Shown here in pieces: positions 1-64,000 of a stretch of DNA of 64,000 nt (positions are counted from its first letter, which is position 1; every line of letters begins with the position of its first letter). A model generated the notes under the pieces. That model was not told where the DNA came from. It made no database searches and was given only the letters and a program-made list of their open reading frames with translations. Both the position numbers and the translations under genes were made by a program. This stretch comes from Asanoa ferruginea (GTDB taxonomy: Bacteria > Actinomycetota > Actinomycetes > Mycobacteriales > Micromonosporaceae), in contig NZ_QUMQ01000001.1 in the NCBI RefSeq assembly GCF_003387075.1, positions 7,068,001 through 7,132,000 of the forward strand, in the 5' to 3' direction.

Positions 1-238
1 CCTCACCCGTTCCGCGTCGCCCTACGCCGTGATCGAGAACGTCGTCGTCGACGCCGCCCACCGTGGCACCGGCCTGGGCCGCCAGATCATGGCCGGGACG
101 TTGCGGGCCGCCTGGGACGCCGGCTGCTACAAGGTGATGCTGATGACCGGGTCGCGGGATCCGGCGACACACGGGTTCTACCGCGCGTGCGGGTTCTCGG
201 CCGACGCTAAAACGGGTTATGTGGCGCGACCATCCTGA
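1..238 (+). CDS. GNAT N-acetyltransferase, 5' truncated by window edge
   Basis: The reading frame is open from base 2 to a TGA at 236-238, so only about 78 C-terminal residues are present. They carry the acetyl-CoA binding signature of the Gcn5-related N-acetyltransferase fold: a beta strand (VVVDAAHRGTGLG) with the R/Q-x-x-G-x-G/A pyrophosphate loop, then a helix, a strand with MLMTG, and the final FYRACGF helix-strand. GNAT enzymes move an acetyl group from acetyl-CoA to an amine. The substrate cannot be told from this fragment, and the true start lies outside the window. Confidence 0.85.
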   Translation, partial: LTRSASPYAVIENVVVDAAHRGTGLGRQIMAGTLRAAWDAGCYKVMLMTGSRDPATHGFYRACGFSADAKTGYVARPS

Positions 239-475
239 ATCGGACCTTGTGGACATGCTCCCGTGGCGCGCCGGGCCCGCCACGGGCGGCGGCTCCAGCC
301 CACGATGTCCGGACGGCCCCGAACTGCTGGGCAGATACACAGCGGACCTGCGGGGCCCAATCGCCTCGGCCGGATCGGAGCAGACCGCGCCGGGTTGGGC
401 CGGCTGCTGGAGCGCCCGCCCGCCCGGCGGCGCGGCGCCCGGCGGTCGTGGAACAACGGCCGATGGCCGCGCCCT
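239..475. other. Intergenic stretch with no recognised gene
   Basis: This stretch lies between the acetyltransferase stop and the copied kdd segment. It is open in several frames because of its GC content, but none of the translations resembles a protein family and none has a convincing ribosome binding site. Together with 476-557 it makes a gap of about 320 bases. I see no RNA gene, and the only repeat is the copied kdd segment. Confidence 0.5.
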
Positions 476-554
476 TGCTCAGCACCTCGGCGCGCACCGC
501 TTCGCCGTCGCCAGCGTGCTTCTCCCGCAACTGTCGGTAGCTGGCAGCGTCGAG
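476..554 (-). pseudogene. 79-bp perfect copy of an internal piece of kdd
   Basis: These 79 bases are identical to 63166-63244, which lies inside the kdd gene at the other end of the window, and both copies have the same orientation. The segment encodes about 26 codons of the Kdd N-terminal region, including YRQLREKHAGDGEAV. Sequence on both sides differs completely from the kdd flanks. There is no start codon or catalytic part, so it is a gene fragment and not a gene. It ends three bases before the stop codon of the neighbouring minus-strand gene. Confidence 0.85.
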
Positions 555-557
555 CCG

Positions 558-1094
558 TCACGCGGTCGCCAGCACCCGACGTGCTTCCTCACTGACCGAT
601 GTGGACGCGATCCCCTCCCACGAGTGGAACACGGCCCGGAAGTAGTCGCCGAAGCGATCCCCGATCGTCGGATCCTGCTCGACGACGTCAAGCTCGTTGA
701 CGATGCTCAGGTCGATGAACCCTCGCACCGTCGCCTCATCGGGCGCGGCGCACTCACCCGTGAACCGGCTCCACACCTCCCGGGTCTGCGCCAGCCGCTT
801 CCACGTGCGGCCCCGATCACAGCCCCCGTAGAGGTAGATGAGCTCCTCGGCGCGAGCACCGACCAACTCCCGCAGCGGCGCACGGTCGGCGGCATCCAGC
901 AGGACCACGTCGAACCCGTCGGTCCCGTAGGCGGCGTGCGCGAGACCGGCCACCCGCACGTCCGCGTCGACACCGAGCGCGCCGAGCCGCTCGCACACCC
1001 GCGACAGATGCGCGTACAACGTGCCGCCGGGATGCGGAATCGCCTGCGCGCCGCGCTCCCGCAGCCACGCCCGCACGTCTCCCTCGTTCCCCAT
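558..1094 (-). CDS. DUF6817-type protein of unknown function
   Basis: The product has 178 residues from the ATG at 1094 to a TGA at 558. It contains the conserved block HPGGTLYAHLSRV, then LAHAAYGTDGF about 30 residues later, and LIYLYGGCDR. This is the pattern I associate with the DUF6817 family. The regularly placed histidines resemble a metal-dependent HD-like helical domain, but no biochemical role is established. The start was chosen because the similarity begins within a few residues of it; a longer upstream frame exists but is non-conserved. The stop lies next to the copied kdd fragment, so its 3' end may have been reshaped by that event. Confidence 0.7.
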   Translation of the reverse strand: MGNEGDVRAWLRERGAQAIPHPGGTLYAHLSRVCERLGALGVDADVRVAGLAHAAYGTDGFDVVLLDAADRAPLRELVGARAEELIYLYGGCDRGRTWKRLAQTREVWSRFTGECAAPDEATVRGFIDLSIVNELDVVEQDPTIGDRFGDYFRAVFHSWEGIASTSVSEEARRVLATA

Positions 1095-1187
1095 GCGTAT
1101 CAACTGTAATGAGACCCCTCCCCTGCCCCACGGCATGATCAACTGGTGGTGCGGGCCCGGACCGCGTTGAAATGGTGCGGAGGGGAC

Positions 1188-1213
1188 TGTCCCCCGCGGC
1201 CCTGCTCGTTCGT
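1188..1213 (+). promoter_or_regulatory. Candidate ECF42-type promoter for the DGPF operon
   Basis: TGTCC at 1188-1192 is followed exactly 18 bases later by TCGTTCGT at 1206-1213. The same two blocks with the same 18-base offset precede the other DGPF gene (40726-40751, CGTCG and TCGTTCGT). Published ECF42 promoters have TGTCGA at -35 and a CGA/TC-like -10, so this fits. The downstream start codon is 38 bases away. The shared motif is seen in the sequence; the assignment to this sigma factor is inference. Confidence 0.5.
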
Positions 1214-1250
1214 CGTGCTGGTGAGAGCCCGCCGATCCCGGAGGTAAGCG

Positions 1251-1589
1251 ATGCAGTACGCCCTGATGATCTACGCGGAGCGCGGCTATGGCGAGGCCCT
1301 GTCCGACGCCGAACGCGTGGCGTTGATCGCCGAGTACGAGACGATCGAGGACGACCCCCGCTGCGTCCAGGCGGCACAGCTCGAGTCCGTGGAGAACGCG
1401 ACGAGCGTCCGGGTGGTCGGCGGGAAGATGCTGATGACCGACGGCCCGTTCGCCGACACCAAGGAGGTGCTGGGCGGCATCTGCCTGATCGAGGCGGACA
1501 ACCTCGACGAGGCGCTCGAGATGGCCGCTCGGGTCCCCGCCGCCCGCATGGGTGGTGTGGTCGAGGTCCGCCCGGTGGTGCGGCGCTGA
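1251..1589 (+). CDS. YCII-related (DGPF) protein
   Basis: This is a 112-residue single-domain protein of the YCII/DGPF family. It starts with MQYALMIYAE and carries the diagnostic TDGPFADTKEVLGG near residue 63. The family has a dimeric ferredoxin-like fold. In actinobacteria it is almost always encoded next to ECF42 sigma factors; its exact role is unsettled and some members are annotated as dehydratases. A GGAGGT ribosome site lies 6 bases before the ATG. The sigma factor gene starts three bases after its stop, so the two are surely co-transcribed. Confidence 0.88.
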   Translation: MQYALMIYAERGYGEALSDAERVALIAEYETIEDDPRCVQAAQLESVENATSVRVVGGKMLMTDGPFADTKEVLGGICLIEADNLDEALEMAARVPAARMGGVVEVRPVVRR

Positions 1590-1591
1590 CC

Positions 1592-2752
1592 GTGCTGGAG
1601 CAGGTCTTCCGAGACGAGTGGGGCCGGGTGCTGGCCTCCCTGGTCGGGTATCTGGGCGACTTCGACCGGGCCGAGGACGCCGCGCAGGAGGCATTCGCGA
1701 TCGCGGCACAGCGGTGGCCCGCGTCGGGGATGCCGGACAATCCGGGTGCGTGGTTGGTGACGACGGGCCGCAACCGGGCGATCGACCGGATCCGCCGGGA
1801 CCGCACCCTGGCCGAGAAGATCCGGCTGCTGCCGGTGCCCGAGGCCACCACCACGGAGGAGGTCGACGACACCGTGTTCAAGGACGAGCGGCTGGAGCTG
1901 ATCTTCACCTGCTGCCACCCGGCCCTGCCGCTGGAGGGCCAGGTGGCACTGACGCTGCGGGCCCTGGGTGGGTTGGAGACCGCCGAGATCGCGCGAGCGT
2001 TCCTGGTCTCCGAGGAGACGATGAAAAGGCGCCTGACCCGCGCCAAGACGAAGATCAAGACGACCGGGATCCCGTTCGCGGTGCCGGGCGCGCACCTGCT
2101 GCCGGAGCGCCTCGACGCGGTGCTCGCCGTGCTCTACCTGATCTACAACGAGGGCTATCGGGGCCGGGTCGACCTCGGCGCTGAGGCGATCAGCCTGGGC
2201 CGGGTGCTGGCCGCGCTGATGCCCGACGAGCCCGAGGCGCACGGGCTGCTGGCGCTGATGATGATCCACCACGCCCGTCGGCGGGCCCGCTTCGCCGGCG
2301 ACGACCTGGTGCTGCTGGAGGACCAGGACCGCACGCTGTGGGACACCGAGCAGATCGAGGCGGGCCGGGCGGTGCTGGACCGGGCGATCACCCTCGGCGG
2401 CCGCGGCCCCTACGTGGTGCAGGCCATGATCGCGTCGCTGCAGACCCGGGAGCGGATCGACTGGCCGCGGGTCGCTGACATGTATGGGCGGCTGGTCGCG
2501 CTCACCGGCTCCCCCGTGGTCGAGCTCAACCGGGCGGTCGCGGTCGCGCAGGCCGGCGACCCGGCCGCGGCGCTGCGCGCCGTCGACGCTCTCGACCTGG
2601 ACGGCTATCTCTACTTCCACTCGACCCGCGGGGAGTTTCTGCGCCGGCTCGACCGACCCGGCGAGGCGCGGGCCGCGTATCGCCGCGCCCTGGAACTGGC
2701 GGCCTCGACCCCCGAGCGGCGGTTCCTGACCCGGCGCCTCGAAGATCTCTGA
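1592..2752 (+). CDS. ECF42-type RNA polymerase sigma factor with C-terminal extension
   Basis: The protein has 386 residues from GTG 1592; a longer frame runs upstream, but similarity begins at VLEQVFRDEW. Sigma region 2 is at about residues 5-70, including DRAEDAAQEAF and NPGAWLVTTGRNRAIDRIRRD. Region 4 is at about 110-155, with ETAEIARAFLVSEETMKRRL for -35 recognition. A long helical extension with the conserved YNEGYRG block (about 185) follows. That domain is typical of ECF42 factors, which lack a classical anti-sigma factor and need the extension for activity. Overlapping expression with the DGPF gene, and a following SnoaL/DoxX/hemerythrin run, suggest a stress or detoxification regulon. 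The inducing signal is unknown. Confidence 0.9.
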   Translation: MLEQVFRDEWGRVLASLVGYLGDFDRAEDAAQEAFAIAAQRWPASGMPDNPGAWLVTTGRNRAIDRIRRDRTLAEKIRLLPVPEATTTEEVDDTVFKDERLELIFTCCHPALPLEGQVALTLRALGGLETAEIARAFLVSEETMKRRLTRAKTKIKTTGIPFAVPGAHLLPERLDAVLAVLYLIYNEGYRGRVDLGAEAISLGRVLAALMPDEPEAHGLLALMMIHHARRRARFAGDDLVLLEDQDRTLWDTEQIEAGRAVLDRAITLGGRGPYVVQAMIASLQTRERIDWPRVADMYGRLVALTGSPVVELNRAVAVAQAGDPAAALRAVDALDLDGYLYFHSTRGEFLRRLDRPGEARAAYRRALELAASTPERRFLTRRLEDL

Positions 2753-2795
2753 CCCGGGCCTGTCCCCTCGGCACGCCCCGGCTCGTCGCCTGGGT

Positions 2796-3218
2796 ATGAG
2801 TGAACAGAACACAGCGGTGTATAGCCGCTTCCACAACGCCGTCAACAGCCGCGACTTCGACCTGAACGCGAAGACGATCGACGAGGTCGTCGACCCCGAC
2901 GTGATCTTCCACGCGCCGGTGCCCATGGGCGTGGGCGGCCAGGAGGCGATGAAGCGGGTGTGGACGGTGCTGCTGCGCGCCTTCCCGGACGTGCACGTCA
3001 GCACGGAGGACGTCATCGTCGAGGGCGACAAGGTCGTGTATCGGCAGACGGTCACCGGCACCCACCAGGGCGAGTATCGCGGCATCCCGGCGACCGGCCG
3101 ACACGTCGAATACGACGAGATCTTCATCGTGCGCTTCGCTGACGGCCGGATCGTCGAGATCTGGGGCGTCGTCGACGTGCTGGCCCAACTGCGCCAACTC
3201 GGCGTTTTCGCCGGGTGA
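2796..3218 (+). CDS. SnoaL-like ester cyclase family protein
   Basis: This 140-residue protein belongs to the SnoaL/ester cyclase branch of the NTF2-like superfamily. It has the YSRFHNAVNSRDFD opening helix, VIFHAPVPMG, and the typical ending GRIVEIWGVVDVLAQLRQLG. Members fold as an alpha+beta cone and often bind small hydrophobic ligands; polyketide cyclisation is known for only a few, so catalysis here is uncertain. It lies 43 bases after the sigma factor and overlaps the DoxX gene start by four bases (GTGA), so it belongs to the same operon. Confidence 0.82.
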   Translation: MSEQNTAVYSRFHNAVNSRDFDLNAKTIDEVVDPDVIFHAPVPMGVGGQEAMKRVWTVLLRAFPDVHVSTEDVIVEGDKVVYRQTVTGTHQGEYRGIPATGRHVEYDEIFIVRFADGRIVEIWGVVDVLAQLRQLGVFAG

Positions 3219-3565
3219 ACGTCGTCCTGTGGGTGGTGCAGGCCCTCCTCGCGGCGATGTTCGTCGCGTCCGGCCTGTCGAAGCTCGTGCAGTCGAAAGA
3301 GCAGCTCGCCGGCCGGTATGCGTGGGTGGACGACTTCTCCGCACCCACCGTGCGGTTCATCGGCGTGCCGGAGGTGGCCGGCGGGATCGGCCTCGTCGTG
3401 CCGGTGCTGGCACCCCTGGCCGCGACCGGCCTGGCAGTGCTGATGGCGCTGGCGGCCGCCGTGCACGTCCGGCGTCGCGAACCGGCCGGCGTGGGCGTCA
3501 CCGCCGTGCTGCTCGCGCTGACCGTGTTTGTCGCCTGGGGACGCTTCGGCCCCTACGGCTCGTGA
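3215..3565 (+). CDS. DoxX family membrane protein
   Basis: The product has 116 residues with four predicted membrane helices: residues 3-21, about 46-62, 64-84 and 92-108. The opening LLAAMFVASGLSKLVQ carries the DoxX family signature (hydrophobic strand, then SGxxKL). DoxX proteins sit in the cytoplasmic membrane; some take part in thiosulfate oxidation or, in actinobacteria, in membrane-associated redox complexes. The GTG start overlaps the stop of the SnoaL gene (GTGA), indicating translational coupling. The exact function here is unknown. Confidence 0.8.
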   Translation: MNVVLWVVQALLAAMFVASGLSKLVQSKEQLAGRYAWVDDFSAPTVRFIGVPEVAGGIGLVVPVLAPLAATGLAVLMALAAAVHVRRREPAGVGVTAVLLALTVFVAWGRFGPYGS

Positions 3566-3580
3566 TCTGAGGAGAAACCC

Positions 3581-4219
3581 ATGAGCAAGCTCGACATGAC
3601 CGCCATGTATGCCGCACACGCCGCGCTGCGCCGCGACCTGGAACTGATCGCCCGCGCCACGGCCCGGGCCGACGACGACCCGCGGCGGGTCCTGCGCAAC
3701 GCCGCCGGCTGGGCGTTGTTCAAGAAGGCCCTGCACCTGCACCACACCGCCGAGGACGAGGCGCTGTGGCCGCAGATGCGCACGACCGCCGCCAACCGCC
3801 CCGACGACCTGGCGCTGCTGGACGCGATGGAGGCCGAGCACGACGCCATCGACCCGCTCCTGGACGCGATCGACGCCGCGCTGGTCGACCCGGAGGCCGG
3901 GCCGGAGCGGCTCGGCGGGCTCACCGACGCCCTCGCCGCAGGGCTGAGCGGGCATCTGAAACACGAGGAGACCGAGGCGCTGCCGTTGATGCAGGAGATC
4001 GTCACCGAGCAGCAGTGGCTGCACTTCGGCCAGGTCAACGGAAGGCTGGTCGGCGCGGACGCCGCTCAGATCCTGCCCTGGCTGCTGGACGGCGCGGACG
4101 AGCAGGTCGTCGCGAAGATGCTCGCCCCACTGCCCGAGCCGGCACGGCTGGCATACAAGAGCCAGTGGGAACCCGCCTACGCAGCCATGGATCGATGGAG
4201 TGCCGGCAGCGCGGAATGA
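3581..4219 (+). CDS. Hemerythrin-like domain protein
   Basis: This 212-residue protein has a four-helix hemerythrin domain over roughly residues 5-150. Candidate metal ligands are H10 in YAAHAALRRDLE, the pair in LHLHHTAEDEALWPQM (HxxxE), EAEHDAID, and SGHLKHEETEALP (HxxxE). Such domains bind a di-iron centre and sense or react with oxygen, nitric oxide or hydrogen peroxide. A GAGGAG ribosome site lies 8 bases before the ATG, and the gene ends the operon that begins with the DGPF gene. The C-terminal 60 residues add a helical extension seen in many actinobacterial members. Confidence 0.88.
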   Translation: MSKLDMTAMYAAHAALRRDLELIARATARADDDPRRVLRNAAGWALFKKALHLHHTAEDEALWPQMRTTAANRPDDLALLDAMEAEHDAIDPLLDAIDAALVDPEAGPERLGGLTDALAAGLSGHLKHEETEALPLMQEIVTEQQWLHFGQVNGRLVGADAAQILPWLLDGADEQVVAKMLAPLPEPARLAYKSQWEPAYAAMDRWSAGSAE

Positions 4220-4316
4220 ACGGTGTCGGGCCGGTTGGTGGGGGCCGGCCCGCCATCGAACAAAGAGCCAGGCGAGCACGGCCAGGCGCATCCAGGTTCT
4301 GAGTGTCACGGGAATG

Positions 4317-4343
4317 GGTACCGGGTGGGCGGCCAAGGGTTCA
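4317..4343 (-). promoter_or_regulatory. Orphan ECF-type promoter with a leaderless GTG remnant
   Basis: On the minus strand TGAACC (4343-4338) is followed 15 bases later by GGTACC (4322-4317). A GTG at 4309 starts seven bases beyond the second block, so a transcript would be nearly leaderless. The same arrangement and spacing occur at 30374-30400 and 31936-31962. The frame from this GTG begins VTLRTWMRLAVLAWLFV, resembling a membrane-protein start. It has no stop before it runs far into the antisense of the hemerythrin gene, so I read it as the broken 5' end of a lost gene. Confidence 0.5.
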
Positions 4344-4458
4344 CCGACACACGGCGGCAGTTTCCAAAAATTTCGCGAGCCGGCCGCCGCGCGAATTGGC
4401 GGTCGTCTTCACGGCCATCTAGGCCGTAGCCTGTGTGGCACTTTCAGCGGAGGTGCGC

Positions 4459-5295
4459 ATGGGCGGTAGGGCGCTGGTCTGTGGCGGTGGCGGCGTCACC
4501 GGGATCGCGTGGGAGTTCGGGATGCTGGCTGGCCTCGCCGAAGCCGGCATCGACCTGGTCAGCGCCGATGTGCTGATCGGCACGTCGGCAGGTTCGTTCG
4601 TGGGCACGGGCATCGCGGCCGGCGTACCCGTGGAAGATCTTTATGCCAGTCAGCTCCTGCCGCCGGAGGCGGACACGACCGCCAAGCTCGGCTGGAACTC
4701 GATCGCGCAGTGGGTGTGGGCGTCGGCGCGCTCGCGCGATCCGGTGCGGGCCGCCGCGCGCGTCGGTGCGATGGCGTTGCGGGCCCCGACGATGCCGGAG
4801 GCGCGCCGGCGTGAGGTGATCGCGGCGCGGTTGCCGGCCAGCGAGTGGCCGGAGCGTGACCTGCGGATCGTGGCGGTCGACGCGGGCAGTGGCGAGACGG
4901 CGGTGTTCACCCGCGAGTCGGGGGTCGGCATCATCGACGCGGTCGGTGCGAGCTGCGCGGTGCCGGGTGTGTGGCCGCCGGTGACGATCGACGGGCGGCG
5001 TTACGTCGACGGTGGTGTCCGCTCGACGACCAACGTGGACCTGGCCGTCGGCTGTGACCGGGTGGTGCTGCTGGCGCCGATCGCCCGGGCGATCGGTCGG
5101 CACCATCGGCTCGACCGGCAGCTCGCGTCGCTGCGCCGGGCCGGCGCGCAGGTGGTGATGGTCACGCCCGACCCGGCGGCGCGGCGGGCGATCGGCCGAA
5201 ACGTGCTGGACCTGGCGGCGCGGGCACCGTCGGCGCGGGCCGGGCGGGCGCAGGCCGCGGCCGAGGCGGCCCGGGTCGCGGCGGTCTGGTCATGA
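4459..5295 (+). CDS. Patatin-like phospholipase family protein
   Basis: The product has 278 residues and the full patatin signature. There is a glycine-rich oxyanion loop CGGGGVTGIAWEFG (residues 8-21), the nucleophile elbow GTSAG with Ser43, and the catalytic Asp184 in YVDGGVRS. Patatin-type enzymes use a Ser-Asp dyad to hydrolyse acyl chains from lipids. No signal peptide is visible, so it probably acts in the cytosol or at the inner membrane. The ATG at 4459 was preferred over an upstream ATG (4435) because GGAGG lies 5 bases before it and the conserved loop begins immediately after. Confidence 0.9.
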   Translation: MGGRALVCGGGGVTGIAWEFGMLAGLAEAGIDLVSADVLIGTSAGSFVGTGIAAGVPVEDLYASQLLPPEADTTAKLGWNSIAQWVWASARSRDPVRAAARVGAMALRAPTMPEARRREVIAARLPASEWPERDLRIVAVDAGSGETAVFTRESGVGIIDAVGASCAVPGVWPPVTIDGRRYVDGGVRSTTNVDLAVGCDRVVLLAPIARAIGRHHRLDRQLASLRRAGAQVVMVTPDPAARRAIGRNVLDLAARAPSARAGRAQAAAEAARVAAVWS

Positions 5296-5389
5296 CGGTC
5301 CGGCGCGCCGGTTTCGGTTTTGTCGTAGCCGCCTGGTAAGAAAAGCCTGCACAAAATCAAACAGGTGTACGGACGAGAGGGGTTCCCTG

Positions 5390-6124
5390 ATGGCCGCCGC
5401 GCGCACCGCTGTCCGCGGTCTGTCCACCGACGAGCTGTCGTCGATCCGCGACGGTCTCGCCGCCGGGCGCAAGCCCAAGGTGGTGTTCACGGCCGCGGCC
5501 GGCCAGATCGAGGGGCAGACCGGCCAGGTGATCGAGCTGACCGATCCAGACGTTTCCGACGAGTTCGTGGTGGTCCGCTTCGGCCGCGACGAGCTGCCGT
5601 TCTCCCCCACCGACCTGGCCGTCGCGCCACGCGGCGCCGGCCGGGCCGCCTCGCCCGCGAAGACCGCCGCGGCCAAGGCGGCGCCGGCACCGGTCGCCGA
5701 GCCACCACCGGGTCCGGGCCTGCTTCCGCCCACGGCCCCCGCCCCTGTTCCAGCACCACGTGAGGAGATCAAGGTGAGCACGTCCACGGTGGAGGAGTCC
5801 ACGGAGGCACCCCGCCCGGTGAAGCGGGCCGCGAAGACGGCCAAGCCCAAGGGCCCGGCGGGCCTGACGGTGACGCTGGCCTACGCCGACGGTGAGTGGA
5901 CGGTGGCGGCCGCGCAGGGCACGAAGGCGCTGGCCAAGCCCTATGTGATCCGGCCGGCCGAGGCACTGAAGATGGTCGCCCTGGTCGACGTGCCCGGCGT
6001 TCACGAGGCGGTCGAGCAGATCATGTCGTCGGAGCGGGCCGAGGCCGAGTCGCAGGCGGAGAAGCTGCGGGCCGAGCTCGCCGAGATCGAGGCCCGCCTG
6101 GCCGAGCTGCGCGACGTGGGCTGA
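5390..6124 (+). CDS. Conserved actinobacterial hypothetical with low-complexity linker
   Basis: I do not recognise an enzyme here. The 244-residue protein has an N-terminal globular part (residues 1-85) with a beta-rich core, KVVFTAAAGQIEGQTGQVIEL. An Ala/Pro-rich linker (about 86-150, including PKTAAAKAAPAPVAEPPPGP-like sequence) follows, then a second globular part (about 155-215) and a charged C-terminal coiled coil (SERAEAESQAEKLRAELAEI). The architecture suggests a nucleic-acid- or protein-binding scaffold, but that is only inference. The next gene starts one base after its stop, so the two are probably co-transcribed. Confidence 0.6.
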   Translation: MAAARTAVRGLSTDELSSIRDGLAAGRKPKVVFTAAAGQIEGQTGQVIELTDPDVSDEFVVVRFGRDELPFSPTDLAVAPRGAGRAASPAKTAAAKAAPAPVAEPPPGPGLLPPTAPAPVPAPREEIKVSTSTVEESTEAPRPVKRAAKTAKPKGPAGLTVTLAYADGEWTVAAAQGTKALAKPYVIRPAEALKMVALVDVPGVHEAVEQIMSSERAEAESQAEKLRAELAEIEARLAELRDVG

Positions 6125-6125
6125 G

Positions 6126-6602
6126 ATGGCGTCCTGGTCGGTTTTCGCGGCGGAGGCCCCGGAGCTGGCGGCGCGGGTGCGGGCGGCGTTCGACGCCAAC
6201 AAGCACAAGACGCTGGCCACCCTCCGCCGCGACGGCGCACCCAGGATCAGCGGCATCGAGGCCATCTTCGCCGGCGACGACGTGTGGCTGGGCAGCATGT
6301 GGCAGGCGCGCAAGGCGCAGGACCTGCTGCGCGACCCGCGCTTCGCGCTGCACTCGGCCACCGTCGACCCGGGCGACGACCCGGCGTCGTGGCCGGGTGA
6401 GTCGAAGGTCTCCGGCCGCGTCGAGGTGGTCACCGACCCCGACCGTTTCCAGTCGGTGGTCGGCGAGGGCGACCCGGCCGGCATGCACCTGTTCCGCTGC
6501 GACCTGCGCGAGGTCGTCCACACGGGCCTCAACGAGCAGGTCGACAAGATGGTCATCCAGCTGTGGCGCCCGGGCGAAGCGGTGCGGCTCTTCGAACGCT
6601 GA
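6126..6602 (+). CDS. Pyridoxamine 5'-phosphate oxidase family protein
   Basis: This 158-residue protein has the split beta-barrel of the PNPOx/FDOR superfamily: KHKTLATLRRDGAPRISGIEAIF for strands 1-3, then DVWLGSMWQARKAQDLLRDPRFALH. This layout is typical of small actinobacterial flavin- or F420-binding reductases that are annotated as PNPOx-like. True PNPO activity is unlikely because the PLP-binding segments are not evident. It begins one base after the preceding gene's stop, so the two probably share an mRNA. Confidence 0.82.
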   Translation: MASWSVFAAEAPELAARVRAAFDANKHKTLATLRRDGAPRISGIEAIFAGDDVWLGSMWQARKAQDLLRDPRFALHSATVDPGDDPASWPGESKVSGRVEVVTDPDRFQSVVGEGDPAGMHLFRCDLREVVHTGLNEQVDKMVIQLWRPGEAVRLFER

Positions 6603-6631
6603 CCCGGCGGGTGTGGGATGATCATCTGCTG

Positions 6632-7423
6632 ATGAGGGCCGAGCCGACGCCGACCGCGCCCGCCACGACGTGGCGGCCGCCGCGGTTCTGGCTGTTCCTG
6701 CAATGGCTGGCCCGCTTCCTGATGCCGATCCTGGCCCGGGTCCGGGTCAGCGGCGACGTGCCCGAGGGACTGCGCCACGGCCCGCTGATCCTGGCCGCCA
6801 ACCACATCAGCCCCTTCGACCCAATCGTGCTCACCGCCGCGACCCGCGTCCGGCGGATCGCCCCGCGCATCATGGCGACCGGCGGCCTGTTCCGGGCGCC
6901 GGTGGTCGGCCGGGTGATGCGCGCCGCCGGCCACATCCGCGTCGACCGCCGCACCGCGACGGTCGGCGACGCCCTCCAGGTCGCCGCCGACGCGGTCAAG
7001 GAGGGCTCGGTGGTGATGGTCTACCCGGAGGGCCGCATCGGCCTGGACCCGACGATGTGGCCCGAGCGGGGCAAGACCGGCGCGGCCCGGCTGGCGTTCG
7101 CCAGCGGCGCCCCGGTCGTCCCGGTCGCGCAGTGGGGCTCACACGAGGTGGTGCCCTACGTGACGTCGTTCAAGGGCATCGTCCGCGGCGCGGCCCGCTC
7201 GATGATCCACCGCCCGATCATCAAGGTCCGCTTCGGCGCACCGATCGACCTGTCCGACCTGGTCCCGGGCGTGCCCGGTTCGGCGCAGCGCGCGACGGAA
7301 CGCATCATCGAGGGCCTGACCACCACCCTGGCGGCGATCCGTCCAGACGAACTCGAAGGCCCCCGCTTCATCGACGCAACCCGACCCGTAGACGTCTCAC
7401 GGCGCTACCGCCGCCGTCCCTGA
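6632..7423 (+). CDS. 1-acyl-glycerol-3-phosphate acyltransferase (PlsC type)
   Basis: The product has 263 residues with the hallmark acyltransferase motif NHISPFD (H58 and D63) and the second block YPEGRIG (about residues 130-136), the glycerol-phosphate-binding site. PlsC enzymes add a second acyl chain to lysophosphatidic acid at the inner membrane; the hydrophobic N-terminus (FWLFLQWLARFLMPILA) fits membrane association. EGRI replaces the more common EGTR, a frequent variant in actinobacterial paralogues, so the acceptor could be another lipid. A GTG at 6611 is an alternative start seven codons upstream. Confidence 0.85.
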   Translation: MRAEPTPTAPATTWRPPRFWLFLQWLARFLMPILARVRVSGDVPEGLRHGPLILAANHISPFDPIVLTAATRVRRIAPRIMATGGLFRAPVVGRVMRAAGHIRVDRRTATVGDALQVAADAVKEGSVVMVYPEGRIGLDPTMWPERGKTGAARLAFASGAPVVPVAQWGSHEVVPYVTSFKGIVRGAARSMIHRPIIKVRFGAPIDLSDLVPGVPGSAQRATERIIEGLTTTLAAIRPDELEGPRFIDATRPVDVSRRYRRRP

Positions 7424-7429
7424 CCCGGG

Positions 7430-7456
7430 TTTTCCACAACGCGCGCCTTATCCACA
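7430..7456 (+). promoter_or_regulatory. Pair of DnaA-box-like 9-mers
   Basis: TTTTCCACA at 7430-7438 and TTATCCACA at 7448-7456 lie 18 bases apart in the gap before the next gene. The second is an exact match to the classic DnaA box and the first differs by one base. Paired boxes of this kind can titrate DnaA or allow DnaA to regulate the adjacent gene. There is no surrounding origin architecture (no dnaA/dnaN, no AT-rich unwinding region), so this is not oriC. Confidence 0.45.
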
Positions 7457-7555
7457 GGTCGGCTCATCGCGGCCGCGTCACCGGCGGCGGGCCGGCATTC
7501 TCGGTCGTGCGCCCAGCTCTGAGCGCCTCGCCGACGTTCGCAACCGGAGAGCCCG

Positions 7556-7924
7556 ATGACGATGACCCACCCGCAGGATCGGCTCTGTGACTGCCACTGC
7601 CCGGTCCACCAGGGCTTCCAACGGCCCGACTACAACACCAACGGCTGCGCCTGCCTGGTCACCTGCCCCACGCAGCCGATGACCCTGCTGGTCGACCACT
7701 GGCGGTGCGCGCTGTTCCTCCACCCCGCCAACGGCCGCCTCTGGTTCGTGATGTCCCTCGGCCACGGCCAATGGGACTGGGAGTCGGCCAACGAGATCGA
7801 CGACCGCGCCGACGCGTTCGTGGCCGGGCAGACGATCGAGTCCCTGCTCCGCAAGATCACGGCGATCGTGGCGGGACCCGCTCGGCACGAGGCCACGACC
7901 GGTCCGCGCTTGAGCGGGAGCTGA
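7556..7924 (+). CDS. Cysteine-rich hypothetical protein
   Basis: This is an unrecognised protein of 122 residues. Its first 40 residues are unusually rich in Cys and His: LCDCHCPVHQGF, then CACLVTCPTQP. That spacing could bind zinc or form disulfides. The rest looks like a small alpha/beta domain containing FLHPANGRLWFVMSLGHGQWDW. A second ATG at codon 3 is possible. The last eight codons lie in the first unit of the 55-bp tandem repeat (from 7901), so the C-terminus may vary between strains. Confidence 0.55.
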   Translation: MTMTHPQDRLCDCHCPVHQGFQRPDYNTNGCACLVTCPTQPMTLLVDHWRCALFLHPANGRLWFVMSLGHGQWDWESANEIDDRADAFVAGQTIESLLRKITAIVAGPARHEATTGPRLSGS

Positions 7925-8121
7925 CATGCCACCGCGACCCGCGGCGCCGGGTTCCGGTCCACGCTCGGGCGGGAGCTGACGTGCCATTGCGAGCGCGCGG
8001 CGCCGGCTTCAGGTCAACGCTTGAGCGGGAGCTGACGTGCGACCGCGACCCGTGGCGCCGGCTTCCGGTCCGCGCTCGAGCGGGAGTTGACGTGCGACCG
8101 CGAGACCCGGGCGCCAGCTGG
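7901..8121. repeat. Four tandem 55-bp repeats
   Basis: Four copies begin at 7901, 7956, 8012 and 8067, each opening with GGTC and sharing CGCTYGRGCGGGAGYTGACRTG in slightly varied form. Units are 55, 56, 55 and 55 bases, so successive copies change reading frame and the array is not coding. The first copy overlaps the 3' end of the cysteine-rich gene. It fills most of the gap before the minus-strand regulator that ends at 8185. Confidence 0.85.
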
Positions 8122-8184
8122 CAGCCATCCGGCCGGCTGCGCGGTTCGGTGCGGCGCCTGCCAGGACCGCGGCGGCTGGGCAGG

Positions 8185-8715
8185 TCAGCCGTGGCGTTGG
8201 CTCAGGTAGGCCAGGACGGCCTCGCGGGTGGTGCGCACACCCAGCGTGGCGCGGGCCTGCGCGATGCGGCGGTTGGCCGTGCGCAGCGACAGGAACTCGG
8301 CCGCCGCGGCCGCGGCGATGGTCTCGCCGTTGGCGAGACGGTCGAGCAGCGCCCGCTGCTCGGGGATCAGCTCGCCGGGGCTGCCGCCGTCCGGGGCGGG
8401 CTCCGCGCCGCCCGCGTCGCGGTGCACCGGACCCAACCGGGTCAGGTCGGCGAGCAGGGCCCGGCCGATGTCGCCGCCGCTGTCGGTGATCGCCACGACG
8501 CCGGCGCCACGGGCCGCGGCCAGGACGACGAGCCGGACGGTTTCCCGGTCGGGTACCCGGCCGAACAGCAGCAACCGGTTGCCGGTCAGGTCCCACGCCT
8601 GCTCGGTCAGCGCGAAGCCTTCGCGGGTGACCCAGCCGGAGCGCGACAACCGGCGCAGCACCGCGGTCGCGTCGCCGGCGCTGGGCAGCACATAGCGGGG
8701 CTGGTCGTCGCTCAC
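8185..8715 (-). CDS. Small LuxR-type helix-turn-helix protein
   Basis: The product has 176 residues. The C-terminal 60 (ELIPEQRALLDRLANGETIA, then EFLSLRTANRRIAQARATLG) form a LuxR/FixJ-type four-helix DNA-binding domain. The N-terminal 110 residues are not a recognisable receiver domain: no acidic phospho-acceptor pocket is apparent, though AITDSGGDIGRALLAD might mimic one. The GTG start has a strong GGAGGTG ribosome site. It sits 25 bases after the large LuxR gene and is probably co-transcribed with it, suggesting that the two regulators work on the same target, perhaps the divergent dynamin cassette. Confidence 0.75.
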   Translation of the reverse strand: MSDDQPRYVLPSAGDATAVLRRLSRSGWVTREGFALTEQAWDLTGNRLLLFGRVPDRETVRLVVLAAARGAGVVAITDSGGDIGRALLADLTRLGPVHRDAGGAEPAPDGGSPGELIPEQRALLDRLANGETIAAAAAAEFLSLRTANRRIAQARATLGVRTTREAVLAYLSQRHG

Positions 8716-8740
8716 CGCCGCACCTCCCTCGGCGCCTGGG

Positions 8741-11700
8741 TCATCGCAGCTGCTCCAGCGCCATCGCGGCGGCCGCGGTGCGGGTGCGGGCGCCGAGCTT
8801 GCGCATCCCCGCCCGGATGTGGGTTTCCACCGTCTCGGCCGAGATGCCGAGCTGTCCCGCGATCCGCCGGCTCGGTTCGCCGCGGGCGACCAGGCGCAGC
8901 ACGTCGCGCTCCCGCTCGGTCAGCTCCGACCCGGATCGGGGCCCGCGCGTCTCCCGCCGCACCGAGTGGCGGCGCAATGCCCGCCGCGCCCGGCCGAGCA
9001 GCACCACCAGGCCAGCCGCCTCGGCCAGACGTTCGGCGGCCAGCAGCGCGGACACCGCACGCTCCGGATCGTTCTCGTGCACGCCCGCGGCCAGCAGGCA
9101 GCGCACCTCCTCGCGGACGACCAGGTCGTGCCACGCTGCGGCGGCCCGGTCGAAGCCTCCCGTACCCGACCACGCGGCGAGGGTCTCGCGGACCGCGGGC
9201 AGCCCGGCGGACGCCACGTCCGTCGCGTCGAGTTCCGCCGGATCACGATCGCCGACCGCACCGTCGTAGGCCGCCCAGCGCGCGGTGATCCGGCGCAGCC
9301 CGTCGACCAACGGCGGTGCCCCGGCGCCGGCGTCGGGTTGCGCGGCCAGGTCGGGCTGCCCGTCGAGCCACGCCGCCTCCCGGCCCACCCAGTCGAGCAA
9401 CGCCGCGGCGGCCGGAGCGGGCGCGGCGGCGGCCAGCCGGGCGCGGGCCGGAGCGAGCAGGCCACCGTCGGCCTCGACCAGGCTGGCGGCGGCGACCGCG
9501 TACGCCCTGGCCAGCGCCGGCACCGTCCGGTCGGTGAGGTCGGCGGCCCGGCGCACCACGTCGTCGACGGGCGTACCGGCCGGATCGCCGCGCAACGCCA
9601 CGCACCACAGGGCGGCGGCCAGGAACCGGGCCTGCCAGCTGTAGGCGAGGTCGGCCGCGCACGCCACCGCCGCCCGTTCCGCGGTGGCGGCCGCCTCGGT
9701 CAACCGCCCGTCGGCCGCGAGCGTCTCCACGAGGAGCCATGCACTCCACCGGGTCGCGAGCGGATCGCCGGCCACGGCGGCGGCCTCCGCGGCGGATGCG
9801 AGCCCGTACTCCCAGCCGGGTACCCGCCCGGCCGCCCGGACCGCGGCGACCGCGGCGCGCAGCCCAGCGTGGGCCGGCGGGTCACCGAGCCGTGCCGCGG
9901 CGTCCAGCGCACCGGCCGGATCGGTGGCCAGGCGGGCAAGCAGCAGCACCCGGTCGCGGCCCGCACGGACCGATTCAGGAGCGTCATCGGGTACGGGCGC
10001 CGCCGCCGCCCGCGCCCCCGCGAGGTCACCGAGCTGGAGCAACGCCTCGGCGCGCAGCACGGCGGCGTCGACACCGAGCGGTCCGGCGGCGGCCAGCGCT
10101 CGCACCGCGGCACGGGGCCGCCCGGCTTCGAGGGCAGCCGCCGCGGCGCCAACTCGGGTCGCTTCGGTCGGCCGGGCGCCGGGCAGGTCACAGGCGAGCA
10201 GGAGCAGCTCGGCACGCTCCCCGGCGGTGCTGGCTCGTGCTGCCGCGGTGACGGCCCGCGCCGCCGCGGCCGCATGGTCGCCGGCCGCGGCGAGATGCCG
10301 GGCGGCTTCGCGGTCGGGGGTCAGCTCGGCGAGCCGCCGATGCAGTGCGGCCCGGGCATCGGCGTCGAGCATGCCGGCCGCGACCTCGGCGAGGTAGGGG
10401 GACGCGGGCGCGACCAGGTCGGCCCCAGGCGGTCCGTTGAGGGGCGCGTTGTCCTCGGGTCCGAACGCTGCCGCCGACACGCCGCCGCTGACCTGAGCGC
10501 CATCGGCCGCATCGCCTGCTTGGGTGATGACCTCGCCGCTCTGGGCAACGACTCGAGCCTGCGCCGAGATGTCTCGGCCGCCGTCGGCGGCGTTGACGGC
10601 CGGCGCCCCGCCGGGCGTCGCCGCCGCGACCACGCGGCCGCCGTCCGCGCCCTGCGGGGAACCGTCCCCACTTCGTTCGAGCTGGGCCGGCGACCAACTA
10701 CGTGCGCTGCCACCAGCGGGAGTGTCCCCGGGCTCCGACACGTCCCTGGCCGGTTCGAGCCCGCCAGCCGTGACAACCTGGCGGCCATCCGGAGCGGCTG
10801 CGTCGCCCTCCGGCCCGGCCGCGAGCTCGCCGGCCGGCGGAACCAAAGCGCCTTCCTGAGCAGCTGCGTCGCCCTTTGGCCCGGCCGCGAGCTCGCCGGC
10901 CCGCGCCACCAAAGCGCCTTCCTGGGCGGCTACGCCGCCTTCCCGTCCGACCGCGAACTCGCCGGCCGCTGGAACCAAAGCGCCTTCCTGAGCAGCTGCG
11001 CCCCCCGCCGGCCCGGCCACGAACTCGCCGGCCGGCGGAACCAAAGCGCCCTGCCGGACGGCTGCACCGCCCTCCGGCCCAGTCACGAACTCGCCGGCCG
11101 CCGGAACCGAAGCGCCATTCCGGGCACTGCCACCGGCCGCGAACCCACTGGGCGGTGGGTTCGAAGCTGCGGGACCGAGATTCCCGGCACCGCTAGCGCC
11201 CATCACGTCCAGGGCAAGCCCACCAGCCGACGGGACCGGCACGACCAGACCGGCTGCGCGCAGCTCCTCGACACCGGCGCCGAGCAGGGCCGGGCTGGCG
11301 GGGCGGCCGAGCAGCCCGAGGGCCGCCATCGCCGTGCGGGCCGGGCGGGTCAGGTCGGCCAGCGCCTCCGCGACCGCGTAAGCGACCTGATCAACCTCGG
11401 GCACATCGACGGCGACCAGAGCCGGAAACGCGTCCGTGGCGTCCGGCCCCCGAGACCCGGCGGCCGGCCGACCGGACCCGGCGTGCCGCGCCAGCGCGGT
11501 CACCGCCAGCGGAATTCCCCCGGCCCGATGGACCACATCCGCGACCGCCGCCTCGCCGAGCGCGGGCGCGACCCGGCGCGCCAGCTCGGTGGCCGCCTCG
11601 ACCGACAGCGGCGGCAGTGCCAACCACCCCGAGGAAGCCGCACGCAGGGCGGACACCGCCTCGGCCGGCAACCGGTGCGGGGTGCGCAGCGCGACCACGG

Positions 11701-12103
11701 CCCGGGTATGCGCGCCCAACGCCGCCACGGCAGCGATCGTCGCCGGATCGGCCCACTGGAGATCGTCGACCACGAGCAGCCCGGACCGGACCCGCGAGCG
11801 GACCGCCTCGGCCAGCAGCGCGACGTCGTGGGCCGGCAGGCGGACCCGTACCGCCCGGGACAGGGCCAGCGCCGGGACGTCCTGGAGCATCGCCAGGCCG
11901 CCGCCCGCGAAGACCGGGCCGCGGAACGCTGCCGCCAGGTCCCGCAGCGCGGTGCTGCGGCCGGCTCCGGGGGCGCCGGTGAGCACGACCAGGCCGGGGC
12001 TGGCCAGCAGCGCGCGGGCCCCCGCGACGGCGTCGTCGGGCGCCGTGCCGGCCGGTTCGCCGGCGGCACGGTCGGCGACACCGGTGCCCGGTGCGTGCGG
12101 CAC
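8741..12103 (-). CDS. Large LuxR-family (LAL-like) transcriptional regulator with repeat insert
   Basis: This 1120-residue protein has an N-terminal STAND/AAA NTPase module and a C-terminal LuxR helix-turn-helix domain (about 1055-1118: ELTERERDVLRLVARG, then GISAETVETHIRAGMRKLGA). The Walker A loop reads GAPGAGRST at residues 42-51, with Arg49 where Lys is expected. Walker B is intact (LLVVDDLQWADP, about 115). The middle is alanine-rich helical repeat, as in LAL regulators that sense a ligand and activate neighbouring operons. Residues 330-439 hold five 22-residue tandem repeats. The gene is divergent from the dynamin cassette, and its own start is 58 bases from a perfect 19-bp palindrome. 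Confidence 0.85.
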   Translation of the reverse strand: MPHAPGTGVADRAAGEPAGTAPDDAVAGARALLASPGLVVLTGAPGAGRSTALRDLAAAFRGPVFAGGGLAMLQDVPALALSRAVRVRLPAHDVALLAEAVRSRVRSGLLVVDDLQWADPATIAAVAALGAHTRAVVALRTPHRLPAEAVSALRAASSGWLALPPLSVEAATELARRVAPALGEAAVADVVHRAGGIPLAVTALARHAGSGRPAAGSRGPDATDAFPALVAVDVPEVDQVAYAVAEALADLTRPARTAMAALGLLGRPASPALLGAGVEELRAAGLVVPVPSAGGLALDVMGASGAGNLGPAASNPPPSGFAAGGSARNGASVPAAGEFVTGPEGGAAVRQGALVPPAGEFVAGPAGGAAAQEGALVPAAGEFAVGREGGVAAQEGALVARAGELAAGPKGDAAAQEGALVPPAGELAAGPEGDAAAPDGRQVVTAGGLEPARDVSEPGDTPAGGSARSWSPAQLERSGDGSPQGADGGRVVAAATPGGAPAVNAADGGRDISAQARVVAQSGEVITQAGDAADGAQVSGGVSAAAFGPEDNAPLNGPPGADLVAPASPYLAEVAAGMLDADARAALHRRLAELTPDREAARHLAAAGDHAAAAARAVTAAARASTAGERAELLLLACDLPGARPTEATRVGAAAAALEAGRPRAAVRALAAAGPLGVDAAVLRAEALLQLGDLAGARAAAAPVPDDAPESVRAGRDRVLLLARLATDPAGALDAAARLGDPPAHAGLRAAVAAVRAAGRVPGWEYGLASAAEAAAVAGDPLATRWSAWLLVETLAADGRLTEAAATAERAAVACAADLAYSWQARFLAAALWCVALRGDPAGTPVDDVVRRAADLTDRTVPALARAYAVAAASLVEADGGLLAPARARLAAAAPAPAAAALLDWVGREAAWLDGQPDLAAQPDAGAGAPPLVDGLRRITARWAAYDGAVGDRDPAELDATDVASAGLPAVRETLAAWSGTGGFDRAAAAWHDLVVREEVRCLLAAGVHENDPERAVSALLAAERLAEAAGLVVLLGRARRALRRHSVRRETRGPRSGSELTERERDVLRLVARGEPSRRIAGQLGISAETVETHIRAGMRKLGARTRTAAAAMALEQLR
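10787..11116 (-). repeat. Five in-frame 66-bp repeats inside the LuxR regulator
   Basis: Five consecutive 22-residue units run through residues 330-439 of the regulator, each with the pattern GA-V-P-AGE-aaGp-GdaAAQE. Typical units open GALVPPAGEF. The DNA period is exactly 66 bases, so the frame is kept. Composition is Ala/Gly/Pro/Glu, without obvious hydrophobic core positions, so the stretch is probably a flexible spacer. A further degenerate Ala/Gly-rich region follows to about residue 560. Confidence 0.85.
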
Positions 12104-12160
12104 TCATCCTCCGACCCTCGGGGCCCCCGGCGACACGTACTCCGGTGGCACGAACATGGG

Positions 12161-12179
12161 ATCCTGCCGCCGGCAGGAT
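12161..12179. promoter_or_regulatory. Perfect 19-bp palindrome between LuxR regulator and dynamin cassette
   Basis: ATCCTGCCG-C-CGGCAGGAT is a perfect inverted repeat of nine-base arms around one base. It lies in the 123-bp divergent gap, 48 bases before the first small ORF of the cassette and 58 bases before the regulator's start. A -10-like TAGTGT (12185-12190) follows in the direction of the cassette, which would place the palindrome over the -35 region. It is a natural candidate operator for the LuxR-type proteins; binding is inferred. Confidence 0.6.
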
Positions 12180-12226
12180 ATTCGTAGTGTTGGTCGAGCC
12201 GACCCAGCCAGGAGGACCACGCCACA

Positions 12227-12343
12227 ATGACCGCGCACCCCCGCCGGGCCATCGTTATTGTCGCCGACGGCCCGCGCCCTGACGAGCCCAGCGCGGGTGG
12301 CATGCCCGGTTGGGGCGGTTTGCAGGGGAGTGTCCGGGCGTGA
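12227..12343 (+). CDS. 38-residue leader ORF coupled to the first dynamin-like gene
   Basis: ATG at 12227 is preceded by GGAGGA with a 9-base spacer and the frame ends in TGA at 12341-12343. The peptide begins MTAHPRRAIVIVADGPRPDE. Its stop overlaps the GTG start of the dynamin-like GTPase as GTGA, the typical arrangement for translational coupling. It has no match that I recognise. It may be a real small protein or a leader that sets translation of the GTPase; the strong ribosome site and the overlap argue that it is translated. Confidence 0.55.
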   Translation: MTAHPRRAIVIVADGPRPDEPSAGGMPGWGGLQGSVRA

Positions 12344-13860
12344 CGGCTCCGATCGCGCTGCGGCAGGTCGTCGCCGGGCTCTGCGACGAGGTGGGGCCGC
12401 GGCTCACCTCCGACGCCGCGCGTCTTCAGGTGCGGCGGGTGCGGCAGCGGCTCGACGAGCCCCTGCGGGTCGCGATCGCCGGCCGGCTCAAGGCGGGCAA
12501 GTCGACGCTGGTCAACGCGCTCATCGGGCGCCGGGTGGCGCCGACCGAGGTCGGCGAGTGCACCCGGGTGGTCACCCAGTTCCGTTACGGGACCTCAGAC
12601 CGGATCGATGTCGTACGCCGCGACGGCAGCCGCCTCAGCCTGCCCCTCGACGAAGCGGGGATGATTCCCCAGCGGCTGGGCGTACCCGCGGCTGAGGTGG
12701 CTTTTGTCGATGTTGCCCTGACCAGCGCCAACCTGCGCGACCTGACCGTGGTCGACACGCCCGGGCTGTCGTCGACGAACGCGTCGGTGTCGGCCGGCGC
12801 GCGCCGGTTCCTGTTCCAGGACAACACGGCGCCGATCGACGACGGGCTCGACGCCGACTCCGCGGGGGCCATCTCCGGGGCCGAAGCGATCGTGTACGTG
12901 TTCACCCAGGCCGTCCGCGATGACGACGTGGCCGCGCTCGAGGCGTTCCGGTCGGTGTCGGCCCGGCTGGCCAGCAACCCGATCAACTCGGTCGGGCTGT
13001 TCAACAAGGCCGACAAGCTGGTCGAGGCGCCCGGCGACCCGTGGCCGGTCGCCGAGCGGCTGGCCGGCGACCAGGCACAGACGCTGCGCCGGGTGGTGTC
13101 CGGCGTGGTGCCGGTCGTCGGGCTGCTCGCCGAGACGACCGAGGCCGGCCGGCTCACCGCCGCCGACTGCGAGGCGCTGCGCGCGCTGGCCGGATTGTCG
13201 GTGGCCGAGCGTACGCTGCTGCTCGCATCCGTTGACCTGTTCGTCTCACGACCCGCACCCGTGTCCGGCGAGCACCGCCAACGGTTGTTGACCCTGCTCG
13301 ACCTCTACGGGATCGGCTTCTCGCTGGCGCAACTCGCCGCCCGCCCGACGCTGGGCAGCGGCGACCTGGTGCGGATGCTCTACCAGGTGTCCGGGTTCCC
13401 GCGGCTGCGGCACACGCTCGACCACGCCTTCCGTTGGCGCACCGACGCGATCAAGGCCGGCTGGGCGCTGTCGACCCTGGAGAAGGCCGCCGGGCACGCC
13501 GACAGCATTCCGGACAGGGAGGTGTTGCGCGACGCGATCGAACGGGTGCTGCAACGCCCCGAATACCACCGGCTGCGGCTGCTCGAGGCGGCCCAGCAGG
13601 TCAGCGGCGGCGCGGTCGAGCTGCCGGCGCCGATGGAGCAGGAGCTGACCCGGCTGGCCCTGTCGCACGATCCGCAATGGATCCTGAGCCTGCCCACCGC
13701 CGGCGCCGACGAGCTGCGCAAGGCCGCCCTGGACGCGGCCGCACGCTGGCGGGTGTTCGCGGTCGCCGGTGCGAGCCCGGCCCAGTCGCGGGTCGCGCTG
13801 GTCGTGCACCGCGGCTTCCACCTGCTCTCGCAGCGCCTGCGCGAGGGGGTGGCCTCATGA
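12340..13860 (+). CDS. Dynamin-like GTPase, first of pair
   Basis: The product has 506 residues with a complete dynamin-type G domain: P-loop GRLKAGKST (residues 48-56), switch I threonine region with ECTRVVTQF, VVDTPGLSS (G3, DxxG), and FNKADK (G4, N222-D225). The rest is helical stalk. Bacterial dynamin-like proteins such as the mycobacterial IniA and Streptomyces DynA tubulate, tether or fuse membranes. No membrane span is obvious here, so it probably depends on its partner. The GTG at 12340 was chosen over an earlier ATG (12310) because of the GGGGAG site and the GTGA overlap. Its stop overlaps a 19-codon ORF. Confidence 0.9.
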   Translation: MTAPIALRQVVAGLCDEVGPRLTSDAARLQVRRVRQRLDEPLRVAIAGRLKAGKSTLVNALIGRRVAPTEVGECTRVVTQFRYGTSDRIDVVRRDGSRLSLPLDEAGMIPQRLGVPAAEVAFVDVALTSANLRDLTVVDTPGLSSTNASVSAGARRFLFQDNTAPIDDGLDADSAGAISGAEAIVYVFTQAVRDDDVAALEAFRSVSARLASNPINSVGLFNKADKLVEAPGDPWPVAERLAGDQAQTLRRVVSGVVPVVGLLAETTEAGRLTAADCEALRALAGLSVAERTLLLASVDLFVSRPAPVSGEHRQRLLTLLDLYGIGFSLAQLAARPTLGSGDLVRMLYQVSGFPRLRHTLDHAFRWRTDAIKAGWALSTLEKAAGHADSIPDREVLRDAIERVLQRPEYHRLRLLEAAQQVSGGAVELPAPMEQELTRLALSHDPQWILSLPTAGADELRKAALDAAARWRVFAVAGASPAQSRVALVVHRGFHLLSQRLREGVAS

Positions 13861-13916
13861 GCGGACGATCCAGCCTGAGGTCCCGCCGGGCAGCGCGAAG
13901 TGAGGACCGAGCATGA
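13857..13916 (+). CDS. 19-residue arginine-rich linker ORF
   Basis: ATG at 13857 overlaps the stop of the first dynamin gene (ATGA) and its TGA at 13914-13916 overlaps the ATG of the second dynamin gene (ATGA). The peptide, MSGRSSLRSRRAARSEDRA, has six arginines in 19 residues. The ORF precisely fills the gap between the two GTPases, so ribosomes could pass down the whole mRNA by termination-reinitiation. I cannot say whether the peptide itself has a function. Confidence 0.4.
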   Translation: MSGRSSLRSRRAARSEDRA

Positions 13917-15760
13917 CTGACCTGTCCGCGCTTCTCGGCGAAGCGGTCGACGGCTCGCTGGCGTTTCTGCGGCGGGCCGACGCCGACGCGGCCGCCGACA
14001 TCGAGGCGATCCGGCGCCGCGCCGTCACCCGGCCGTCGATCGTCGTGGTCGGTGAGACCAAGCGGGGCAAGAGCTCGCTGGTCAACGCGCTGATCGGGGT
14101 GCCCGACCTGTCGCCGGTCGACGCGGCCGTCGCGACGGCGACCTACCTCGAGTTCGTGCCCGGCAACCCGCACGGCGCGCGGGCGTGGCTGCCCGACCAG
14201 GCGCAGCCCGTACCCCTGGAATTGGCGCAGTTGCGTGATTGGGCGACCACCCTCGGCCGCCTGCCCGACGGCGCCCGGCCACCGCGCCGGGTCGAGGTGA
14301 CCCACTCGGCGCCGCTGCTGCAATATCTGAGCCTGGTCGACACGCCGGGCACCGGCGGCCTCGACCCACTGCACGCCGAGATTGCCCTCGACGCGGCGAC
14401 GCAGGCCGGCGCGCTGCTGTTCGTCGTCGACGCGTCCGGGCCGTTCACCCGCCCCGAGCTGGAGTTCCTCATCGAGGCCAGCAAGCGGGTCAACGTGGTG
14501 GTGTTCGCGCTGACCAAGACCGACGCCTACCCGGGCTGGCGGACGATCCTCGCCGACGACCGCGCCCAGCTGCAGACGCACGCGCCGCGGTTCGCGCAGG
14601 CGCCGTGGTTCCCGGTGTCGGCGCGGCTCGCGCAGTTGTCGATGACGCTGCCCGGCGAGGCCGGCGCCGAGCTGGTCCGCGAGTCACGGATCGCCGGGCT
14701 CCAGCACGCGCTGATCGAGCTGGCCGGCAAGGGCCACCTGCTGCGGCAGGCCAACGTGTTGCGGGCGGTGCGCAGCGAGCTGGTGCGGCTCGACCTGCGG
14801 GCCGGCGAGCGCCTGACCGCCAGCGACCCCGACCCGGCCGACGTGGCGAAGGCCCGCGCCGACCGGACGGCGCTGGCGGCGCGCAAGCGGACCGAGTCGC
14901 GGCAGTGGTCGCTCACGCTCAACACAGAGACGCAGCGGGCCCGGGTGGAGGCGACCGGAAAGCTGCGGACGTACGTGGCCCAGCTCCAGGACGAGCAGCT
15001 CACCCGGATCGACAAGGCGAAGAGCGAAGACCTCAAGGCGCTGCCGAGCGAGCTCGACACGGCTTTGCAGGCGCTGTCGATCCGGCTGTCGCAGGACCTC
15101 GAGTCCCGGTTCCGCAACGTCGCCGAGAAAGTCCTCGCCCAGGTATTCGGCGCGGACGAGCTCCAGTTCGTGCTGGCCCGGCTCAACGCGACGCTGCGGC
15201 ACGCGCTGACCAGCCGGCCACCCCGGGACACCGGCACCGACAACATGATGATCGCGATGTCGGCCGGCGGCATGGCGTTCATGGCCGGCCGCGGCGCGAT
15301 GGCCGGCGCGTCGGCACTCGGCGCGGGCGCGCTGCTCGGCGGTGGCCTGCTCGTCCCGGTCGCCGGGCTGGGGCTGGGGCTGGCCGCGGGGGCGTTCATC
15401 CTCTACCGGCGGCGGGCGCAGAGCGACCGGGCCCAGGCCCGGCTGTGGCTGCGCGACGTGCTCGGCGAGGCCCGCGCCGCCCTGTCCGACGAGATCATGC
15501 ACCGGTTCACGGATTTGCAGTACGCGCTGACGCTGGCCCTCGACGACGCCATCGAGAAGCGGCTCCAGCAGCTCGACGCGCACATCGCCGAGATCGACAA
15601 GGCGCTCGCCGACGACAAGGCCGAGCGCGCCCGCCGCCGGGCCGGGATCGCCGCCGAGCGCGAGGCGATCCGCTCCCGCATCAAACAGGTCGACACCGTG
15701 CTCGTCCGGGCACGGACCCTGGCACCCGCCGCCACCACCGACGACCAGGAGCTGTCATGA
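13913..15760 (+). CDS. Dynamin-like GTPase, membrane-inserted partner
   Basis: This 615-residue protein has a G domain with P-loop GETKRGKSS (residues 47-55), SLVDTPGTGG (G3) and ALTKTDAY (G4, T201-D204). After a long helical stalk, residues about 445-497 form a glycine/alanine-rich double hydrophobic segment (MSAGGMAFMAG, then LLVPVAGLGLGLAAGAFILY), a membrane paddle. A charged coiled coil ends the protein. This is the layout of membrane-bound bacterial dynamins (IniC or Streptomyces DynB types). Paired neighbouring dynamins usually form hetero-oligomers on the inner membrane. It is coupled to its neighbours by ATGA overlaps at both ends; GAGGAC is the ribosome site. Confidence 0.9.
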   Translation: MTDLSALLGEAVDGSLAFLRRADADAAADIEAIRRRAVTRPSIVVVGETKRGKSSLVNALIGVPDLSPVDAAVATATYLEFVPGNPHGARAWLPDQAQPVPLELAQLRDWATTLGRLPDGARPPRRVEVTHSAPLLQYLSLVDTPGTGGLDPLHAEIALDAATQAGALLFVVDASGPFTRPELEFLIEASKRVNVVVFALTKTDAYPGWRTILADDRAQLQTHAPRFAQAPWFPVSARLAQLSMTLPGEAGAELVRESRIAGLQHALIELAGKGHLLRQANVLRAVRSELVRLDLRAGERLTASDPDPADVAKARADRTALAARKRTESRQWSLTLNTETQRARVEATGKLRTYVAQLQDEQLTRIDKAKSEDLKALPSELDTALQALSIRLSQDLESRFRNVAEKVLAQVFGADELQFVLARLNATLRHALTSRPPRDTGTDNMMIAMSAGGMAFMAGRGAMAGASALGAGALLGGGLLVPVAGLGLGLAAGAFILYRRRAQSDRAQARLWLRDVLGEARAALSDEIMHRFTDLQYALTLALDDAIEKRLQQLDAHIAEIDKALADDKAERARRRAGIAAEREAIRSRIKQVDTVLVRARTLAPAATTDDQELS

Positions 15761-16437
15761 GCGACGACTGGAACTGGGACGACGGGCATTCGGACCATTC
15801 GGGGTACGACGGATCCGACGACCATTCCGGGTACGACGGGTCGGGCGATCACCACGACGCCGGGTTCCACCACGACGACGCGGACCCGTTCGGCAGCGAC
15901 GTGCCCGACGGGCTCGGCGGCGACCTGGCTGGTCACCACGACCTCACCGGGCACGACGACCTGCCGGGGCACGACGACCAGGTGGATTACGGCGACGACG
16001 GCGGCTTCGACGCCGGCGATCCGTTCGCCCCGCACGCGCTGGTCAGCGAGCACCACGACTGGTCCGACGGTCTTGACGACGGCACCGGCATCGGCGACGA
16101 CGGGTTGGCCGGCGTGCACGACGCCGGGCTGTTCACCGTCGACCCGGATGTCGCCGCCTACACCGACGGGGTCTGGCCCTCGCCGGAGTTCCCGGCCGCC
16201 CTGGATCTTCACGACATCTCGCCGATCGATGGCCCGCCGTGGACCGACGCGTCGGCGTTGGGGATCGGGCTTCCGGACGCCGATCCGCTCCCGACGGACG
16301 TGCCCGATGTGTCGGAGCTGGCGGCCTACGCCGGTCTTGATCCGACATCGGCCAGCGCCGGCTGGGACGCGCTGCTGGGGTCCGACGACCCCGCGACGTC
16401 GGCTCTTGCCCGCTTCTGGGGACCGCCGACGTCGTAG
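15757..16437 (+). CDS. Extremely acidic Asp/His/Gly-rich protein of dynamin cassette
   Basis: The 226-residue product starts by ATGA overlap with the second dynamin gene. It contains no lysine and only one arginine (near the C-terminus, ALARFWGPP), while the first half is built of Asp, His, Gly and Ser, including the repeated DHSGYDGS. No signal peptide, membrane segment or known domain is visible. The second half (about 130-226) is less biased and may fold, with SPEFPAALDLHDISPID. The Asp/His composition could bind divalent metal ions or act as a charged scaffold for the GTPases. Function is unknown; the tight coupling says that it is part of the same machine. Confidence 0.75.
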   Translation: MSDDWNWDDGHSDHSGYDGSDDHSGYDGSGDHHDAGFHHDDADPFGSDVPDGLGGDLAGHHDLTGHDDLPGHDDQVDYGDDGGFDAGDPFAPHALVSEHHDWSDGLDDGTGIGDDGLAGVHDAGLFTVDPDVAAYTDGVWPSPEFPAALDLHDISPIDGPPWTDASALGIGLPDADPLPTDVPDVSELAAYAGLDPTSASAGWDALLGSDDPATSALARFWGPPTS

Positions 16438-16444
16438 GCGTCAT

Positions 16445-16507
16445 GCCGCGCAGCGGGCGTGCAGCGCTGTCGGCGGAGGAGTGCCGCACAGCGGGCGTGC
16501 GGCCCTG

Positions 16508-16520
<13 letters not shown>
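16445..16520. repeat. Two imperfect 38-bp direct repeats at a gene end
   Basis: Copies at 16445-16482 and 16483-16520 share GCCGCRCAGCGGGCGTGC and the following CTGTCRGCRGAGGA. The second copy contains the stop codon (16508-16510) and the last codons of the minus-strand acyl-CoA dehydrogenase. The acidic gene of the cassette ends just before the first copy. This looks like a small tandem duplication; I see no terminator structure in it. Confidence 0.6.
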
Positions 16521-18190
<1,670 letters not shown>

Positions 18191-18440
18191 GGGCGCTCCT
18201 TCGCGGCGGGAACGGGTTGGCCCCGACGGTAATCGACGCCGGCCCGACGCGACCAGGCAACCACGCGGCATGCGCCGGACGGCGTCACCCTGGCTGCGGA
18301 CGGCGGCCACCCCCGAGGGCCGGAATCAACTCCGCCGCGACGCCGCCCAAAGCAGCCGGCACCGGCGAACGCTCCGCCGCCGCGGCGGCATGAGCAGGCC
18401 ACGGCCGATCACTCGGAAGGGCAACCGGCACGCCGCCGAC

Positions 18441-18812
18441 GACGCCCGGGTGACCAGGCAACCGCCAGGCCGGCGCTGACGCCCTGGGCGACGCGGCAAC
18501 CGCCAGGCCCGCGCGACGCCTGGGTGACACGGCGACCGCCGAGCCGCCACCCGACGCCTGGGTGACGTCGCAACCGCCAGGCCGGCGCTGACGCCTGGGC
18601 GACGCGGCAACCGCCAGCCCCCCGCTGACGCCTGGGTGACACGGCAACCGCCGAGCCACCAACCGACGCCTGGGCGACGCGGCAACCGCCGGGCCGGCGC
18701 TGACGCCTGGGCGACACGGCAACCGCCGGGCCGGCGCTGACGCCTGGGCGACACGGCAACCGCCGAGCCGCCACCGACCCCTGGGTGACGTCGCAACCGG
18801 CAGGCGGCGGTG
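18441..18812. repeat. Ten tandem 37-38-bp repeats
   Basis: Ten contiguous copies start at 18441, 18478, 18515, 18553, 18590, 18627, 18665, 18702, 18739 and 18776. The shared pattern is GACGCCTGGGYGAC, then GGCAACCGCC and a variable tail. Many copies contain CCTGG and CCAGG about 20 bases apart, so each could fold into a small hairpin. The period is not a multiple of three, so the same unit is read in three frames and the array is not coding. The flanking stretch 18191-18440 has no gene that I can support; it holds a partial copy near 18246. Confidence 0.85.
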
Positions 18813-18834
18813 AGTCGGTCGCCGCCACCCCCTG

Positions 18835-19527
18835 CTATCGGTGCCCAGAGGCCGGCACCGACCGGCGCAACGGTCGTGGCCGCCAGGTGGCCGCGACCAG
18901 CACCGTCGCCGCGCCCAGCACCAGCGCGACCAACCAGCGGTCATGCGCGGCGTCCCAAGCCGTGTCGCTGTCAAGGCCGACCAGCAGCTGAATGCGGTCG
19001 GGAAGCAACGTGACCACCACGACGACAACAAGGAACGCCGGCGCCGCCACCAGGCCGACCACCCCGCGCGCGGCGCGGCGCCAGACCACCGACGCCACTG
19101 CCGCGGCCCCGACGAACACCGCGGCCGCCTCGAGTGTCAGGTCGCCGCCCGGGAGCGCGGCCGCCGCGTCGCCGGCGGCCGCCATGCCGGTAGCGAGGGT
19201 GGCGCACCACCACGCCGCCGAAGCGACGGCCAGGGCCGTGAGCCGAGCCGCCAGCGGCAGCCACGCCGGGGCCGGCGCGGTCGCGGTCGTCGGGCGGGCC
19301 GGATCGTCGAAGGCGAACCCGACCCCGAGCCCGGCGCACAGCGCCGCGAGCCGCAACAGGATCACGACCAGGTTGGGCGACGACGGCCCACCGATCACCG
19401 CCGGCAGCCCCACCATGGCGTAGCCGACCAACATCGCGGCGAGGACCGGCGACCAAAGCCCCGCCCGCACCGCGGGGACCGCGACCGCCGCGAGAACCGG
19501 AGCGCGCCGCGGCGCGACCTCGGGCAT
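18835..19527 (-). CDS. Multi-pass membrane protein of unknown function
   Basis: The product has 230 residues with about six hydrophobic helices, including VLAAMLVGYAMVGLPAVIG, AAVFVGAAAVASVVW and VGLVAAPAFLVVVVVVTLL, and no recognisable catalytic motif. It is the last gene of the first sigma/anti-sigma/ABC module and starts beside the stop of the ABC permease. It is therefore likely a second membrane subunit or accessory protein of that transporter. ATG 19527 was chosen; GTG at 19530 or 19542 are alternatives. The 10-copy repeat array starts a few bases beyond its 3' end. Confidence 0.6.
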   Translation of the reverse strand: MPEVAPRRAPVLAAVAVPAVRAGLWSPVLAAMLVGYAMVGLPAVIGGPSSPNLVVILLRLAALCAGLGVGFAFDDPARPTTATAPAPAWLPLAARLTALAVASAAWWCATLATGMAAAGDAAAALPGGDLTLEAAAVFVGAAAVASVVWRRAARGVVGLVAAPAFLVVVVVVTLLPDRIQLLVGLDSDTAWDAAHDRWLVALVLGAATVLVAATWRPRPLRRSVPASGHR

Positions 19528-19531
19528 CACG

Positions 19532-21130
19532 TCAGCCCTCACAGCGGGTGCTGGCGCCCTGCTCGGGCGCGGGTAGGGCCGGCACGTTGAACAGCGCCGC
19601 CGCCGCTTCGAGGCTGGTCTCCGGCGCGGTCAGCTCGGACCAGTGCGCGGACACCACCGGCGCGACCTCGGCCGCCGGACGGGCGAGCAGGGTCAGGCCG
19701 AGCGCGGCGTCGCGGTCGTCGACGGACAGCCACGTGCGCAGGGACGGGTCGGCGAAGGCCAGCGCGCCGAAGCTGTGGTCGTCGAGGGCGCGCACGCCGG
19801 CCGCGGTGCGCGGGCTCGCCTGGCCGGCCAGCCAGACGACCAGGGCAGCCTGCCCGCCACAGGCGCTGGCGCGGCCGGACACCGTGCGTCCCGTCACGAA
19901 CCGGTAGGCGACGCTCGCGGCCAGGACCGCCGCGGACTCGTCGTCGCCCCATTTGGTGCCGACCGGGACGGCTTCCGGGGTGCCGGCCGCCGCGTCGCTC
20001 GCCTGCTGGGCCTGGCCCGTCGCATCCTCGTCGGCCGGGCCGAAGACGCCGTTGGCCTGATATCCGTCGGCCCAGACCCGCTGCCGCACCGCCAGCGGCG
20101 GTCCGGCCGTCGTCGCGGCCGCTGGAACCAGCGCGGAGACGTCGCCGACCACCTCGGCCCACGCCGGGATCCAGGAGGTGAAGTCGGAGAAGGCGCAGTA
20201 GGTGACGCCGGTGCGCACCTGACACGTCTCCAGCGTGGACGGATCGGCGTTGGCGGCGACCCGCGCCGCCTGGACCCTCTCGTCGCGGTCGAACTGGGCG
20301 ATGCCCGCCGCCACCGTCACCGCGAGGGCTCCGGCCAGCAGCGGCACGCCGACCCGGGCACGAGCGCCGGACCGCAACAGCGCCAGCGCGGTCAGCACCA
20401 ACGCTAGGCCGCCTAGGTAGGCCAGATGGCGGCCGGATGGCCGGTCGACCAAGGCCGCCGGCAGGGCGAACGGCACCTCGTCGGGCAGCATCGGCAGCAG
20501 CCGGCCCCACGCCGCGCCCGTGGCGACCGACGCGATCGAGACGAAGCCCGCGGCAGCGAAGGCCACGGCTGCGAGGGGTGCGACGATCGGCGACCGGACC
20601 AGCAGAGCCAGCAGGACGCCGGCCGCGCCCAGGACCGCGACGATCCCGGCCGGGATGGCCACGTCGAACACGACCACGACGCCGGCGCGGCCTGGCAGCA
20701 GGGCCAACAGCGTCACTTGGGCGACGAGCACGAGCAGGGCGAGGCCGGCCAGCGCGAGGACCGCGAGCAGGAACGCCGTCGTGCGCCAGGCCGGCGGCAG
20801 GATCAGCAGGTCGGAGACCGCGTCGGTGCGGTGCCGCCGCTCGCGCAGCGTCGCCAGGTTGGCCACCACCAGCGCCGCGCCGCCGAGCACCAGCATCGCC
20901 GCCATCTGCAGGCTGACGACCGTGGTGTGCAGCACGGGGTAGCGGTCGGCGCCGGGGCGGAACAGGATCCACGCCCACGGGCCCAGGTAGAGCAGGAATG
21001 CGGCGACCGTCACCGGGTGGCGCAGCATCCGGACCGCCTCGACTCGGGCCAGCGCGAGCGTGGCCCGGCGTCGGCTGGCCACCGCGCCGACCGGCGTCAC
21101 CGTCGGCGGGGCCTCGACGACGGCGGTCAC
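19532..21130 (-). CDS. ABC-2 type transporter permease
   Basis: This 532-residue membrane protein has an N-terminal cytoplasmic stretch and then about six membrane helices in residues 30-300 (for example VTVAAFLLYLGPWAWILF, AAMLVLGGAALVVANLATL, ALLVLVAQVTLLALL). A large hydrophilic C-terminal domain follows (about 310-530) with two cysteines near TCQVRTGVTYC and probably lies outside. ABC-2 permeases export drugs, lipids or peptides using the partner ATPase. The GTG start overlaps the ATPase stop (GTGA), so the two are translated together. The substrate is unknown. Confidence 0.8.
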   Translation of the reverse strand: MTAVVEAPPTVTPVGAVASRRRATLALARVEAVRMLRHPVTVAAFLLYLGPWAWILFRPGADRYPVLHTTVVSLQMAAMLVLGGAALVVANLATLRERRHRTDAVSDLLILPPAWRTTAFLLAVLALAGLALLVLVAQVTLLALLPGRAGVVVVFDVAIPAGIVAVLGAAGVLLALLVRSPIVAPLAAVAFAAAGFVSIASVATGAAWGRLLPMLPDEVPFALPAALVDRPSGRHLAYLGGLALVLTALALLRSGARARVGVPLLAGALAVTVAAGIAQFDRDERVQAARVAANADPSTLETCQVRTGVTYCAFSDFTSWIPAWAEVVGDVSALVPAAATTAGPPLAVRQRVWADGYQANGVFGPADEDATGQAQQASDAAAGTPEAVPVGTKWGDDESAAVLAASVAYRFVTGRTVSGRASACGGQAALVVWLAGQASPRTAAGVRALDDHSFGALAFADPSLRTWLSVDDRDAALGLTLLARPAAEVAPVVSAHWSELTAPETSLEAAAALFNVPALPAPEQGASTRCEG

Positions 21131-22005
21131 GGCTGGACCTCGGTGGTGCGCAGGTCGACCAGCGTCAGGTAGCCGTCTTCGATCGTCGGCTCCAGCAACA
21201 CCGCACCGGCCGGTGGGTCGCCGACGTGGCGGTGGTTGCCCGTGCCCGTGCGCCACGAGGCCAGCGCCCCCGGTGCGCGGGCGTCGCTGGTCCACACCCG
21301 GCCGGCCGCCAGGCCCGCGAGGTCGGACGGGGTGCCGCTGAAGCGGACCCGGCCCTGGTCGATGACCACGACCGTGCGGCACAGCGACATCACGTCTTCG
21401 GTCTGGTGGGTCGACAGCAGCACCGCGCGGTCTTCGCCGAGGTCGGCGAACAGCTCGCGGAACCGCATCCGCTGCTCGGGGTCGAGGCCGACGGTCGGCT
21501 CGTCGAGGATCAGCAGCGCCGGGTCGCCGACCAGGGCGGCGGCCAGCGCGACCCGCTGGCGCATGCCGCCCGACAGGGCCCGCATCCGCTTGCCGCGCTG
21601 TGCGTCGAGGCCGACCTGGTTGAGCACCCGGCGGACCTCGGCGTGGCGGGCGGACCGCACCGTCAGCTCCTTGAGGATCGCCACGTAGTCGACGAACTCG
21701 AACGCCGTGAACGACGGGTGGAAGCCGGGATCCTGCGGCAGGTAGCCCAGCCGCCGGCGCAGCGCGAGCCGGCCCGGGCCGCTGAGCACGTCGTGCCCGA
21801 ACGCCGTGACGCTGCCGGCATCGGGACGCACCGCGGTGGCGACGACCCGCAGCAGCGTGGTCTTGCCAGCGCCGTTGGGACCGAGCAGGCCCGTCACGCC
21901 CGTGCCGAGCGACAGGGAGACCCCGTCGAGCGCGGTGGTGCGGCCGTAGCGCAGCACCACACCGTCGGCGCGGACCGCGACGTCGGTCGCGGAACTGAGG
22001 GTCAT
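21127..22005 (-). CDS. ABC transporter ATP-binding protein (module 1)
   Basis: The product has 292 residues with the standard ATPase motifs: Walker A GPNGAGKTT (about 39-47), signature ALSGGMRQRV (about 143-152), Walker B LLILDEPTVGLDP (about 163-175), and switch histidine in LLSTHQTEDV. It powers the ABC-2 permease downstream. The C-terminal 60 residues are a variable extension shared with the ATPase of the second module (both end with EDGYLTL/EEGYVAL). The ATG overlaps the stop of the anti-sigma gene (ATGA). Confidence 0.92.
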   Translation of the reverse strand: MTLSSATDVAVRADGVVLRYGRTTALDGVSLSLGTGVTGLLGPNGAGKTTLLRVVATAVRPDAGSVTAFGHDVLSGPGRLALRRRLGYLPQDPGFHPSFTAFEFVDYVAILKELTVRSARHAEVRRVLNQVGLDAQRGKRMRALSGGMRQRVALAAALVGDPALLILDEPTVGLDPEQRMRFRELFADLGEDRAVLLSTHQTEDVMSLCRTVVVIDQGRVRFSGTPSDLAGLAAGRVWTSDARAPGALASWRTGTGNHRHVGDPPAGAVLLEPTIEDGYLTLVDLRTTEVQP

Positions 22006-22787
22006 CGGAACCTCCGGGTCGGTAGCACGTCGAAGACCGCAGCCCGGCGGGCCAGCAGCACGGAGAACAACGCGGCGGCGGCGAGCAGCGAGAGCTGCCC
22101 GGCGGCAGAGAACGGCAGCGGGCCGGCCCAGGTCACCACCAGCACCCACACCGCGCCCACCCCGACGGCGGACAGCACCGGGCTGAGCCGCGACGAGAGC
22201 AGCAACGTCGTGACGGTCAACGCGAGCGAGGGCAGGAACCAGGCTGCGGCGACGCCGGTCAGGAAGACGCTGGCGAGCACGCCTAGCACGGTGTTGGCGG
22301 CCAGCACCGTGACGCAGCGCAACAGCAGCAGCCGGAACGCGTGGACCGGCGACGTCACGGTGATCTCGTAGGTCGGGTCGATGCCCGGACCGAACGACGC
22401 CGCGACACCGACCAGCGGCAGCAGTGGCGCCACGCCGAGGAACACCGCCGGGGTGACGGCGTGGGCGACCACGGCCGTGAGCACGAGCGTCACCGCGACC
22501 GCGGCCAGCCACGACACTCGGAGCGCCGGCGTCGCCGTGAGCAGCCGGGCGGTGTGGTCGGGCACCCCGACCGCGACCAGCAGCCGCTCGACCGGGCCGG
22601 GTCGCGGCGCGTCGAGGGCCGCGTCGAGCCGGGCCCAACCGTCGTCGACGGGCACGAAAACGGCCACTCGGGTGCGGCACTCGGGGCAGGCGGCCAGGTG
22701 GGTTTCCGTCGACCACAGCAACGGAGGTGCGAGGCCTCGGCCCGCGTAGCGGCGCAGGTCGTCGTCGGGAACGTGCCAGGTGCTCAT
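22002..22787 (-). CDS. Zinc-finger anti-sigma-like membrane protein (module 1)
   Basis: This 261-residue protein begins with a putative zinc-finger anti-sigma domain: THLAACPECRTRV gives the HxxxCxxC zinc motif at about residues 29-36. About six hydrophobic helices follow in residues 95-250. Anti-sigma proteins of this type hold the ECF sigma factor at the membrane until a signal arrives. Here the membrane part is unusually long, so it may itself be a transporter component. It overlaps the sigma gene (ATGA) and the ATPase gene (ATGA). Confidence 0.78.
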   Translation of the reverse strand: MSTWHVPDDDLRRYAGRGLAPPLLWSTETHLAACPECRTRVAVFVPVDDGWARLDAALDAPRPGPVERLLVAVGVPDHTARLLTATPALRVSWLAAVAVTLVLTAVVAHAVTPAVFLGVAPLLPLVGVAASFGPGIDPTYEITVTSPVHAFRLLLLRCVTVLAANTVLGVLASVFLTGVAAAWFLPSLALTVTTLLLSSRLSPVLSAVGVGAVWVLVVTWAGPLPFSAAGQLSLLAAAALFSVLLARRAAVFDVLPTRRFR

Positions 22788-23329
22788 GTCAGCTCCGCAC
22801 GCAACTGTTGGCGGGCGCGCATCGCCCGGGACTTGACGGTGCCGGTCGGGATGCCGAGCAGGACCGCGGCCTCGGCGGTGGACAGTCCGTCGATCACGGT
22901 CGCCTGGATGACGGCGCGCAGCTCGGGGGACAGCCGGGCCAGCGCGCCAGCCAGGTCGCCGTGCTCGACCCCGACCAGCACCTGCTCTTCGGCGGAGGGC
23001 TCGTCGCGGCGCCGGAATCGGGCCAGCAGCCGACCGAGCCGGTCGCGGGAATGTCGTTTGCGCAGGGCATCGACGAGCCGGCGGGAGCCGACCCGCCACA
23101 GCCACCCGGCGACGTCGGCGGCGGGTGACGCGTGGAAGCGGGCGGCACCGCGCCACACGTCGAGGAAGGTCTCCTGCACCACCTCGTCGACCAGCCCGTC
23201 GTCGGGGCACCGGTGGCGCAGCCGCAGCGACAGCCACGGCGCGTGCCGGCGGTAGAACGCCTCGAACGCGGCCCGGTCGCCATCGGCGATTTGGGCCAGC
23301 AGGTCGGCGTCGGTGGGTGGTGGTCTCAC
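22784..23329 (-). CDS. ECF sigma factor (module 1)
   Basis: The product has 181 residues with sigma region 2 (DGDRAAFEAFYRRHAPWL, then DEVVQETFLDVWR) and region 4 (ELRAVIQATVIDGLSTAEAA, then GIPTGTVKSRAMRARQQL). GTG 23329 has AAGAG upstream, and conserved sequence starts at PPPTDADLLAQI. A much longer frame runs upstream but enters the tdk 3' end. The gene heads an operon with its anti-sigma partner and an ABC-2 transporter. A possible -35 CGAACC lies upstream at about 23365, with no clear -10 match to the motif of module 2. Confidence 0.87.
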   Translation of the reverse strand: MRPPPTDADLLAQIADGDRAAFEAFYRRHAPWLSLRLRHRCPDDGLVDEVVQETFLDVWRGAARFHASPAADVAGWLWRVGSRRLVDALRKRHSRDRLGRLLARFRRRDEPSAEEQVLVGVEHGDLAGALARLSPELRAVIQATVIDGLSTAEAAVLLGIPTGTVKSRAMRARQQLRAELT

Positions 23330-23384
23330 ATACTCTTCATCGGATCGAGAGGGCGATCCGGTTCGCAGGAGCCGGAAGAATTTC

Positions 23385-24074
23385 TCACATGCCCGGCAGG
23401 GCCGGCTGTGGCGGCGCGGAACCCAGGTCACCGGCCATGAAGTGGCGCCGGCACAACACCTGGTAGCGCACGTCGGCGTCGGCCGCCGTATCGCCGATCA
23501 CCACCTGCTCACCGGAGCGCGCCACCACCCCGTTGACGATCCGGGCGTTGAGCTGGCCTTCCCGTCCACACCAGCAGAGCACCTCGACCTGGATCCGCTC
23601 GACCGCGTCGGCCAACTCGAACAGCCGCCGCGCGGCCGGGAACAGCACCGACCGGAAGTCGGTGGCCAGCCCGAACGCGAACACGTCGACGTCGTAACAG
23701 TCGACCAGTTCGACCATCTGCTCGATGTGCTGCTCCTCGTAGAAGCAGGCCTCGTCACAGATCAGATAGTCGACACCGACACCCGCGGCCCATTTCGATC
23801 GGACCAAGGAAACCAGATCGAGGTCGGACGTCACCTCGATCGCATCGTGGGCCAGCCCGATCCGGCTGGTCACCCGCGGGCCGAGCCAGCGGTCGATGCG
23901 GGTCAGCACCAGCCCGCGCCGGCCCTGTCGGGCGTGGTTGTAGTTCATCTGCAGCGCCATCGTCGACTTGCCGCAGTCCATCGGACCCCAGAAGAACTTG
24001 AGCGCCGCGCCGTGGCGCAGCCGCCCGTCGCCGGCGGCGTGGCAGGTCGAGGCCAGTGCGGAGTCGTCGGTCAC
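23385..24074 (-). CDS. tdk: Thymidine kinase
   Basis: The product has 229 residues and is a type II thymidine kinase, phosphorylating thymidine with ATP in the salvage pathway. Walker A is GPMDCGKST at residues 30-38. Walker B-like DYLICDEACFYEEQHIEQM (about 102-120) and the lasso-loop region with CWCGREGQLNARIV (about 167) fit the family; a cysteine pair (CWC) and the later CRRHF may form the structural zinc site. It is expressed as a single gene between the sigma module and the MFS gene. Confidence 0.92.
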   Translation of the reverse strand: MTDDSALASTCHAAGDGRLRHGAALKFFWGPMDCGKSTMALQMNYNHARQGRRGLVLTRIDRWLGPRVTSRIGLAHDAIEVTSDLDLVSLVRSKWAAGVGVDYLICDEACFYEEQHIEQMVELVDCYDVDVFAFGLATDFRSVLFPAARRLFELADAVERIQVEVLCWCGREGQLNARIVNGVVARSGEQVVIGDTAADADVRYQVLCRRHFMAGDLGSAPPQPALPGM

Positions 24075-24111
24075 GATCCGGCAGCCTAACCGCCGGATAC
24101 GCGAGATCGGT

Positions 24112-25512
24112 TCACAGCACGCGCGGCGGCGTGTTTCCCGCGGCCACGATCGCGCGCCGGATCGGCACCGCTAGCAGCAGGAAGAAGCCCACGACGAAGA
24201 AGAACACCAGCGACACGATGCCGATGCGGTAGGAATCGGTGAGCTGGAACACCAATCCGAAGGCCAGCGGCCCGAGCCAACTCGTACCCTTGTCGCTGAT
24301 TTCATAAAATCCGTAGTATTCGCCCTCTTTGCCCACTGGGATCATCTGGCTGAACAGCGACCGGCTCAACGCCTGGCTGCCGCCCAGCACGATGCCGATG
24401 CACGCGCCGAGGATCATGAATGGCAGCGGCTCCTCGGCCGGCAGCCAGAACGCGGCGACGATCACGCCGATCCACAGCACCAGGCTGAGCAGCACCGTCT
24501 TCCAGGCGCCGATCCGCTCGGCCAGCCGACCCAGGGCCAGCGCGCCGCCGAACGCCAGGAACTGCACGATCAGGATCGTCACGATCAGGGTGTTCTGCTC
24601 GAGCTTGAGCTCCTCGGTGCCATATTGGCTGGCCAGCGTGATCACTGTCTGGATGCCGTCGTTGAATACCAGGAACGCGAGCAGGAAGAACAAGGTCAGC
24701 GGGTAGGCCTTGAGGTGCCGCAACGTGCCGCCGAGCTGCCGGAACCCATCGGTGAGCACGTTGCCGCGCGGGGTCGGCACGTCGGGCGACACCACGATCG
24801 GCCGGTCGCGCAGCCAGAGCAGCGGCAGCACGGTGAACGCCGCCCACCAGACGCCCGCCGACACGATCGACCACCGGGCCAGATCCATCGTGCGCTGGTC
24901 GTTGCCGTCTTCGCTGAGCAGCATCACGGCGACCAGGTTGAGCAGCAGCAACAGGCCGCCGCCGAGATAGCCGAGGGCCCAGCCACGGCTGGAGACCTTG
25001 TCGCGGTCATCGGGCGCGGCGAGCTGCGGCAGGAACGAGTTGTTGACCACGAATGCGGCGCCGAACGCGATGTTGGCGATCAGGAACAGCAGCCCGCCGA
25101 GCAGGTAACGCTCACCGGTCACGAACGCGAACAGGATCGTGGCCAGCGAGCCGATGAACGCGAAGACGCCCAGCAGCCGCTTCTTGTGCGGCGTGCGGTC
25201 GGCGATCGCGCCGACGATCGGCAGCACGAAGACCTGGAGCAGGACCGACAGCGAGATGAGGTAGGGGTAGAAGGAGCCGGCCGCGATCCCGATCCCCAGT
25301 GGATGGACCCGCCCGGAGCACTCGTCGGCGCCCAGCGCGCAGCCGGCGGCGAGTTCGGTCACGGTCGTCAGGAACGGCCCGAGGAACACGGTGATGACCG
25401 TGGTCTGGAAGGCCGAGTTGGCCCAGTCGTAGAAGTACCAGCCCGACCGCTCCCGCCGCGTGCTCGGTGGCGGCGCGGCAGCCACGGATGTGGCGGCGGT
25501 GACCTCGGCCAT
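24112..25512 (-). CDS. MFS transporter, UMF1 (Atg22-like) type
   Basis: This 466-residue protein has twelve predicted membrane helices and the UMF1 signature near the N-terminus, WYFYDWANSAFQTTVITVFLGP. Mid-protein sequences such as LGYLGGGLLLLLNL are typical of the family. Relatives of yeast Atg22 export amino acids, but the bacterial substrates are largely unknown. It is followed 14 bases later upstream by the glycerophosphodiesterase gene on the same strand, which may be co-transcribed with it. Confidence 0.85.
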   Translation of the reverse strand: MAEVTAATSVAAAPPPSTRRERSGWYFYDWANSAFQTTVITVFLGPFLTTVTELAAGCALGADECSGRVHPLGIGIAAGSFYPYLISLSVLLQVFVLPIVGAIADRTPHKKRLLGVFAFIGSLATILFAFVTGERYLLGGLLFLIANIAFGAAFVVNNSFLPQLAAPDDRDKVSSRGWALGYLGGGLLLLLNLVAVMLLSEDGNDQRTMDLARWSIVSAGVWWAAFTVLPLLWLRDRPIVVSPDVPTPRGNVLTDGFRQLGGTLRHLKAYPLTLFFLLAFLVFNDGIQTVITLASQYGTEELKLEQNTLIVTILIVQFLAFGGALALGRLAERIGAWKTVLLSLVLWIGVIVAAFWLPAEEPLPFMILGACIGIVLGGSQALSRSLFSQMIPVGKEGEYYGFYEISDKGTSWLGPLAFGLVFQLTDSYRIGIVSLVFFFVVGFFLLLAVPIRRAIVAAGNTPPRVL

Positions 25513-25526
25513 CGGTCGTCCTTTGG

Positions 25527-26285
25527 TCAGGCGGGCCAGAGGCCGCGGGCGGTATAGACGTCGCGCAACACGTCGACGCGATCGGTCATGATGCCATCCA
25601 CGCCCAGATCAAGTAAGTGGTGCATCGGGCCGGGTTCGTCGATCGTCCAGACATGAACCTGAAGACCGAGCCGATGCGCGTACGCGACGAAGCGGGCATC
25701 TGTCACGGTGAGCCGCCCGTAGCGGACCGGGACCTGGGCGGCGACCACCGACGGGTGCATCCGGACCGGCCGGTTGCCGCGCGATGCCAGCCAGAGACGG
25801 GTCACGCCACGCATGCCGAGCGACGTCGCGACCTCCGGGCCGGCCAGGGCCCGCACCCGGGCCAGGCGGGAGTCGCTGAAGCTCGCCAGCAGCACCCGGT
25901 CGGCGGCTTTGGCCTCGCGGACCGCCCGCACGGTCGGCTCGATGCCCGGCGACGCCTTCACATCGATGTTGAAGCGCACCTGCGGCCACGCGGCCAGGAC
26001 ATCATCCAGCCGGGGTACGGCGGCCGCACCCGCGACGCGTACCGTGGCGAGTTCTTTGCTCGTCAGGTCGCGGATCTTGCCTGGTTGGCCGGTCAGCCGG
26101 CGCAGGTCGGAGTCGTGGAAGACGACCGCGACGCCGTCGCGCGTGCCGTGCACATCGGTCTCGACGTAGCGGTAGCCGAGGTCGACCGCGCGGGCGAAGG
26201 CCTCGGCCGTGTTCTCGTCACCCTCGGCGGCGCCGCCCCGGTGGGCGAAGGCGAGCGGCGTGGGCGCATCAAGGTACGGGTGCAC
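25527..26285 (-). CDS. Glycerophosphodiester phosphodiesterase
   Basis: The product has 252 residues from GTG 26285. It carries the GDPD TIM-barrel motifs: FAHRGGAAEGDENTAEAF (His-Arg and Glu metal ligands, residues 14-31), YVETDVHGTRDGVAVVFHD (E, D and the general acid His, about 39-57), and VHVWTIDE near the end. The enzyme splits glycerophosphodiesters into glycerol-3-phosphate and an alcohol. No signal peptide is seen, so it is probably cytosolic. It is divergent from the Hsp70 gene. Confidence 0.9.
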   Translation of the reverse strand: MHPYLDAPTPLAFAHRGGAAEGDENTAEAFARAVDLGYRYVETDVHGTRDGVAVVFHDSDLRRLTGQPGKIRDLTSKELATVRVAGAAAVPRLDDVLAAWPQVRFNIDVKASPGIEPTVRAVREAKAADRVLLASFSDSRLARVRALAGPEVATSLGMRGVTRLWLASRGNRPVRMHPSVVAAQVPVRYGRLTVTDARFVAYAHRLGLQVHVWTIDEPGPMHHLLDLGVDGIMTDRVDVLRDVYTARGLWPA

Positions 26286-26328
26286 GCGACGGAGTATGCC
26301 GGCCGCAAGCGACGATAGGGTGGCGGCC

Positions 26329-27876
26329 ATGCGGGCGGTGGGCATCGATTTCGGCACCTCGCACACGGTGGCGGTGGTCGCCGTCGATGGTGCGCCGGCC
26401 CGGCCGCTGTTGTTCGACGGCTCGCCGCTGCTGCCATCGGCCGTCTACCTCGATCCGGGCGGGCGGCTGGTCGCAGGTCAGGACGCGGTGCGGGCGGCGC
26501 GGCTCGACCCGGCCCGGTTCGAACCCAACCCCAAACGCCGGGTCGACGAGGGTACGGTCCTACTCGGTTCTTCCTCCGTGGCGGTGTCCTCGCTGATCGG
26601 GGCCGTGCTGGCGCGGGTCGGCGAGGAAGCGCGGCGGTGGGCCGGTGAGGCCTACTCGGTGGTGTTGACGCATCCGGCGGGGTGGTCGTCGGTGCGCTGC
26701 GAGGTGTTGGTCGCGGCAGCGGAGTCGGCCGGGTTGCCCGGAACGCCGACGCTGCTGGCGGAGCCGGTCGCGGCGGCACGCTATTTCACGGCGGTGCTGC
26801 GCGGGACGATGCCGCCGGGCTCCGCGCTGGCGGTCTACGACCTCGGCGGCGGCACGTTCGACGCGGCGGTGGTGCGGCGCTCCCCCGCCGGGTTCTCGGT
26901 CCTCTCCGCGCACGGACTGGCCGACGTCGGCGGGCTCGACCTCGACCAGGCGCTGGTCGAGCATCTCGGCGCGGCCTACTCGCCGTCGCGGACCGCGGTG
27001 TGGAATGCGCTGCTGACACCGACCGACACAGCACACCGGCGGCAGCGGGCGCTGCTCTACGACGATGTGCGCGGCACCAAGGAGGCGCTGTCGCGGACCT
27101 CGTCGGCGGACGTGCACGTGCCCGGGCTGGAAGTCGCCGCACACGTGACCCGCGACGAACTCGAGGCGCTGGCGCGGCCGATGCTGGCGCGGACGGTCGA
27201 GTGCCTGGAACGGACGATCGCGGACGCGCGGTTGGCTGAAGAGGATCTCGTCGGGGTGTTCCTCGTGGGCGGGTCGAGCCGGATGCCGCTGGTCGCTCGG
27301 ATGATCCATCAGGAGTTGGGAATCGCTCCGACGGCGCTGGAGCAGCCCGAGACGGTGGTGGCGCAGGGTGCGGTCAGCGTCGAGCCGGCGCCGCCCGGTC
27401 ATCGGGTGCCGGCTCAGCGGCGGCCGGTCACTCCGCAGACGATGCTGATGCCGCCGCCGGTTGGCCCCGGGTATCCGGCGCCGGCCGGCCCAACCGGTGG
27501 GCCGGGTGCTGCGAGTGGGCCCCCGCTTTCCGCGCCCGCCAGCCCCTTCGGTGGGCCGGCGTATCCCGCGCCCACCAGCCCGATGGGTGGTCCGACATAT
27601 CCGGCGCCGGCGAGCCCGGCGGGTGGGCCCGGATATCCCCCGCCCGCCGGCCCAACGAGTGAGCCGGGGTATTCGGCGCCCGCCGGTCCAATGAGTGAGG
27701 CGGGGTATCCGGCGCCCGCCAGCCCGGCGGCCGGTTACGCCGTGCCCGTGCAGCGCGACCGGGCAGCGCGAACGATGTCGACGGCCGGCCGCGCCGGGTT
27801 GGCCTGGGTGGTCATCCTCAGCGTGCTCGTCTTCGTGGCCGCGGTTGTGCTCGTGGTTCTGCTCGCCAACGGCTGA
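26329..27876 (+). CDS. Membrane-anchored Hsp70-family protein with proline-rich repeats
   Basis: This 515-residue protein has an actin-like ATPase domain over residues 1-365: VGIDFGTSHTVAVVAVDG (phosphate 1), YDLGGGTFDAAVVRR (phosphate 2), and VFLVGGSSRMPLVARMI (adenosine motif). The usual substrate-binding domain is missing. Residues 379-468 are a proline-rich 12-residue repeat instead, and a single membrane span (WVVILSVLVFVAAVVLVVLL) ends the protein. It probably works as a membrane-tethered ATPase switch or sensor rather than a chaperone. Similar proteins accompany dynamin and IniB-like genes in other actinobacteria, but the dynamin cassette here is 10 kb away. Confidence 0.82.
   Translation: MRAVGIDFGTSHTVAVVAVDGAPARPLLFDGSPLLPSAVYLDPGGRLVAGQDAVRAARLDPARFEPNPKRRVDEGTVLLGSSSVAVSSLIGAVLARVGEEARRWAGEAYSVVLTHPAGWSSVRCEVLVAAAESAGLPGTPTLLAEPVAAARYFTAVLRGTMPPGSALAVYDLGGGTFDAAVVRRSPAGFSVLSAHGLADVGGLDLDQALVEHLGAAYSPSRTAVWNALLTPTDTAHRRQRALLYDDVRGTKEALSRTSSADVHVPGLEVAAHVTRDELEALARPMLARTVECLERTIADARLAEEDLVGVFLVGGSSRMPLVARMIHQELGIAPTALEQPETVVAQGAVSVEPAPPGHRVPAQRRPVTPQTMLMPPPVGPGYPAPAGPTGGPGAASGPPLSAPASPFGGPAYPAPTSPMGGPTYPAPASPAGGPGYPPPAGPTSEPGYSAPAGPMSEAGYPAPASPAAGYAVPVQRDRAARTMSTAGRAGLAWVVILSVLVFVAAVVLVVLLANG
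27463..27732 (+). repeat. In-frame 36-bp proline-rich repeats in the Hsp70-like gene
   Basis: About seven copies of a 12-residue unit, GPxYPAPASPxG, lie between the ATPase domain and the membrane span. Unit spacing is 36 bases except for one 18-residue irregular unit. The rod-like Pro/Gly linker probably spans the distance between the membrane and the ATPase domain. Confidence 0.8.
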
Positions 27877-27957
27877 CGGCTCACGCGGTGGCGCCGCTGT
27901 GCGGGACATTGCCGAGGCGCGGAAAGGCGCAGGTGCCGAGCCCGGCCAGCCTGGCGC

Positions 27958-28836
27958 TCACCCGACTGGCGCGACCTGTGCCGTGCGCATCAACGCCACA
28001 TAGCCCTCCTCCAGAGATGGGGTTGCCGGAACGGCGTCCGGGCCCGGCGGTTGCCGGCTGACGACCCGGTAGTGGGTGCCGTCGGCGCGGGCGATCGCCG
28101 AGACCACGACGCCGTCGGTGGGTGGCGGGCCCGACGTGACAATCTCCCAGGTGACGCCCTCGGCGCGGGCGGTCAGGTCGGTGACCGCGCCGGCGAACAG
28201 GACGCGGCCGGCGGCGAGGACAGCCGTCTGGCGGCAGGTCTGGGCCACGTCTTCGACGATGTGGGTGCTCAGCAGGACGGTGCGACCGCCGGCCAGGCTC
28301 GACAGCAGGGTGCGGAAGCGGATGCGCTCCTCGGGGTCGAGGCCGACGGTCGGCTCGTCGACGATGAGCAGGGCCGGGTCGCCGAGCAGGGCCTGGGCGA
28401 TGCCGACGCGGCGGCGCATGCCGCCGGAGAAGCCCTTGAGTTTGCGGCCGGCTACGCCGGTCAGGCCGACCAGGTCGAGCAGCTCGTCGACCTGCCGGCG
28501 GCGGGCGGCCCGGTCGTCGAGGCCCTTGAGCAGCCCGACGTAATCCAGGAACTCGGCCGGTGTCAGGTCGGGATAGAGGCCGAGGTCCTGCGGGAGGTAG
28601 CCGAGGCGTTGCTGCACCGCGAGCCGCCCGGCCCGGGTCGACAGGTCGTGCCCGCCGGCCAGGACGCGGCCCGAGGTGGCCGGGAGCACGCCGGCGAGGA
28701 TCCGCATCAGGGTGGTCTTGCCGGCGCCGTTGGTGCCGAGCAGGCCATACATGCCGCCTGCCACGTCGAGGTCGACTCCGTCGAGGGCGGTCACCCGGCC
28801 GAACCGGCGCCGCAGGTCAGCGATTTCGATGTGCAC
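27958..28836 (-). CDS. ABC transporter ATP-binding protein (module 2)
   Basis: The product has 292 residues with Walker A GTNGAGKTT (about 37-45), signature GFSGGMRRRVG (about 140), Walker B LLIVDEPTVGLDPEE (about 161) and LLSTHIVEDV. It closely resembles the ATPase of module 1, including the C-terminal extension, so the two modules are paralogous. It is the last gene of module 2, downstream of two permease genes. The GTG start has GGACC upstream on its strand. Confidence 0.92.
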   Translation of the reverse strand: MHIEIADLRRRFGRVTALDGVDLDVAGGMYGLLGTNGAGKTTLMRILAGVLPATSGRVLAGGHDLSTRAGRLAVQQRLGYLPQDLGLYPDLTPAEFLDYVGLLKGLDDRAARRRQVDELLDLVGLTGVAGRKLKGFSGGMRRRVGIAQALLGDPALLIVDEPTVGLDPEERIRFRTLLSSLAGGRTVLLSTHIVEDVAQTCRQTAVLAAGRVLFAGAVTDLTARAEGVTWEIVTSGPPPTDGVVVSAIARADGTHYRVVSRQPPGPDAVPATPSLEEGYVALMRTAQVAPVG

Positions 28837-28849
28837 GGTGCTGGTCCTT

Positions 28850-29683
28850 TCAGACGGTCGCGGTGGACCGGGCTTCGTGGGCGGGCCAGGTCGCGCGAGC
28901 CTGGCGGTGACTGGCCAGTGCGGCGACGGCCAGCGGGATCAGGCCACACAGGATGATCACGGCGACGCTGGCGGCGGCAGTCGCGCCGGACGGGTCGGGG
29001 CGCAGGAAGGTCAGCCAGCCCGGGTTGCCGGCGAACAGGGCTGGGCCGTTGTTGCCGAGCAGCCACGTGACCGTGTAGTCGCCGATCGGGGTGAGCAGCG
29101 TGCCGGTCAGTGACGGCAGCAGGCCGGGGGCGAGCATGTTGCCCCAGAACCAGTAGCCCACGAACAGCACGCGGAACAGCGGCGCCGAGACGATGATCGG
29201 GCAGACGAGCGCGAAGCCGGCGACCATCGCGATCCCGGGGAAGGTGACCAACGCGAACGCCACCAGGGCCCAGATGAACAGGCCCGGGTCGTGCCGGTAG
29301 GTGAATTCGACAGTCGCCGCGACGAGCAGCGCGGCCAGGCCCGGCAGGCCGCACGCCGCGATGCCGCCCAGGTATTTGCCGGCCAGGCGGGTGACCGGTG
29401 CGTGCGGGAGGCTCTCCAGCAACGGCTCGACCCGGAGCTTGCGGTCGCGGACGAGTCGGTCGGCCAGGAGCATGCCGTAGGCGAGGGGCATCAGGATCGA
29501 GAACAGCAGCGCCCAGGTGGCCATCACCTCGCGCGGGGGCGTGCCGGCCGGCAGGCTCCGCGGGCCGCGGTCGCCCTGCAATAGCACCAGGACACCGCCG
29601 AGGAGTGCCGCCGAGATCCAGAGTGATCGTTTGCGGGCCTGCATCCGGAGCTCGTAGCGGGCCACCGCCAGTAGCGCGGTCAC
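28850..29683 (-). CDS. ABC-2 type permease (module 2, second)
   Basis: This 277-residue membrane protein has about six helices, including LWISAALLGGVLVLLQ, LLFSILMPLAYGMLLADRLV, ALVAFALVTFPGIAMVAGFALV and VAVIILCGLIPLAVAALA. Its N-terminus (ALLAVARYELRMQARKRSLW) is the amphipathic start typical of ABC-2 permeases. The GTG overlaps the stop of the preceding permease gene (GTGA). With its neighbours it forms an exporter of unknown substrate. Confidence 0.82.
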   Translation of the reverse strand: MTALLAVARYELRMQARKRSLWISAALLGGVLVLLQGDRGPRSLPAGTPPREVMATWALLFSILMPLAYGMLLADRLVRDRKLRVEPLLESLPHAPVTRLAGKYLGGIAACGLPGLAALLVAATVEFTYRHDPGLFIWALVAFALVTFPGIAMVAGFALVCPIIVSAPLFRVLFVGYWFWGNMLAPGLLPSLTGTLLTPIGDYTVTWLLGNNGPALFAGNPGWLTFLRPDPSGATAAASVAVIILCGLIPLAVAALASHRQARATWPAHEARSTATV

Positions 29684-30411
29684 GCCTCCTCCTCGGTCAG
29701 CAGTCGTTCGGGCCGGGTCAGGACGGCGGCGGTGGCCGCCAGCATGAGCACGCCCCCGGAGAGCAGCCCGACGCGGTTGCCGGCCCAGCCAGGGCCGTCA
29801 CCGGTCCGGCTGGTGAAGAACAGGAACATCGGTCGCAGCAGGCCGTTGCCGACGAAGGCGGACGTCCAGATCTCCTCGGCCAGCCAGACCATGCCGACGG
29901 CGGTGCTGGCCAGCACCGGGCTGCGGGTGACGGCCGCCACGAGCGCCGCGAAACCGGTCAGCCACACCGCGGGTGCGGCCCAGACCAGCAGCGCGGCGGC
30001 ACCGCCAGGGCCGGTCTGATAGCCGGTCAGCGCCACCACCGCCGCGTAGGCCGTGCAGAGCACGGCCGTCACGACCGCGACCACACCCAACCGTCGGCCG
30101 ATCGTGACCAGGTGCGGGACCGGCAGTGACAGGTGCAGCTCGCGGCAGCCCTCGCGGGTGACGACGGTCAGCGCGACCATCGCGACCGCCAGCGGGGCGA
30201 TCGCCTCGAGCCCGACGAGCAGCAGGTATTCGACCTGCCCTCGGGAGCCTCCGCTGACCCGGACCAACCCCGCCAGGACCGCGGCGAGCAGCAGCGCCGC
30301 CGGTGGGGCGACCAATGCGGCAAGCCCGGCCCGCCGCGCCTCGTGTAACCAGATGCTGAGTCTCACGGGGATGGGTACCGCGCGGAGGGCCGGAGGTTCA
30401 CTGAAATTCAT
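29680..30411 (-). CDS. ABC-2 type permease (module 2, first)
   Basis: This 243-residue membrane protein has about six helices (LAALVAPPAALLLAAVLAGLV, LEAIAPLAVAMVALTVVT, AVVTAVLCTAYAAVVALTGY, and others). ATG 30411 overlaps the stop of the anti-sigma-like gene as ATGA, so coupled translation starts there. An ECF-type promoter motif lies inside the first codons, and GTG 30366 is placed for a leaderless second start giving a protein 15 residues shorter. Both starts may be used: one from the sigma operon mRNA, one from the internal promoter. Confidence 0.78.
   Translation of the reverse strand: MNFSEPPALRAVPIPVRLSIWLHEARRAGLAALVAPPAALLLAAVLAGLVRVSGGSRGQVEYLLLVGLEAIAPLAVAMVALTVVTREGCRELHLSLPVPHLVTIGRRLGVVAVVTAVLCTAYAAVVALTGYQTGPGGAAALLVWAAPAVWLTGFAALVAAVTRSPVLASTAVGMVWLAEEIWTSAFVGNGLLRPMFLFFTSRTGDGPGWAGNRVGLLSGGVLMLAATAAVLTRPERLLTEEEA
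30374..30400 (-). promoter_or_regulatory. ECF-type promoter motif inside permease 5' region
   Basis: On the minus strand TGAACC (30400-30395) and GGTACC (30379-30374) are separated by 15 bases, exactly as at 31936-31962 (before the sigma gene) and 4317-4343. GTG 30366 follows seven bases after the second block. The motif overlaps codons of the permease (VPIPV), so it could be read as conserved protein. The sigma gene copy shares only the DNA and not the peptide, which favours a promoter. Confidence 0.55.
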
Positions 30412-31364
30412 GACATCGCTCCACGCAGGCTGTGGCGGCCGGCGAGCGGGGCCAGCACCACCGTCGCCACCGCCACCGCCGCGGCGGCCAGGAGCAGCGC
30501 CGGGCCCGGCTTCCACAGGGCATCGAGCAGGGGCGCGAGGGCGTGGTCGAAGATCTGGCTCGGCGCCATCAGACGCAGCACCCAGAACGCCGTCGCCGCG
30601 GTGACGCCGGCCTCCGGGCGCCACAGCACTGCCAACGCGAAGCTGATCGCCGACAGCGGGACCAGCGGACCGAACCAGGTCACGAACAGCTCGGCCAGGC
30701 CGAGATCGCCGCGCGGCAGGGCCACGGCGGCCGAGGCGGCCGTGCCGATGCCGACGGTGACCGCCAGCACCAGGGTCAGGCGGGCCAGGACCAGCACCCG
30801 GGTCGACGTCGGCGTGGCCCGAACCAGCTCGGCCGCCTCGCCGTCAGCGCCACAGGCGGCCGCCACCGCCAGCGCGGCGACCAGCGGAACGATCAGCGAG
30901 AGCAGGTCGCCGGCCAGACCGGGCGGAGCCGTGCCGGCGTAGCCGGCCCCGGCGGCGATCACCACGACCGCCACCACCCACACCCGCCAGCCGACCACCC
31001 GGAACTGCCGGGTCAGCAGACCCCACGCCACCCGCGCCGACGCGGACCAGCGACGCGGGCCCGCCGGCGCGTAGACCGGCGCCGCCGCGATCGGCGGTGG
31101 CTCAGGAGCGGCCTCTGCACGGTGCAACCGCTGGGCCGCGGGCGCTGGACCGGAAAGCCGCGCCCGGACCGCCGCGAACGACGGTGCCTCCGACGGGGTT
31201 GCGGCCGCTGTGGCCGCGCGTATCCCCGTCGCCAACGCGGACCACGACGCGGCGTCGGCGCGGCACGGCGCGCAACCCCGCAGGTGGTCGGCGATTCTCG
31301 TCGCCGTCGGCGGCGGAAGCGTGCCGGCGGCGTAGGCGGCCAGGTCATCGACCGGATGGGTCAT
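30408..31364 (-). CDS. Zinc-finger anti-sigma-like membrane protein (module 2)
   Basis: The product has 318 residues. The N-terminus has a zinc-finger anti-sigma domain (HLRGCAPCRADA gives HxxxCxxC at about 27-34). A proline/alanine-rich linker and about six membrane helices follow (residues 125-310), with a layout like the ABC-2 permeases. It therefore seems to fuse an anti-sigma sensor to a permease-like membrane part, as in module 1. ATGA overlaps join it to the sigma gene upstream and the permease downstream. Confidence 0.78.
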   Translation of the reverse strand: MTHPVDDLAAYAAGTLPPPTATRIADHLRGCAPCRADAASWSALATGIRAATAAATPSEAPSFAAVRARLSGPAPAAQRLHRAEAAPEPPPIAAAPVYAPAGPRRWSASARVAWGLLTRQFRVVGWRVWVVAVVVIAAGAGYAGTAPPGLAGDLLSLIVPLVAALAVAAACGADGEAAELVRATPTSTRVLVLARLTLVLAVTVGIGTAASAAVALPRGDLGLAELFVTWFGPLVPLSAISFALAVLWRPEAGVTAATAFWVLRLMAPSQIFDHALAPLLDALWKPGPALLLAAAAVAVATVVLAPLAGRHSLRGAMS

Positions 31365-31927
31365 CGGCCCGTCTCCTTCGCGGTCAGGTGGTCGACGGGG
31401 AGCGCGCGGGCCAGGGCGGCGCGGGCGTTGAACAGGCGGCTCTTGACCGTGCCGACCGGGATGCCCAGCAGCGCGGCTATCTCGGCGTGGGGCAACTCGG
31501 CCGCGAAGGCCAGGTGGAGCACCTCGCGGTGGGTGTCGGGCAGCCGGGCCAGGGCGGCGCCGACCGCGGTGACGTCGGCGCGGGCCAGGGCCACCTGCTC
31601 GGGCCGCGCGGCGCCGTCGGGCAGGTCGACGGCCTCCGCCAGCGGCCGGGTTGGTGGTGGGACCGCCCGGGTGTGCCGGCCGCACTGGCGCCGGCAGATG
31701 CCGAACAGCCAGGTGCGCACGGTGGATCCGTGCTCGAACCTGGCCGCGGCGCTCTGCCAGACGCCGACGAACGTGTCCTGCACCGCCTCCTCGGCGCGGC
31801 CGCGGTCGCCGGTGAGCTGGAGCGCATAGCGCAGCAGCACGGTCGCGTGGCGGGCGTGGAGCAGCTCGAGAGCCTGCTCGTCACCGCCCGCCACGCGACC
31901 GACCAACGCCTCGTCGGACCCGTCCAT
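31361..31927 (-). CDS. ECF sigma factor (module 2)
   Basis: This 188-residue sigma factor has region 2 (EEAVQDTFVGVWQ, then TVRTWLFGICRRQCG) and region 4 (HREVLHLAFAAELPHAEIAA, then GIPVGTVKSRLFNARAALARAL). ATG 31927 (MDGSDEALVGRV) was chosen because conserved sequence starts there. A GTG at 31963 is in frame, but it would place the promoter-like motif 31936-31962 inside the coding region. From that motif the transcript would begin about at this ATG, so translation would be leaderless. The gene probably controls its own operon, which includes an anti-sigma partner and an ABC-2 exporter. Confidence 0.88.
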   Translation of the reverse strand: MDGSDEALVGRVAGGDEQALELLHARHATVLLRYALQLTGDRGRAEEAVQDTFVGVWQSAAARFEHGSTVRTWLFGICRRQCGRHTRAVPPPTRPLAEAVDLPDGAARPEQVALARADVTAVGAALARLPDTHREVLHLAFAAELPHAEIAALLGIPVGTVKSRLFNARAALARALPVDHLTAKETGR

Positions 31928-31935
31928 CGTGAGTG

Positions 31936-31962
31936 GGTACCACCTGGAGGCCCGGAGGTTCA
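31936..31962 (-). promoter_or_regulatory. ECF-type autoregulatory promoter of module 2 sigma gene
   Basis: TGAACC (31962-31957), a 15-base spacer and GGTACC (31941-31936) read on the minus strand, eight bases before the ATG. ECF promoters typically have an AAC-containing -35 and a short GC-rich -10 at this spacing. The sigma factor probably recognises its own promoter, which is the usual ECF pattern. The copies at 30374-30400 and 4317-4343 are then further targets. Confidence 0.6.
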
Positions 31963-31982
31963 CCCCCGGAACGGAAAATGTG

Positions 31983-33230
31983 TCAGCTCACCGCGGGCTC
32001 GTCCGCCGGAACCGCACGTTGGCCAGGGACGGAAGCCGCCGGCCGCTCGTCCAGCTTCCGCCAGACCGGCCAGACGAACGGCGCCACCGACACCACCAGA
32101 TAGCAGGCGCCGACGCCGAGCATCGCCCAGCGGACGCCGACCGCACCCGCGACCGCACCGCCGATCAGGCCGCCGAGCGGGATGCCCGCCCAGCTCACCG
32201 CCGTCGCGAGGCCGTGCACGCGGGCCATCATGTGTGGCGGGATCCGCTCGTACATCACGGCGCCGAGGATCGGGTTGACCGCAGCGAGTGCCAGGCCCGC
32301 GAGGAATGACACCGCGCAGAGCAGCCAGATCGCGTCGGAGAGCCCGGCCGCGGCGAACCTCGGCGCGCCGCCGACCAGGAAGCCCAGCGTGAACAGGGCC
32401 CAGCGGGGGGCGCGGGGCGCGAACGCGGTGAACACCACGTTGCCGAGCACCGCGCCGATGCCGAACGACGCGCCTGCGACGCCGAGCGCGACCGGCGACC
32501 CGATCATCGTGGCCCACAACGGCAGCAGCACCGACTGGTAGGCGGCGTCGAACAGGTTGGTGGCCGCCAGCATGAACACGATCGCACCGGCCAGCTTGTC
32601 GCGCCGGACGAAGTCGAACCCGGCCCGCAGCGCGCGGCCGTAGGACTCCTCCTGGACCGGCGCCGCCGCCGGCCCGACCCGCACCGCGATGACGAGCAAT
32701 GCCGAGACCGCGAACGTGGCCGCGTCGAACAGCAGCACGGTCGGCGCGTCGAGAACCGCGATCAGCACGCCGCCGGCCGGGGCGCCCAGCAGCGTCGCCA
32801 GCCGGGACAGACCGTCCTGCAGGCTGGTCGCGCGGGTCATCTCGATGCCGGACGCCTCGGCGACCCGGGGGAAGATCGCGTGCTTGGCCGTGTCGCCGAA
32901 ACCGCGCAGACCGCCGGCGATGCCGACCAGCACGAGCAGGCCGCCGAAGCCGATCCGGTCGTGCAGCAGCGGGATGGCCGCGACCGCGACCGCGCTGATC
33001 GCGTCTGCGCCGATGCTGAACCGGCGGCCGCCGATCCGGTCGATCAGCGGGCCGCCGGCCGCCGAGGCGACGACGTAGGGCAGCATCTCGACGAACGCGA
33101 CCACTCCGGCGCGAGTCGCCGAACCGGTCGTGGCCAGCACGAACCAGGGCAGCGCAAGCGCGCTCATCCGGGTGCCGACGGCCGAGACCACCTCGGCGCT
33201 GAGCAGGGTGACCAGCCCGCGCCGGTTCAC
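31983..33230 (-). CDS. MFS transporter
   Basis: This 415-residue major facilitator has twelve predicted helices. The first is LVTLLSAEVVSAVGTRMSALALPWFVL, a form common in drug-efflux members of the MFS_3 type, followed by the loop GGPLIDRIGGRR, equivalent to motif A. The GTG start overlaps the stop of the upstream helix-turn-helix regulator (GTGA), so regulator and pump are one operon. A drug or metabolite exporter controlled by the regulator is the simplest reading. Confidence 0.88.
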   Translation of the reverse strand: MNRRGLVTLLSAEVVSAVGTRMSALALPWFVLATTGSATRAGVVAFVEMLPYVVASAAGGPLIDRIGGRRFSIGADAISAVAVAAIPLLHDRIGFGGLLVLVGIAGGLRGFGDTAKHAIFPRVAEASGIEMTRATSLQDGLSRLATLLGAPAGGVLIAVLDAPTVLLFDAATFAVSALLVIAVRVGPAAAPVQEESYGRALRAGFDFVRRDKLAGAIVFMLAATNLFDAAYQSVLLPLWATMIGSPVALGVAGASFGIGAVLGNVVFTAFAPRAPRWALFTLGFLVGGAPRFAAAGLSDAIWLLCAVSFLAGLALAAVNPILGAVMYERIPPHMMARVHGLATAVSWAGIPLGGLIGGAVAGAVGVRWAMLGVGACYLVVSVAPFVWPVWRKLDERPAASVPGQRAVPADEPAVS

Positions 33231-33793
33231 TGCTCGGCCTCCGGGAACGGCAGGATCTGCACCTGCACGACGACCCGCTCGGTGCCCTCGGGCTGCGGGG
33301 CCTCGCGGTCGTCGCGCCGGTAGCGGTCCAGCAGCGCGAAGATCTCCCCGTGCAGCGCGCCGGCCTCCTCGGCGGTGAGTCGCAGCGGCCAGTCACTGAT
33401 CGTGAAGGCATCGCCCCACGGCGCCGGGATCGAGGCCATCTCGTCGAGGAACCGCTCGACCCGATCGGCATATTGCGCGGCGACCGCCCGCAGGTAGCCC
33501 TCCGTCTCGGGCGGTGCGTTGGCCGGGTCGACATCGATGGTCGTGCTCCGGTGCGCGGCCTTCCACCAGCGCTCCCGACCGACGTTGCGCTCGGGGTCGT
33601 CGACCACGAAGCCGTAGGTGGCCAGGATCCGCAGGTGGTAGCTGGTCGCGCCGGTCGACTGGCCGAGCCGTTCGGCCAAAGTGGTCGCGGTGGCCGGCCC
33701 GTGCTCACGCAACAGGCCGAGAATCCGCACCCGCAGCGGGTGGGCGAGCCCGCGCAGCGTTGTCGCGTCTACCCGAACTTCACGCTCTGTCAT
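33227..33793 (-). CDS. ArsR-type winged-helix regulator
   Basis: The product has 188 residues. The N-terminal 85 form an ArsR/HTH_20 winged helix (TTLRGLAHPLRVRILGLLRE, then LAERLGQSTGATSYHLRILATYGFV). The C-terminal half is helical with YADRVERFLDEMA and is probably the ligand or dimer domain. No cysteine metal site is seen, so it is not a classic metal sensor. It starts two bases from a perfect palindrome (33795-33816), so it very likely represses its own operon, including the MFS pump. Confidence 0.87.
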   Translation of the reverse strand: MTEREVRVDATTLRGLAHPLRVRILGLLREHGPATATTLAERLGQSTGATSYHLRILATYGFVVDDPERNVGRERWWKAAHRSTTIDVDPANAPPETEGYLRAVAAQYADRVERFLDEMASIPAPWGDAFTISDWPLRLTAEEAGALHGEIFALLDRYRRDDREAPQPEGTERVVVQVQILPFPEAEQ

Positions 33794-33794
33794 A

Positions 33795-33842
33795 GATGCA
33801 AAGATATCTTTGCATCGACTTCTTTGCAAGAGAGTCTTTGCA
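33795..33842. promoter_or_regulatory. Operator: 22-bp palindrome plus 14-bp-spaced direct repeats
   Basis: GATGCAAAGAT-ATCTTTGCATC at 33795-33816 is a perfect palindrome. TCTTTGCA also recurs as a direct repeat at 33807-33814, 33821-33828 and 33835-33842, every 14 bases. The region is far more AT-rich than its surroundings and sits between the regulator and the divergent winged-helix gene. It probably holds both promoters and two or three binding sites for the ArsR-type regulator. Confidence 0.72.
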
Positions 33843-33889
33843 TCCGAGGGTACGGGTTTCTGTCGGTGGCTCGTGCGACGATCCCTGCC

Positions 33890-35065
33890 GTGACGCGACG
33901 CATCGACACCACCGAGCGAAGGGCCCGCCTGGCCATCCGCCACCGCCTGGCCGGCCCTGCGGCCCACGACCCGGTCGAGGTCACCCGCGGCCTCGTCGTG
34001 CTGCACGCCACCGACCCGGCCACCGTCTACCTGTCCGCTGCGGCGCGACTGCACGCACCGGTGGTCAAGGACATCGAGCACGCGTTGTACGAGGACCGCA
34101 CGCTGATCCGGATGCTCGGCATGCGCCGCACGATGTTCGTCGCGCCGCTGGAGCACGCCCCGATCGTGCAGGCGGCCTGCACCGACGCGATCGCCGTCGT
34201 GCAACGCAAGCTGCTGCTCAAACACCTGGCCGAGGCCGGCCACGACTGTGACGACGAGTGGCTGCGCGACGTCGAGCGCAGCACCCTCGCGGCGCTGGTC
34301 GCCCGCGGCTCGGCGACCGCCGCGCAGCTCGCGGAAGACGAGCCCCGGCTGCGCACCCAACTCTCGATCGACGAAGACAAGAGCTACGGCGCGAAGCCGT
34401 TGATCACGTCGCGGGTGCTCAACCTGCTCTCGATGCAGGGCATGATCGTCCGCGGCCGGCCACGGGGCTCGTGGCTGTCCACACAATACGAATGGGCGCC
34501 GGCTGACAGCTGGGTCGAGGGTGGCCTGCACCGCCACGACGCGGCCGCTGCCCGGGTCGACCTGGCCCGGCTCTGGTTGGCCCGCTTCGGCCCGGCCACC
34601 CCGGCCGACCTCAAGTGGTGGGCCGGCTGGACCGGTGCCCAGGTCAAGGCCGCACTGGCCGCCCTCGACGTCGAAGAGGTCACGCTCGACGGCGGCGAGA
34701 CCGGCGTGGTCCTCGCCGACGACACCGCCCCGGTCGAGTCACCCGACCCGTGGGTGGCGCTGCTACCGGCCCTCGACCCGACCATCATGGGCTGGGTCGG
34801 CCGCGACTGGTATCTGGGGCCGCACGCGCCGGCCCTGTTCGACCGTTCTGGCAACCCCGGCCCGACGATCTGGGCCGACGGCCGTGTGGTCGGCGGCTGG
34901 GCCCAACACGCCGACGGCCACATCGTCCACCGCTTCCTCGAGGAGGTCCCCACGAGCACAAAGAAACGCGTCGCGACGGCCGCCACAGAGCTCGCCGACT
35001 GGCTCGGCGACGTGCGGGTCAAGCCGAAGTTCCGCACGCCGCTCGACCGAGAGCTGTCGGCGTAG
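33890..35065 (+). CDS. Winged-helix DNA-binding domain protein (HTH_42/YcaQ-like)
   Basis: The product has 391 residues and is a member of the HTH_42 (AlkX/YcaQ-like) family, which opens with an RxxLAIRHRLAGPA-like block and contains RMLGMRRTMFVAPLEHAPIV (about 78-97). The region LLSMQGMIVRGRPRGSWLST (about 180-200) and WVALLPALDPTIMGW (about 292) fit too. Some relatives are DNA glycosylases that unhook crosslinks, but this short-form branch is not characterised. GTG 33890 (VTRRID) was chosen; GTG 33866 is an alternative. It shares its promoter region with the divergent ArsR-type regulator. Confidence 0.82.
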   Translation: MTRRIDTTERRARLAIRHRLAGPAAHDPVEVTRGLVVLHATDPATVYLSAAARLHAPVVKDIEHALYEDRTLIRMLGMRRTMFVAPLEHAPIVQAACTDAIAVVQRKLLLKHLAEAGHDCDDEWLRDVERSTLAALVARGSATAAQLAEDEPRLRTQLSIDEDKSYGAKPLITSRVLNLLSMQGMIVRGRPRGSWLSTQYEWAPADSWVEGGLHRHDAAAARVDLARLWLARFGPATPADLKWWAGWTGAQVKAALAALDVEEVTLDGGETGVVLADDTAPVESPDPWVALLPALDPTIMGWVGRDWYLGPHAPALFDRSGNPGPTIWADGRVVGGWAQHADGHIVHRFLEEVPTSTKKRVATAATELADWLGDVRVKPKFRTPLDRELSA

Positions 35066-35334
35066 GTCCGCCGCAGCCCGGCTGCCTCGCTGCACCGCGG
35101 CCTTCGTCCGCGGCGGCCCAGCTACGCCTTGCCGCATCGCGGCTTTGACCCGCAGCCAGGCCGCCGCTCGGCGAAGCGCGCACCGCAGCCCTGGCGCGCC
35201 GGGAGCTTGCCGGCTCGGGCGCGGCACGCCCGGATTCGGCCCGGCCTGGGCCACGAAACAGGACGGACTATGACCGGTTGACGTAGGCCAGCACCGCGAG
35301 CACTCGGCGATGCCCGCTGACGAAGCAACCCCGG

Positions 35335-36303
35335 CTAGGGGGTACGGCGGGCCCGGGCGGCCCAGATCGCGTACGCCGGATCGCGGTCGAGGTTGTGCCG
35401 GTCGCGGTCGTAGCGGCGGGTGGTGCGCGGGTCGGCGTGCCCCATCGCGTCCTGCACGTCTTCGAGGGCGACCCCCTCGGCGCGGGCGGTGGTCGCGAAC
35501 GCGTGCCGCAGCGAGTGCGGTGAGAGCCGCTCGGCCGCCGGGATGCCGGCGGCGATGGCCATCCGGCGGACCAGGCGGAACACGGCGTGCCGGTCGAGCC
35601 GCCCGCCCGACGCGGTGGCCAGCAGTGGCCCGGCCAGCACGCCGACGTTGACGCCGGCCGCCGCGGCCCGCTCGGTCAGGTAAGCGTCGACCGCCGCTGC
35701 CGTGCCGGGAGTCAGCGCCCGGCGGCGGTGCTTGCCGCCCTTGCCGGTGAACCGGATGCTGCGGTGGCCGCGCTCCTCCCCCAGGTCGGTGACGTCGAGC
35801 GAGACGAGTTCGCCGACGCGCAGGCCGAGGTCGGCCAGCAGGGCCAGCGCGGCCCTGGTGCGGGCGGCGGTCGGGCCGGTCGCGGCGGCGGCCGCGCGCA
35901 GCAGGGCGTCGACCTCCTGCGGTGTCAGCCCGATGGTCGCCGAGTGGTCGCGGTCGACGCGGGGGCGGTCGGCGCCGGAGACCGGGTTGGCGTCGAGGGC
36001 GCGGAGCTTGACCAGGAAGTCGTACCAGCTCGACAGCGCCGACATCTTGCGCGCCACCGTGGTCGGCGCGGCGGTCTCCTCGACCTCGCGGGCGTAGGTG
36101 TTGACGTCGAGGAACGTCGCCGCGAGCGGGTCGAGACCGTGGGCGTCGCACCAGGCCAGCCAGCGGGTCACGTCACGGCGGTAGGCGGAGCGGGTGTGCG
36201 GCGAGAGCCGGCGGTTGGCGAGCCACGCGTCGGTGAACTCGCCCGCGCCGCCGGCACGCGACGCCGGCACGCCACCGAGGCCGGCCGGCACGAGCGAGGT
36301 CAC
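35335..36303 (-). CDS. Tyrosine recombinase/integrase
   Basis: This 322-residue site-specific recombinase has a full active site: R162 (LGLRVGEL), K188 (TGKGGKH), H263 and R266 (HSLRHAFA), H289 (MGHADP) and the nucleophile Y298 (RRYDRD). An N-terminal SAM-like DNA-binding domain is at about 20-105. The size and layout resemble XerC/XerD, but it stands alone without phage or plasmid genes. No att-like direct repeats were recognised beside it. It could be a Xer-type housekeeping enzyme or a relic integrase; I lean slightly to the latter because the C-terminal tail is unlike XerD. Confidence 0.88.
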   Translation of the reverse strand: MTSLVPAGLGGVPASRAGGAGEFTDAWLANRRLSPHTRSAYRRDVTRWLAWCDAHGLDPLAATFLDVNTYAREVEETAAPTTVARKMSALSSWYDFLVKLRALDANPVSGADRPRVDRDHSATIGLTPQEVDALLRAAAAATGPTAARTRAALALLADLGLRVGELVSLDVTDLGEERGHRSIRFTGKGGKHRRRALTPGTAAAVDAYLTERAAAAGVNVGVLAGPLLATASGGRLDRHAVFRLVRRMAIAAGIPAAERLSPHSLRHAFATTARAEGVALEDVQDAMGHADPRTTRRYDRDRHNLDRDPAYAIWAARARRTP

Positions 36304-36312
36304 GCGGTGACG

Positions 36313-37128
36313 CTAGAGCGCGGGTGCCGGCGCGGGCGGGCGGCGCGCCGCGCCCGTCGCGAACTTCGCCGGCGTCGTGCCGAGGTAGCGACGGAACGTG
36401 CGGGTCAGGTGCGCCTGGTCGTAGAAACCGGCGTTCGTAGCCACGGCCGCGGCCGGCTGGCCGGCGAGCAGCAGCGCCCGGGCCCGGTCGACACGCCGGC
36501 CGACCAGGTAGGCGTGCGGCGGCAGGCCGAACTCGGCGGTGAACGCGCGGACCAGGTGGGTCGGGTGGGCGCTCAGCCGGTCGGCCGCCGCGTCCAGCGT
36601 CAGGCCGCTGGTCACGTGGGCGTCGAGCAGGTCGCGCAGGTCGCGGGCCAGCCGCCGGGGCGGCGGTGCGGGCCGCGCCTTGCCGAGGTGGTCGTGCAGG
36701 CGCTCGACGACCAGCGCCAGGCGGCTCTCCGCGTGCAATTCCTCGCCCGGGCCGTCGAGGGCCCGGTGTAGCTGGCCGACCCGGCGGCGCAGCAGCGGAT
36801 CGGCGAAGGCCGGATGGTCGACCGCGGCGCCGACCAGGTCGAGGCCCACGACACCGGCGTCGAGGTAGAGGACCCGTTTGACGAAGCCGCCGGGGGTAGC
36901 GGACCGCCCGTCGTGCGGCACGTGCGGCGGCAGCAGGGTGACCTGGTCGCCGACCGCGCCGTGGCCGTGCCGGTCGAGGTCGTAGCGGATCGCGCCGTCG
37001 TCGACCACGAGCAGCGTCCAGGCGTCGTGGGTGTGCAGCGGGTAGGCGTGCGTGACGAACCGGGCGTGCAGCACCTCGGCGACGCCGGGCACCGCCGGTC
37101 GCCAGGCCCGCAGCCGCTGGCCGTCCAT
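36313..37128 (-). CDS. AraC family transcriptional regulator
   Basis: The product has 271 residues. An N-terminal cupin-like AraC binding domain contains YPLHTHDAWTLLVVDDG and LLPPHVPHDGR. The C-terminal domain holds two helix-turn-helix motifs (LTLDAAADRLSAHPTHLVRAF and PAAAVATNAGFYDQAHLTRTF, ending RRYLGTTPAKF). It is divergent from the DUF2000 gene 50 bases away, which it probably regulates. The inducer is unknown. Confidence 0.9.
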   Translation of the reverse strand: MDGQRLRAWRPAVPGVAEVLHARFVTHAYPLHTHDAWTLLVVDDGAIRYDLDRHGHGAVGDQVTLLPPHVPHDGRSATPGGFVKRVLYLDAGVVGLDLVGAAVDHPAFADPLLRRRVGQLHRALDGPGEELHAESRLALVVERLHDHLGKARPAPPPRRLARDLRDLLDAHVTSGLTLDAAADRLSAHPTHLVRAFTAEFGLPPHAYLVGRRVDRARALLLAGQPAAAVATNAGFYDQAHLTRTFRRYLGTTPAKFATGAARRPPAPAPAL

Positions 37129-37178
37129 GTCAGGAACGTACAAGACCGGGCCCCGCCGCGGCCGGCACGCTGGGCGGC

Positions 37179-37589
37179 ATGAGGTTCGACACGAAGATCG
37201 CCGTGCTGCTCCGCGACGACCTGGCACCCTGGCAGCGGCTCAACGTGACCGCGTTCCTGGTCAGCGGGATCGCCGGCACGAGACCGGAAACCATCGGCCA
37301 ACCGTACGCGGACGCGGACGGCACCCCCTACCTGCCGATGTTCCGCCAACCGGTGATGGTCTTCGCCGGTGACGCCGCCCTGCTCACCGCGGCCCGGGAG
37401 CGGGCGCTGCGCCGCGGTCTGGTCCCGGCGGTGTTCACCGCGGACCTGTTCGCGACCGGCAACGACGCCGACAACCGGGCGGCGGTCGCCGCCGTCCACG
37501 CCGACAAGCTCGACCTGGTCGGCCTGGCGATCTACGGCCCCCGCGGCGACGTCGACAAGGTCGTCAAGGGCGCGGCGCTGCACCCTTAG
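37179..37589 (+). CDS. DUF2000 family protein
   Basis: This 136-residue protein belongs to the DUF2000 family, with KIAVLLRDDLAPWQRLNVTAFLVSGIAG near the N-terminus and a later strand DKLDLVGLAIYGPRGDVDKVVKGAALHP. The fold is related to peptidyl-tRNA hydrolase-like proteins, but no activity is established. The gene is divergent from the AraC regulator, a common pairing that suggests inducible control. Confidence 0.82.
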   Translation: MRFDTKIAVLLRDDLAPWQRLNVTAFLVSGIAGTRPETIGQPYADADGTPYLPMFRQPVMVFAGDAALLTAARERALRRGLVPAVFTADLFATGNDADNRAAVAAVHADKLDLVGLAIYGPRGDVDKVVKGAALHP

Positions 37590-37606
37590 GCCGCGCTCGG
37601 CTCTGC

Positions 37607-38167
37607 TCACTTTGTCCGCGCCCTCACGTGCATCCGCTCCCCTTGCGGCCCGAACAGGCTCAGCACCTCGGCCGGCTGGTCGTAGGGATTGGTGATCCCG
37701 TGCGGGGTCCGGGTGTCGAACTCGGCGACCTCGCCCTCCTCGATCGTCAGGTCGTGTTCGCCGAGTTCCAGCCGCACCCGGCCGGAGAGGACGTAGAACC
37801 ACTCGTACCCCTCATGCGTCTGAAGGTCATAGCCCTGCGGCGCGTAACGGGCCGGGATGATCTGTTTGAACGCCTGCATCCCGCCGGGTCGCCGGCTCAG
37901 CGGCAGCCAGGTGATCTCGCCCCGGCGGATCGGCCGCGGATGCACGCGCGGGTCACCGGTCTCGGGCGCGCCGACCAACTCGTCGAGCGGCACCTGGTGG
38001 ACGCGGGCCAGCGGCAGCAACAGCTCCAGCGTGGGCTTGCGCTGCCCGGCCTCCAGCCGCGACAGGGTGCTGACCGAGATGCCGGTCGCCGCGGACAGCT
38101 CGGCCAGGGTGGCGCCGCGCTGCCGGCGCAGCGCCCGGAGCCGTTCACCGACGTTGTTGGGGTCCAT
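37607..38167 (-). CDS. XRE-family regulator with C-terminal cupin
   Basis: The product has 186 residues: an N-terminal helix-turn-helix (VGERLRALRRQRGATLAELS, then GISVSTLSRLEAGQRKP) and a C-terminal cupin barrel (residues 105-175, YDLQTHEGYEWFYVLSGRVRLELG, then GEVAEFDTRTPHGITNP). Such HTH-cupin proteins are usually local repressors that sense a small molecule through the cupin. It is divergent from the flavin oxidoreductase gene; the 68-bp gap carries a TTGCC-N5-GGCAA operator-like site that it probably binds. Confidence 0.9.
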   Translation of the reverse strand: MDPNNVGERLRALRRQRGATLAELSAATGISVSTLSRLEAGQRKPTLELLLPLARVHQVPLDELVGAPETGDPRVHPRPIRRGEITWLPLSRRPGGMQAFKQIIPARYAPQGYDLQTHEGYEWFYVLSGRVRLELGEHDLTIEEGEVAEFDTRTPHGITNPYDQPAEVLSLFGPQGERMHVRARTK

Positions 38168-38177
38168 GCCATAAAAT

Positions 38178-38203
38178 TTGCCAGAACGGCAACGAAAATT
38201 GCC
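38178..38203. promoter_or_regulatory. Operator-like inverted repeat TTGCC-N5-GGCAA
   Basis: TTGCC at 38178-38182 and GGCAA at 38188-38192 form an inverted repeat; another TTGCC lies at 38199-38203, 21 bases (two helix turns) from the first. The AT-rich site sits between the XRE-cupin regulator and the oxidoreductase. It is the natural target of the regulator; binding is inferred. Confidence 0.55.
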
Positions 38204-38235
38204 AATCTTCGCGAGGGTGGAGCACCGTCGACGGC

Positions 38236-39159
38236 ATGGAAACCTATGACGTGATCATCGTCGGCGGCGGCCCCGCCGGGCTGGCCGGCGCCCTCACCCT
38301 GGCCCGCGCCCGCCGCAGCGTGTTGGTGATCGACAACGGCACACCCCGCAACGCGGCCGCCGGCCACGTGCACAACTACCTCACCCGCGACGGCACGCCG
38401 CCCGCGGAACTGCTCGCCCTCGGCCGCGCCGAGGTGGCCGGCTACGGCGGCCTGTTCGTCACGGGTACGGCCACCGCCGCCAAGGCCTCCGACGCCGGTT
38501 TCACCGTGACGCTCGACGACGGCCGGCTGCTCGGCGCCCGCCGACTGCTGGTGACTACCGGCCTGACCGACGAACTGCCCGACATCCCGGGCCTGGCCGG
38601 GCGGCTCGGCGACGACGTGCTGCACTGCCCCTACTGCCACGGGTGGGAGGTCCGCGACCAGGCGATCGGCATCATCGCCACCACGCCGATGGTGGCGCAC
38701 CAGGCCCTGTTGTGGCGCCAGTGGACCGACGACCTCGTGGTCATCCTCAATGGACAGCCGGGTCCGACCGAAGAGGAAGCCGCCCAACTCAAAGCCCGCG
38801 GCGTCAAACTCATCGACGACCGGATCACGCGCCTCGACCCCGACCGCACCGCCCACCTGGCCGGCGGCACCACGCTGACCCGCGACGCGTGGGTCGCCGC
38901 CACCCGGATGGTCGCCCGCGACGGCCTGCTCACCGACCTGGGCGCCGAGATCGAGCCGGTGAGGATGGGCGACCACGTGATCGGCACGGCGGTCAAGGCC
39001 GACCCCAACGGCGCGACGACCGTCCCCGGAGTCTGGGTCGCGGGCAACATCTCCGACCTGCGCGCCCAGGTCATCGTCAGCGCAGCTGAGGGCCTGACGG
39101 CCGGCGCGATGATCAACGCCGACCTGGCGATGGAGGACGCCCGCCTCGCTATGGGCTGA
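38236..39159 (+). CDS. NAD(P)/FAD-dependent oxidoreductase, thioredoxin reductase-like
   Basis: The product has 307 residues. An N-terminal FAD-binding Rossmann motif (YDVIIVGGGPAGLAGALTLARA, GxGxxG) is followed by a CPYC redox pair in HCPYCHGWEV at about residue 134-137, and a C-terminal FAD block with TVPGVWVAGNISDLRAQV. The cysteine arrangement is that of bacterial thioredoxin reductase-like enzymes. The usual second nucleotide-binding motif is weak, so it may be a ferredoxin- or F420-type variant or a low-molecular-weight thiol reductase. It overlaps the 3' end of the next convergent gene by 11 bases. The divergent XRE-cupin protein likely regulates it. Confidence 0.88.
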   Translation: METYDVIIVGGGPAGLAGALTLARARRSVLVIDNGTPRNAAAGHVHNYLTRDGTPPAELLALGRAEVAGYGGLFVTGTATAAKASDAGFTVTLDDGRLLGARRLLVTTGLTDELPDIPGLAGRLGDDVLHCPYCHGWEVRDQAIGIIATTPMVAHQALLWRQWTDDLVVILNGQPGPTEEEAAQLKARGVKLIDDRITRLDPDRTAHLAGGTTLTRDAWVAATRMVARDGLLTDLGAEIEPVRMGDHVIGTAVKADPNGATTVPGVWVAGNISDLRAQVIVSAAEGLTAGAMINADLAMEDARLAMG

Positions 39160-39826
39160 CCGACCGCAGCAGGCTCAGGTCGTCCCAGCCGTCGACGACG
39201 TCGCCGAACCCGCGTGCCCGCGCGAGCCGTTCGAGCTCGGTGAACCACGCCGACGGAGGCTCGGCGATCAGCCGCTCGGCCGTCCACGGCGCGGGCAGCG
39301 GATAACGCTCGAGCTCCCAGCGCAGATATTTGTTGTAGGGCCGGACCCGCCCGTGCAGCGCGAACAGCGTCCACAGCAGCCACGGCCCGGCCTCGATCTC
39401 GTCGAGCCGGGCCAGGTCGGCATGCCCGTCCCGGCGACTCTTCGCGGCCCGGTAGACGAAGTTGATATAGCCGTCGAGCTGTTCACGCACGAACGCGTCC
39501 ACTTCGGCCGGCGCCAGCGTGGCCTGTGCTTCCACCAGCGAAGAGATCCGACCGCCAAGACGATCAAGAAGGACAACCGCGCCACGGTACGCGTAGCGCG
39601 CCCACCGATCGGACACGTCGGCCAGTTCGTCGACGGTCAGGACGGCCGTGTCCAGTGCCGGCGTCAGCGAGGTGACCCACCGGCCGTCGTGTTCCGGCAC
39701 GACCACGAAGACGTCATGGTCGGAGTGCGGGCCGGCCGTACCGCGCGCCTGCGACCCCGACAGGATCAGGCCCACCACGCCCGGGTCGGCCTCCGCACGG
39801 GCGAGCAGTTCCTCGTACGCGCTCAC
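39149..39826 (-). CDS. Nucleotidyltransferase domain protein
   Basis: This 225-residue protein has the polymerase-beta type nucleotidyltransferase motif GLILSGSQARGTAGPHSDHDVFVVV (GS-x10-DxD, about residues 20-44), where the aspartates bind metal and NTP. The C-terminal helical half (TLFALHGRVRPYNKYLRWEL) matches proteins related to aminoglycoside adenylyltransferases, but substrate and resistance function cannot be claimed. The GTG start overlaps the stop of the kinase gene (GTGA), so the two are co-translated. Confidence 0.8.
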   Translation of the reverse strand: MSAYEELLARAEADPGVVGLILSGSQARGTAGPHSDHDVFVVVPEHDGRWVTSLTPALDTAVLTVDELADVSDRWARYAYRGAVVLLDRLGGRISSLVEAQATLAPAEVDAFVREQLDGYINFVYRAAKSRRDGHADLARLDEIEAGPWLLWTLFALHGRVRPYNKYLRWELERYPLPAPWTAERLIAEPPSAWFTELERLARARGFGDVVDGWDDLSLLRSVSP

Positions 39827-40365
39827 CGGTCGAACCGCGGCAGGGTCGGCCAGCGCTGGCTCGCCCACTCCAGCCAACTGCCGACGCCGGGCGGCGGGTC
39901 CGGAATCGGCGCGTAGGCCAGCTCCTCCGGGGTCGGCGGGTGAAAGGACGCCAGGTAGAGATCGTGGTCGGCGTCGGTCATCGGAAAGGTCGACCCGGGC
40001 ATCTCGATCCACCGGCGGCTTGCCCGGGCCCGGCGCTCGTCCTCACCGATCTCGAGATAGGCCAGCTCGAACCGGCCGCCGGCGATCTCGGCGACAGCCC
40101 GGATCGCGTAGCGCTCCTCACTCGACCAGCACCCGAAATCCAGAATGACGGAAGCCCCGCTGCGCAGCACCTCGTGCGCGGTCCAGATCATCCGCCCTTC
40201 GAGGATGTCGCGGCGCCCGCCGGCATCGTTGTGCTGAAACAGCGGCGCCATCCAGTCGTCGGGCGTGAGCCGCAGGACCCGATGCTCGTCGGCAACCCGC
40301 TTCGCCAGCGTCGTCTTCCCCGACCCCGGGAGCCCCACGGTCAGCAGCAACGTAGGTCGGATCAT
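39823..40365 (-). CDS. P-loop kinase-like ATP-binding protein
   Basis: The product has 180 residues with Walker A GLPGSGKTT close to the N-terminus, then LRLTPDDWMAPLF and VILDFGCWSSEERY, where an Asp pair may position substrate and metal. C-terminal sequence contains EERRARASRRW-like arginines (DERRARASRRWIE) of the lid region. This resembles zeta-toxin/chloramphenicol phosphotransferase-type small-molecule kinases (AAA_33). ATG 40365 was chosen; GTG 40380 is an alternative. It is coupled to the nucleotidyltransferase gene, which may act on the same substrate. Confidence 0.8.
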   Translation of the reverse strand: MIRPTLLLTVGLPGSGKTTLAKRVADEHRVLRLTPDDWMAPLFQHNDAGGRRDILEGRMIWTAHEVLRSGASVILDFGCWSSEERYAIRAVAEIAGGRFELAYLEIGEDERRARASRRWIEMPGSTFPMTDADHDLYLASFHPPTPEELAYAPIPDPPPGVGSWLEWASQRWPTLPRFDR

Positions 40366-40414
40366 CAACGGCACCCGCACAGTGTCGCCTGCCAGCGTCG
40401 CCCCACCAATCCAT

Positions 40415-40591
40415 TTCCGTCGTCAGAACTCACTGCAGGACATCGTCTACGTAGGACTGAGCGCCGGCAGCCTGGTGCTGACCCCGCGCGTCGGGCCAGA
40501 GTTCGCCGACGACCGCATGCCCGGGCTCGTCGACTTCTCCATCTTCCCGCACCTCACCGAGGGGACCTGGACGCTCTTCCCCGCGCCATAA
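40415..40591 (+). pseudogene. Peptidase E (S51) remnant
   Basis: The frame ending at TAA 40589-40591 reads DIVYVGLSAGSLVLTPRVGPEF and then MPGLVDFSIFPHLTE. This is the nucleophile elbow (GxSAGS) and following block of the S51 dipeptidase E family. The first 120 or so residues and the C-terminal strand are absent, and there is no start codon with a ribosome site. It is therefore a fragment of a gene, not a functional peptidase. Confidence 0.72.
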
Positions 40592-40608
40592 CGGCACCCA
40601 GACCCCGG

Positions 40609-40634
40609 TACAACATAACGGTCATTATGGTGTA
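40609..40634. repeat. AT-rich 26-bp palindrome
   Basis: TACAACATAA-CGGTCA-TTATGGTGTA has arms of ten bases with one mismatch. It lies 17 bases after the peptidase remnant and 25 bases before a larger palindrome. The composition is strikingly AT-rich for this genome. It may be an operator or the trace of a lost mobile element. Confidence 0.6.
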
Positions 40635-40659
40635 GCCCGTTTTTGGGCGGAGCACACCC

Positions 40660-40707
40660 GATCCGAATTACTGGATTACCGGTATTAATAATCCAGTAAT
40701 CCGGATC
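40660..40707. repeat. AT-rich hairpin, 19-bp arms with one mismatch
   Basis: The arms 40660-40678 and 40689-40707 share GATCCGRATTACTGGATTA as inverted copies with 18 of 19 bases matched, around a 10-base loop CCGGTATTAA. No U-run follows, so a normal terminator is not indicated. It could be a cruciform, a regulator site, or an end of a small mobile element. The DGPF promoter motif starts 19 bases later. Confidence 0.75.
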
Positions 40708-40725
40708 AGGATTCGTTGGGCGCAG

Positions 40726-40751
40726 CGTCGTATCCGGGGCGGGTCGTTCGT
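40726..40751 (+). promoter_or_regulatory. Candidate ECF42-type promoter of second DGPF gene
   Basis: CGTCG (40726-40730) and TCGTTCGT (40744-40751) are spaced exactly as the TGTCC and TCGTTCGT blocks before the DGPF gene at 1251. Start codon distance is 55 bases. Shared spacing and sequence suggest control by an ECF42-type sigma factor; candidates in the window are at 1592 and 46507. Confidence 0.5.
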
Positions 40752-40805
40752 AGAACAGATGAGAGGCTGCCGGAGTGGGCCGCCAGGACTAGGGAGTCAT
40801 GAGAG

Positions 40806-41177
40806 ATGACGCGGTATCTGATCTCGTTCAATGACGGCGCGATGGATCACATCCCCGCCGAGGACATGCCTGACGTGGGCAAGGCCTCGCACGAGGTGGT
40901 CCGGGAGGCCATCAGCGCCGGGGTGTGGGTGTTCGGCATCGGAGTCGAACGGCAGCAGGCGAGCATCGTGGGCACGGACGGCATGATCACCGACGGCCCG
41001 TTCCCGGAGACCAAAGAGGTCATCGGCGGGTTCTCGGTCATCGACGTCGCCTCGCGCGAAGAGGCGCTGGAGTGGGCCGCCAAGATCGCCGTCAGTTGTC
41101 GCTGTGCGCAGGAGGTTCGGGTGATCATGCCGGACCCCGAATCGGAAGCGATTCTGCGCGAGGTTGACGGGCGCTGA
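40806..41177 (+). CDS. YCII-related (DGPF) protein, orphan copy
   Basis: The product has 123 residues with the diagnostic ITDGPFPETKEVIGGFSVID (about 57-76). Unlike the copy at 1251 it has no sigma factor beside it. The DGPF family is typically expressed under ECF42 control and its promoter-like motif matches that of the other copy. Two cysteines (VSCRCAQEV) at the C-terminus are unusual. No enzymatic role is known. Confidence 0.85.
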   Translation: MTRYLISFNDGAMDHIPAEDMPDVGKASHEVVREAISAGVWVFGIGVERQQASIVGTDGMITDGPFPETKEVIGGFSVIDVASREEALEWAAKIAVSCRCAQEVRVIMPDPESEAILREVDGR

Positions 41178-41187
41178 ACGCCTCGGG

Positions 41188-42009
41188 TCAGAGCCGGATC
41201 AGGTCGGCGATCTCCTCCGGCAGGCCCGGCGAATAGAAGATGTGGCCCATCCCGGGCACCACGTGCAGGTGGGCGCCCGGGATGGCGGCCGCCAGGGCCT
41301 CGCCGTGTGCGAGCGGGAAGACCGGGTCCTGGTCGCCGTGCACGATCGTCGTCGGGGCGGTGATCGACGACAGCGGGGCGAGCCGGTCGGGTGCGAACGT
41401 CCGGCCGGCCCGGTCGTGGTTCCTGGCCGCGGCCGGGTCGGTGGCCCGCGCCCACGCCCGCTCGAGCATCGCGCGGGCGCCCGGCTCGTCGAACGGCCGG
41501 ACCGGCCCGTTGAAGACCCGGAACAGCTCGACGTCGGACTCCACCCCGGGCGCCAGGCCCGCGGCCAGGTGCGCCAGAAACTCCGGTGCCGGCGGCGGTA
41601 AGTCGCCCGACCGATTACCCATCGGCGAGCTGGTCAGCAGCGTCAGGGACCGGACCCGGCCCGGCGCGTGCACGCCCAACCATTGCGCGATCATGCCGCC
41701 CATGGACATGCCGGCCACGTGGGCGGTCGCCAGCCCGTGGCCGTCGAGCACCGCCAGGCAGTCGGCGGCCAGGTCGGCCAGCGCGTACGGCTGGGCATCG
41801 AAGTCGACGACGCTCGACCGGCCGGTGTCGCGGTGGTCGAACCGGATCACCTGGGCGCCGCGCTCGACGAGCCGGATGACCAGCGCGTCGGGGCAGGTGA
41901 TGCCCTGCGCGGCCGACCCCATGATCAGCAGCACCGGCGGGTGGTCGGGATCGCCGATGCGTTCGGTCCACAGCCGCAGCCCGCCGGCGGTCACGAAGGT
42001 CTCCACCAT
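41188..42009 (-). CDS. Alpha/beta hydrolase
   Basis: The product has 273 residues with a complete alpha/beta-hydrolase triad: nucleophile GMSMGG (Ser, about 98), Asp in HGDQDPVFP (about 224) and His in PGMGHIFY (about 250). The oxyanion region is LLIMGSAAQG and the early strand FDHRDTGRSS is typical of the proline-iminopeptidase/haloperoxidase-like group. It probably acts in the cytosol; the substrate is unknown. Its 3' end faces the DGPF gene. Confidence 0.87.
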   Translation of the reverse strand: MVETFVTAGGLRLWTERIGDPDHPPVLLIMGSAAQGITCPDALVIRLVERGAQVIRFDHRDTGRSSVVDFDAQPYALADLAADCLAVLDGHGLATAHVAGMSMGGMIAQWLGVHAPGRVRSLTLLTSSPMGNRSGDLPPPAPEFLAHLAAGLAPGVESDVELFRVFNGPVRPFDEPGARAMLERAWARATDPAAARNHDRAGRTFAPDRLAPLSSITAPTTIVHGDQDPVFPLAHGEALAAAIPGAHLHVVPGMGHIFYSPGLPEEIADLIRL

Positions 42010-42052
42010 GGGCAGGACCGTAGTGTCGCGCCCGGCGGCCGGGCCACCGATA

Positions 42053-43003
42053 TCAGCGCCCGAGCACCTCGGCGAACCGGACCGTGTCGATGTTGCCGCC
42101 GGACAGGATCACGCCGACCCGGCCGCTGAACTGCCCGGTCAGCACCGCGGCCAGGCCGGTCGCGCCGCTGGGTTCCAGCACGATTTTCAGGCGGTCGAAC
42201 GCGAACCGCATCGCGTCGCGGATCTGGTCGTCGGTAACCAGCACGATCTCGTCGACCAGCCGCTGGTTGACCGAGAAGGTCAGCTCGCCGGGGATGTCGG
42301 CGGCCTGCCCGTCGGCGATCGTGCGCAGCACCGGGATCCGGACCCGTTCCCCGGCCGCCAGCGACCGCCGGGTGTCGTCGCCGTCGACAGGTTCGACGCC
42401 GACGATCCGGATGTCGGGCCGCAGCCCCTTCGCCGCGGTCGCGGTTCCGGCGATCAGCCCGCCGCCGCCGACCGGCGCCATCACCACGTCGAGCCCGTCG
42501 ACCTCGTCGAGCAACTCCAGCGCGGCCGTGCCCTGGCCGGCGATCACGTCGGGATGCTCGTACGGCGGAATCAGGGTCAGCCCGCGCGCCTGCGCGAGCG
42601 CCTCACCCAGCGCCACCCGGTCGCCGGTGTAGCGGTCGTAGGTCTGGATCTCGGCGCCGTACCCGGTGACCGCCGCCTGTTTCGACGCGGGCGTGTCGGC
42701 GGGCATCAGGATCACCGCGCTGCTGCCCAGCTCGCGTGCCGCGAGGGCGACCGCCTGCGCGTGGTTGCCCGACGAGTAGGCCGCGATGCCCCGGGCCAGC
42801 TGCTCCGCCGACAGCCGCGACACCGCGTTGTAGGCGCCGCGGAACTTGAACGCGCCGATCCGTTGCAGGTTCTCGGCCTTGAGGAACACCTCCGCACCGG
42901 CGAGCCCGTCGAGGGTGCGGGAGCGCAGGACCGGGGTGCGGTGCGCGACGCCGGCGATCCGGGTGGCGGCGGCGCGCACGTCGTCGAGGGTGGGTGCGAT
43001 CAC
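42053..43003 (-). CDS. PLP-dependent threonine/serine dehydratase-like enzyme
   Basis: This 316-residue protein is a fold-type II PLP enzyme. The PLP lysine lies in IGAFKFRGA (about residue 50), the phosphate loop in PVGGGGLIAG (about 176) and the asparagine loop in SSGNHAQAVAL. Relatives are threonine ammonia-lyase, serine racemase and threo-3-hydroxyaspartate ammonia-lyase. It lacks a C-terminal ACT regulatory domain, so it is the catabolic or racemase type. The GTG start is followed by conserved sequence. Substrate specificity cannot be resolved here. Confidence 0.87.
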   Translation of the reverse strand: MIAPTLDDVRAAATRIAGVAHRTPVLRSRTLDGLAGAEVFLKAENLQRIGAFKFRGAYNAVSRLSAEQLARGIAAYSSGNHAQAVALAARELGSSAVILMPADTPASKQAAVTGYGAEIQTYDRYTGDRVALGEALAQARGLTLIPPYEHPDVIAGQGTAALELLDEVDGLDVVMAPVGGGGLIAGTATAAKGLRPDIRIVGVEPVDGDDTRRSLAAGERVRIPVLRTIADGQAADIPGELTFSVNQRLVDEIVLVTDDQIRDAMRFAFDRLKIVLEPSGATGLAAVLTGQFSGRVGVILSGGNIDTVRFAEVLGR

Positions 43004-43019
43004 GCCGGCGATTCTCGCA

Positions 43020-44687
43020 TCACGCCCGGGCACGCTCCGCCGTCCAGGCCCGCAGGAAGGCGCGACCGAACCAGCCGGCGATCACCCAGCCCCCGATCAC
43101 GCCGAGCACCCGCACCTGCGCCACCAGACCGAAGACCATCCCCACGGTGTACGCCAGCGCCGCGCCGCCGACGACCGCGGTGACCAGCCCCAGCGCACCC
43201 AGCCGCAACCAGCCCGGCGTGAGCCGCCGCGCCCACCGCGCACCGAGGTTGGGGGTCGCCGAGGCTGGCGGCGGGGGGCCCGGCAGCGCCACCAGCAGCC
43301 CGGGCGGCACCCGCCGGTCGAGCTGCGCGGCGTTCAGGTCGGGGTAGCGGTCGACGTCGACGGCCACCACGATCCCGTCGTTTCCGATCAGCAGCCGGGA
43401 CCCGTCCGGGTGGCCGAGCACGACGGCGATCTCGTCGTAGCGCACCGTGGCGACGTTGCCGTCCGGGTCGACCGCGCTGACCCCGTCGGCGCCCAGGTGG
43501 ATGACCGGGCCGCCGCCGGCGGTCGGCACGTGGCCGCGCCCGCCGGCCCGGGTCCTCGAGGTCGTCGGCGCGGGCGTGTACCCGGCCCATTCGGCGCCGC
43601 CGGGCGGGGTCATCAGCAGTGCCGACGCGTGCGCCTGTTTCGCGGTCGCGTGCACGTCGGCGGCCGTGACCGCCCGCAGCGCCGCGACCTGCGCGTCGAC
43701 GTCGACCAGTGGGCGGCCGGTGAGCAGCCGGAACGCCTGGCCGGGCAGGCCCTGCGCGGCCGCGTCGGTGCCGCCGGCCTCAAGGGCGGCGGTCGTGGCC
43801 GCGGTGGCGAGTTCGGTGCCGGCGACCGGGGTGGCGCGCAGCCCGGCCAGCACGTCGACGAAGCCGCCGAGCACGGCGTCCTGCTTGTCGACCAGCGCGT
43901 CCGCGTACGCCGTGACCGTCGCCTGTCCGTCGCCACGCTCGACGTATTCGACCGCGGTCGTGTAGGACAGGCCCGTGTCCAGCCGTAGCGCCCGGTGCAG
44001 CCGGCGTTGCAGCAGGTGGGCGTAGACGATGCCGGCCGGCGCTTCGGGCACCACGGCGTGCACCGCGGTGGCCGGGCCGCCGCCGTTGAAGAACGCCGGC
44101 GTCGTGGGCAGCGCCGAGGTCACCGCAGGCAAGGGCTGGCGCCGGCCGTGCGGAAGATCCAGGCGCAATCCATCGGGTACGCCGTCGCCGGCGATCCACA
44201 GAACGGCGTTCTCCCGGGTGAAGTGGGTGGCGATCCACTCCAGCACCTCGTCGGCGGTCAGCGCGCTCAGCCCCCACTCCGGGTAGCTGAGCAGGCCGTA
44301 GCCGCGCGCGCCGTAGCGCCACAGCGGCAGGTCGCGGGCGGGCCCGGAGCCGCGGCCGGTCGCCTCGGTGCGCAGCACGTCGCGTTCCATCGCGAGCCGC
44401 CCGACGTCGGGCTCGGCCAGTGACCGGCAGACGCGGGCGAAGAAGTCGACGAGGTCGTCGCCGCCGCCCTGCACGTAGAACGTCGTGGTGGTCTGGCCGG
44501 TGCTGCCGTTGTGGTGGTAGGTGCTGCCGCCGAGCGGGTGCAGCACCAGATGCTCGACCAGGTGGGTGAGGCCGCGGCGGGCCAGCGTCTCGTCGGCCTG
44601 GCCGACCCGGAACACCAGCCCGGCCCGCGCCGGCCCGACGGTGGGTGCGACCAGGGTCGGCACCCCGTCGACCTCGACGTGGCTCAC
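43020..44687 (-). CDS. M16-like peptidase with C-terminal membrane segments
   Basis: The product has 555 residues. The inverted zinc motif HxxEH is present as HLVEH at residues 42-46, and E101 or E108 (in MERDVLRTEATGRG) could be the third ligand. The following YPEWGLSALTADEVLEWIATHF is typical of the M16 domain. Residues about 490-540 carry two membrane helices (LGALGLVTAVVGGAALAYTVGM and VRVLGVIGGWVIAGWFG), which are unusual for M16. The active site region may sit on the cytoplasmic or outer face. The GTG start overlaps the stop of the upstream DUF4034-like gene (GTGA). Function is unknown. Confidence 0.78.
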   Translation of the reverse strand: MSHVEVDGVPTLVAPTVGPARAGLVFRVGQADETLARRGLTHLVEHLVLHPLGGSTYHHNGSTGQTTTTFYVQGGGDDLVDFFARVCRSLAEPDVGRLAMERDVLRTEATGRGSGPARDLPLWRYGARGYGLLSYPEWGLSALTADEVLEWIATHFTRENAVLWIAGDGVPDGLRLDLPHGRRQPLPAVTSALPTTPAFFNGGGPATAVHAVVPEAPAGIVYAHLLQRRLHRALRLDTGLSYTTAVEYVERGDGQATVTAYADALVDKQDAVLGGFVDVLAGLRATPVAGTELATAATTAALEAGGTDAAAQGLPGQAFRLLTGRPLVDVDAQVAALRAVTAADVHATAKQAHASALLMTPPGGAEWAGYTPAPTTSRTRAGGRGHVPTAGGGPVIHLGADGVSAVDPDGNVATVRYDEIAVVLGHPDGSRLLIGNDGIVVAVDVDRYPDLNAAQLDRRVPPGLLVALPGPPPPASATPNLGARWARRLTPGWLRLGALGLVTAVVGGAALAYTVGMVFGLVAQVRVLGVIGGWVIAGWFGRAFLRAWTAERARA

Positions 44688-45628
44688 CACGGCCGCCGCC
44701 AGCGGGATCCGGCCGCGCGGCCGCGGTAGCGCGCGAACTTCGCGACCGGGTCGCCGACGAGGTGCCACGGGTGCTCGGTGACCCACGGTCCGGCGATCTC
44801 GAAGACCCGCTTCGCCCGGCCCCAGTCCTTGACCAGGCACAGCATCAGCGCGAACGAGTTCGCGACCGCCACCCAGCCGAAGGTCCGCTCGAACGCGGGA
44901 TGCAGCACGGACCGGTCGGCGGCCTCGGCCAGCCGTTGCCGGTTGTCCTTGTTCCGCAGGAGCTTGTCGCGGTTGCCGCCGTCCAGCAGCAGGTGCTCGT
45001 AGAGGGCGTCGGCGACGAGCACGCCGTTGTGCGCGCCCTCGGGGGCGGCCTGGGTCGCGTCCTGCGCGAACGCGTCCATCTCGGCCCAGCTACCGCCCCA
45101 CTTCGGGCAGAGCTGCTGCTGCACCTGCTCCTGGGCCGGGAGATGGTGGGGATCGAGGGCGGCCACGGCGGCGTAGCGGCGGCGCACCTCGGCCTGGCCC
45201 ACCTCGAGGCCCCGCGCGGTGATCAGCCGGATGCACCAGACCGCGGGGTCGGCCGGGTTGTGCGCGACGGCGTCGACCAGCATCTCCTCGGCCTCCCGCA
45301 GCATCGCGTGGAAGCGTCGGAACTGCGCCGGGGACACGTCGCGGGCCAGGTTGCGGGTGCGGATCGCCCACGCGTCGGTGGTCATCCGCTGGCCGAGCAG
45401 CGCGGCGGCCAGACCATCGGCCGGGTCCGCCGCGCGGACGCTCTCCAGGAACGCCCGGTCGGCGGTGCCACCGGCCCACCGGATCAGCTGGGTACGCGCA
45501 CCGCCGTGCTGCCGGCCGACGGTCGCGGTGACCGCTGCCCAGTCCTTGGCGGCGAGGGCGACCCGGACCTCCCAGACGTCGGGATGTGCGGCGTTCTCGT
45601 CGAAGACCAGCGGTGCGGCGGGTGGCAT
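44684..45628 (-). CDS. DUF4034-like helical repeat protein
   Basis: The product has 314 residues, largely alpha-helical, with a tetratricopeptide-like character (for example AVAHNPADPAVWCIRLITARGL, and FALMLCLVKDWGRAKRVFEI at the end). This resembles the DUF4034 family, known only from genome annotation. It has no signal peptide or membrane segment. It is coupled to the M16-like peptidase gene, so a binding or adaptor role for that protease is a plausible inference. Confidence 0.6.
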   Translation of the reverse strand: MPPAAPLVFDENAAHPDVWEVRVALAAKDWAAVTATVGRQHGGARTQLIRWAGGTADRAFLESVRAADPADGLAAALLGQRMTTDAWAIRTRNLARDVSPAQFRRFHAMLREAEEMLVDAVAHNPADPAVWCIRLITARGLEVGQAEVRRRYAAVAALDPHHLPAQEQVQQQLCPKWGGSWAEMDAFAQDATQAAPEGAHNGVLVADALYEHLLLDGGNRDKLLRNKDNRQRLAEAADRSVLHPAFERTFGWVAVANSFALMLCLVKDWGRAKRVFEIAGPWVTEHPWHLVGDPVAKFARYRGRAAGSRWRRPW

Positions 45629-45682
45629 GCGCGGGAGCGTAGGTGATCTATGACGGGGCCGGCGCCCCGGCGGACAATCGGC

Positions 45683-46456
45683 TCAGCGCCGGATCAACTC
45701 CACCGCCCGGGCGACGGCGGTGTGCAGCGCCGCGCGGGACTGGTCGGTGTCGTCGAGCACGTCGAACGCGTGCTGGCCGTCCGGCACGTCGATGATCTCC
45801 AGCGGTGTGTTCGCGGCCGCGGTCACGAACTCCTCGACGAAGCCGGCCAGCAGCGGGCGCTCCCGACCGACCCGGGTCAGCACGATCGGCGGCGCCTGCG
45901 CTCCGGCTTCGGCGACCGCCTCGATCGGGGCGAACCGCGGGTCGAGGTGCAGCCGCTCCTCGACCGGCAGCAGCGGGGCCGGGGTCGCCAGCAGCGGGTA
46001 GCTCAGCAGGATCGCCCGCAGCCACGCCGGGCGGTCGCGGAGCCAGTCGGCGGAGAGCAGCCCGCCGCCGGAGAACACCCAGTAGCCGACCCGGTCGCCG
46101 TCGAGATCGGTGCGGGCGCGCAGGGTCGCGGCGGCCGCGGCGACGTCGGCGGCGGCGCTGACCGCGTCGACCGTGGGCCCTTCCGGTGCGTCGACGACGT
46201 GCAGGCGGTGGTCGACCACGGCGGCCGCGACACCGGCGGCGACCAGCAGGGCCGCGTAGCCGCGCATGACCGGCCAGCCGCGCGGCGACACACCCAGGTC
46301 GTCGGGGACCGGGCCGCCGTGCACGAGCAGCACGACCGGGTGCGGCCCGGGACCGCCGGGCAGGTAGAGGTCGAGGTTGCCGGCCGCGCTCACCGCCGGC
46401 GGCAGGTCGGGGTGGTCGACGACGAACGGGCGCAGGAACCTCGGTATCTCGTTCAC
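45683..46456 (-). CDS. Alpha/beta hydrolase (dienelactone hydrolase-like)
   Basis: The product has 257 residues with the early strand VVLLVHGGPVPDD (oxyanion histidine-glycine), then VGYWVFSGGGLLSADWLR, in which Ser about 149 is the probable nucleophile but lacks the usual GxSxG. Later Asp in IVLTRVGRE and His in DGQHAFDV complete a triad. The unusual elbow makes catalytic activity less certain. GTG 46456 was chosen because the segment before it is not conserved. The sigma factor gene starts divergently 50 bases away. Confidence 0.72.
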   Translation of the reverse strand: MNEIPRFLRPFVVDHPDLPPAVSAAGNLDLYLPGGPGPHPVVLLVHGGPVPDDLGVSPRGWPVMRGYAALLVAAGVAAAVVDHRLHVVDAPEGPTVDAVSAAADVAAAAATLRARTDLDGDRVGYWVFSGGGLLSADWLRDRPAWLRAILLSYPLLATPAPLLPVEERLHLDPRFAPIEAVAEAGAQAPPIVLTRVGRERPLLAGFVEEFVTAAANTPLEIIDVPDGQHAFDVLDDTDQSRAALHTAVARAVELIRR

Positions 46457-46506
46457 GCCCGGCAGTGTGCCCCCGCCGGGGCCGGCGCGCGAGCGAGAAT
46501 CGGGCG

Positions 46507-47696
<1,190 letters not shown>

Positions 47697-47712
<16 letters not shown>

Positions 47713-47978
47713 CCGCCGGTGCGCCAGTAGAGGCCGGCCTCGCGGGCCATCAGCCCGGTGTCGATCAGGTGGCGGCGCAGCGACACCCAGTCGGGCTCGT
47801 AGAACGCGCGCAGGGCCGCGTCGACCTCTTTCTCGGGGAACTTCACGCCCGGCTCGAAGACCGTGACGATGTGCTCGAGGACGACCTGGCGCTTGGCGGC
47901 GCGGGCCGGGATCGAGGTGAGCCGGCCGTCGCGGAGGAACGCGCCGAGGATGCGCGCACGGCGTTGGTCGAGGTCCAT
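47697..47978 (-). CDS. DUF2087 family protein
   Basis: This 93-residue protein matches the DUF2087 domain, with RLTSIPARAAKRQVVLEHIV and KEVDAALRAFYEPDWVSLRRHLIDTGLMAR, a winged-helix-like fold of unknown function. Members are often fused to or near ArsR-type regulators and are thought to bind DNA or RNA. The ATG at 47978 has no clear strong ribosome site. Its 3' end overlaps the sigma factor's 3' end by 16 bases. Confidence 0.8.
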
Positions 47979-48021
47979 CAGGCCACGGTATCCGGGCGAC
48001 GGTGGGGCCGGCATCCCGGTT

Positions 48022-48765
48022 TCAGTGCTTTCTGATGAAGGCCTCGATGCCGTCCAACAGGCGTTGCAGGCCGAAGTCGAACACGCGGTCGGGGTCGCCG
48101 AGGCCGTATTCCTCGCCGGCGGCGGCGCCGACCCGGGCCGCGAGCGGGAAGCGCTGCGGGTCGAACACCTTCTCCAGCAGCGGGCCCTGCACCTCCCACC
48201 ACTGGTCGTCGCTCATCCCGCTGCGCGCCGGCGCCTGGGCCGCCTCGACGGCCGCCTGCCCGGCGCCGGTGACGTAGGCCAGCACCGAGGTCAGCAGCGT
48301 GTCGATGTCCACATCGGAGAGCCCGGTGCCGTCGAGCGCGCCGAGCTCGTAGTCGTATTTGGCCAGCAGGTTGGGCCCCATCGGCGGGCGGGCGGTGCCG
48401 ACCTGGAGCAGCCACGGGTGGGCGCGGTAGAGGGCGAGGTTGCCGCGGGCGACGTGCTCGAGGCGGGCGCGCCAGTCGCCGGGCAGCTCCGGCCGGTCGA
48501 TCTCGCCGAGCACCTGGTCGATCATCAGGTCGACCAGCTCGCCCTTGCCGGGGACGTAGGTGTAGAGCGACATCGCGCCCACACCGAGCCGGTCGGCGAC
48601 CTTGCGCATCGACAGGGCCGCGAGCCCGTCGCCGTCGGCGAGCGCGATGGCGGCAGCGACGATCCGGTCGACCGACAGCCCGGTGCGCCCTTCCCGGTCG
48701 GCGGCGCGCCAGAGCAGCGCCATGCTCCGCGCCGGGTCGCCGGTTCCGGTGTATTCGACAGCCAT
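48022..48765 (-). CDS. TetR family regulator of the Drr-type exporter
   Basis: The product has 247 residues: an N-terminal TetR helix-turn-helix (RIVAAAIALADGDGLAALSMRKVADRLGVGAMSLYTYVPGKGELV) and a C-terminal ligand domain of the TetR_C_1 type (WRARLEHVARGNLALYRAHPWLLQV). It is divergent from the ABC exporter and its gap carries two palindromes that fit a TetR operator. It probably represses both transcripts until a drug-like ligand binds. ATG 48765 was chosen over a GTG three codons upstream. Confidence 0.92.
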   Translation of the reverse strand: MAVEYTGTGDPARSMALLWRAADREGRTGLSVDRIVAAAIALADGDGLAALSMRKVADRLGVGAMSLYTYVPGKGELVDLMIDQVLGEIDRPELPGDWRARLEHVARGNLALYRAHPWLLQVGTARPPMGPNLLAKYDYELGALDGTGLSDVDIDTLLTSVLAYVTGAGQAAVEAAQAPARSGMSDDQWWEVQGPLLEKVFDPQRFPLAARVGAAAGEEYGLGDPDRVFDFGLQRLLDGIEAFIRKH

Positions 48766-48782
48766 CGTTGGCACCTCGTTCC

Positions 48783-48819
48783 GTACGGTGTACCGTACGC
48801 CGTACGGAGTGCTCCGTAC
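48783..48819. promoter_or_regulatory. Two TetR-type operators, two helix turns apart
   Basis: GTACGGT-GT-ACCGTAC (48783-48798) and GTACGGAG-TG-CTCCGTAC (48802-48819) are both perfect palindromes with two-base centres. Their centres lie 20 bases apart, close to two helical turns, which suits cooperative binding of two TetR dimers. They fill the 80-bp gap between the regulator and the exporter. Binding is inferred from layout. Confidence 0.75.
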
Positions 48820-48845
48820 AGCGTACCGATCATAAGGGGTGGCCC

Positions 48846-49790
48846 ATGGATGTTGTGACGGCGCAGGGCCTGCGCCGCCGGTTCGGCACGGTCGACGCGC
48901 TCGCGGGCGTCGACCTGGCGGTGCCGGCGGGTTCCGTGCACGGGCTGCTCGGCCCGAACGGCGCGGGCAAGACCACCCTGGTCCGGATCTTGACCACGCT
49001 GCTACGCCCGACCGGCGGCACGGCGACGGTGGCCGGCTTCGACGTCGGCCGCGACCCCGACCGGGTGCGCGCCAACATCGGCCTCGTCGGCCAGCACGCG
49101 GCCGTCGACGAGATCCTGTCGGGCCGGCAGAACCTGGAGATGTTCGGCCGGCTCTACCACCTGGGCGCGGCGGAGGCGCGGCAGCGTGCGTCGGACCTGC
49201 TGTCCCGCTTCGGCCTGGCCGACACGGGCTCGCGGGCGGTCAGCACCTATTCGGGCGGGATGCGCCGGCGGCTCGACCTCGCGGCGAGCCTGATCACGGC
49301 GCCGCCGGTGCTGTTCCTCGACGAGCCGACCACGGGCCTGGACCCGCGCAGCCGCACCGAGGTCTGGGACGCGGTCCGCACCCTGGTCGCGGCCGGCACG
49401 ACGGTGCTGCTCACGACGCAATACCTGGAGGAGGTCGACCGGCTCGCCGACCACGTCACGGTGATCGACCACGGCACGGTGGTCGCGTCGGGCACGCCGG
49501 CGGCGCTGAAGTCGCAACTCGGCGGCGACCGCATCGACCTGGTCGTCGCCGCGGCGGCGGACCTGCCGGCCGCGGCGGCGCTGCTGGAGCGGATCACCGG
49601 GAACACCCCGGACACGTCGGTGGACGACCGCCGCGTGGGCGTCGCGGTCGCGGACCGGATGGCGGCGTTGACCGCGGTGGTACGCGGCCTCGGCGACGCC
49701 GGGATCGCAGTCGAGGACGTGACCCTGCGCCGGCCCACCCTCGACGAGGTCTTCCTGCACCTGACCGGCCGCGAGCGGGTGGCGGCATGA
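48846..49790 (+). CDS. ABC exporter ATPase, DrrA-like
   Basis: The product has 314 residues with Walker A GPNGAGKTT (about 37-45), signature YSGGMRRRLDLAASL (about 138), Walker B LFLDEPTTGLDP (about 157) and the DrrA-type C-terminal domain (LRRPTLDEVFLHLTGRE). This is the daunorubicin-resistance type that pumps hydrophobic drugs or lipids out. AAGGGG before the ATG is the ribosome site. Its last codons overlap the permease start (ATGA). Expression is probably controlled by the divergent TetR. Confidence 0.93.
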   Translation: MDVVTAQGLRRRFGTVDALAGVDLAVPAGSVHGLLGPNGAGKTTLVRILTTLLRPTGGTATVAGFDVGRDPDRVRANIGLVGQHAAVDEILSGRQNLEMFGRLYHLGAAEARQRASDLLSRFGLADTGSRAVSTYSGGMRRRLDLAASLITAPPVLFLDEPTTGLDPRSRTEVWDAVRTLVAAGTTVLLTTQYLEEVDRLADHVTVIDHGTVVASGTPAALKSQLGGDRIDLVVAAAADLPAAAALLERITGNTPDTSVDDRRVGVAVADRMAALTAVVRGLGDAGIAVEDVTLRRPTLDEVFLHLTGRERVAA

Positions 49791-50587
49791 ACCGGCTGCG
49801 CTGGGCGCTCGCCGACGGCGCCACCCTGACCCGCCGCGACCTGGACCACTGGGCGAGGCAACCGGCCCAGGTCGTGATCGGCCTGCTGTTCCCGGTGATG
49901 ATCGTGCTGATGTTCGGCTACCTGCTGGGCGGCGGCATGGCGGTCCCCGGCGGCTCCGGGGCCGCGGGTTACCGCGAGTTCCTGATCCCGGGGACGCTGG
50001 CGCTGACCATGGTGTTCGGCCTGGAGGGCACCTTCCAGGCGATCAAGACGGACGTGTCCCGGGGCGTCACGGACCGTTTCCGCTCGATGCCGATGGCCTC
50101 GTCGGCGGTGGTCGTCGGCCGCAGCGTGGCCGACCTGCTCAACGCGGTGGTCTCGCTGGCCGCGCTGGTGCTGTGCGGGCTGGCCATCGGGTGGCGGTGG
50201 CATTCGGGCCTGGCGGCGGCCCTGGGCGCGTTCGGCCTGCTGCTCCTGCTCCGCTTCGCGATGCTCTGGATCGGCATCTACCTGGGCCTGATCGTCCGCG
50301 GCGAGGGCGCCCTGGTGGCGGTGCAGATCCTGGTCTGGCCGCTGGGCTTCCTGTCCAACACCTTCTCGGCGCCGTCGAGCATGCCAGGGTGGCTGGGCGC
50401 GATCGCGTCGTGGAACCCGCTCTCGTCGACAGTGGGCGCGGCCCGGGAGTTGTTCGACAACCCAGGCTGGGGCGGCTCGTCGTGGGTGGAACAACACGCG
50501 ATCCTGATGGCGATCGTGTGGCCGACGCTGCTGATCGCGATCTTCTGGCCGCTGTCCGTCCACCGCTACCGCAACCTGGACCGCTAG
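49787..50587 (+). CDS. ABC-2 exporter permease, DrrB-like
   Basis: This 266-residue permease has six membrane helices (PAQVVIGLLFPVMIVLMFGYLLGGG, LALTMVFGLEGTFQAI, VVSLAALVLCGLAIG, LGAFGLLLLLRFAMLWIGI, LVAVQILVWPLGFLSNTF, AIVWPTLLIAIFW). It carries the DrrB/ABC-2 block FLSNTFSAPSSMPGWLGAIASWNPLS. It is the membrane partner of the DrrA-like ATPase. The substrate is unknown but probably a lipophilic compound. Confidence 0.92.
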   Translation: MNRLRWALADGATLTRRDLDHWARQPAQVVIGLLFPVMIVLMFGYLLGGGMAVPGGSGAAGYREFLIPGTLALTMVFGLEGTFQAIKTDVSRGVTDRFRSMPMASSAVVVGRSVADLLNAVVSLAALVLCGLAIGWRWHSGLAAALGAFGLLLLLRFAMLWIGIYLGLIVRGEGALVAVQILVWPLGFLSNTFSAPSSMPGWLGAIASWNPLSSTVGAARELFDNPGWGGSSWVEQHAILMAIVWPTLLIAIFWPLSVHRYRNLDR

Positions 50588-50733
50588 CGCGGTGTGTCGC
50601 GGAGGTGGAGCCTGGTCGAAGGCTCCGCCTCCGGAGGCGTCGCCGACCGCACACGGCCGTCTGCGGCGCGAGGGTTGACGGCGCGGCGCGGCGTGACGCG
50701 CCGGGGCACTCGGGTCGGTAGCGTGCGTTCACC

Positions 50734-51915
50734 GTGGACACCGTCGAAGCCGATACCCGGCCCTGCGCCCACTGTGGCCGCCCCGTTGCCCAGAACGTCG
50801 GTGCGGGCCGGCCCTTCCGCTACTGCCGCGACAACGACGGCGAGTGCCAGAAGGCGTCCCGCAACGCGCGGATGCGCCAGCGTGGCGCGCCCGGGCTGAC
50901 CGGTCAGATCGCCCGCACCTGGGAGGTCGTCGACCGGCTCGATCAGGTCGTCGAGACGCTCTCCGACGCCCTGCACGCGGAGCTGTCGCCGGCGGGGGTG
51001 GAGAGCCAGATCGCGCAGATACGCGCCGAGGCCGCCACCGCAGTCGCGGCCGCGCAGACCGCGCGCGACGATGCCCGCCAGGCCGCCGAGCAGACCGCCG
51101 CCGACGCCAACGCGGCCCGCCAGGAACGCGACGGTGCCCGCCGCGACGCGGCCGCCGCCAAGGACCGGGCCGAGGCCGCGCGCCGGCAGGCGGACGAGGC
51201 CACCGCCGTCGCCCGCGAGGCCGAGCGGCTCCGCGACGCCGCGCAGCAGGCCGCGTCCGCCGCGACCGCTCTGCGGGCCCAGGCCGAGGCCGACCGGGAC
51301 GCCGCCCGACGGGACGTCCGGGCGCTGCGGGGCGAGCTGGACTCGGCCGGCCGTCAGGTCGCCGACCTGACCCGGGACCGGGACACCGCCCGCGCCGACG
51401 CCCGCCGCGCCGCCGAGGCCGCCGCCGCAGCGCTCGACCAGGCCGCCCGGTTCCAGGCCGAGGCCGAGACCGCCAACCGCACCGCCGCCGAGGCCCGCAC
51501 CGCGACCGCCGCGGCCGAAGCAGCCACGGAAGAGGCCCGCACCGCCGCCCAAGCGGCCAGCGAAGAGGCGCGCGCCGCGGCCCAAGCGGCCACCGAAGAC
51601 GCGCGCGCCGCGGTCCGGGCGGCCACCGACGAGGCCCGCGCCGCCGAGCGGGAGCTGGCCGCCGAACGCGACCGGGCCAAGGAGCGCGAGCAGGACCTGC
51701 GGCAGGCCCGAGCCGCGGCCGAGGCCGCGCAGGAAGATCTCCGCGCCCGGCTCAAAGACGCCACCGCCGAGCGGGACGCCGCCCGTGACCGGGCGGCGCA
51801 GCTCGCCGGCCAGGTCGGTGACCTCGCCACCGCCCTTGCCACCCTGGGCGCGAACCGCGCCGCCACGACCCCGCCATCCACAGCTGACCTGCCGGCGCAG
51901 CCCATTGCGCACTGA
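50734..51915 (+). CDS. Zinc-finger-like coiled-coil protein
   Basis: The product has 393 residues. The first 50 contain CAHCGRPVAQNVGAGRPFRYC and then a later Cys (GECQ), a four-cysteine arrangement likely to bind zinc. Residues about 95-370 form one very long alanine-rich coiled coil (repeats of EARTAAQAASEEA type). No membrane segment is seen. The long helical rod and zinc finger suggest a structural or chromosome-associated role, but I recognise no family and its gene neighbours do not indicate a function. Confidence 0.6.
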   Translation: MDTVEADTRPCAHCGRPVAQNVGAGRPFRYCRDNDGECQKASRNARMRQRGAPGLTGQIARTWEVVDRLDQVVETLSDALHAELSPAGVESQIAQIRAEAATAVAAAQTARDDARQAAEQTAADANAARQERDGARRDAAAAKDRAEAARRQADEATAVAREAERLRDAAQQAASAATALRAQAEADRDAARRDVRALRGELDSAGRQVADLTRDRDTARADARRAAEAAAAALDQAARFQAEAETANRTAAEARTATAAAEAATEEARTAAQAASEEARAAAQAATEDARAAVRAATDEARAAERELAAERDRAKEREQDLRQARAAAEAAQEDLRARLKDATAERDAARDRAAQLAGQVGDLATALATLGANRAATTPPSTADLPAQPIAH

Positions 51916-51925
51916 CGATCAGGAT

Positions 51926-51969
51926 GGCCGTTCGGCGCCGGTGACGCAGATCGCATCCGCTGAACGGCC
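51926..51969 (+). terminator. Possible hairpin after the coiled-coil gene
   Basis: GGCCGTTCGGC (51926-51936) and GCTGAACGGCC (51959-51969) form an 11-bp stem with one G-U pair and a 22-base loop. The stem starts ten bases after the stop codon. No U-run follows, so termination is uncertain. It is offered as a weak candidate. Confidence 0.35.
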
Positions 51970-52124
51970 GTTTACCTAGGGACATGACGGACAATCGGAT
52001 CAATGGTCCGGAAAACTCCTGGCACGCGTCGCCGTGAAATCGCTCATGAAGTCGCGTCTGCCGCTACGCTCTGACCGTTTACGACGACGTACCTTTGTAA
52101 GGAGCGGGACGCGCGTGGGCGCCG

Positions 52125-52151
52125 GGAATCTTTCCGGGTTCGCCCGTCGTT
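52125..52151 (+). promoter_or_regulatory. SigR-like promoter of rbpA
   Basis: GGAAT at 52125-52129 and GTT at 52149-52151 are 19 bases apart, matching the Streptomyces sigma-R pattern GGAAT-N18/19-GTT. In S. coelicolor rbpA is a known sigma-R target induced by disulfide stress. The transcript would start about 40 bases before the rbpA ATG. The motif is short, so chance matching cannot be excluded. Confidence 0.5.
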
Positions 52152-52197
52152 GTTTCGTGTGGACGACAAGCAAGACGACCGAGGGGAAGAGCCGATC

Positions 52198-52539
52198 ATG
52201 GGCGAGCGCATGCTGCGCGGCAGCCGACTAGGCGCAGTCAGCTACGAATCCGACCGCAACACCGAGCTCGCCCCGCGTCAGACCCGCGAGTACCTGTGCG
52301 CGAAGGGGCACCAGTTCGAGGTGCCGTTCGCGGTCGACGCCGAGGTCCCGATGACCTGGGAATGCAAGTTCGACGGCAGCGTGGCTCGCCTGGTCGACGG
52401 CAGCGAGCCGGAGCAGAAGAAGACCAAGCCCCCGCGTACCCACTGGGACATGCTCCTGGAGCGGCGTTCCATCGCCGAGCTCGAGGACATCCTGGCGGAG
52501 CGGCTCGAAGAGGTTCGGGCCCGACGCGGCGGCAAGTAG
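52198..52539 (+). CDS. rbpA: RNA polymerase-binding protein RbpA
   Basis: This 113-residue actinobacteria-specific factor binds RNA polymerase and its main sigma factor, stabilising open complexes. Recognisable parts are the core domain with LCAKGHQFEVPFAVDAEVPMTWECKFDGS (zinc-like Cys/His pattern) and the sigma-interaction domain with PPRTHWDMLLERRSIAELEDIL at the C-terminus. The length is normal. The ATG at 52198 is preceded by GAGGGGAAGA. A strong terminator follows ten bases after the stop. The next gene converges on the opposite strand. Confidence 0.97.
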   Translation: MGERMLRGSRLGAVSYESDRNTELAPRQTREYLCAKGHQFEVPFAVDAEVPMTWECKFDGSVARLVDGSEPEQKKTKPPRTHWDMLLERRSIAELEDILAERLEEVRARRGGK

Positions 52540-52547
52540 AGCTAGCA

Positions 52548-52589
52548 AAAAAGCTCCCGCACCCCTTGGCTGGGGTGCGGGAGCTTTTT
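52548..52589. terminator. Bidirectional rho-independent terminator
   Basis: An 18-bp perfect stem (52548-52565 with 52572-52589) has the core AGCTCCCGCACCCC and a six-base loop TTGGCT. A-run on the left and T-run on the right make it work in both directions. It ends rbpA on the plus strand and the FxsA-like gene on the minus strand. Confidence 0.95.
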
Positions 52590-52599
52590 CATGCCAAAG

Positions 52600-53238
52600 T
52601 CAGCGGCGCTCCACGATCTCGCCCTCGACGACCTCGCCCTCGATCACCGGACCAGGCTCGCCGGTGCTGGTCGGCGTCGTCGTGTGGACGCGCGCAGGGC
52701 CGGGCTCGGCCGGACCCGTCACGGTCGGACCAGGACCGGTCACGGTCGGACCAGGGCCAGGGCCACGGCCGGGGCCGGACCCGCCGTCGTCCGGCGGGCG
52801 GGGCGCACCACGGCGCACCCGGACCCGGCGCGGGCCGAACAGGTCGCCGGCCGCGGCGGAGGAGATCCGCCGCTCGGTCGCCCGCCGGGTCACCAGCCGC
52901 GCGAGCTGCCGACCGGGCGGCAACGCCAGCAGGATCCCGAGCGCGGCCGTGACCAGGCCCGGAGTCGCCAGCAGCACGCCGGCGCCGAGCCCCACGAGAC
53001 CGTCGGTGACCTGGTTGCCCGGAGGTTGCCCGGCATCAGCGGCGGCCCTGAAGCCCCGCCACGCCCGCATTCCCTCGCGGCGCAGCAGCAACACGCCCGC
53101 CGCCGAGGCGGCCAGCACCAGCAGCACCGTGAAACCGAAGCCGATCCAATGTGCGACCAGCACGAACACGGCGATCTCGACCACCGCGGTGATCAGAATC
53201 GCCAACGGCAGCCAGCGGGCCAGCCTTCCTCGTCGCAT
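52600..53238 (-). CDS. FxsA-like membrane protein
   Basis: The product has 212 residues. An N-terminal FxsA domain (residues 8-125) has two or three membrane helices (WLPLAILITAVVEIAVFVLVAHWIGF, TVLLVLAASAAGVLLL, and LVGLGAGVLLATPGLVTAALGILL) and matches the FxsA family, a cytoplasmic-membrane protein of unknown function first linked to phage T7 exclusion. The C-terminal 85 residues are a low-complexity Pro/Gly/Thr tail with acidic end. ATG 53238 is used; it shares the rbpA terminator. Confidence 0.8.
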   Translation of the reverse strand: MRRGRLARWLPLAILITAVVEIAVFVLVAHWIGFGFTVLLVLAASAAGVLLLRREGMRAWRGFRAAADAGQPPGNQVTDGLVGLGAGVLLATPGLVTAALGILLALPPGRQLARLVTRRATERRISSAAAGDLFGPRRVRVRRGAPRPPDDGGSGPGRGPGPGPTVTGPGPTVTGPAEPGPARVHTTTPTSTGEPGPVIEGEVVEGEIVERR

Positions 53239-53283
53239 CAATCCAGCATGACACGCGTACGCACGCCTGGCGTCAGGGTCGTG

Positions 53284-54081
53284 TCAGGGTTTGGCGTTGG
53301 TGTCGCGGCGGCCGAACAGCGCGTCACGGCGGGACCGCAGGCCCCACACGGTGACCCGCATCAGCGCTTCGCGCACGATCGACGAGCTCATCTTGCTGGC
53401 GCCCCGCTCGCGCTCGGCGAACGTGATCGGCACCTCGACGATCTTGAATCCGGCTTTGTGGGTACGCCACGTCAGCTCGACCTGGAACGAATAGCCCTGT
53501 GACGCCACCGTCTCGAAGTCGATCTTCTCGAGCACCGGGATCTTGTAGACCCGGTAGCCGCCGGTCGCGTCGCCGTGCGGCATGCCCAGCGCCAGGCGCA
53601 CGTAGGTGTTGCCGACCCGCGAGATCACGAACCGGTGCCAGGGCCAGTTGACCACCTTGCCGCCGGGCGTCCACCGGGAGCCGATCACGGCGTCGGCGGT
53701 GCGGGCGGCGTCGAGGAGCACCGGAAGCTGTTCGGGGGCGTGCGAGCCGTCGGCGTCCATCTCGACGACGGCGTCGTAGCCGTGGTCGATCGCCCACCGG
53801 AAACCCTGCACGTAGGCGGCGCCCAGGCCCTGCTTGCCGGGCCGGTGCAGCACGTGGATGTGCGGGTCTTCGGCGGCCAGCCGGTCGGCGATCGCGCCGG
53901 TCCCGTCGGGGCTGTTGTCGTCGGCGACCAGGATCTCGGCCGCGTTCACGGCCCGCCGGATCCGGCCGACGATGATCTCGAGGTTGTCCGCCTCGTTGTA
54001 GGTCGGCACCACGACAAGCACCCGTCCGACACCCGGGTAGCCCTCCGTCACGTCGCCGCCCGGCGTGTTGCCCTCGCTCAC
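53284..54081 (-). CDS. Polyprenol-phosphate mannosyltransferase (Ppm1 type)
   Basis: This 265-residue GT2 glycosyltransferase transfers mannose from GDP-mannose to polyprenyl phosphate, the lipid-linked mannose donor used for glycoproteins and lipoglycans. Motifs are VVVPTYNEADNLE, ADDNSPDGTGAIADRL, MDADGSHAPEQLP (metal-binding DxD-like, about 110) and the later GGYRVYK and RRGASKMS-like ERERGASKMSSS. There are no C-terminal membrane helices; mannosyltransfer is usually tethered by the partner Lnt, as in mycobacteria where both are fused. Here two coupled genes (GTGA overlap) do the same. Confidence 0.92.
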   Translation of the reverse strand: MSEGNTPGGDVTEGYPGVGRVLVVVPTYNEADNLEIIVGRIRRAVNAAEILVADDNSPDGTGAIADRLAAEDPHIHVLHRPGKQGLGAAYVQGFRWAIDHGYDAVVEMDADGSHAPEQLPVLLDAARTADAVIGSRWTPGGKVVNWPWHRFVISRVGNTYVRLALGMPHGDATGGYRVYKIPVLEKIDFETVASQGYSFQVELTWRTHKAGFKIVEVPITFAERERGASKMSSSIVREALMRVTVWGLRSRRDALFGRRDTNAKP

Positions 54082-55883
54082 CCTGACTCCGTTCGCGTCC
54101 CGCCGGCCTCGTCCGCCGCCGTCTTGATCTGAGGTGTCGCCGATGTGCTCAACTCCGGCCCGATGGCGCTGGGTGTCGCGTGGACAGGCCGGCGCCGGAT
54201 CACGGTCGCGGCGACCAACGCGGCCACGGCGAGACCGGACAACACCATCTCGGGCCAATACCCCAACTGCGTAGCAAGCGTACGCGTTGCGCGTGGAGTC
54301 ATCTCGGCGACCAGGACACCCGGGGTGTTGAAGCCCGTTTCCTGGCGCACCGATCCGTCGGTGCCGACGAACCCCGACACACCCACTGTCGAGGCCATCA
54401 GCGCGTCACGGCCGTGCTCGACGGCCCGGAGCCGGACCATGGCGAGCTGCTGCCGGGCCTCGGACTCGTCGAACGTGGCGTTGTTGGTCTGCACCGCGAG
54501 GATCCCGGCGCCGCCGGTCACCGTATCGCGGACGATCCCGTCGTAGGCCACTTCGAAGCAGATCACGTCGCCGACGGTGGCCGGACCCATGTCGAGCACA
54601 CCCGGTGTAGTGCCGGCGACGAAGTCGGACCGGACCCGGTCGACCTCTTTGCTGACCATCCGCGCGATGTTCCGCAGCGGGATGTATTCGGCGAACGGCA
54701 CCGGATGCCGCTTGATATACATCCGGGACTCGTCGGGCCCCTGTCCCGGCAGCCAGACCACGCCGGCGTTGCGGACCTGGTTCTCGCCCGGGCCGCGCAG
54801 CACCGCGCCGACCAGGATCGGCGCCTTGATCGAGTCAGCGGCGCGGCTGATCTCGGCGGCTGCCTGCGGGTCGAGGAACGGGTCGACGTCGCTGGAGTTC
54901 TCCGGCCAGATGACCAGGTCGGGCTGCTGCGCCTGCCCGGTGGTGACCCGCCCGGCCAGCTCGACGGTGCCGTTGACGTGATTGTCGAGGACGGCGCGGC
55001 GCTGGGCGTTGAAGTCGAGGCCGAGCCGCGGCACGTTGCCCTGCACGATCGCGAACCGCACCGGCGGCCCGCTCGCGGACCCGCCGACCGGCACCAGGAG
55101 CCCGGCCGCGGCGAGCGCGATGGCGCCGGCACCGAGCAGCACGCTGGCGCGGCCTGGGCGGCGCCATGCCGGACCGCCTAGCGGACGGCCCTGAGCCGGC
55201 TCGCGGCTCGGTGACGACCCGTCCTCAACCGGCTCGTGGCTCACCGTCCCTGCCTTCGATCCGTCCTTGGCCGGAGTGCCGCGGCGCGCCCAACCGCCGC
55301 GCGGCCAGGCCGCGGCGACGAGGAGGCCGCCGATGAGGGCGACGACGAAGGTAACCAGTGGGGCGCCGCCGAGGGCGGCGAAGCGCAGCGCGGGCGAGTC
55401 GCCCTGGCTGAAGGCGAGCCGTCCCCAGGGGAAGCCGCCGAACGGGGTGCGGTCGCGGGCGGCCTCCTGGCCGACCCAGAGCAGCCCGGTCAGCAGCGGC
55501 CAGGTCCAGCGGTGCCGGTCGACCAGCGGGCTCGCATAGGCGGCCGCCGCGCCGAGCAGCGCGATGAACAGCGCCTCGGCGACGAACAGCAGCACCCAGG
55601 GCAGCACCCCGGTGTGCAGGTTGGTCCATTCCAGCAGGGGGCCGAAGAACACCAGCCCGGTGATCAGGCCCAGGCCGGCGCCGGCCCGCGCGCGGCGCCG
55701 GTGCACGGCGGCGGCGAGCAGGGCGACCGAGACCGGGGCCAGCCACCACAGGTCGTAGCGGGGGAACGCGAGCAGTTGCGTGAGGCCGGCGGCGATCGCC
55801 ATCGGGAGGGCGGCCCGGGCCGGCAGCGGCCGGGGTGCCGGCGGTGCGGCAGCCTCCTGCGCCGCCTCGACCATGGTCACCAT
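54078..55883 (-). CDS. lnt: Apolipoprotein N-acyltransferase
   Basis: The product has 601 residues with about seven membrane helices in the N-terminal part and a C-terminal nitrilase domain. Catalytic residues are Glu in VIWPENSSD (about 315), Lys in YIKRHPVPFAEYIP (about 385), and Cys in DVICFEVAYDG (about 440). Lnt adds the third acyl chain to lipoproteins at the outer face of the membrane. Residues about 200-250 are an unusual low-complexity insertion (SHEPVEDGSSPSREPAQG). In actinobacteria it works with Ppm1 next door. A second ATG at 55874 is possible. Confidence 0.93.
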   Translation of the reverse strand: MVTMVEAAQEAAAPPAPRPLPARAALPMAIAAGLTQLLAFPRYDLWWLAPVSVALLAAAVHRRRARAGAGLGLITGLVFFGPLLEWTNLHTGVLPWVLLFVAEALFIALLGAAAAYASPLVDRHRWTWPLLTGLLWVGQEAARDRTPFGGFPWGRLAFSQGDSPALRFAALGGAPLVTFVVALIGGLLVAAAWPRGGWARRGTPAKDGSKAGTVSHEPVEDGSSPSREPAQGRPLGGPAWRRPGRASVLLGAGAIALAAAGLLVPVGGSASGPPVRFAIVQGNVPRLGLDFNAQRRAVLDNHVNGTVELAGRVTTGQAQQPDLVIWPENSSDVDPFLDPQAAAEISRAADSIKAPILVGAVLRGPGENQVRNAGVVWLPGQGPDESRMYIKRHPVPFAEYIPLRNIARMVSKEVDRVRSDFVAGTTPGVLDMGPATVGDVICFEVAYDGIVRDTVTGGAGILAVQTNNATFDESEARQQLAMVRLRAVEHGRDALMASTVGVSGFVGTDGSVRQETGFNTPGVLVAEMTPRATRTLATQLGYWPEMVLSGLAVAALVAATVIRRRPVHATPSAIGPELSTSATPQIKTAADEAGGTRTESG

Positions 55884-56419
55884 CGCTCACCCATGCGGGA
55901 AGGGTACGACAGCCCACCACCAAGATCGCGAGCCGTCCCGACAGAGCCGCCCCGAAACGCGAAATCGGGGCGTGACCTCGCGGTCACGCCCCGATGCTCC
56001 CAGGCCCTTCCCCGGCCGGTGTGGCAAAGGCTGTCCGCGTGACCTTCGTTCCGACCGGACGACGGTTGGATACCCCCGCCGGGCCGTTGTCTACTGGCCG
56101 CACTTTCCCCCTTGCCCGTACACCGGAATCGGCGACCTGTTCGTTCGTGGCGGCTCGGTGCGCCGCCCCGCGCCGGCCGTCCCCCGACCCGCTGGACCTG
56201 GCCGCCGCGGCAGCCGGATGGTCGCGGACCACCGGCCCCGCTCGGCCAGCGGGTGTGAGGGATGAGCGAACGACAGGCCACTTCCCGTGTAGGACTCAAC
56301 GACGGTACGCGGCACACCCCCGGCCGTGTCAACCGTTGTGAGACACGCGATTGCGCGGCCCGGCGTGTCGCGTCGGCGTGTTGGGAATGGCCGTTTGATC
56401 GTCGTCGGCGGATGCCCGA
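55884..56419. other. 536-bp gap between lnt and the lysine operon
   Basis: This stretch separates the lnt start from the MutL-like gene's stop. Several open frames exist (for example 55994-56341 plus), but their translations resemble no family and lack ribosome sites. The region contains the hairpin 55965-55994. Presumably it holds the lnt promoter. Confidence 0.5.
55965..55994. terminator. Perfect 13-bp hairpin with tetraloop
   Basis: TCGGGGCGTGACC-TCGC-GGTCACGCCCCGA is a perfect 13-bp inverted repeat with a four-base loop. No U-run follows on either side, so it is not a canonical terminator. It could stop the lysine operon transcript, be an attenuator upstream of lnt, or act as a DNA cruciform or protein site. 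Confidence 0.45.
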
Positions 56420-58102
56420 TCATGCCCCGCGCAGGTGCCGATCGAGGAGCGCCCGTGCCGCGTTCGGATGGTCCGCGGCGAGCAATCCGGCCGCCGCGAG
56501 CACATAGGACACGTCGATCACGGGGGTCGCCGCCCGCGGCACCGCCCACCCGCCTGCGAAGTCGGTCAGCACGGCGTCGAGGACCTCCTTGGCCTCGCCC
56601 GGCGTGGCGTGCCGCAACACCCCACCGGACCCGACCAGCAGCCGCGCGTCACGAAGATCACGTCCGGCCCGGCCGGCCGGCCCCCGGGCGTGCCGCCGCA
56701 CCGCGATCGTCGCGGCCAACGCCGCGATCCGCCGGTCAATGGCCCGCTCCGCGTCATCCGACGGCACGAACCCGGGCGTCGCCGCCCGCGCGGCCGCCGC
56801 TGCTTCCAGCACCGCGAATTCGGCATCCACGTCGGATCGTCCCGCCGCGTTCCGCGCCGCCTCCGGGGTGTCCACGCCGAATCGGAGCGCCGAACGCCCG
56901 GGGCCCATGGCAGCCACCTCCGAGCCATGCGTCCCCACAGGCCCGAGGTTGCCCGCGGGGCCGTCCGTGCCCGGGTCCGGTCCGGGGGTCCCCGCGTGGC
57001 CAGTGAGGCCAGCTTGGCCGTCTGTGCCCGCGCCCGAGCCACGCGTCCCTGCGTGGCCCGTGAGGCCAGCCTGGCCGTCTGTGCCCGCGCCCGAGCCGCG
57101 CATCCCTGCGTGGCCCGTGAGGCCAGCCTGACCGGCCGTGCCCGAGCCACGCGTTCCCACCTGCCCGGCGCGGACCGCAGGGCCGTCCGCGCCCGTTGGC
57201 CCGACCAACAGCCGCTCGGCCAGTGCGGCGTTGATCACGTCTGGGGCACTCCAGCGCATCCCGAGATCACCTTCGACGGTCCGGGAGCGCCACATCGTGC
57301 CGGCGACGTCGTCGGTGCGGCCGTCGGGGGTGAGCACCGAGTAGACATCGGTGGTGGCGCCGCCGACGTCGACCACCAGCAGGTCGCCGCCGAGATAGTC
57401 GGCCAGCACCTCGACGCCAGTCAGCACCGCGTCGGGCGTTGCCGCCCGCACCAGCGACGGGAACCGCCGCCCACGCGAGAGCCCCTTTCCACCGATCACA
57501 TGGGACAGGAACACGTCCCGGATCGCCGCCCGCGCCGGCCCAGGCTCCAGCACCCCGATCCGCGGCAGCACATTGTCCGTAGCGGTGACCGGCACCCCGG
57601 CCGAGCGCAACACCCCCGCCAGCTCGTCGCGGACAGCAGCGTTGCCGGCCAGCACCACCGGCACCCGCCACCGCGCCCGGGCCAGCCGCCGCGCGTTGTG
57701 TTCCAGCACCGCCGCGTCACCGCCGTCGGTGCCACCGACCAGCAACACCACATCGGGCCGCGCGGAACGCAGCGCCGCCAGCGAACCCAGCGGCCCCGCC
57801 GACACGTGCACCACCCGGGCACCCGCCGACAGCCCGACCCGGTGCCCGGCCTGCGCGGTGACCAGCGACTCGTAGCCGACCACGGCCAGCCGCAGACCGC
57901 CGCCGGCCGACGAGCAGACGTACCAGGACGACGGGGGAACGACCACCCCGGTCGCGGCCGCTGCCGCGTCGAGGCCGTGCAGCACGTCGGTGCCCGCGGT
58001 CGTGGGGTGGTCGGCCGCCGCGACGACCGCGCCGCCGTCGAGGTCGACGACCACCACCTTCGTGTAGGTCGACCCGACGTCGGCGCACAGCGCCAGGCTC
58101 AC
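56420..58102 (-). CDS. MutL-like ATPase (aminomutase chaperone-like) of lysine operon
   Basis: The product has 560 residues, an actin-like ATPase of the glutamate-mutase MutL (GlmL/KamB-like) family. LCADVGSTYTKVVVVDLDG (about 5-22) is the phosphate-1 loop and LLVVDVGGATTDVYSVLT (about 248-265) the phosphate-2 loop. Relatives are thought to repair or load adenosylcobalamin aminomutases, here probably KamDE encoded just upstream. Residues 316-389 are an inserted collagen-like repeat, which explains the extra length over the usual 460 or so. The GTG start overlaps the kal stop (GTGA). Confidence 0.82.
   Translation of the reverse strand: MSLALCADVGSTYTKVVVVDLDGGAVVAAADHPTTAGTDVLHGLDAAAAATGVVVPPSSWYVCSSAGGGLRLAVVGYESLVTAQAGHRVGLSAGARVVHVSAGPLGSLAALRSARPDVVLLVGGTDGGDAAVLEHNARRLARARWRVPVVLAGNAAVRDELAGVLRSAGVPVTATDNVLPRIGVLEPGPARAAIRDVFLSHVIGGKGLSRGRRFPSLVRAATPDAVLTGVEVLADYLGGDLLVVDVGGATTDVYSVLTPDGRTDDVAGTMWRSRTVEGDLGMRWSAPDVINAALAERLLVGPTGADGPAVRAGQVGTRGSGTAGQAGLTGHAGMRGSGAGTDGQAGLTGHAGTRGSGAGTDGQAGLTGHAGTPGPDPGTDGPAGNLGPVGTHGSEVAAMGPGRSALRFGVDTPEAARNAAGRSDVDAEFAVLEAAAAARAATPGFVPSDDAERAIDRRIAALAATIAVRRHARGPAGRAGRDLRDARLLVGSGGVLRHATPGEAKEVLDAVLTDFAGGWAVPRAATPVIDVSYVLAAAGLLAADHPNAARALLDRHLRGA
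56936..57157 (-). repeat. Collagen-like 57-bp repeats in the MutL-like gene
   Basis: About four 19-residue units (one shortened to 17) read GTRGSGAGTDGQAGLTGHA, a mostly Gly-X-Y pattern. The DNA period is 57 bases. The array sits between the conserved ATPase blocks, after VINAALAERLLVG. It is unlikely to form a triple helix unless the protein trimerises; a flexible loop is likelier. Confidence 0.82.
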
Positions 58103-58479
58103 GGCTTCGGCGGGACGACCACCGTGCCGATCGCCGTCGTGGCCACCACCGGCGGGTCGAGCACCTCGGCCGCCGACGCGCCGTGCTGCGGCCGCGACCG
58201 GCACACCACCCTGCATTCGAACTCGATCACCCGGCTGCGGTTGCCCACGTCGACCACCCGGGCCTCGATGTCGAGCACGTCACCGGCCCGGACCGGCGCC
58301 CGGAACTGGATGTCCTGGTAGGACGCGAACAGGCCCTCGTCGCCGTCCATCCGGATGCACACCTCGGTGGCCACGTCGCCGAACAGGCCGATCACGTAGG
58401 CGCCGTCGACCAGGTTGCCGCCGTAGTGGGCGTGCGAGTAGGGCACATACCGCCGATGGGTGACCACCAGATCCTTCAC
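58099..58479 (-). CDS. kal: 3-aminobutyryl-CoA ammonia-lyase
   Basis: The 126-residue product is a hotdog-fold enzyme that deaminates L-3-aminobutyryl-CoA to crotonyl-CoA in lysine fermentation. Family features are RYVPYSHAHYGGNLVDGAYVIGLFGDVATEV at the N-terminus and EGLFASYQDIQFRAPVRAGD. The GTG start overlaps the kamE stop (GTGA). Its presence among kamD/kamE/kdd makes the assignment firm. Confidence 0.9.
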   Translation of the reverse strand: MKDLVVTHRRYVPYSHAHYGGNLVDGAYVIGLFGDVATEVCIRMDGDEGLFASYQDIQFRAPVRAGDVLDIEARVVDVGNRSRVIEFECRVVCRSRPQHGASAAEVLDPPVVATTAIGTVVVPPKP

Positions 58480-59219
58480 GCCACCGCCTCCTTCTCAGCC
58501 ACCAGCGCGTGCACCAGGTAGGAAGCGACCTCACCCGGTGTCGTGCCCCGTCCGAAGATCCGGTCCACGCCCAGCTCCCCCGCCATCGTCTCGTCGAACC
58601 GCGGCCCACCGACCACCAGCAGCGGCCGTTTGCCGGCCGGCAGCGCCTCCCGGAACGCCGCCGACATCTCCCGGGTGTTGTGCAGGTGCGCGTCGCGTTG
58701 GGTGACCACCTGCGAGACCAGGACCGCGTCGGCCCGCTCCCGCTGGGCGGCCGCGATCAGCTCCGGCACGGTCACCTGCGCGCCGAGGTTGGTCACCTTC
58801 AGCTCCCGGTAATACTCCAGCCCCTTCTCGCCGGCGATCCCCTTCACGTTGAGGATCGCGTCGATCCCCACCGTGTGTGCGTCGTCCCCGATACAAGCAC
58901 CGACCACCGACAGTTTCCGGCGCAGCCGCCGCTTCACCACGGCGTTGACCTCCTTGGCCGACAGCAGCGGGTAGGACCGCTCCAGCACCTCGACCTTGGA
59001 CACGTCGACCAGGTGGTTGACCCGCCCGTAGACGACGAAGAACGTGAACCCGTCACCCATCTGCTTCGCGTGCACCAGCATCGCCGGGTCCATGCCCATC
59101 TTCGACGCGAGCTGCAGCGCCGCACCCTCGGCCCGCTTGTCGTGCGCGAGCGGCAGCGTGAACGACAGCTGCACCATCCCGTCCCCGGTGGTGTCCCCGT
59201 AGGGCCGCACGATGCTCAC
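58476..59219 (-). CDS. kamE: Lysine 5,6-aminomutase beta subunit
   Basis: The product has 247 residues with the cobalamin-binding motif DxHxxG: D113-A-H115-T-V-G118, where H115 replaces the lower axial base of adenosylcobalamin. The Rossmann B12 domain continues with VLVSQVVTQRDAHLHN and LLVVGGPRFD. With KamD it moves the 5/6-amino group of beta-lysine (or D-lysine) using PLP and B12. The N-terminal region is a dimerisation domain. The GTG overlaps the stop of kamD (GTGA). Confidence 0.94.
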   Translation of the reverse strand: MSIVRPYGDTTGDGMVQLSFTLPLAHDKRAEGAALQLASKMGMDPAMLVHAKQMGDGFTFFVVYGRVNHLVDVSKVEVLERSYPLLSAKEVNAVVKRRLRRKLSVVGACIGDDAHTVGIDAILNVKGIAGEKGLEYYRELKVTNLGAQVTVPELIAAAQRERADAVLVSQVVTQRDAHLHNTREMSAAFREALPAGKRPLLVVGGPRFDETMAGELGVDRIFGRGTTPGEVASYLVHALVAEKEAVA

Positions 59220-60778
59220 TGCCCAGCCTCCAACAGTTCGGTCGCCGGGTTGAAGTAGCCGTCCGCGTGCCGCGCGACGCCCGAGAGCCCCTTGCCCCGG
59301 TCAGGCGGCCGCTTCATGATCCCGAACGTGCCCTCCGCGATCGCGGTCAACAACGAGTCACCGGAGATCTTCTCGAGCAACCCCACCGCCGAGGCCAGCA
59401 CCTGGTTGGCCCGCTGCTGGATGAACCCGCCCGGCGCCGGCACGAAGTCTTCGTGCAGCCCGCCGGCCGCGTTGAGCACATAGCGCACGTTCTGCAGCGC
59501 GATGTCGCGGTCGGACAGCCACGGCGTCACGACCGCCTCGGTCATCATGCCGACCAGCAGGATGCCCTGGCCGGTCATCGTCCCGGCCAGGTTGAAGAAG
59601 CCGTCGAGCAGGTTGCCGCGGAACACGTCGCCGGTCATGTGCTTGGTCGGCGGCATCCACTTCAGCGGCGCGTCCGGGAACAGCTCGCGGGCCAGCAGCG
59701 CGTGCGCCAGCTCGAGCCGGAATGACTCCGGCACATCCGGGTTGATCTCGAACGCGTGGCCGAGGCCGAGCTGCCAGTCGGCCAGGCCCGCCTCGTGCGC
59801 GAAGAACTCGTTGAGCAACTGCGACACCGTGACCGTGTGCGCCTCGTCGACCGCGTCGGCGGTGGTCAGGTAGTTGTCCTCGCCGGTGTTGATGATGATC
59901 CCGGCCCGGGCGTGCACCTGCCGGGAGAACCGCTGGTCGACGAACGTGCGGATCGGGTTGATGTCGCGGAACAGGATCCCGTACATCGAATCGTTGAGCA
60001 TCATGTCGAGCCGTTCGAGCCCGGCCAGCGTCGCCATCTCCGGCATGCAGAGCCCCGACGCATAGTTCGTCAACCGCACATAACGCTTGAGCTCCCGCGA
60101 CGACTCGTCCAACGCCGCCCGCATCAACCGGAAGTTCTCCTGCGTGGCATAGGTGCCCGCGAACCCCTCCCGGGTCGGACCCTCCGGCACGTAGTCGAGC
60201 AGCGACTGCCCCGTCGACCGGATCACCGCGATCACATCAGCGCCCGCCCGGGCCGCCGCCTGCGCCTGCGGAATGTCCTCGTAGATGTCGCCGGTCGCCA
60301 CGATCAGATAGATCCACGGCCGCTGCGCGGGGTCACCGAACCGCTTGATCAACCGATCGCGCTCGGCCCGCCGCCGGTCGATCGTGCGCAGGCCCGCGGC
60401 CGTCGCCCGCCGCGCCACCTTGCGCGCCGCCGTCGCTGACTTGCCATCGGGTACGCCGAACCGCACGCTCCCCGCCGCCGCCTTCTGCGCCAGCAGCGTC
60501 AGGTCGGCCGCCGTCAGGCCCTCCCGGGCCAGCGCGTCGAAGACCGGCAGCGCGACCCCGTGCGCCAACCCGACCTCGTCGACAACCGCGTCGACCAGCC
60601 GGTTGACCCACGGGATCCCGTCGGGGTCGGCACCGGTCACCCCGGCCAGCCGCAGCACCGCCCGCTCCACCGACACCGTCGTGTGGCTGCGGGCCAGGTC
60701 GACGACCGGTTGCCCGGCCCGGCGGGCCAGCTCCCGGGCCCGGGACACGAGGGCCGGGTCGAGATCCAGCTTCGCCAT
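59216..60778 (-). CDS. kamD: Lysine 5,6-aminomutase alpha subunit
   Basis: The product has 520 residues of the KamD TIM-barrel subunit, which binds PLP and substrate. Typical blocks are IYLIVATGDIYEDIPQAQAA, VIRSTGQSLLDYVPEGPTREGFAGTYATQENFRLM (about 192-226), and MLNDSMYGILFRDINPIRT. C-terminal sequence includes WMPPTKHMTGDVFRGNLLDG. The ATG at 60778 has GAGGAG about 12 bases upstream; GTG 60790, overlapping the amidohydrolase stop, is an alternative. It forms the mutase with KamE. Confidence 0.95.
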   Translation of the reverse strand: MAKLDLDPALVSRARELARRAGQPVVDLARSHTTVSVERAVLRLAGVTGADPDGIPWVNRLVDAVVDEVGLAHGVALPVFDALAREGLTAADLTLLAQKAAAGSVRFGVPDGKSATAARKVARRATAAGLRTIDRRRAERDRLIKRFGDPAQRPWIYLIVATGDIYEDIPQAQAAARAGADVIAVIRSTGQSLLDYVPEGPTREGFAGTYATQENFRLMRAALDESSRELKRYVRLTNYASGLCMPEMATLAGLERLDMMLNDSMYGILFRDINPIRTFVDQRFSRQVHARAGIIINTGEDNYLTTADAVDEAHTVTVSQLLNEFFAHEAGLADWQLGLGHAFEINPDVPESFRLELAHALLARELFPDAPLKWMPPTKHMTGDVFRGNLLDGFFNLAGTMTGQGILLVGMMTEAVVTPWLSDRDIALQNVRYVLNAAGGLHEDFVPAPGGFIQQRANQVLASAVGLLEKISGDSLLTAIAEGTFGIMKRPPDRGKGLSGVARHADGYFNPATELLEAGQ

Positions 60779-60786
60779 CCGCTCAC

Positions 60787-62343
60787 TCACTCCTCGAAGA
60801 TCGTCACTCCGCGCACGACGGTGCGCAGGCACCTCGGCAACGGCGTCGGGTCGTCCGGACCGCGTTCCTCCAACACCTGCGACACCAGGTGCGGCAACCC
60901 GCCCGAATGCCCGGCCGGGGTCTGCCAGACCGCGAACGTCGCCGGCGCGTCCTTGGCCAGCACACCCTCGCCGTCCCGGTGGATCGAGCGCCACGCGCCC
61001 TTGGTGTGCGCCGCGAACGCCGACCGGACCGCCATCCGGTGCGCCGGGTTGAAATGCGACACCGCCGCCCGCACCGAACCCCACGGGTCCAGCGGCGTCA
61101 CCGGCGAGTCCGAACCGAACGCCAGCGTCACCCCGACACCGTGCAGGGCGCCCATCGGGTTCGAGTCCATCGAGCGGGCCACGCCGAGCCGCTGCGCGTA
61201 CATCTGCCTCGGTCCGCCCCACAGCCGGTCGAAGGCCGGCTGCATGCTCGCCGTGATGCCCATCTCGACAAAAGCCGCGATCATCGCCTTGTCGACCAGC
61301 TCCGCGTGCTCGATCCGGTGCCGGGCCTGCCGCACCACGTCGACACCGAGCACCTTCACCGCACCCGAGAAGCCCTCCAGCACCTCGGCCAGCGCCGCGT
61401 CACCGATCGCGTGGAAGCCGCCCTGGGTCCGGTGCCGGGCGCAGTCGACGATGTGGTCACGCGCCTGCTCCGCCGTGACATAGGAGAAACCACAACCCCC
61501 ACCACCCAGGAACGGTTCACGCAGGTACGCCGTGCGCGAGCCGAGCGCCCCGTCGGCGTAGAGGTCGCCGCCGGCACCGACCGCACCCAGCTCCTTCGCC
61601 TTCGCCGCCGCCATCAGCTCGCCCCACCAGCCGTAGACCTCGGGCAGCCCGTGCGCCGGGCCGGCCAGGGCGAGCAGGCCGGTGAAGTCGTCCTCGTTCG
61701 ACGTGCCGGGGCCACCACACTCGTGCACCGCACCGATGCCCACCTGCGCTGCCCGGGTCAACGCGGTCCGCTGCGCCGCCGCTCGCTGCGCCGGGGACAG
61801 GGAACCGAGCGCGATCTCGCGGGCGGCGTGATGGGCTTCCTCCCGCAACCAGCCCGTGTCGCTGAAACCGGGCTCGCCGGCCGCGCGCGGTGCCGCCGCC
61901 AGCAGGGCGCTGGACACCAGGGCACTGTGCACCGACGCCTGCGTCAGGTAGACCCGGCGGCCGCCGGCGACCCGGTCGAGGTCAGCGGCGGTCGGCGGGA
62001 CCTGCTCCGGCCACTTCGACTCGTCCCAGCCGTGGCCCATCACGATCGCGTCGGCCGGCTGGGTCGTCGCGTAGAGCGCCACCGCGTCGAGCAGCTCACC
62101 GGCCGACGCCGCCGCGCTCAGGTCGAGCCCGGTCAGCACCAGCCCGGTGTCGGTGGCGTGCACGTGCGCGTCGACGAACGCCGGCGTGACCAGCGCGCCA
62201 CCGAGGTCGACGGTGACATCGGCGGCCGGCGCGTCGGCGTCGGGACCCAGCCAGGCGATCCGCCCGTCGCGGACGAGCAGCGCGGTCGCCTGGGGCTCGG
62301 CCGGCGCGTAGAGGGCGCCGCCCGTGTAGAGCGTCGATTCCAT
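60787..62343 (-). CDS. Amidohydrolase family protein (YtcJ-like)
   Basis: The product has 518 residues of the amidohydrolase 3 group: metal ligands VDAHVHATDTG (HxH, about 57), ECGG..., then HAIGDAAL (His about 315), HRIEHAEL (His about 344), and Asp in LAFGSDSPVTPLDPW (about 425). Such enzymes hydrolyse amide or imide bonds. It sits between kdd and kamD in the lysine operon, which is not part of the classic pathway. It may release lysine-like amines from N-acyl or other derivatives, but this is inference. Confidence 0.85.
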   Translation of the reverse strand: MESTLYTGGALYAPAEPQATALLVRDGRIAWLGPDADAPAADVTVDLGGALVTPAFVDAHVHATDTGLVLTGLDLSAAASAGELLDAVALYATTQPADAIVMGHGWDESKWPEQVPPTAADLDRVAGGRRVYLTQASVHSALVSSALLAAAPRAAGEPGFSDTGWLREEAHHAAREIALGSLSPAQRAAAQRTALTRAAQVGIGAVHECGGPGTSNEDDFTGLLALAGPAHGLPEVYGWWGELMAAAKAKELGAVGAGGDLYADGALGSRTAYLREPFLGGGGCGFSYVTAEQARDHIVDCARHRTQGGFHAIGDAALAEVLEGFSGAVKVLGVDVVRQARHRIEHAELVDKAMIAAFVEMGITASMQPAFDRLWGGPRQMYAQRLGVARSMDSNPMGALHGVGVTLAFGSDSPVTPLDPWGSVRAAVSHFNPAHRMAVRSAFAAHTKGAWRSIHRDGEGVLAKDAPATFAVWQTPAGHSGGLPHLVSQVLEERGPDDPTPLPRCLRTVVRGVTIFEE

Positions 62344-62347
62344 GGGT

Positions 62348-63373
62348 TCAGTCTGCCCGCAGGCGTTGCTCGAAGAGGCTCCGAACGGCCGGCTCGGCGC
62401 GCAGCAGGTCGAGCGCGAACTCGGCGTGCCCCGGCACGTACCCGTTGCCGACCAGCATCGTCACGTCGGCGGCCAGGCCCTCGGCGCCCAGCGCGGCGGC
62501 CGCGAAGCTGGTCGCCATCGAGAAGAAGATCACTGTGCCGCCCTCGTCGGTGGCCAGGATCGCGCCGTGCTCGCAGCCCGGCACGTCGACACAGACCACG
62601 GTGACGTCGGCCGGCTTGCCCAGCGCGCGGGTGACCGCCTCGGCCAGGGCGACCGGGTCGCGGGCGTCGGCGATCGCCACCTCGTCGGCGAGGCCGGCCG
62701 TCCGCAGCCGGTCGGCCTCGCTCTCGGTCGGCACGATCCCGACCGTGCGACGCGCGCCGGCGCGCCGGGCGGCCGCGAGCGTGAGCGAACCGCTCTTGCC
62801 CGCACCACCGAGCACCGCCACCGTGTCGCCGGCTTGGACCACCCGATTGGTCAGCGCCGGCGCGCCGCATACGTCGAGCACCGCGAGAGCGAGCTCGGCG
62901 GGAAGGTCTTCGGGAAGCTTCGCCACGATCGACCGGGCGAACAGGATCGCGTGCCCCTCGGCCGGGACCTGCTCGCTGCCACCGTCCCAGCCCTTGAGGC
63001 CGTCGGTGATCCGCAGCGGGGTCAGCGTGAGCGATACGAGCGTAGCGACGCGGTCACCGACGGCGACCTGGAGGGGAGAACGGGGGCCGACCTCCTCGAC
63101 CACACCGATCAGCATCCCGCCGGAGCCGGTCACCGGGTTGTGCATCTTGCCCCGGTTTTCCACGATGCTCAGCACCTCGGCGCGCACCGCTTCGCCGTCG
63201 CCAGCGTGCTTCTCCCGCAACTGTCGGTAGCTGGCAGCGTCGAGATTGAGCCTTTCCACCCGAATCCGCACCTCGTTAGGCCCGATTTCGGGACGATTGT
63301 CCACACGCCACGCTGCCTGAGGCAGCACGCCGGCCGGCTCAACGACGCGGTGCAGGCCGACCGGTGAGGTCAC
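62348..63373 (-). CDS. kdd: L-erythro-3,5-diaminohexanoate dehydrogenase
   Basis: The product has 341 residues of the Kdd family, which oxidises 3,5-diaminohexanoate to 5-amino-3-oxohexanoate with NAD(P). It has a nucleotide-binding fold with VAVLGGAGKSGSLTLAAARRAGA (about 164-186) and N-terminal NLDAASYRQLREKHAGD. Length is normal. GTG 63373 is used; the gene heads an operon with amidohydrolase, kamD, kamE, kal and the MutL-like gene. A 79-bp piece (63166-63244) recurs at 476-554. Confidence 0.93.
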   Translation of the reverse strand: MTSPVGLHRVVEPAGVLPQAAWRVDNRPEIGPNEVRIRVERLNLDAASYRQLREKHAGDGEAVRAEVLSIVENRGKMHNPVTGSGGMLIGVVEEVGPRSPLQVAVGDRVATLVSLTLTPLRITDGLKGWDGGSEQVPAEGHAILFARSIVAKLPEDLPAELALAVLDVCGAPALTNRVVQAGDTVAVLGGAGKSGSLTLAAARRAGARRTVGIVPTESEADRLRTAGLADEVAIADARDPVALAEAVTRALGKPADVTVVCVDVPGCEHGAILATDEGGTVIFFSMATSFAAAALGAEGLAADVTMLVGNGYVPGHAEFALDLLRAEPAVRSLFEQRLRAD

Positions 63374-63425
63374 GGGAGGACTCCTTGATCACTTCGGCGA
63401 GACAGGAAAACTTACGGCAGAATAG

Positions 63426-63437
63426 TTTGTAGACAAA
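63426..63437. promoter_or_regulatory. Divergent kdd/kamA promoter region with TTTGT-AG-ACAAA
   Basis: The 126-bp gap between kdd (minus) and kamA (plus) is AT-rich and contains the palindrome TTTGT-AG-ACAAA at 63426-63437. A sigma-A-like pair on the minus strand (TGGAAA, 17 bases, TATTCT) overlaps it and points towards kdd. It is a likely regulator site for the lysine genes; no regulator gene is in the window. Confidence 0.5.
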
Positions 63438-63499
63438 AGATTTTCCAGTAGCCTTCGCTCGCTGCGGTACACCCCCACCGGCGGAAAGAGGAGGAGCAC

Positions 63500-64000
63500 G
63501 TGACGGTCGACCTCGGACCGCGAACCCCCGAAGCGGCCCCGGCCGCGACAGGTGGCGGCCAGCCCTACGAATACCGGCGCCGCCCACTCGTCGAACCCGA
63601 CTGGACCCGGTTCCCCGGCTGGCGGCACATCACCCGCGACCAGTGGGAGTCCGCTCAATGGCAGCGGGTCAACTGCGTCAAGAACGTCAAGCAACTACAG
63701 GCCGTACTCGGTGATCTGGTTGGGGAGACCTTCTACAAGGATCTTCTCGAGGACCAGAAGGCCCTCGCGACCATGTCAATGCTGGTCACGCCACAGATGC
63801 TCAACACCATGATGTCCGGCGGCACGATGAGCACCGAGGCGTTCTACCTCGACCCCGTGCGCCGCTACATGATCCCGGTCGCCTCCGACCGGCGCACCGA
63901 CTGGCCGTCGCACCCCTACGCGTCGCGCGACTCGCTGCACGAGCACGACATGTGGGTCGCCGAGGGGCTCACCCACCGCTACCCGACCAAGGTGCTCGCC
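63500..64000 (+). CDS. kamA: Lysine 2,3-aminomutase, 3' truncated by window edge
   Basis: GTG 63500 has GAGGAGG upstream and the frame stays open to the window end, giving 167 residues. The N-terminal sequence matches lysine 2,3-aminomutase: WRHITRDQWESAQWQRVNCVKNVKQL, and then FYLDPVRRYMIPVASDRRTDWPSHPYASRDSLHEHDMWVAEGLTHRYPTKVLA (family block before the radical SAM motif). The CxxxCxxC iron-sulfur loop would lie just beyond the edge. It makes L-beta-lysine from L-lysine, the first step of the pathway, and is divergent from the kdd operon. Confidence 0.93.
   Translation, partial: MTVDLGPRTPEAAPAATGGGQPYEYRRRPLVEPDWTRFPGWRHITRDQWESAQWQRVNCVKNVKQLQAVLGDLVGETFYKDLLEDQKALATMSMLVTPQMLNTMMSGGTMSTEAFYLDPVRRYMIPVASDRRTDWPSHPYASRDSLHEHDMWVAEGLTHRYPTKVLA

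Follow-up and report, generated by a model that had tools for sequence, protein, structure and literature searches.

The genes between positions 12227 and 16437 of the window, a stretch of 64,000 nucleotides of Asanoa ferruginea DNA, form by homology and gene order an Ini-type dynamin operon. It is not iniBAC, the set of drug-induced dynamin genes known from mycobacteria, and stands as a sister to it. On the broader reading proposed here, which could equally be right or wrong, the operon is stress-inducible and its acidic partner acts on a basic loop of the second dynamin. To the question of how bacterial dynamin pairs function and are regulated, one that extends to iniBAC, the locus brings a conserved partner protein bearing two short motifs that hardly vary, one candidate regulatory site and, in relatives, a companion of GrpE type together with a linked Hsp70. 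The hosts are soil actinomycetes in which these genes can be deleted and tested.

Five plus-strand ORFs were found in the order predicted: a leader ORF (12227-12343; 38 aa, with AGGAGG upstream), the IniC-like dynamin G1 (12340-13860; 506 aa), a 19-aa ORF (13857-13916), the IniA-like dynamin G2 (13913-15760; 615 aa), and a gene for a polyanionic protein (15757-16437; 226 aa). All four stop/start overlaps were present in the sequence, GTGA at 12340 and ATGA at 13857, 13913, and 15757. Overlaps of this kind were taken in the original prediction to imply fixed stoichiometry. In 34 related loci with genes called by our own script, 40 of the 101 same-strand neighbours separated by under 60 nt (cassette excluded) shared a 4-nt overlap. 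Because such overlaps are usual here, the coupling says little about stoichiometry and lends that claim no support. Retention across relatives reduced the five-gene system to a four-part cassette in this genome, comprising the leader (retained in part), G1, G2, and the acidic gene; the 19-aa ORF dropped out.

Dynamin pair and its relatives

Both large proteins exceeded the Pfam cut-off for Dynamin_N (G1, 55.2 bits; G2, 53.5 bits), as expected of the two dynamin-like GTPases originally proposed. The suggested kinship with Ini-type pairs could be refined to an IniC-like protein followed by an IniA-like protein, together sister to the other Ini-type pair in the genome. Residues 12-592 of G2 matched residues 8-577 of Mycobacterium smegmatis IniA (6j72) at 86.8 bits, a near full-length alignment. 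G2 failed the IniA orthology test, as it was not the best IniA match of its own genome: a paralogue at C1:3038336-3040123 (L169:7337-9124) scored 391 bits against 6j72. G1 shared 36% identity (170 bits) with its IniC-type paralogue from this genome. This closer IniA/IniC pair, located elsewhere in the genome with an IniB-like gene, makes G1/G2 a sister system. The locus resembles iniBAC in its pair of IniA- and IniC-type dynamins and its adjoining STAND/LuxR-type regulator, and differs in its reversed order (IniC-like before IniA-like), its downstream acidic gene, and its leader ORF.

A simple hydropathy scan detected one TM-like segment, at G2 residues 479-497, and none in G1. The proposal that one of the two dynamins is membrane-inserted corresponds to this TM-like segment predicted in G2. 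G1 (soluble, IniC-like) and G2 would jointly serve fission or repair of the cell membrane. Within the GTPase part, PDB sequence matches were to BDLP (2j68) for both proteins and to 5owv, which we take to be CjDLP, for G1. Heterotypic pairs of CjDLP1/2 are described as tethering membranes (PMC6104087, in part); the similarity of CjDLP1/2 and BDLP to G1/G2 is weak and partial.

Acidic partner and the arginine cluster of G2

The last protein of the operon contained no lysine, one arginine, and a net charge of -51, in keeping with its earlier description as extremely acidic and lysine-free. The absence of lysine alone was a weak signal (background 1.5%), while the joint loss of lysine and arginine was striking (background 9.95%). 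Lysine deserts are reported to be commonest in pupylating Actinobacteria (PMC10665810, in part). Pupylation avoidance was rejected as the cause of the missing lysine since arginine was lost as well, leaving charge as the simpler cause. No Pfam or NCBIfam match to the acidic protein was found at E 0.5; as a test for an IniB gene in the operon this search has low power, given that the IniB-like control was itself without a match at E 0.01.

The acidic gene followed G2 in 112 of 117 distinct loci, which upholds its proposed membership in the system, and the C-terminal motif occurred in 107. Invariant residues were confined to two short stretches within 15757-16437 (plus strand), approximately P-x-P-[VI]-D-G-x-P-W-x-D and the C-terminal DPATSALARFW, with a variable body.

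A basic cluster, R499-R500-R501 of G2 (codons 15407-15415, plus strand), lay just after the TM-like segment. Its three positions were Lys or Arg in fractions of 0.95, 1.00, and 1.00 of 120 G2 orthologues, drawn from 123 loci. IniA is reported to bind anionic lipids through R488 and K489, which lie in a loop next to a segment predicted to be TM (PMC6715688, in part). By sequence G2 likewise has a basic loop beside its hydrophobic segment, and the site corresponding to R488/K489 was Arg or Lys in 95-100% of the 120 orthologues. Because G2 is far from IniA by the bit scores given above, the biochemistry of IniA may not carry over. The hydrophobic segment before the arginine cluster of G2 is Gly-rich. 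The C-terminal motif of the polyanionic protein may serve for docking; the acidic body would then compete with anionic lipids for the cluster, so that membrane binding is restrained or timed.

It is possible, if somewhat unlikely, that the acidic protein does not regulate G2 and has no more than the operon in common with it, as IniB may; it would then be a client, a spacer in the cell wall, or a protein that binds ions. Polyanionic character is also found in the IniB-like protein encoded at the genome's other Ini-type locus (2 Lys, 3 Arg, and 77 acidic residues of 351), and the distant loci L061, L064, and L065 carry acidic DGDG-type proteins in place of the acidic partner. Against a structural spacer, two short invariant stretches in a variable body fit docking better.

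Leader, spacer, and chaperone genes

Within the leader lay a bipartite element, (T/C)ATTGTCGCCGAC-N11-TGACGAG (12256-12286, plus strand). The element preceded G1 in 54 of 116 distinct loci and was missing from the other 62, so the system as such can do without it. It lay in open frames of two kinds that differed between lineages, and substitutions favoured the third codon positions of whichever frame was open. On this codon-wise pattern the predicted leader ORF is real and clade-restricted: it was kept in one group of relatives and not in all, with the open frame differing. The leader is thereby a natural case of a frame that differs between lineages around a kept core sequence. The leader's strong Shine-Dalgarno would be the entry point for ribosomes, which would then continue into G1, G2, and the acidic gene.

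It appears rather doubtful that the element works other than through translation, whether as an RNA hairpin close to where G1 begins or as a site bound at the DNA or RNA level. One codon of the element stayed ATT in the 19 distinct frame-0 leaders although, of the 3067 Ile codons in G1/G2, 66 are ATT; the selection of these leaders, made for likeness to the element, favours ATT. Outside Asanoa and L082 the spacing between the halves of the element was also constant, at 12 nt. In the open frame, differences clustered at third codon positions, and these speak for translation. A candidate hairpin, UUGUCGCCG/CGGC-U-GACGA, was rejected as its single-sequence folds disagreed between loci, and the leader had no Rfam match at E 0.1.

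The 19-aa ORF did not hold up as a conserved gene. G1-G2 gaps in six Asanoa loci were -4, -4, -4, 52, 63, and 70 nt, such that G1 and G2 overlapped directly in three of the six species, and the spacer peptides of 19, 24, and 25 aa were without clear likeness. We judge the ORF from these sequences to be a by-product of a variable spacer and probably not a gene. The spacer was also considered as a dispersed repeat and rejected (9 matches versus 10 for the reversed control).

In 57 of 116 distinct loci the position of the 19-aa ORF was taken by a GrpE-like gene, which was absent from Asanoa. All four tested proteins encoded between G1 and G2 in relatives passed the Pfam cut-off for GrpE (PF01025). 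The match was limited to the C-terminal part of the GrpE-like proteins; those of L044, L046, and L048 had, by eye, a hydrophobic N-terminal part. Non-Asanoa loci without the gene mostly had short or no G1-G2 gaps. The 19-aa ORF was rejected as a relic of the GrpE-like gene, for a later spacer fits as well and in three Asanoa loci nothing separates G1 from G2. The leader element and the GrpE-like gene nearly excluded each other: 53 loci had the element without GrpE, 56 had GrpE alone, one had both, and six had neither. On a tree of 84 G1 proteins the two traits needed 4 and 3 changes, with at most one informative independent pair. Given so few changes, the near-exclusion reflects shared history and is not repeated evidence, and a gain of the leader in exchange for the GrpE-like gene was rejected.

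An Hsp70-like protein with a C-terminal TM-like segment (at 494) was encoded at 26329-27876 (plus strand; HSP70, 106.4 bits), linked to the operon and outside it. Its start codon was uncertain, at either 26320 or 26329. It was the best (53% identity) of eight matches in the genome to an Hsp70 that is operon-linked in a distant relative. Nothing on dynamin with Micromonosporaceae was found in the open-licence literature, and no title among the open-licence matches listed concerned a dynamin operon that contains a gene for GrpE or Hsp70. It seems unlikely that the whole is a chaperone- and charge-gated machine. On that account an anchored Hsp70 and its GrpE-like partner would originally have loaded or unloaded the dynamin pair, and a polyanionic protein would mimic the membrane on the IniA-like basic loop; after one clade lost the GrpE-like gene, control would have moved to a translated leader that kept its nucleotide core and switched frame.

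Upstream control and other dynamin systems

Of the features predicted upstream, the palindrome and a divergent regulator were recovered. A STAND/LuxR regulator of 1120 aa (8741-12103, minus strand), IniR-like by architecture and position, scored above the cut-off for GerE (61.7 bits) and below it for AAA_16 (22.4 bits). Its gene carried a 66-nt tandem-repeat insert (repeat 10784-11121). A divergent homologue stood upstream in 75 of 83 loci. The neighbouring 176-aa protein (8185-8715, minus strand) has a possible C-terminal helix-turn-helix, with Pfam HTH matches at E 0.08 only, below the cut-off. In 66 of 83 loci a homologue of it was encoded upstream, on the minus strand, and 12 of the 17 loci without one have less than 2.5 kb of upstream sequence. 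The palindrome ATCCTGCCG-C-CGGCAGGAT (12161-12179) was identical in Asanoa loci L034, L036, L037, and L038 and one base shorter in several other genera.

IniR, of STAND/LuxR-like architecture, is described as the direct and exclusive activator of iniBAC (PMC5760070, in part). A conserved box, TGGCACGAACATGGGATC (12146-12163, plus strand), is the proposed activator site here. Of 116 distinct loci, 110 had the pattern TGGCAC[GA]A upstream at a distance of up to 760 nt, and an exact copy of TGGCACGAANNNGGGAT occurred only once in the whole genome. The box pattern gave one exact match, two at one mismatch, and 40 at two mismatches, compared with 27 for the reversed control, so only the exact site stands out. 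The box pattern was absent from the stretch carrying the paralogous Ini-type locus. A site that is exact once and adjoins a divergent IniR-like gene suggests dedicated control of the operon. The activator would bind at 12146-12179 in response to stress and switch the operon on.

The hosts of DynA/DynB and of G1/G2 are related filamentous bacteria, and Streptomyces DynA/DynB are not known to have an acidic partner or STAND regulator. The pair is improbable as a counterpart of these FtsZ-ring stabilisers of sporulation septa, with the acidic protein as a divisome adaptor. Set beside it by description only, the Streptomyces system also has two partner dynamins, of which DynB has two TM segments and DynA is its partner (PMC8748795, in part). 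The simple scan gave G2 a single TM-like segment and found none for G1, and the divergent STAND/LuxR gene with its once-used exact site fits induction better. G1 matches at E 1e-150 were found in 155 of 354 family genomes and not in the other 199, odd for a core division part, at a strict cut that counted G018 (G1 at 54%) as a miss.

An Ini-type operon is also preferred to a LeoABC-like defence system guarding the membrane in phage attack, which is very unlikely: the PADLOC matches of G2 (LeoA, 79.7 bits; LeoBC, 77.7 bits) and the weak ones of G1 (29.2 and 18.4 bits) may be generic dynamin matches, and the same divergent regulator recurs across genera in those 75 loci, unlike mobile defence genes.

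The dynamin pair and its acidic partner

All five ORFs of the original prediction, a coupled dynamin cassette, were located on the plus strand of the window: a leader ORF (12227-12343), the IniC-like dynamin G1 (12340-13860), a 19-aa ORF (13857-13916), the IniA-like dynamin G2 (13913-15760) and an acidic protein gene (15757-16437). The overlaps between them, taken in that prediction to imply fixed stoichiometry, were ordinary. G1 and G2 each matched Dynamin_N, and G2 residues 12-592 aligned with the Mycobacterium smegmatis IniA structure (86.8 bits).

The window genome (9.07 Mb, one contig) also contained a second Ini-type cluster (locus L169, C1:3031000-3047000), in which an IniA-type protein (391 bits to the same structure) was followed by an IniC type. 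Close to this pair lay an Hsp70 gene, two genes of STAND/LuxR type and one for an IniB-like protein. The IniB-like protein was polyanionic, with 2 Lys and 3 Arg among 351 residues; Pfam and NCBIfam searches did not name it, and it is called IniB-like for its N-terminal sequence. L169 encoded another acidic protein as well (182 aa). Against the second-cluster proteins, G1 scored 170 bits with the IniC type and 44.7 with the IniA type, and G2 scored 104 bits with the IniA type and 35.4 with the IniC type. The window pair is therefore a sister of the Ini pair, with reversed gene order (IniC-like first).

The closest named G1 relatives were from Asanoa species (92-93% identity). Some match to G2 at E 0.001 was found in 46 of 61 genomes, the window genome included. 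G1 matched in 155 of 354 family genomes, spanning 27 of 44 genera, at E 1e-150, a strict cut that scored one genome (G018) with G1 at 54% identity as a miss. A first set of 83 loci (the window, 62 loci with L128 left out, and 20 further loci) and a second set of 40, hand-chosen from the family search, gave 123 loci, or 117 distinct loci once identical G1 ends were removed. Since loci were selected for carrying G1, counts describe loci and not genomes.

An acidic ORF followed G2 in 112 of the 117 distinct loci. The dynamin pair and acidic gene, proposed as one system, make up a conserved system that is sister to Ini. The acidic ORF was not found in L121, L060, L062, L063 or L096, where only 171 bases remained past G2. 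The C-terminal end fitted D-[PV]-[AS]-x(2-4)-L-[ASG]-x(1-2)-[FWYHL]-[WY] in 107 distinct loci; the motif was missing in L088, which runs into the contig end, and in L057, L061, L064 and L065. The last three, distant relatives, encoded acidic DGDG-type-repeat proteins downstream of G2, replacing the motif-bearing partner. No lysine at all was present in 100 distinct loci; the finder thresholds (Asp+Glu >15%, Lys+Arg <7%) partly preset the low charge content, not the near-absence of Lys. Background composition was 1.5% Lys and 8.4% Arg (408 called genes of at least 150 aa). Fewer than 2% basic residues occurred in 29 of these 408 genes, and 24 of the 29 were of the acidic-partner family, judged by position.

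Among 34 aligned acidic proteins P146, P156, D158, G159, P161, W162, D164, D211, A213, L217 and W221 were invariant and R219 nearly so, with length and sequence drifting elsewhere. From this pattern the protein looks like a disordered polyanion bearing two docking motifs. The report on IniA (PMC6715688) describes binding of anionic lipids, cardiolipin above all, via R488 and K489, in a loop adjoining a predicted TM segment. In G2 a Gly-rich hydrophobic stretch ended at residue 497 and was followed by R499-R501, positions that were Lys or Arg in 95, 100 and 100% of 120 orthologues. That a conserved polyanion is encoded beside a protein whose basic loop is also conserved suggests, as the most likely step, that the acidic protein may contact this loop.

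The leader element and the G1-G2 spacer

The leader element before G1 comprised the core CATTGTCGCCGAC, a 12-nt spacer and TGACGAG. The Asanoa spacer was 11 nt; this shift removes the old stop, and the Asanoa leader was at least 38 aa. At a threshold of at least 15 of 20, minus one point for other spacing (a score of 15 was reached by 1 of 360 mononucleotide shuffles), 54 of the 116 distinct loci carried the element, made up of 53 among the 59 lacking a GrpE-like gene and 1 among the 57 with one (L082, at threshold). These GrpE-like genes, lying between G1 and G2, were searched with twelve queries at E 1e-4 in loci with enough upstream sequence.

Leaders fell into two frames. In one, 21 loci (19 distinct) encoded roughly I-[VL]-A-[DE]; in the other, shifted by one base, 22 loci encoded roughly T-[LF]-S-[PL]-T, and several variants of it occurred. 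Across core plus spacer (25 nt), consensus differences at codon positions 1, 2 and 3 numbered 12, 17 and 35 in the first group and 17, 17 and 36 in the second, each in its own frame; owing to common descent, these counts do not represent independent events. As differences gather at third positions of the own frame, each leader ORF appears to evolve as translated sequence. The leader is a real element, specific to one clade. The leader Ile codon was ATT in 19 of 19, compared with only 66 of 3067 Ile codons in G1 and G2, which hints at a constraint on nucleotides as well, with leaders picked by likeness to the element, a choice that favours ATT.

No fitting leader ORF was found in three element-bearing loci: L126 (candidate stopping at -47), L220 (ending at the edge of the fetched stretch) and L227. 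In L206 no leader ORF with a Shine-Dalgarno sequence was found. In Asanoa iriomotensis (L101, the same region as L035) about 200 nt extra between element and G1 extended the leader ORF to 106 codons. The sole other exact genome copy of ATTGTCGCCGAC was at C1:9058476-9058487 (L171).

The 19-aa ORF did not hold up as a cassette part. Three Asanoa loci had a G1-G2 gap of -4; the other three had gaps of 52, 63 and 70, and their spacer ORFs of 19, 24 and 25 residues had no clear likeness to one another; the ATGA-to-ATGA register was retained in two of these three (the window and L037). The ORF is best seen as a by-product of the spacer. All four GrpE-like proteins tested exceeded the Pfam GrpE cut-off, via their C-terminal part. 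None of 20 loci fetched from the large genus g29 yielded a GrpE-like gene. The window genome had a single match of 25.5 bits, presumably the ordinary grpE, with an Hsp70 match about 1 kb away.

Upstream regulation and Hsp70 linkage

Of 116 distinct loci, 110 had TGGCAC[GA]A in the 760 nt upstream. The longer box pattern had one exact site in the window genome, at this locus, and two at one mismatch; allowing up to two mismatches gave 40 matches versus 27 in the reversed control, a modest excess only. TGGCACGA was not found in the 16-kb stretch holding the other Ini-type locus, and a simple scan found no sigma-70-like promoter or terminator. A divergent STAND/LuxR homologue lay upstream in 75 of 83 loci. 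Its architecture in the window is similar to that of mycobacterial IniR, described in PMC5760070 as activating only iniBAC, which trehalose activates. A 66-nt tandem repeat, in frame and present in about five copies (window 10784-11121, minus strand), enlarges the window regulator to 1120 aa; the lengths called were 898-1050 aa for four other Asanoa loci and roughly 750-925 aa for many other loci.

Five distant loci (L060, L062, L063, L064 and L065) had an Hsp70 match on the G1 strand, 1.6-2.5 kb upstream of that gene, and 25 further loci of the 83 had one on the opposite strand, 5.5-8.3 kb downstream; 53 had none within reach, the window slice in this count stopping short of its own Hsp70. 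We read the association as a loose linkage. The window Hsp70 gene (26329-27876), ten kilobases on, was the best of eight genome matches (53% identity) and encoded a TM-like segment at its C-terminus.
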